A program made the translations under genes and the position numbers. Positions 1-15,081 of a stretch of 15,081 nt of DNA are shown piece after piece; the first letter of the stretch is position 1, and each line of letters opens with the position of its first letter. Source of the DNA: Thermoplasmatota archaeon (lineage in GTDB: Archaea > Thermoplasmatota > Thermoplasmata > RBG-16-68-12 > JAJISG01); assembly GCA_022848835.1 (NCBI GenBank), contig JAJISG010000283.1, positions 1-15,081 of the forward strand, read 5' to 3'. The notes below the pieces were generated by a model. It ran no database searches. It saw only the letters and a list, made by a program, of their open reading frames with translations, and was not told the DNA's origin.

Positions 1-75
1 GAAGGTTGGGAAAAAGTAGAAGTGGAGGTTGAAAGGATGATCGGTCGTGAGTCAGGAGCTGGTAGGACATGGTAG
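1..75 (+). CDS. C-terminal fragment of an unidentified protein (runs off left edge)
   Basis: Frame 1 is open from the left edge for 24 codons and stops at 73-75. The visible residues are charged with a short alternating V-E stretch and then a Gly/Arg-rich end. The two other forward frames stop within the first 30 bases. The stop lies 4 bases after the start of the ATG at 69, so the two genes would overlap by 7 bases, a common arrangement in archaeal operons. No family can be assigned from so few residues, and the frame could be open by chance. Confidence 0.4.
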   Translation, partial: EGWEKVEVEVERMIGRESGAGRTW

Positions 76-358
76 GAACGGTCTTGCTTCTAGACATCAT
101 CGCAGGGAGCGTGAACGTGGCCCTTCTCATCACCCTACTGGTTCCTTATGGGAGGAACCTGAAAAAGGTGCGGTAGCCCTTGCCTGGGGACTGCTGATAT
201 TCGCCCTCCTGTTCTTGATTGAGAACCTGGTGGGGATATTCGCATATCTTCAGATGGACGCCCAGGGTTTCGGCACCGAAGTTGCGCTCCCGATGCTCTA
301 TCTCAACGTCGCGGAGGTGGCCGCCTTCGGCGTACTCCTGTTGATCAGCTGGGACTAG
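69..358 (+). pseudogene. Small three-helix membrane protein gene interrupted by a -1 frame change
   Basis: Frame A starts at ATG 69, preceded by GGAG and GGTAGG, and runs 35 codons to TAG at 174-176. It gives one hydrophobic helix followed by a YGRN-type basic loop. From about 162 the reading continues only in the -1 frame, to TAG at 356-358, giving two more helices (about 179-250 and 290-350) and ending LLISWD. Joined, this is a roughly 96-residue three-helix protein resembling short uncharacterised archaeal membrane proteins with an N-terminal helix, a YGRNxR loop and a ...ISW end; that resemblance is from memory. An open frame from GTG 47 covers the second part, but its first 40 residues are Arg/His/Pro-rich and look like out-of-frame reading of the first helix. 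The break sits at GAAAAAG (161-167), so a sequencing or assembly indel, a true pseudogene, or programmed -1 slippage are all possible. Function unknown. Confidence 0.6.
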
Positions 359-400
359 GGTGCGGAAATCCAATTCCTTCTCCAATATTCAAAGACCAAC

Positions 401-428
401 CTTTATCCCCAGCTCGCAATACGTTTAG
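401..428 (+). promoter_or_regulatory. Candidate tfb promoter (two TA-rich boxes)
   Basis: The 110-base gap before tfb has CTTTAT at 401-406, after an A-rich AAAGACCAA stretch that could serve as BRE, and GTTTAG at 423-428. With the usual 25-base TATA-to-start distance they predict transcription starts near 430 or 452. Neither box is strong, so the choice is open. GGTGGGGA at 456-463 is a clear Shine-Dalgarno sequence for the ATG at 469. Confidence 0.3.
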
Positions 429-434
429 CCGAAT

Positions 435-453
435 CCCTTTCCCGAGGGAAGGG
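435..453 (+). promoter_or_regulatory. Inverted repeat just upstream of the tfb ribosome binding site
   Basis: CCCTTTCC (435-442) pairs with GGAAGGG (447-453) with one bulged T and a CGAG loop. It lies 3 bases before the Shine-Dalgarno sequence GGTGGGGA. If transcription starts near 430 it is a 5' leader hairpin next to the ribosome site; if it starts near 452 it is a palindrome between TATA box and start site, where a repressor could sit. There is no U-run, so it is not an obvious terminator. Confidence 0.35.
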
Positions 454-468
454 TCGGTGGGGAGATAG

Positions 469-1434
469 ATGGAAGCGAGCTCTTTGGAGGAGGCAATCGA
501 CGACGAGATCTGCCCTGAGTGCAGTAGTTCCCACATAGTCATGGACTATATCAGAGGCGAGGTAGTGTGCGAGGTCTGCGGTCTCGTAGTCAGAGAGAAC
601 TACATCGACAAGGCTCCGGAGTGGACCCGAGGCAGCGACGGAGGGTTTCTAGGTATAAGAACTGGATCACCTTCGAGTATCTCCATTCACGACAGGGGCC
701 TCACTACTGAAATCTCGCCGGGGCTCAGAGATTCCCAGGGTTTGCCTCTCCAGGGGATGGATAGGATTACACTCCTACGCCTGAGGAGGCTTCAGAAGAG
801 GATGAAATACTCCAGATCCGGGGAGAAGAGCTTGGCGGAAGCCCTCATGGAGTTGGACAGGATGGCCACCGTCATGGGGCTTCCAAGGGAGTTCAAGAGG
901 GAGGCTGCCATGATCTACCGAAAGGCAGCCTCTCGCAGTCTGGTGAGGGGGCGTACCATCAAGGGCATGGTGGCCGCCTCCATCTACATAGCGTGCAGGG
1001 TGATGATGGCCCCCAGAACTCTCGATGAAATCTCTCACGGATTGGGCATCGAGAAGAGGGATCTCGCCCTCTCGTACAAAGCCATCGTGAGGGGTCTGAG
1101 GCTCGGCCTTCAGCCTCCTAGAGCCGAGGACTTCCTCAGGAGGATTGCCAGCCAACTGGATCTCTCAATGGAGGTCCAGGCAGAGGCCCTAGATCTGATC
1201 AGGAGGGCCGAGAAAGCGGAAGAGTTCCACTCCAAGGCTCCTATGGGAACCGTTGCGGCATGCATCTATCTCGCTTCATTGATGACAGGCAACAAGGTAT
1301 CCCAGGAGAGAATCAGTCAGGTAGCCTGGGTCTCTGAGGTAACAATCAGAATACGGTATACAAGCATTGCCTCGAAACTAGGACTGGAGATTTCGCCGAG
1401 TCGTGCTGGGCTCCGCTCAGGAAAGGGTAGTTGA
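469..1434 (+). CDS. tfb: Transcription initiation factor B (TFB, archaeal TFIIB)
   Basis: TFB bridges TBP-bound promoter DNA and RNA polymerase and reads the BRE. The 321-residue length is typical (about 300-320). The N-terminal zinc ribbon has Cys15/Cys18 and Cys34/Cys37. The B-reader/linker region follows (50-85) with EWTRGSDGG in place of the usual acidic EWRAFD-type stretch, then the recognisable RTGSPSS and IHDRGLTTEI segments. Two cyclin repeats cover about 100-200 and 205-300; the first contains GRTIKGMVAASIYIACR and the second APMGTVAACIYLASL. The final helix-turn-helix (QERISQVAWVSEVTIRIRY) is the BRE-recognition element. ATG 469 follows a good ribosome site. The gene stands alone, convergent with purN 42 bases away. 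Archaea often carry several TFBs; whether this is the general or a specialised one cannot be told from the window. Confidence 0.97.
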   Translation: MEASSLEEAIDDEICPECSSSHIVMDYIRGEVVCEVCGLVVRENYIDKAPEWTRGSDGGFLGIRTGSPSSISIHDRGLTTEISPGLRDSQGLPLQGMDRITLLRLRRLQKRMKYSRSGEKSLAEALMELDRMATVMGLPREFKREAAMIYRKAASRSLVRGRTIKGMVAASIYIACRVMMAPRTLDEISHGLGIEKRDLALSYKAIVRGLRLGLQPPRAEDFLRRIASQLDLSMEVQAEALDLIRRAEKAEEFHSKAPMGTVAACIYLASLMTGNKVSQERISQVAWVSEVTIRIRYTSIASKLGLEISPSRAGLRSGKGS

Positions 1435-1476
1435 AAGGGGCTGCCTGGGGAGGGCCAGGACGCAATCTTCGTAAAC

Positions 1477-2118
1477 CTATACGGGCCGCAGTGCTTCTCT
1501 CCCCTCTTCATCGATGAAGACCCTTCTACCAACGACCTTGACCCGTCCCTCTGCGAACAGCCTTATTACGTGCGGGAGGACCTTATGTTCCTCCCTCAGG
1601 ATTCGGTCCGCTAGGTTCTCCGGGCTGTCCTCGGGTTGCACGGGAACCGCCTTCTGGAAGACGATGGGACCGCCGTCAGCACTCTCATCGACGATGTGGA
1701 CGGTGCATCCACTCACCCTCACGCCCCACTCCAGAGCATCCCGTTGAGCGTGAGTCCCCGGAAAGGAGGGTAATAAGGAGGGGTGGATGTTGATGATTCT
1801 GTCCCTGAAATGCTCGATGAAATGTGAGGTGACGAGGCGCATGAAGCCGGCGAAGACGACGAGGTCCACCTCCCTCTCCTTCAGTACCCCCACCAACTCC
1901 TCCTCAAACTCCCTCCTACTCTTTCCGCGGTGATCTATATGCTGCCAGGGAATCTCGTGCCGCTTCGCCCTCTCGATGACGGGAGCGTCCTTGTTGTTGC
2001 ATATCAGGACAGCGATGGTAGCATCCAGGTCTCCCTTCTCAATCGCGTCCACTATGGACTGGAAGTCGGTCCCTCTCCCGGAAGCCAGGACACCCACTCT
2101 GAACTCCTTCACGCCCAC
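1477..2118 (-). CDS. purN: Phosphoribosylglycinamide formyltransferase (GAR transformylase, folate-dependent)
   Basis: Transfers the formyl group of 10-formyl-THF to GAR, giving FGAR, the third step of purine synthesis (cytosol). At 213 residues it has the normal PurN length. It shows the N-terminal phosphate-binding ASGRGT loop (12-17), the NIHPSLLPSFPG active-site segment with Asn110 and His112, and Asp148 in DESADGG; these match the E. coli catalytic triad Asn106/His108/Asp144 with a shift of four. It lies 3 bases after purH on the same strand, so the two are surely one transcript. The start is GTG at 2118, or a second in-frame GTG two codons later, which sits better behind the GAGGGGTGG ribosome site formed at the purH end. 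Its substrate GAR comes from PurD and its cofactor from FolD, both encoded in the divergent arm. Confidence 0.97.
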   Translation of the reverse strand: MGVKEFRVGVLASGRGTDFQSIVDAIEKGDLDATIAVLICNNKDAPVIERAKRHEIPWQHIDHRGKSRREFEEELVGVLKEREVDLVVFAGFMRLVTSHFIEHFRDRIINIHPSLLPSFPGTHAQRDALEWGVRVSGCTVHIVDESADGGPIVFQKAVPVQPEDSPENLADRILREEHKVLPHVIRLFAEGRVKVVGRRVFIDEEGREALRPV

Positions 2119-2121
2119 CCC

Positions 2122-3669
2122 TCAATGCTTGAATACACGTACACCCGTGAAGACCATGGCGATGCCGTGTTCATTGACGGCATCGATCACTTCTCGATCC
2201 CTGATGGAACCGCCTGGCTGGATGATAGCCTCCACTCCCGCCTTGGCCGCCTCATCTATGCCGTCCCGGAAGGGAATGAAGGCGTCACTCGCGAGGACGC
2301 TGCCTCGGGCCTCCTCTCCCGCCTTCATGCCCGCTACAATGACGGCGTCCACCCTGCTCATCTGCCCGCTCCCTATGCCCACCGTCCTCTCGTCCTTCGC
2401 CAAGACTATGGCATTTGACTTGACGTGTCCCAGGACCTTGTACGCAAAGAGCATCGTCTCCACCTGCTCTTTAGTGGGCTTGGCTCTAGTCACGCACTTC
2501 AGGGCTTCGGACTGGAGGTCAATCCTCTCCCTGGTTTGCACCAAGATGCCGCCGCGGATTCCCAAGGCCTGGATTGCTGGTTCCCACTCTATCCTCTTCC
2601 CAGTTCGAAGGGCCCTCAGTTTGTGCTTCTGTCTGAGTAGCTCGAGGGCTCCCTCCTCATAGTCGGGGGCTATGATCGCCTCGACGAAGTGCCTCTTCAT
2701 GGCTGCAGCGGTCTCCTGGCCCACCTCTCGGTTGAAACCAACGACACACCCGTAAGCGGACTTGCGGTCGGTATCCCGGGCGAGGCGGTACGCGTCCTCG
2801 AGCCTGTCGGAGCTGGCGACCCCCGCGGCACAGGTGTGCTTGATAATGGCCGCAGTCGGTCTTTCGAACTTCATGAGAAGCTCCAGGGCTGCGTCTAGGT
2901 CCAAGATGTTGTTGAAGGAGAGCCCCCTGTTGAATATATCCTCCGAGTAAGCTATCGAGGCCCCTTTGTAGATAGGATCCCTGTAGAAGGCCGCCTTCTG
3001 ATACGGGTTCTCCCCGTACCTGAGCTTTCCAGCCTCCAGATAGGCAATTCTCAACTCGGAAGGCAAACTCTCGGGCTGGAATGCCTCCGATAGGTAGCCG
3101 TATATGGCGACCTCATAGCGACTCGTAACCGCGAAGGCCTCCAGGGCATGCCTGCGCCTGCTCTCCTCCGACACTCCGCCCTTCAGCGACCTAAGCTCAT
3201 CGATGAAGGCGGGATACTGTGAGGGGCTCGTCAGGACGGTCACATAGGGCCAGTTCTTAGCAGCAGCCCGAATGAGGGTGAGGCCCCCAACGTCCACCAT
3301 CTCGGAGGCTTCGCGGAGATGGGCACCTCTCCCCACCACCTCCTCGAATGGATAGAGGTTGACCACGACGACGTCGATGAAGGCCGCCCCCGACTCCTCC
3401 ACCTCCCTGGTGTCCTCTTCCGAATCCCTTTGCGCGAGGATGCCGACCATGATCTTGGGATGAAGGGTCTTGACCTTCCCTTGAAGCATTTCGCCCCAGC
3501 CCGTGAGGGTTTCGACACTCTCGACCTTGAGTCCGCCGGATTTCAGATGCTCAGCTGTCCCCTGGCTTGCCACCAGGCGGTAATCCCAACCAAGAAGCTC
3601 CTGAGATAGTTCCCGGAGTCCCTCCTTGTTGAAGGCGCTTAGGAGTGCCCAACGGGAGGAGACCATCAC
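2122..3669 (-). CDS. purH: Bifunctional AICAR transformylase / IMP cyclohydrolase
   Basis: Catalyses the last two purine steps: formylation of AICAR with 10-formyl-THF and ring closure to IMP. The 515 residues match the full two-domain enzyme. The N-terminal MGS-like cyclohydrolase domain (about 5-195) keeps KVKTLHPK (Lys67), NLYPF (Tyr106), VDVGG (Asp126) and RAAAKN (Lys138). The C-terminal transformylase domain has LRYGENPYQ (217-224), the Lys277-His278 pair, and SNAIVLAK...GIGSGQMSR (418-439). Two motifs are unusual: the KH pair is followed by TCAAG rather than the common xNPCG, and the SGGT-type phosphate loop reads SQGT (35-38). The start is GTG 3669 or ATG 3666 in the adjacent codon; the predicted promoter fits a very short leader, and no strong ribosome site precedes either. 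First gene of the purH-purN unit. Confidence 0.97.
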   Translation of the reverse strand: MMVSSRWALLSAFNKEGLRELSQELLGWDYRLVASQGTAEHLKSGGLKVESVETLTGWGEMLQGKVKTLHPKIMVGILAQRDSEEDTREVEESGAAFIDVVVVNLYPFEEVVGRGAHLREASEMVDVGGLTLIRAAAKNWPYVTVLTSPSQYPAFIDELRSLKGGVSEESRRRHALEAFAVTSRYEVAIYGYLSEAFQPESLPSELRIAYLEAGKLRYGENPYQKAAFYRDPIYKGASIAYSEDIFNRGLSFNNILDLDAALELLMKFERPTAAIIKHTCAAGVASSDRLEDAYRLARDTDRKSAYGCVVGFNREVGQETAAAMKRHFVEAIIAPDYEEGALELLRQKHKLRALRTGKRIEWEPAIQALGIRGGILVQTRERIDLQSEALKCVTRAKPTKEQVETMLFAYKVLGHVKSNAIVLAKDERTVGIGSGQMSRVDAVIVAGMKAGEEARGSVLASDAFIPFRDGIDEAAKAGVEAIIQPGGSIRDREVIDAVNEHGIAMVFTGVRVFKH

Positions 3670-3695
3670 TATTACCAGCCAACTATAGTGAAGAA

Positions 3696-3711
3696 TTAAT
3701 TAAGCTTTTCC
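3696..3711 (-). promoter_or_regulatory. purH-purN promoter (BRE + TATA box)
   Basis: Read on the minus strand, the purine-rich GGAAAAGC (3711-3704) directly precedes TTAATTAA (3703-3696), a BRE-TATA pair. Its centre is 30-33 bases before the purH start codons, placing the transcription start near 3673 with a leader of only a few bases. Confidence 0.55.
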
Positions 3712-3900
3712 AGGGGGAATTTAGGCCTTGGGCGAGGGCCCAGGGCTTCCACCAGGTCCTTGAAGCGTAGGCACCTCCCTCAGTTTTCTTGGGCGACGCA
3801 TGAGTGAGGGTGCCGAAGGTGCCCTCCGCCCGATCCGGGAGTGGAGTTGACAGCCGTTCGAGTGGCGGGGCCGATCTCTTGAGCGTCGCGGACCCGTGGA
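3712..3900. other. Gene-free stretch with two short hairpins between the divergent purine arms
   Basis: No convincing gene was found here. Short open frames on the minus strand have Arg/Pro/Ser-rich, shadow-like sequences. Two palindromes stand out. GCCTTGGGC (3725-3733) pairs with GCCCAGGGC (3738-3746) through a GAGG loop, with one G-U. GAGGGTGCC (3806-3814) pairs with GGTGCCCTC (3818-3826) through a GAA loop, with two G-U pairs. Neither is followed by a T-run. They may be operators, part of an unrecognised RNA, or decayed sequence. Confidence 0.35.
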
Positions 3901-3901
3901 C

Positions 3902-3914
3902 AAACATTTATATA
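3902..3914 (+). promoter_or_regulatory. Strong BRE-TATA promoter upstream of a hairpin RNA
   Basis: AAACA followed by TTTATATA (3907-3914) is the best TATA box in the window. The A-rich BRE-like side is on the left and the right side is GC-rich, so transcription to the right is favoured although the box is nearly symmetric. The expected start, about 25 bases downstream, is at 3935-3937, exactly where the 5' arm of the hairpin begins. Confidence 0.6.
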
Positions 3915-3915
3915 C

Positions 3916-3942
3916 GGGTGTCAGGTAGAATTATAGGGTGTC
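3916..3942 (+). repeat. Direct repeat of GGGTGTC, 20 bases apart
   Basis: GGGTGTC occurs at 3916-3922 and 3936-3942, a 20-base (about two helical turns) spacing, flanking the expected transcription start of the promoter at 3907. The same-face spacing and position suit a regulator binding site. The second copy is also part of the hairpin stem, so the repeat may be incidental. Confidence 0.4.
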
Positions 3943-3994
3943 GAATGGGCAACCTCCCCCCTCCTTGAAACCCCACCCATCCGACACCTCTTTT
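3936..3994 (+). ncRNA. Candidate structured small RNA or folD leader element with C-rich loop and U-run
   Basis: GGTGTCGAATGGG (3937-3949) pairs with CCCATCCGACACC (3976-3988): 12 of 13 pairs with a single A-C mismatch. The 26-base loop (3950-3975) is C-rich and contains ACCTCC and CCCTCCTT, both anti-Shine-Dalgarno-like. The stem is followed by TCTTTT (3989-3994), a typical archaeal terminator U-run. A strong TATA box sits 25 bases before the stem. No meaningful protein is encoded (an ATG in the stem gives only seven codons). It may be an independent RNA of about 60 bases ending at the U-run, or the first part of a folD-purD leader; it matches no RNA family I recognise (not tRNA, 5S, SRP RNA or RNase P RNA). 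Confidence 0.5.
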
Positions 3995-4029
3995 CTCAAG
4001 AAGTAGCTGTGAGCCCCTCCGCAATAAGG

Positions 4030-4035
4030 CTTAAC
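4030..4035 (+). promoter_or_regulatory. Candidate proximal folD TATA box
   Basis: CTTAAC, after the purine-rich AATAAGG, is centred about 32 bases before the folD ATG, the same spacing as the purH and purD boxes. It would give a nearly leaderless folD message starting near 4057. The box is weak next to the one at 3907, so folD may have one or both promoters. Confidence 0.35.
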
Positions 4036-4045
4036 ACGTAGTCAT

Positions 4046-4068
4046 CCATTCGCTAGGGGATCGAATGG
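4046..4068 (+). promoter_or_regulatory. Hairpin enclosing the folD ribosome site and start codon
   Basis: CCATTCG (4046-4052) is the exact reverse complement of CGAATGG (4062-4068), leaving a 9-base loop CTAGGGGAT that holds the Shine-Dalgarno bases GGGGAT. The ATG (4065-4067) lies inside the 3' arm. TCGAATGG also occurs at 3941-3948, in the 5' arm of the upstream stem, so 4046-4052 could pair with either copy. The pairing matters only for messages that start upstream of 4046. Confidence 0.45.
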
Positions 4069-4952
4069 CGAAGATCATCGATGGAAGGACTATTGCAGCC
4101 CAGATACGGACGGAGGTGGGCAGGGAGGTGGCAAGGCTCAGGGATGCAGGAATCGAGCTGAAGCTAAGCGCAATCCTTGTGGGAGAGGATCCAGCCTCCA
4201 GGATATATGTAAGGACGAAGCGGAGGGCCTGCTCGGAGGTCGGAATCACCTCGGAAGTGATGAAACTCCCGAGCACTGTACCAGAGGAGGAGTTGCTTCA
4301 GAGGATAGACTCCCTGAATGGGGATTCGCGAGTTAGCGGAATACTGGTTCAGCGTCCCCTCCCAGGTCACATCTCGGTGGATGAGGTCTTGGAGGCCGTG
4401 ACACCAGAGAAGGACGTCGACGGCTTTCACCCCCGAAACCTCGGGAGGCTGCTCGCGGGAAGCCCCTCCTTCGTACCGGCGACCCCCCTGGGCATCCAGG
4501 AGCTCCTGTTGCGCTCCGGACATCCCCCGGATGGGAGGGACGTGGTCATAGTGGGTAGGAGTGACCTGGTGGGCAAGCCATTGGCAGCCCTTCTGATGCG
4601 GAAGTCCGAGGGAGCCAATGCGACCGTCACAGTTTGCCACTCCAGCACGAGACGGCTCGAGGCTCACACGAAGCGAGCGAACATCCTCGTGGTGGCGGCC
4701 GGCAGCCCCGGTTTCATAAGGGGCCACATGGTCAAGGCCGGCGCCGTGGTCATCGATGTGGGCATCAATAGGGTGGAGGACGCGAGGAACCCCAAAGGCT
4801 ACAGGATTGTGGGGGATGTGGCCTTCGAGGAGGTCTCGAAGGTGGCGAGGGCCATCACACCAGTGCCTGGTGGGGTGGGCCCCATGACCGTAGCGATGCT
4901 CTTGAGGAACACGGTCACCGCTGGAAGCCGCCAGTCTGGCCAAACGTTTTAA
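4065..4952 (+). CDS. folD: Methylene-THF dehydrogenase / methenyl-THF cyclohydrolase
   Basis: Bifunctional cytosolic enzyme interconverting 5,10-methylene-THF, methenyl-THF and 10-formyl-THF with NAD(P). The 295 residues are normal (about 280-300). The catalytic residues are visible: Tyr48 and Lys52 in YVRTKRRAC, Gln96 in GILVQRPLPGH, Asp119 in KDVDGFHP, equivalent to E. coli Tyr50/Lys54/Gln98/Asp121. The Rossmann part carries GRSDLVGKP (164-172), and the C-terminal signature is PVPGGVGPMT (266-275). Small departures are VQRPLP for VQLPLP and PATPLG for PCTPxG. ATG 4065 follows GGGGATC. It provides the formyl donor for PurN and PurH, which fits its place beside them. purD follows 31 bases later, with its own possible TATA box at the folD stop. 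Confidence 0.97.
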   Translation: MAKIIDGRTIAAQIRTEVGREVARLRDAGIELKLSAILVGEDPASRIYVRTKRRACSEVGITSEVMKLPSTVPEEELLQRIDSLNGDSRVSGILVQRPLPGHISVDEVLEAVTPEKDVDGFHPRNLGRLLAGSPSFVPATPLGIQELLLRSGHPPDGRDVVIVGRSDLVGKPLAALLMRKSEGANATVTVCHSSTRRLEAHTKRANILVVAAGSPGFIRGHMVKAGAVVIDVGINRVEDARNPKGYRIVGDVAFEEVSKVARAITPVPGGVGPMTVAMLLRNTVTAGSRQSGQTF

Positions 4953-4981
4953 CTCGAATCTGGTTAGGGGAAACAGTGATC
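4947..4981 (+). promoter_or_regulatory. Candidate purD promoter and ribosome site
   Basis: TTTTAA (4947-4952) overlaps the folD stop and is centred about 34 bases before the purD start, predicting transcription from about 4976. GTGATC (4976-4981) matches the 3' half of the archaeal GGAGGTGATC Shine-Dalgarno consensus but is only 2 bases from the TTG start. TAGGGGA (4965-4971) repeats the 7-mer found before folD (4054-4060). purD may also be read from the folD promoter. Confidence 0.35.
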
Positions 4982-4983
4982 CG

Positions 4984-6306
4984 TTGAAGGTCCTGGCCGT
5001 CGGTGGTGGTGGTAGGGAGCATGCCATCGTTGAGACCCTGAAGAGGAGCGATGCTAGGGTCTTCTCCATAATGAAAAACAGGAATCCGGGGATTGCCAGG
5101 GCCTCGGAGGACTTTTTGCTCTGTGACGAGACCAATGTGGAGAAGGTAGTGGCATGGGCCGCCCGGGTGGGGGTGGACCTGGCAGTCATCGGCCCCGAGG
5201 CCCCCCTGGGATATGGACTGGTGGACCAGCTGGAGGCGGTGAGCATTCCCGTCGTGGGACCCTCCCGAGAGGCGGCCCGGATCGAGCTGTCAAAGGAGTT
5301 TGCCCGAGACCTGATGAGAAGACACGCCATCCCGGGCCTTGTGGAGTACCAGGCATTTGACGACATCGCGGATGCAAGGCGGTACATAAAGGAGGTGAAC
5401 TACCCCATCGTGGTGAAGCCCATCGGCCTAACTGGAGGAAAGGGCGTGAAGGTCATGGGGGATCACTTTCACACCAAGGAGGAGGCCCTAGCATACGTCC
5501 AGGAGGTGCTAGAGAGGAGGATTGGCGGGCAGTCCCGAGTACTCATCGAGCGTAGGGAGGATGGGGAGGAGTTCTCCCTCCAGGCCTTCACTGATGGGGA
5601 GCATCTCGCACCCATGCCATTGGTCCAGGACTACAAGAGGGCTGAGGAGGGCGACCGGGGACCCAACACCGGTGGCATGGGTTCCATCTCTGTGGTGGAT
5701 GGTCTGCTTCCCTTCCTACGCCGGGAGGACTACGAGACGGCGGTCACCATCATGAGAAAGGCCATTGAAGCGATGAGGTCAGAAGGAGTGCCCTATAAGG
5801 GTATCCTGTACGGGGGTTTCACATCAACACCTTCCGGGCCAAAAATCCTCGAGTTCAACGCTCGCTTCGGCGACCCGGAGGCGATGAACGTCCTCCCCAT
5901 ACTGGAGCATGACTTCTTGGAGGTCCTCTGGTCTATCGTCGATGGGAAGCTGAAAGAGGAGGTATCGTTCCGAAGGAAGGCGACGGTCTGCAAATACGTC
6001 GTCCCAGAGGGCTACGGTACGAAGCCTCTGGCCGACCAGGAGCTGCACGTTGACGAAGCGGCTATCCAGCAGAGGGGGGCCATCCTCTACTACGCATCTG
6101 TCGACGAGCGGGATGGAAGGATCTTCACCACCACCTCTAGGGCACTCGCTGTAGTGGGCGTGGCGGATGACCTGGGTTCGGCCGAGTCGTTAGCGGAAGA
6201 GGGACTCGCCCATGTCCGTGGTCGAGTCTTCATGCGTCACGATATTGGGAAGTCTTCGCTGGTGAAGCAGAAGGTGGAGAGGATGAGAGCCTTGAGGGGT
6301 GGATGA
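4984..6306 (+). CDS. purD: Phosphoribosylamine-glycine ligase (GAR synthetase)
   Basis: ATP-grasp enzyme joining phosphoribosylamine and glycine to give GAR, step two of purine synthesis. The 440 residues equal the usual length. Seen in order: N-terminal GGGGREHA (7-14), IGPEAPLGYG (69-78), VVGPSREAARIELSKEFA (90-107), the ATP-grasp loop KPIGLTGGKGV (145-155), EEFSLQAFTDG (195-205), DRGPNTGGMGS (224-234), YKGILYGG (271-278) and LEFNARFGDPEA (289-300), which carries the metal-binding Glu and Asn. The NPGIARAS segment is the form I associate with archaeal enzymes. The start is TTG 4984: no other in-frame start lies upstream, and the GGGG phosphate loop needs this position. Its product feeds PurN in the opposite arm. 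The 3' end overlaps the next gene by 8 bases. Confidence 0.97.
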   Translation: MKVLAVGGGGREHAIVETLKRSDARVFSIMKNRNPGIARASEDFLLCDETNVEKVVAWAARVGVDLAVIGPEAPLGYGLVDQLEAVSIPVVGPSREAARIELSKEFARDLMRRHAIPGLVEYQAFDDIADARRYIKEVNYPIVVKPIGLTGGKGVKVMGDHFHTKEEALAYVQEVLERRIGGQSRVLIERREDGEEFSLQAFTDGEHLAPMPLVQDYKRAEEGDRGPNTGGMGSISVVDGLLPFLRREDYETAVTIMRKAIEAMRSEGVPYKGILYGGFTSTPSGPKILEFNARFGDPEAMNVLPILEHDFLEVLWSIVDGKLKEEVSFRRKATVCKYVVPEGYGTKPLADQELHVDEAAIQQRGAILYYASVDERDGRIFTTTSRALAVVGVADDLGSAESLAEEGLAHVRGRVFMRHDIGKSSLVKQKVERMRALRGG

Positions 6307-6949
6307 ATTGCCGCTTCTGGATGACAAAAGAGCCATGGAGCTGAACGGGATCCTCGACGATATCGAGAGTGAGATGGAGGAGAAGGACACGGTGAGGGAG
6401 CTGGCCATGAAGTCTAGTCGGGCCATGGCTCGACTGTCTGTCAACGCCATAGGGGGCCTCCATCGAGATGACGATGTGAGGAAGCTGCTAGAGGAGGCCA
6501 GGGAGGAGGCCCGCAGGTTGAGGAGCCTACTTCAGGAACACCCCGATGTCTACTACTCCGGCTTTGTGGAGAACGCCCACCAGGAAGTGACGGAGGCAGC
6601 CATTGCCCACAGCCTGATTACGGATTCGCATCTGCCTCGCCCCGAGGATCTGGCCGTCACAGGCAGGGCATATGTGCTGGGCCTTGGGGATGTAGTCGGC
6701 GAACTGAGGAGATACGCCTTGGAGAGGCTGAAGGAGGGAGAGGTGAAAGTCGCCCTGGAGGCCCTAGAGGCCATGGAAACTATCTATGAGGGCCTCATGA
6801 GGTTCAACTATCCCACGGCCTTGATGGCCATCAAGAGGAAACAGGACATCGCGCGAAGCCTTCTGGAGAAGACGCGGGGGGAGGTGGTCGTCGCGCTTCG
6901 GAGCTTCGAGCTGGAGAAGCGGCTGGGTGAGTTGAAAGAGAGAGAGTAG
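6299..6949 (+). CDS. Archaeal translin/TRAX-family protein (probable RNA-binding endoribonuclease)
   Basis: Translin and TRAX are all-helical proteins that form octameric shells; TRAX and some archaeal members cleave short RNAs. The 216-residue sequence is almost entirely helical and charged. It shows the family's GFVENAHQEVTEA (88-100), comparable to F...QEYVEA, and GLGDVVGELRR (128-138), comparable to the LxDxxGELRR helix. Glu96, Glu99 and Asp131 are placed like the acidic catalytic residues of TRAX; that alignment is by eye. The GTG at 6299 overlaps the purD end by 8 bases; TTG 6308 behind GAGGGGTGG, or ATG 6335, are possible alternative starts. Its link with purD is probably only transcriptional. 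It ends directly against the convergent CARDB gene, with no space between the stops. Confidence 0.85.
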   Translation: MDELPLLDDKRAMELNGILDDIESEMEEKDTVRELAMKSSRAMARLSVNAIGGLHRDDDVRKLLEEAREEARRLRSLLQEHPDVYYSGFVENAHQEVTEAAIAHSLITDSHLPRPEDLAVTGRAYVLGLGDVVGELRRYALERLKEGEVKVALEALEAMETIYEGLMRFNYPTALMAIKRKQDIARSLLEKTRGEVVVALRSFELEKRLGELKERE

Positions 6950-7720
6950 CTATTTCTTGGAGGTCCTGCGCCTGCGGATAGCGGCGCCTACGAAGAAGGC
7001 CGCGACCAACGCACCCACAATGCCCAGGATTATCCAGAGGGGGTTGATGGGATCTGCCTCCTTCACAAAGGTGATCCGCACGACGATATCACCCAGGGCG
7101 GGATCGAGCTCACCGTTCTTGTTGAAGTCGACCCAAATCTCCAGGCTGTGGGTTCCCGCAGAGAGTCCGACGGGAAGATACTCGAAGATGATCTCCTTGG
7201 TCTCCCCTGGCTTCAGGCTCTCCAGCACAGTCTCGGCTACCATCTCTCGGTCGATGTGGAGAAAGACGGGCACATCCCGGACCTCTACCGCACCCCTGTT
7301 CACAATATTGGCAGAGACCCTCAGGGGCACGAGCACCGAAATCTTCATGCTGGAGGATCCCTCGCTCCACCTATCATCCTTGGAGGAGTTGACCTCGACG
7401 ACGACCTCAACCTCCTGCTCCGTCAGGGGCATGGTAGCATTGAATGTGAAGGTCTTATTGGAGGAGCTTCGCTCCAAGGGGGAGTCCTCAAGGGGGGAAG
7501 CGCCCACCAGGTCCCCTCCTCGAAGATATGCCTTGAGGGCGAAGGTCCCATTCTCCTCCGCAGGGCCTCCCGCTACAGTGACGTTGATGGTCACACTGTC
7601 TCCTGTTCCAGCAACGTCGACGCCTGAGATGAATACGGCGACGGTGCCCTGGGACTGGGAGTATGCGGGTAGAAGGGCTGTGAGTAGGATGAGAGGGATG
7701 ACGATGATAGCGGCCCTCAT
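6950..7720 (-). CDS. Secreted CARDB-domain protein with C-terminal membrane anchor
   Basis: 256 residues. It has an N-terminal signal peptide (about 1-22, hydrophobic core IIVIPLILLTALL), a first beta-rich region (25-130), a CARDB-like beta-sandwich (about 130-220) with the VxANIVNRGAVEV strand and LKPGETKEI turn, a transmembrane helix (about 227-247) and a cytoplasmic RRRRTSKK tail. CARDB domains are extracellular adhesion or packing modules. Five N-glycosylation sequons lie outside the membrane: Asn46, Asn57, Asn88, Asn94 and Asn111. DFNKNGELDP (198-207) resembles a calcium-binding loop. The ATG overlaps the stop of the STT3 gene as ATGA, so its translation is probably coupled. It may be a surface substrate or accessory partner of the oligosaccharyltransferase; this is inferred from position only. 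Confidence 0.85.
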   Translation of the reverse strand: MRAAIIVIPLILLTALLPAYSQSQGTVAVFISGVDVAGTGDSVTINVTVAGGPAEENGTFALKAYLRGGDLVGASPLEDSPLERSSSNKTFTFNATMPLTEQEVEVVVEVNSSKDDRWSEGSSSMKISVLVPLRVSANIVNRGAVEVRDVPVFLHIDREMVAETVLESLKPGETKEIIFEYLPVGLSAGTHSLEIWVDFNKNGELDPALGDIVVRITFVKEADPINPLWIILGIVGALVAAFFVGAAIRRRRTSKK

Positions 7721-10700
7721 CTACGGGACCTCCTGCGCCGCCTCCTGATCAGGAGGATGGCTACGATAGCCGCTGCGGCAGCCAAAATCCCGTATAGGAA
7801 GACGGGAAACTCAGGGGCACCGAGCCTCAAGCTCCTACCCTCTACTTCTATCTCTTCTACGGGAATATCAAGGGATGGGAAGGCGAGCTCCACCTCGAGG
7901 AAAGCCTCCACTTCGCGGTCACCCTCCGAGAAGGCCAGTAGCACGGCCCTAGAAGCACTGACTGCTCCCGGGATCTCCAACCTGAGGGTCACGTTCGTTG
8001 AGTCTTGGGCAGGCACCTCAACACCCTCGACCCTCTCCTCTTGGCTCTCTCCCTTGTACAGCAGCTTCGGTTGCCAACCCTGAGTTGCCAAGGTCTCGGG
8101 GTTGATCAGGACAAGAGTGAAGGTGTCCCCGCCGTTCCCCTCGTTGAGTATCTCCAGCTCATACTCCAGGGCCTGGGGGGATAGGGCTGGAGGTTGGTCT
8201 GAGAGTTGGAGGCTGATCCCCCTTTCATGACGGATGCCGATGTCCACCGCCACCGAGTCCCGCACGTTTGTGTCGGACGTGGAACGCACCTCGATCATGA
8301 GTGCGTCGTGATCCACCCTGGCGTCCTCGGGAGTAGAGATTGTGACCCCAACGATTGCCTCGTTGTCCTCTCCGAACGGAAGGGTCACTACTCGGGGCTC
8401 GAAATCGAAGCTCCAGCCCTCAAGAGTCGCGTCCAAGCTGAAGCTGTCCGCCACGTTCCCTATGTTAGTGACAGTGAGGGAATAGGCGACCACATCACCA
8501 GCATCCACGTTGGCCTTCTCGGATTGGTCCCATCGAATCTCCACGGCCGGCAGGTCGATTCTTGAGAGCTGCAGGTTGAGCGTCGTACTCTCCCTCAAAT
8601 CCAGCATTTCTATGAAGCTGTAATCCACCTGCACTCCTCTCTCCAGCTTCTGTACTCCTCCTGTGACCCTGTACTGACCCGTGGGGAGATATACCGCGAA
8701 GATTCCCGACTCGTCTGTCGTGAAGTCTGCGCTGGCTGTTGAGGCGAACTCGATGGTCGCCCTCTCCCTGCTACCGTCGTCTAGGGAGACGATGCCGGAG
8801 ACCCTGTAACCGGGCTCCAGCTGAATGGTGGCCTGGTTCCCCACGTAGGGGACAACCTCGAGCGTCGTCAGGTTGACGGACTTACCGCTCTCCCTGTAGG
8901 CGTAGACGTCATAGATTCCAGGGCCCAGGGAGATATCGAAAAAGCCAGCCACGTCAAACACTGCGTCCAAGGCGGTCTCATTGGCCGCCTGGAAGGTGAT
9001 GCGAGCAGATACAGTCTGCCCTGAGAGGAGAACTGCGCCTGTGAGAGTGGAGTTGTCCAGAGATCGGGATACCTCCAGATCGAGTGTCTGTGACTCGCCC
9101 ACAACCACGGCGATCTCCTGGCTCAAGGAGTATCGAACGAATCTGAGGGCCTTATCGATTCGATCCGCACCGCGCCACTCTATGGAGATCTCATACGTCC
9201 CTGGTCCCAGGGCCGCAAGATAGCTGCCGGAGGCGGTCGTATCCAACGTCAGCCTCGCTCCGTCCGTCCGGAGGAAGTTGAGGGATATGCTGTTGGTGAC
9301 TGGTCTGCCTGCTACCCTCACAGTACCGTCCAGAACGGCCGCCTCGTCCAAGGAAGAGGTGAAGTTGGTTGGTGAGATGATGCTAGTGTGGTTCAGGAGG
9401 AGGTATCTCTTGCCCTCGACCTGGGTGGTTGCGAAGAGGGTGTAGGTGCCCGGTCTCAGGTAGGCCGTGAAGTTTCCATCCACGGGGACTGAAGCCTCCT
9501 CAGCCCCGCTGAAGGAGAGGTTCCCCTCGAAAGGACTCCCCTCTAGGTCCAGATACCCATCCACCCTCACCCTCCTGACGACCTCCAATCGGAGGGAGTC
9601 CACACTCTTCCCCAGGGGAACTCTGAGGGTCTCCTCCTCGAGGTTCTGAAGCCTCACATCGTCGCCACCATCCCCGATCCCGTCATCCACGACCACTCCG
9701 TAGAGTCCAGGGAGAAGTTCTAGGGAGAAGAGACCCGCCGAGTCTGCTGTCGCCGAGGCAAGAACGGCACCATCTCCCAGGGGCGTGAAGAGGATCGGTG
9801 TCCCCTCAGTCTCCAGGGTATCGAGGGGCACAAGGTTCCCCTCGACCCGGACGCGCTCCGGCCTGAGTTCGACCACGCTCTGGTTGGCGAGTCCCGCAGG
9901 TGTGAAGGGTCCTAGGGAGAGGGGCTGAAATCCCCTCTCCTCGATGGATAGGGTATACTCAACGCTTGACAGCAGTGGGGCTCCGTACTCTCCCTCCTCT
10001 CGCGCGAACACCGAGAAGGCGTTTCCGGAGGCGTCAGAGAGACGGATGCGGACCCCTTCCAGCCCCTCCCCTGGGTCCCAGGTTCCATTGCCATTCAGGT
10101 CGTGGAAGAGACGTCCTTCCACCAGTGTTCCCTGTGACAGCGAGATGTCGAGCGTGGCAGACTCATCGAGCATCAGGGGCGCCACATACTGCTCATCCTG
10201 GTGGAGGGACCAGACCCTGTAGGAGCCCCGCGACAGATATATGAGGAAGAGGCCATCCTCATCAGCGGTGACGGTACGGGTAGCACCACCTACCTCGAAA
10301 GTGATGGTCGCTCCCTCGGCTTGGGCACCGCCTTCTTGGGTAACGTGGCCATCCACCCTGACCGCCGGCTCCAAGCTGACTTCTAGACTCTGGGCATCTC
10401 CCCCGCTCACTGTGAGGCTCCCTAGGAAGCTGTAGACCTTCCCCCCATCAAAGTGCAGAGAGTACGCGTCATATGTCCCCTCAGGAAGTTTCGTCTGGAA
10501 TCGACCGGAGGAATCCGTTGTGAGGGAGACGGCGGACCCACCCTCTCGGCTGCGAAGGGTAAACGTCACGAAAGGCGTAGGTCGAAATGAGATGACCGTC
10601 CTTACGGTGACATCTCCCATGGGCCTCACCACCAGGTCCCTCGTGGGTGTCGTGCCCGCGGTGATTCTCACCTTCTCCTGGAGGGAGCTCCTCTCCTCCA

Positions 10701-13700
10701 GGGTGGCCCCTAGGGTATAGTTTCCCTCGAAGAGACCCTCCAGGGTATAGTTTCCCTCCTCATCGACGTCGACCTCTGTCCTGAGGCCGGTGGCCTCCTC
10801 CACCAGCTCTACCAGAGCCGCTGCGGCAGCCTGCCGGAACTCATCCACAACCTTTCCAGAAAGTCCGCCAGAGGGAACTGGTAGGTCCTGCGTCTTGACC
10901 TCCCCGAGAAGGAGGGATACATTCGCCTCCGCAACTCCTCTGCCCTCCCTCATCAAGAAGACGCTGTAGCTGCCTGGGGTCAGATCGGCTATCTCGTACT
11001 CCCCGTCAGAACCGGTCAGCACCCGTGTGACCTCTCCTCCGAGGGGGTCCAGGACCTCAACTTCCAGACCCTCCAATCCCTCCTCCTCGGCTTCCATGAT
11101 CGAGTTCCCATTGAGGTCTAGGAAGGCCTTGCCCACGATGGCGGAGCCCTTCACTCGGAAGTTCTCCTCTACGATGTAGTCGAGGCGACCGTCGCCGTCG
11201 ATATCGAGGGGGATCCGCGCAGCCTGGTCATCCCTTATCTCAAGACTCTTCAGTGCCAGTATCACGCTGCCGACCTGGGTGCGGTTATCCAGATCCCCAA
11301 CCGAGGCAACTACGCGTACGTCCCCAAAGGGAAGGATCACCTCATAGAAGCCCGCAGAGTCTGTCATGGCAACGTCGTGAGGGATGGAGAGCTCATCCAG
11401 GACGGTGATCCTGACGCGCTCTAGAGGTCTGCCCTCCTCCGTGGTGACCGCTCCCCTGAGAATTGCCCCGTCGTAGTACTCGAGGATGACAATTCCCTGG
11501 AGCAGATTTCCGGCAGGAGTGGTGTCCAAAGTGCCTTCCGCCTCCCCCCTCTGGATCCGCTCCGCAAGCTCCGCGGTATCCAGTAGATTCATTGCGGTCC
11601 AGTCCCCCGTTCGGTTGGCGACTTCCTCGGGAGGGTACGGGTTGAAGTACGCCGTTCTGTAGACCAGCTTGAAGTGTTTCAACATCCAGCCGTGAAGGGG
11701 AGTCTCACTCCTCAACGGACCCGAAATTCCGGGCAGTCCATCGTCATCAAGGCCCACATCGCTGCCTTTCTGACCGAAGAATATCCTGTAGAGCATGCTG
11801 TCGTAGAACATCTCCCTGTACTCGATCCGGATGTTGGATATCTGAGCCGTGGGGGGGACCTGGTCCAGGTCGAATTCCCCCAGATTCGTCTCCGCAACTA
11901 GGCGATAGAAGTCGACGGGAATGCTTCGCAGGTCGGGCAACTCCGCCGTCCTGTGGTCGGTGAGCTTGACAGGAGCGTAGAAAATCCCGGTGTTAGTACC
12001 TGAGAAGGGCACCAGCCGGGAGTCGACCGCAAAGTATCCGACGGAGGTGCCTGTCCCCAACCGAAGGTCCCTGTACAGCTCTGCCTGGCCATCTACGTCC
12101 AGCTGCTCAGTGAAGAGCGTCTTGAGGAAGATGACCCGCGCATTCCTGCCCGATATGAGAATATCCCACTCTCCGAAGCGTTCGGGCTCAGACCTAATCA
12201 GCGGGATGTAGGCTGAGGGCCTCAGGAGGGCATCCGCAACCACTACCGGGTCAAGCCCGCTTCTCTCCAGGGCCTGTTTGACAACCTCGCTTAACTGCCT
12301 ACCATGGCGTATGATGTCCCCTTGGAGAAGGCGTGTGTTCAAGATGGCGATGCCCTCGTTCTCGCTCTGGGCCAGAAGGAAGGCGCCAGAAAATTCGTAT
12401 CCGTTCTGGAAGTTGTCCGCCACTGCGGGATGTCTGCCTTCCTGTATGGACTCGAACCCGTAGTCCCACCAGCTGAGGAAAGCTGGACGGTCAGAGAATG
12501 GAAGTATCTCCGCGTCCTGCTGGCGAAGCCACTCCCAGGCCTGTGGGAAGTACCTAGTCTTGAGGGGGAGCGTGTAGCCAAAGGCGCCGAAGTAGAAGAG
12601 CTGACCCTCCTGATAGTCCGGCGGCCGCAGGAACGCTGGGATGCTATTGTACACCTCTAGCTCGAGCTCCTGTTTCTTCTCGAAGGGCACGGCGGCGTCG
12701 ACGGCGTACCAGGTGTTTGGCAGTATGAGAAGGAGCGCCACGAAGAGGCCTCCAGCTATGTGCCTCAGCTTGATACCCTTCCTCAGGGCGGTCAACCTGC
12801 TCCCGCCCGTGGCAGCGACGGCTTTCCTCACCTGCTCGAAGCCCAGTCTCTCGACTATCATCACGGTAATCCACGCGGAGGTGATAGCGAAGGCTGGAGA
12901 GGCATTGAATAGGAAGCGGACGGCTGACATGGCCATGAAAATCGCCGCAGCACTCCAGGCTAGGACGAAGAGGTAGTCTGATCTCGGCCTTCGGATGAAC
13001 TGGATGGCCATCCAAGCGATGCCGAGGAGTGAGAGCCAGTAGGTGACGGCTCCGAATGATAGGATGGCCTGACTGAGTTCTGGTGGCTGAGCCTCCGAGA
13101 TGGTCTGGTACACCTTGTCCGGTGCGAAGTATCCGAAGCCAGATGTTAGGGCCTGGCCGACCACGGGACTGTAGATGGAAGCGATGGCCAAGCCTACCAC
13201 GAAGCCGAAGACTATGGATGGAATGACCAGCATCCAGGGAAGCCGATGGAAGACAGTAACGAGGAGGCCCAGACCTAGGGCGGCGGCGAAGAGGATCAGG
13301 GGCACATCGAACCATGTGCGGACGAAGCCCGTGGCGACGTAGTAGGGAGCCGCCATCAAGAGGGCAGTTCCCAGGGTCACCGTGAAGACGAGGAGAACGC
13401 CGAGGGGATCCTGATTTCTGAGCTTATGGACCAGCAGCTGCACGATGAAGTAGGCGATGATTACTACGGGAACATAGGCCCACCCCTGCCAGGTTAGGGC
13501 CACCGTGGCTACTGAAGCGCCCGCCATGATGGAGAAGAGAACGGTTCTCCTGCTCTCCAGAAGCAGCTGCTTCAGTCCACGGTAGATGGCGGTGGGACTG
13601 GCCCAGTTTCCCACCCATCTCTTCTCCTTCAATTCGCTCAGGGCCCTCAGAAAGAAGTAGAAGGAGGTGACCGCGAAGAAGAGGACGAGGGCGTCGTGAT

Positions 13701-14184
13701 CACCGTTGCTCAGGGGCGACCTCTGGATATGGGCCGCCAGGATCGCCAGGAAGAAGGCGGCTACCAGACCAGCCCGCTGTCCGAAGATGGCCTTTCCCAG
13801 GAAGTATGTGGGGAATATGGTGAGGGCACCCCAGACGGCAGTGGAGAACAGAAAGCTCTGCCCTATGCCAAGCTGAATGGATCCCTGGAGGTGACCGAGG
13901 AGCATGCCGGTCAGGGCAACGCTCCAACCGTAGATGGGCGGCCTGGGGTTGTTCATCCCGACAGGGAAGTTGAGCATGTTGTCCCGGAGGAGGTGCTTTC
14001 CCGTCGTGACGATGTGCTCAATGGTCCACCCGTAGTAGTAGGCATCCGATCCGCCTGATACGAGGAAGTCCTTGATGGCCAGGTCATAGGCGAAGTACGC
14101 CCGGATGAAGAGGGCGAGGGCGAAGATGCCCCCTAGAATGAGTGTGAGGTTAACCCTCGACTTGATTGACCTCTCTTCTTCCAA
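7717..14184 (-). CDS. aglB: Giant AglB/STT3 oligosaccharyltransferase with a long repeat-rich extracellular extension
   Basis: Transfers lipid-linked glycan to Asn of N-X-S/T sequons outside the membrane. Core (1-900): about 13 membrane helices to residue 490; Asp47 in GGSDAYYYGW (first metal-binding motif); NGDHDA at 160-165 (second); TISE at 361-364 (TIXE sequon-positioning motif); WWDYG at 572-576. Extension (about 908-2100): roughly eleven beta-sandwich units of carboxypeptidase-regulatory/SdrD-B type, each with a (V/L)xGxV opening strand, a D.(A/S)G.(F/Y) turn and a PGxY or similar end, then two NEW3-like domains (1880-1985 and 1990-2100). Tail: PEF (2124-2126), one membrane helix (about 2128-2146) and an Arg cluster. 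Usual STT3/AglB proteins have about 600-1000 residues. The reading frame is unbroken. The start is TTG 14184 behind AGGTGGAG; no in-frame ATG precedes residue 70, and the Asp47 position supports the start. First gene of an operon with the CARDB gene. Confidence 0.95.
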   Translation of the reverse strand: MEEERSIKSRVNLTLILGGIFALALFIRAYFAYDLAIKDFLVSGGSDAYYYGWTIEHIVTTGKHLLRDNMLNFPVGMNNPRPPIYGWSVALTGMLLGHLQGSIQLGIGQSFLFSTAVWGALTIFPTYFLGKAIFGQRAGLVAAFFLAILAAHIQRSPLSNGDHDALVLFFAVTSFYFFLRALSELKEKRWVGNWASPTAIYRGLKQLLLESRRTVLFSIMAGASVATVALTWQGWAYVPVVIIAYFIVQLLVHKLRNQDPLGVLLVFTVTLGTALLMAAPYYVATGFVRTWFDVPLILFAAALGLGLLVTVFHRLPWMLVIPSIVFGFVVGLAIASIYSPVVGQALTSGFGYFAPDKVYQTISEAQPPELSQAILSFGAVTYWLSLLGIAWMAIQFIRRPRSDYLFVLAWSAAAIFMAMSAVRFLFNASPAFAITSAWITVMIVERLGFEQVRKAVAATGGSRLTALRKGIKLRHIAGGLFVALLLILPNTWYAVDAAVPFEKKQELELEVYNSIPAFLRPPDYQEGQLFYFGAFGYTLPLKTRYFPQAWEWLRQQDAEILPFSDRPAFLSWWDYGFESIQEGRHPAVADNFQNGYEFSGAFLLAQSENEGIAILNTRLLQGDIIRHGRQLSEVVKQALERSGLDPVVVADALLRPSAYIPLIRSEPERFGEWDILISGRNARVIFLKTLFTEQLDVDGQAELYRDLRLGTGTSVGYFAVDSRLVPFSGTNTGIFYAPVKLTDHRTAELPDLRSIPVDFYRLVAETNLGEFDLDQVPPTAQISNIRIEYREMFYDSMLYRIFFGQKGSDVGLDDDGLPGISGPLRSETPLHGWMLKHFKLVYRTAYFNPYPPEEVANRTGDWTAMNLLDTAELAERIQRGEAEGTLDTTPAGNLLQGIVILEYYDGAILRGAVTTEEGRPLERVRITVLDELSIPHDVAMTDSAGFYEVILPFGDVRVVASVGDLDNRTQVGSVILALKSLEIRDDQAARIPLDIDGDGRLDYIVEENFRVKGSAIVGKAFLDLNGNSIMEAEEEGLEGLEVEVLDPLGGEVTRVLTGSDGEYEIADLTPGSYSVFLMREGRGVAEANVSLLLGEVKTQDLPVPSGGLSGKVVDEFRQAAAAALVELVEEATGLRTEVDVDEEGNYTLEGLFEGNYTLGATLEERSSLQEKVRITAGTTPTRDLVVRPMGDVTVRTVISFRPTPFVTFTLRSREGGSAVSLTTDSSGRFQTKLPEGTYDAYSLHFDGGKVYSFLGSLTVSGGDAQSLEVSLEPAVRVDGHVTQEGGAQAEGATITFEVGGATRTVTADEDGLFLIYLSRGSYRVWSLHQDEQYVAPLMLDESATLDISLSQGTLVEGRLFHDLNGNGTWDPGEGLEGVRIRLSDASGNAFSVFAREEGEYGAPLLSSVEYTLSIEERGFQPLSLGPFTPAGLANQSVVELRPERVRVEGNLVPLDTLETEGTPILFTPLGDGAVLASATADSAGLFSLELLPGLYGVVVDDGIGDGGDDVRLQNLEEETLRVPLGKSVDSLRLEVVRRVRVDGYLDLEGSPFEGNLSFSGAEEASVPVDGNFTAYLRPGTYTLFATTQVEGKRYLLLNHTSIISPTNFTSSLDEAAVLDGTVRVAGRPVTNSISLNFLRTDGARLTLDTTASGSYLAALGPGTYEISIEWRGADRIDKALRFVRYSLSQEIAVVVGESQTLDLEVSRSLDNSTLTGAVLLSGQTVSARITFQAANETALDAVFDVAGFFDISLGPGIYDVYAYRESGKSVNLTTLEVVPYVGNQATIQLEPGYRVSGIVSLDDGSRERATIEFASTASADFTTDESGIFAVYLPTGQYRVTGGVQKLERGVQVDYSFIEMLDLRESTTLNLQLSRIDLPAVEIRWDQSEKANVDAGDVVAYSLTVTNIGNVADSFSLDATLEGWSFDFEPRVVTLPFGEDNEAIVGVTISTPEDARVDHDALMIEVRSTSDTNVRDSVAVDIGIRHERGISLQLSDQPPALSPQALEYELEILNEGNGGDTFTLVLINPETLATQGWQPKLLYKGESQEERVEGVEVPAQDSTNVTLRLEIPGAVSASRAVLLAFSEGDREVEAFLEVELAFPSLDIPVEEIEVEGRSLRLGAPEFPVFLYGILAAAAAIVAILLIRRRRRRSRR
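10712..10758 (-). repeat. Short tandem DNA repeat, 30-base period, inside the STT3 extension
   Basis: A 17-base unit (AGGGTATAGTTTCCCTC on the + strand) occurs at 10712-10728 and 10742-10758. It encodes two GNYTL stretches at residues 1144-1148 and 1154-1158, so both copies carry an N-glycosylation sequon. The exact DNA match suggests a recent small duplication. Confidence 0.7.
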
Positions 14185-14186
14185 GG

Positions 14187-14226
14187 CTCCACCTGGATGG
14201 CCTATTGACAGGACTCGAATATTTAT
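14187..14226 (-). promoter_or_regulatory. STT3 operon promoter and ribosome site
   Basis: On the minus strand AAAATAG precedes ATAAATATT (14226-14218), a BRE/TATA pair whose centre is 38 bases before the TTG start. It predicts transcription from about 14196, just before the AGGTGGAG ribosome site (14194-14187). The box is 45-50 bases from the oppositely directed Trm112-like gene's box. Confidence 0.5.
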
Positions 14227-14267
14227 CTATTTTCCCAGGCCGCGCCAGAGCATAGGATGGCGAAGAG

Positions 14268-14273
14268 TTTAAG
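14268..14273 (+). promoter_or_regulatory. TATA box of the Trm112-like gene
   Basis: TTTAAG follows the purine-rich GCGAAGAG. It is centred 28 bases before ATG 14299, so the message is probably leaderless. The upstream in-frame ATG at 14257 precedes this box and would lie outside the transcript, which decides the start. Confidence 0.5.
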
Positions 14274-14298
14274 TTTGCCTACAAGTCTAGGGCCCTGG

Positions 14299-14475
14299 AT
14301 GAAGCGGGATCTCATGGAAATCCTCTGCTGTCCCGTCTGCAAGGGTGATCTGGAGCTCGAAGTGGATGTGGAAGAGGAGGAGATCTTGGAGGGGAAGCTG
14401 ATCTGTAACAGCTGCAACGAGGTCTACGAGATAAAGGAGGGTATCCCCAACCTCCTCCCCCCAGATCTTAGATAA
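14299..14475 (+). CDS. Trm112-like zinc-binding protein (methyltransferase activator family)
   Basis: 58 residues from ATG 14299. The family pattern is clear: hydrophobic LMEIL start, CPVCKGDLEL (Cys11, Cys14), an acidic spacer, CNSC (Cys36, Cys39), then YEIKEGIPNLLP. Trm112 proteins bind and activate SAM-dependent methyltransferases acting on tRNA, rRNA and release factor; archaeal Trm112 does this for several partners. Many one-domain members are of unknown partner, so the exact role is open. The frame also extends back to ATG 14257, but those 14 residues are not family-like and lie across the predicted TATA box. Its last 8 bases overlap the convergent tsr3 gene. The presence of a second RNA-modification gene next door fits a translation-related job. 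Confidence 0.88.
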   Translation: MKRDLMEILCCPVCKGDLELEVDVEEEEILEGKLICNSCNEVYEIKEGIPNLLPPDLR

Positions 14476-15013
14476 ATTCCGCCTGGGCCTTGACGACCTC
14501 TCGGCTGTCCCTAGCTTGGCGATACAGTCTGAGAGGCTCGGCGTTGAGCAGTAGGAAAATGGGTCCCCACTTGAACTTCGACAAGAGTTCCGCTGCTTGG
14601 TCCTCATCGCCCATGATGTACAGGGCCGCTGCCAGGGCCTCAACGCTTGAGAGCAGGACTGGCTTTCCGTAGTTGATCGGGTTCGCAGCTACCAAATACG
14701 GCAGGGCCCTCTCTCTGTATCCTCTCATCCTGGGAAGTCTGCCTGACTTCCATGATGTATCCAGGACACAGAGGCCCAGTCTCCTGCACCTCGCCTCGTC
14801 CTCTCTGGAGAGGGCTACTTCAGCATTGGGATTGAGGACCACTGCTCCCTTAGGCAGCTCGTGGGGCCGCGACACCAGGCGAATCAGTCCATGGCGAGCC
14901 AGTTTCTTAGACGTGCATCTCTTGGGATCACAGAGCTTGTCATGATAGGCCAGGAGTGCAACCATCGTGTCTCTGTCCTGCGGACCACAATAAATAAGGC
15001 GTTCAGAGTTCAT
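14468..15013 (-). CDS. tsr3: Tsr3, 18S/16S rRNA aminocarboxypropyltransferase (DUF367)
   Basis: Tsr3 transfers the aminocarboxypropyl (acp) group of SAM to the hypermodified uridine-derived base of small-subunit rRNA. The 181 residues match archaeal members. Signature segments are all visible: HDKLCDPKRCTSKKL (24-38), VVLNPNAEVALSREDE (58-73), LDTSW (84-88, usually DCSW), LPYLVAANPINYGKP (104-118), SVEALAAALYIMG (123-135) and FKWGPIFLLLN (147-157). ATG 15013 overlaps the stop of an upstream minus-strand gene as ATGA, so it is downstream in an operon and shows no promoter of its own. The 3' end overlaps the Trm112-like gene by 8 bases, tail to tail. Confidence 0.96.
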   Translation of the reverse strand: MNSERLIYCGPQDRDTMVALLAYHDKLCDPKRCTSKKLARHGLIRLVSRPHELPKGAVVLNPNAEVALSREDEARCRRLGLCVLDTSWKSGRLPRMRGYRERALPYLVAANPINYGKPVLLSSVEALAAALYIMGDEDQAAELLSKFKWGPIFLLLNAEPLRLYRQARDSREVVKAQAEFI

Positions 15014-15081
15014 AACATTAAGGCCACTGTGATGACAAGTACGACGCTGAGAATGATGAGTGATGGGCGATCTGAGTGGCT
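15010..15081 (-). CDS. C-terminal fragment of a membrane protein entering from the right edge
   Basis: On the minus strand the frame is open from the right edge for 23 codons and stops at 15012-15010, sharing ATGA with the tsr3 start. The end is a hydrophobic stretch, PSLIILSVVLVITVALML, typical of a C-terminal membrane helix. The ATGA overlap makes a real gene likely. Family not recognised. Confidence 0.55.
   Translation of the reverse strand, partial: SHSDRPSLIILSVVLVITVALML

Follow-up and report, generated by a model that had tools for sequence, protein, structure and literature searches.

A 2155-residue STT3 protein with a thirteen-domain extracytoplasmic arm and a linked partner gene in Thermoplasmatota: a candidate two-subunit oligosaccharyltransferase

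In descriptions of archaeal AglB, one subunit of about 600-1000 residues makes up the enzyme, and the solved AglB chains have 875 residues, whereas a contig of a Thermoplasmatota archaeon (JAJISG010000283.1 of assembly GCA_022848835.1; 15,081 nucleotides, the whole of which is referred to here as the window) encodes an STT3 chain of 2155 residues that bears an arm of 13 domains and ends in a membrane anchor, and whose gene overlaps that of a partner. This locus raises the question of whether so long a chain is genuine and, if so, what its additional part contributes to an oligosaccharyltransferase.

An STT3 chain with a long arm

The minus-strand frame 7717-14184 comprises 2155 codons, is unbroken and starts with TTG. 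Along the chain, an STT3/AglB oligosaccharyltransferase is followed by eleven transthyretin-like units (D1 to D11), two NEW3-like units (N1 and N2) and a membrane anchor. A sequence-only reading of the window had described one frame with an STT3 core, about eleven repeats and two NEW3-like units, and this description was confirmed; the C-terminal anchor was absent from it. The features, all on the minus strand, are as follows.

12655..14184, minus strand: STT3 membrane core, residues 1-510, with 12 hydrophobic segments by a crude hydropathy cut and the GGSD, GDHDA and TISE motifs
11479..12654, minus strand: extracytoplasmic catalytic globular region, residues 511-902, with WWDYG at 572
11140..11478, minus strand: arm unit D1 (transthyretin-like), residues 903-1015, with a mean identity of 0.422 against 0.437 for the catalytic region over 34 chains
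8548..11139, minus strand: arm units D2-D11 (transthyretin/Cna-B-like), residues 1016-1879, of which D2 and D6 are nearest to SdrD_B
8215..8547, minus strand: N1, NEW3/Ig-like unit, residues 1880-1990
7855..8214, minus strand: N2, NEW3/Ig-like unit, residues 1991-2110, with no Pfam match of its own
7717..7854, minus strand: C-terminal membrane helix (2128-2146, by hydropathy) and basic tail, residues 2111-2155 and stop
6950..7720, minus strand: partner gene, 256 residues, with a signal peptide (by eye), an N-domain, a CARDB domain, a membrane helix and a basic tail; it shares its first 4 nt with the end of the STT3 frame

The core shares with AglB/STT3 proteins (PF02516; 3waj/5gmy) the membrane core, the acidic motifs, TIxE and WWDYG. 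The STT3 marks claimed from the letters were borne out, with motifs at 44, 161, 361 and 572 (acidic motifs, TIxE and WWDYG) and a PF02516 match of 46.0 bits against a cut-off of 24.5. Among 23 chains, D47, T361, E364, W572, W573, D574, Y575 and G576 are invariant and D164 is nearly so, and a profile of 23 relatives matched the solved archaeal oligosaccharyltransferase 3waj at an E-value of 2.4e-32. PF02516 has a single match in the source genome, which is 94.2% complete; the window chain is thus the only STT3 detected in it and a predicted N-oligosaccharyltransferase. Hydropathy gives 12 strong hydrophobic segments within residues 1-510 and a further one at 2128-2146, after which comes a basic tail. 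With the last segment so placed, the arm would begin at the catalytic domain and end at the membrane. Domain scans, hydropathy and relatives agree on an STT3 core and a large outside arm on one chain. Among NCBIfam models the core is best matched by TIGR04154 (archaeo_STT3, archaeosortase A system-associated) at 212.6 bits, below the cut-off of 450, and this match, in residues 498-1015, stops at profile position 583 of 831. In addition, archaeosortase A (TIGR04125) has no match in the same 94.2%-complete genome; among 31 genomes, 10 have a match and 9 of these exceed the cut-off. A link to archaeosortase was thus looked for and not found in this genome.

The window is one whole contig of 15 kb, and the genome consists of 286 contigs, which would leave room for an assembly join, a missed stop or two genes taken as one. 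Dozens of other assemblies, single-contig genomes included, carry the same intact chain, so that the fusion looked for in related genomes was found and an artefact is scarcely conceivable. Across 61 genomes of the class, 40 of the 58 PF02516 matches lie in frames of 2053-2413 residues, and at least 7 of the remaining 18 lie at a contig end. Intact chains of about 1.8-2.4 thousand residues are the norm in the sampled class genomes and the long arm is common in the phylum; the chain is not the product of a recent fusion or of an assembly join, and the size that had seemed exceptional is the rule in this group. Named carriers of long chains include Methanomassiliicoccales, DHVE2 group archaea, Candidatus Sysuiplasma and Candidatus Halarchaeoplasma; a single-protein query against named genomes gave no match, and with an alignment as query the best 80 of 553 loci were confirmed.

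The search for the arm covered this archaeal phylum, whose families carry arbitrary labels here (f11, f22 and so on), the names "Poseidoniia-like" (f41, f47) and "Thermoplasmatales-type" (f11, f22) being guesses. Among the matches listed, the frame length typical of a lineage is about 1.2 thousand residues in f32, 1.3-1.43 thousand in f40, 2.35 thousand in f33 and f34 and 2.5 thousand in f37, and commonly 3.1-3.28 thousand in f41 and f47, where shorter frames may be cut by contig ends. D1 is present in 18 of 19 chains from other lineages, though weak (12-31 bits) in many of the shorter and Poseidoniia-like ones; the one chain in which it was not found, L155, has 916 residues and is of the TIGR04154 type. 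A C-terminal hydrophobic segment occurs in 86 of 87 chains of the partner-bearing lineages and in all 19 other long-armed chains, and in none of 13 short ones. The group of 87 consists of chains of 2040-2420 residues with no N and with the 3' end present (85 from the class, 2 from f34), and diverged class chains below 2040 residues, such as L160-L163, lie outside it. A tree of STT3 cores splits the class in two because L041 is placed apart from the rest; it leaves 12 of its 37 inner branches open and has long branches for L155 and others, and for these reasons it does not settle a single origin of the long arm.

Conservation and glycosylation sites of the arm

The domain search and structure prediction suggested for the arm were run, and both gave transthyretin-like and NEW3-like units. 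When the eleven transthyretin-like units were scanned singly against Pfam, the best family of nine was CarboxypepD_reg or SdrD_B; only D2 and D3 reached the curated cut-off alone, and D7 and D8 had no match. The AlphaFold2 model of the arm, built with 72 sequences, has a mean pLDDT of 92.5 and a pTM of 0.50, and therefore does not fix the relative placing of the domains. Its structural matches include sandwich domains of carboxypeptidase, SdrD, pilin and sialidase, among others.

Comparison of 34 chains revealed that the order of the units is kept and that their length varies little (SD 1.1-14.1 residues). Mean pairwise identity is 0.42 in the membrane core, 0.44 in the catalytic region, 0.42 in D1 and 0.22-0.30 in the other units; the arm body is thus less conserved than the core (D2-D11, 0.22-0.27 against 0.42-0.44), whereas D1, because it is conserved like the catalytic region, is probably part of the working catalytic unit. 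When each unit of the window chain was compared with the 33 other chains, its best match lay at the same position in 33 (D1 and N2), 31 (N1), 28 (D10 and D11), 24-26 (D6, D7 and D8), 21-23 (D2, D3, D4 and D9) and 10 (D5) of them, so that for 8 of 13 units the own position was the best match in at least 24 chains. Chains of f11 and f22 have a strongly diverged arm. The omega of D2-D11 was 0.21-0.35 in all eight close pairs, some of which share a chain, and that of the membrane core was 0.05-0.23; at the level of sequence the arm is under purifying selection.

These data bear on the proposal that the arm serves as a stalk for adhesion or spacing, or connects to a surface coat, and merely lies on the same chain as the enzyme. 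The MSCRAMM/Sdr family models stayed below their cut-offs (SdrD 13.2 of 2500 bits, SdrC 10.3 of 1700 bits). Adhesive stalks usually vary in repeat number, whereas here the 34 chains compared differ little in the number, order and length of their units, which looks like selection on a fixed structure and not like a variable adhesin. With D1 as conserved as the catalytic region (0.42 against 0.44), hydropathy placing the arm at the membrane at either end, and a partner gene that tracks the enzyme gene (see below), the adhesive role raised by the sequence-only reading is disfavored, and we regard it as improbable.

Glycosylation sites were counted as well. The arm of the window chain has 14 N-X-S/T sequons against 4.8 expected from shuffling, while the reversed motif occurs 5 times against 5.0. 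Over 88 chains the mean z of the arm is 4.78 (reversed motif 0.54), compared with 0.05 for the membrane core and 1.59 for the catalytic region, and over 67 partner proteins it is 3.20 (reversed motif -0.03); single arms range from -0.16 to 12.76, so that some show no excess. Six cytoplasmic neighbors have no excess, with one site in total. From this excess in arm and partner and its lack in the cytoplasmic neighbors, we infer that both lie outside and are probably substrates, that is, probably glycosylated themselves. The enrichment (arm 4.78, n=88; partner 3.20, n=67; membrane core 0.05) would also be expected if the enzyme doubled as a cell-coat glycoprotein, glycosylating its own arm and partner and placing the decorated arms in the envelope. 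However, extracytoplasmic proteins of N-glycosylating archaea may be sequon-rich in general, in which case the excess would not be distinctive, and the abundance of a coat protein is not expected of an enzyme; such a double role thus appears unlikely, with a small though real chance of being correct.

The partner gene and its fused counterpart

The gene that overlaps the STT3 stop belongs to a family (52 sequences) with a constant layout of signal peptide, N-domain, CARDB domain, membrane helix and basic tail. Its AlphaFold2 model (pLDDT 92.8, pTM 0.76) consists of two beta-sandwiches, the second of which is a CARDB domain (PF07705, 35.5 bits against a cut-off of 22.7). It shares this domain with CARDB proteins at large and differs from them by the fixed layout of a family tied to STT3.

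The partner lies directly downstream of STT3 at 99 of 101 assessable class loci and at both f34 loci; at the class loci its profile match begins from -3 to +192 nt from the STT3 stop. Loci were counted as distinct by the last 150 residues, close relatives included, and 21 of 122 class loci were left out since the STT3 end was off the contig or the frame broken. The two class loci without a partner also lack an intact STT3 (in L056 the longest frame is another gene, and in L129 the frame is interrupted). As 19 of the 101 loci had been reached via the partner, the count that starts from STT3 is 80 of 82. Conversely, 20 loci were approached from the partner, hand-picked mostly from f11 and f22 among the 41 genomes in which the partner profile matched strongly. 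Immediately upstream of the partner, each of the 20 has an STT3 frame (1818-2360 residues in 19, cut by the contig in L167), and 10 of them are from genomes without any PF02516 match. The 4-nt overlap recurs in 53 of 78 placed loci, where the first start codon from -14 on was taken, a rule that may favor the -3 placing. No partner gene was found next to STT3 at 17 and 15 loci of other lineages (32 in all, f34 apart), hand-picked from phylum-wide STT3 matches.

A similar distribution emerged from 120 phylum genomes searched with the partner profile. All 39 class genomes matched at E-values of 2.3e-22 or below, one of them (G121) over positions 4-177 only. Outside the class, two of 81 genomes, both f34, matched at 7e-30 or below, the best of the rest reached 3.9e-18, and two had no match; the other outside matches among those listed cover mostly the CARDB half, and the profile also matches many protein ends of the CARDB-plus-helix type elsewhere in the same genomes. 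The structural matches of the partner are transglutaminase-type, complement-type and CARDB sandwiches, and among the matches listed in sequence and structure searches no known oligosaccharyltransferase or translocon subunit stood out as a relative. A conserved gene pair may reflect co-expression alone; from the sequence data, the partner is most likely a second, structural subunit.

Where the partner gene is lacking, part of it may have a counterpart on the enzyme itself. A profile of the CARDB domain plus helix found this anchored end on 12 of 19 long-armed STT3 chains without a partner gene, namely on all nine chains of f33, f35, f37, f38 and f48 and on three of the ten Poseidoniia-like chains, the other seven of which lack it; Pfam concurs for L146, with CARDB at 50.4 bits in residues 2467-2573. 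The same end was absent from all 87 chains of partner-bearing lineages and from all 13 short chains, L184, L186 and L189 being excluded from the count as their frames run off the contig. This complementary pattern hints at a fusion or fission between STT3 and partner. It could also have arisen without true fusion or fission, since CARDB plus helix commonly terminates surface proteins in archaea, and the N-domain of the partner was not found in the 31 STT3 chains tested.

Relation to known systems and proposed working

The closest architectural parallel to the arm is NOMO, in which transthyretin-like sandwiches likewise stand in a long tandem; NOMO has a C-terminal anchor, as has the window chain, and it is not known to carry a fused catalytic part. 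If the arm were a NOMO homologue, i.e., related to the BOS complex of the ER multipass translocon, the fusion would tie the oligosaccharyltransferase to the translocon. Some results are favorable: NOMO2 was the best solved-structure sequence match of the family profile (E 1.9e-33, collinear over NOMO2 270-567), the NOMO_5th model exceeded its whole-protein cut-off of 27 on the window chain (42.9 bits) and on L146 (34.9 bits), with no single stretch passing, and at E 0.001 NOMO_5th matched in just two of 60 class genomes, both times within a frame of STT3 size (2225 and 2154 residues). On the other hand, single units prefer generic families, and NOMO models gave at most 16.9 bits on them against the cut-off of 27, a weak test given that just two of the eleven units reach even the generic cut-offs. 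Moreover, no NOMO_5th match exceeded the cut-off in the 60 class genomes, and the structural matches of the arm did not single out NOMO among transthyretin-like proteins. A search for TMEM147 found none in 60 genomes, the control genomes likewise being without a match. Unit-wise Pfam, genome and structure searches thus gave no support to a strict NOMO relation; the arm appears built like NOMO, while membership is not supported, and we consider homology a long shot.

Eukaryotic oligosaccharyltransferase has accessory subunits such as ribophorins, OST48 and others. They offer a parallel in working, in that STT3 is accompanied by additional beta domains outside the membrane and by small single-pass proteins, and none of them appeared as a partner match among the matches listed. 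Drawing on what the sequences establish, namely the single chain, the domain order, the conservation over the sampled class, the gene linkage, purifying selection and the enrichment in glycosylation sites, we propose, with slightly better than even confidence, an archaeal oligosaccharyltransferase whose catalytic chain includes its own accessory domains and which has a second subunit dedicated to it. The STT3 chain would run into a fixed extracytoplasmic arm and re-enter the membrane via its C-terminal helix, with D1 presumably docked against the catalytic domain. The partner, a small single-pass protein whose two beta-sandwiches lie outside and whose single helix is followed by a basic tail, would be co-translated and associated with STT3, so that arm and partner would act as accessory subunits on and around the catalytic domain. 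The arm, tethered at both ends, and the partner may keep secreted chains that are still unfolded close to the active site or guide them there, and both would probably be glycosylated too. Among the three roles considered by the sequence-only reading, that of a substrate-presenting scaffold fits best, although the steering itself is something that we only infer.

More tentatively, and with rather less than an even chance of being right in full, the class and one further lineage may possess a two-subunit oligosaccharyltransferase with accessory domains on the catalytic chain and an obligate single-pass partner, replaced elsewhere in the phylum by a CARDB domain and anchor on the STT3 chain. Such an enzyme would be an independent counterpart of the accessory subunits of the eukaryotic oligosaccharyltransferase, possibly docked to the translocon via the arm and the basic tails.

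In this archaeal group the enzyme is more than twice its usual size, on account of thirteen additional domains outside, joined in a fixed series, and the partner, a conserved membrane-protein family without a function in the libraries searched, is now a candidate oligosaccharyltransferase component. If an enzyme this large, with its fixed arm and linked gene, serves the whole class, archaeal accessory subunits could be tested directly in cultured organisms; if the proposal is true, it would also represent an independent evolutionary experiment on the role of the eukaryotic accessory subunits.

Genes flanking the STT3 pair

The STT3 pair of the window, that is, the giant STT3 gene and its downstream partner gene, has the following genes on its two sides:

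4984-6949, behind the STT3 pair: a gene of the translin family (PRK14562 type) together with purD, in convergent orientation
14468-15013, upstream of STT3: the gene for a TSR3/DUF367 rRNA aminocarboxypropyltransferase

At many loci of the same archaeal class, translin and purD were again observed behind the STT3 pair, in the orientation seen in the window.

Variation in partner and STT3 chain length

The partners at two loci, L041 and L048, are 351-356 aa long, and they have an extra C-terminal stretch that carries additional hydrophobic segments, as judged by eye. At L140-L143, tentatively labelled Poseidoniia-like, the STT3 chains reach 3175-3275 aa and bear an N-terminal extension, which in L140 places 372 aa ahead of the match to TIGR04154 (the archaeosortase A system-associated STT3 model). 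A purD-like frame adjoins STT3 on the same strand at these four loci, and there is no partner gene next to STT3. In addition, one genome, G081, has two STT3 genes: L155, encoding a 916-aa chain with a full TIGR04154 match (600.3 bits), and L156, encoding a chain of 1288 aa with a short arm.

STT3 genes missed by the Pfam model

In a number of genomes from families f11 and f22 (e.g., G053, G144 and G093), a search with the Pfam STT3 core model PF02516 gave no STT3 match. The giant STT3 frame does exist in those genomes, where it was reached only via the partner gene. Calling STT3 absent on the basis of Pfam alone is unsafe in f11 and f22 genomes.
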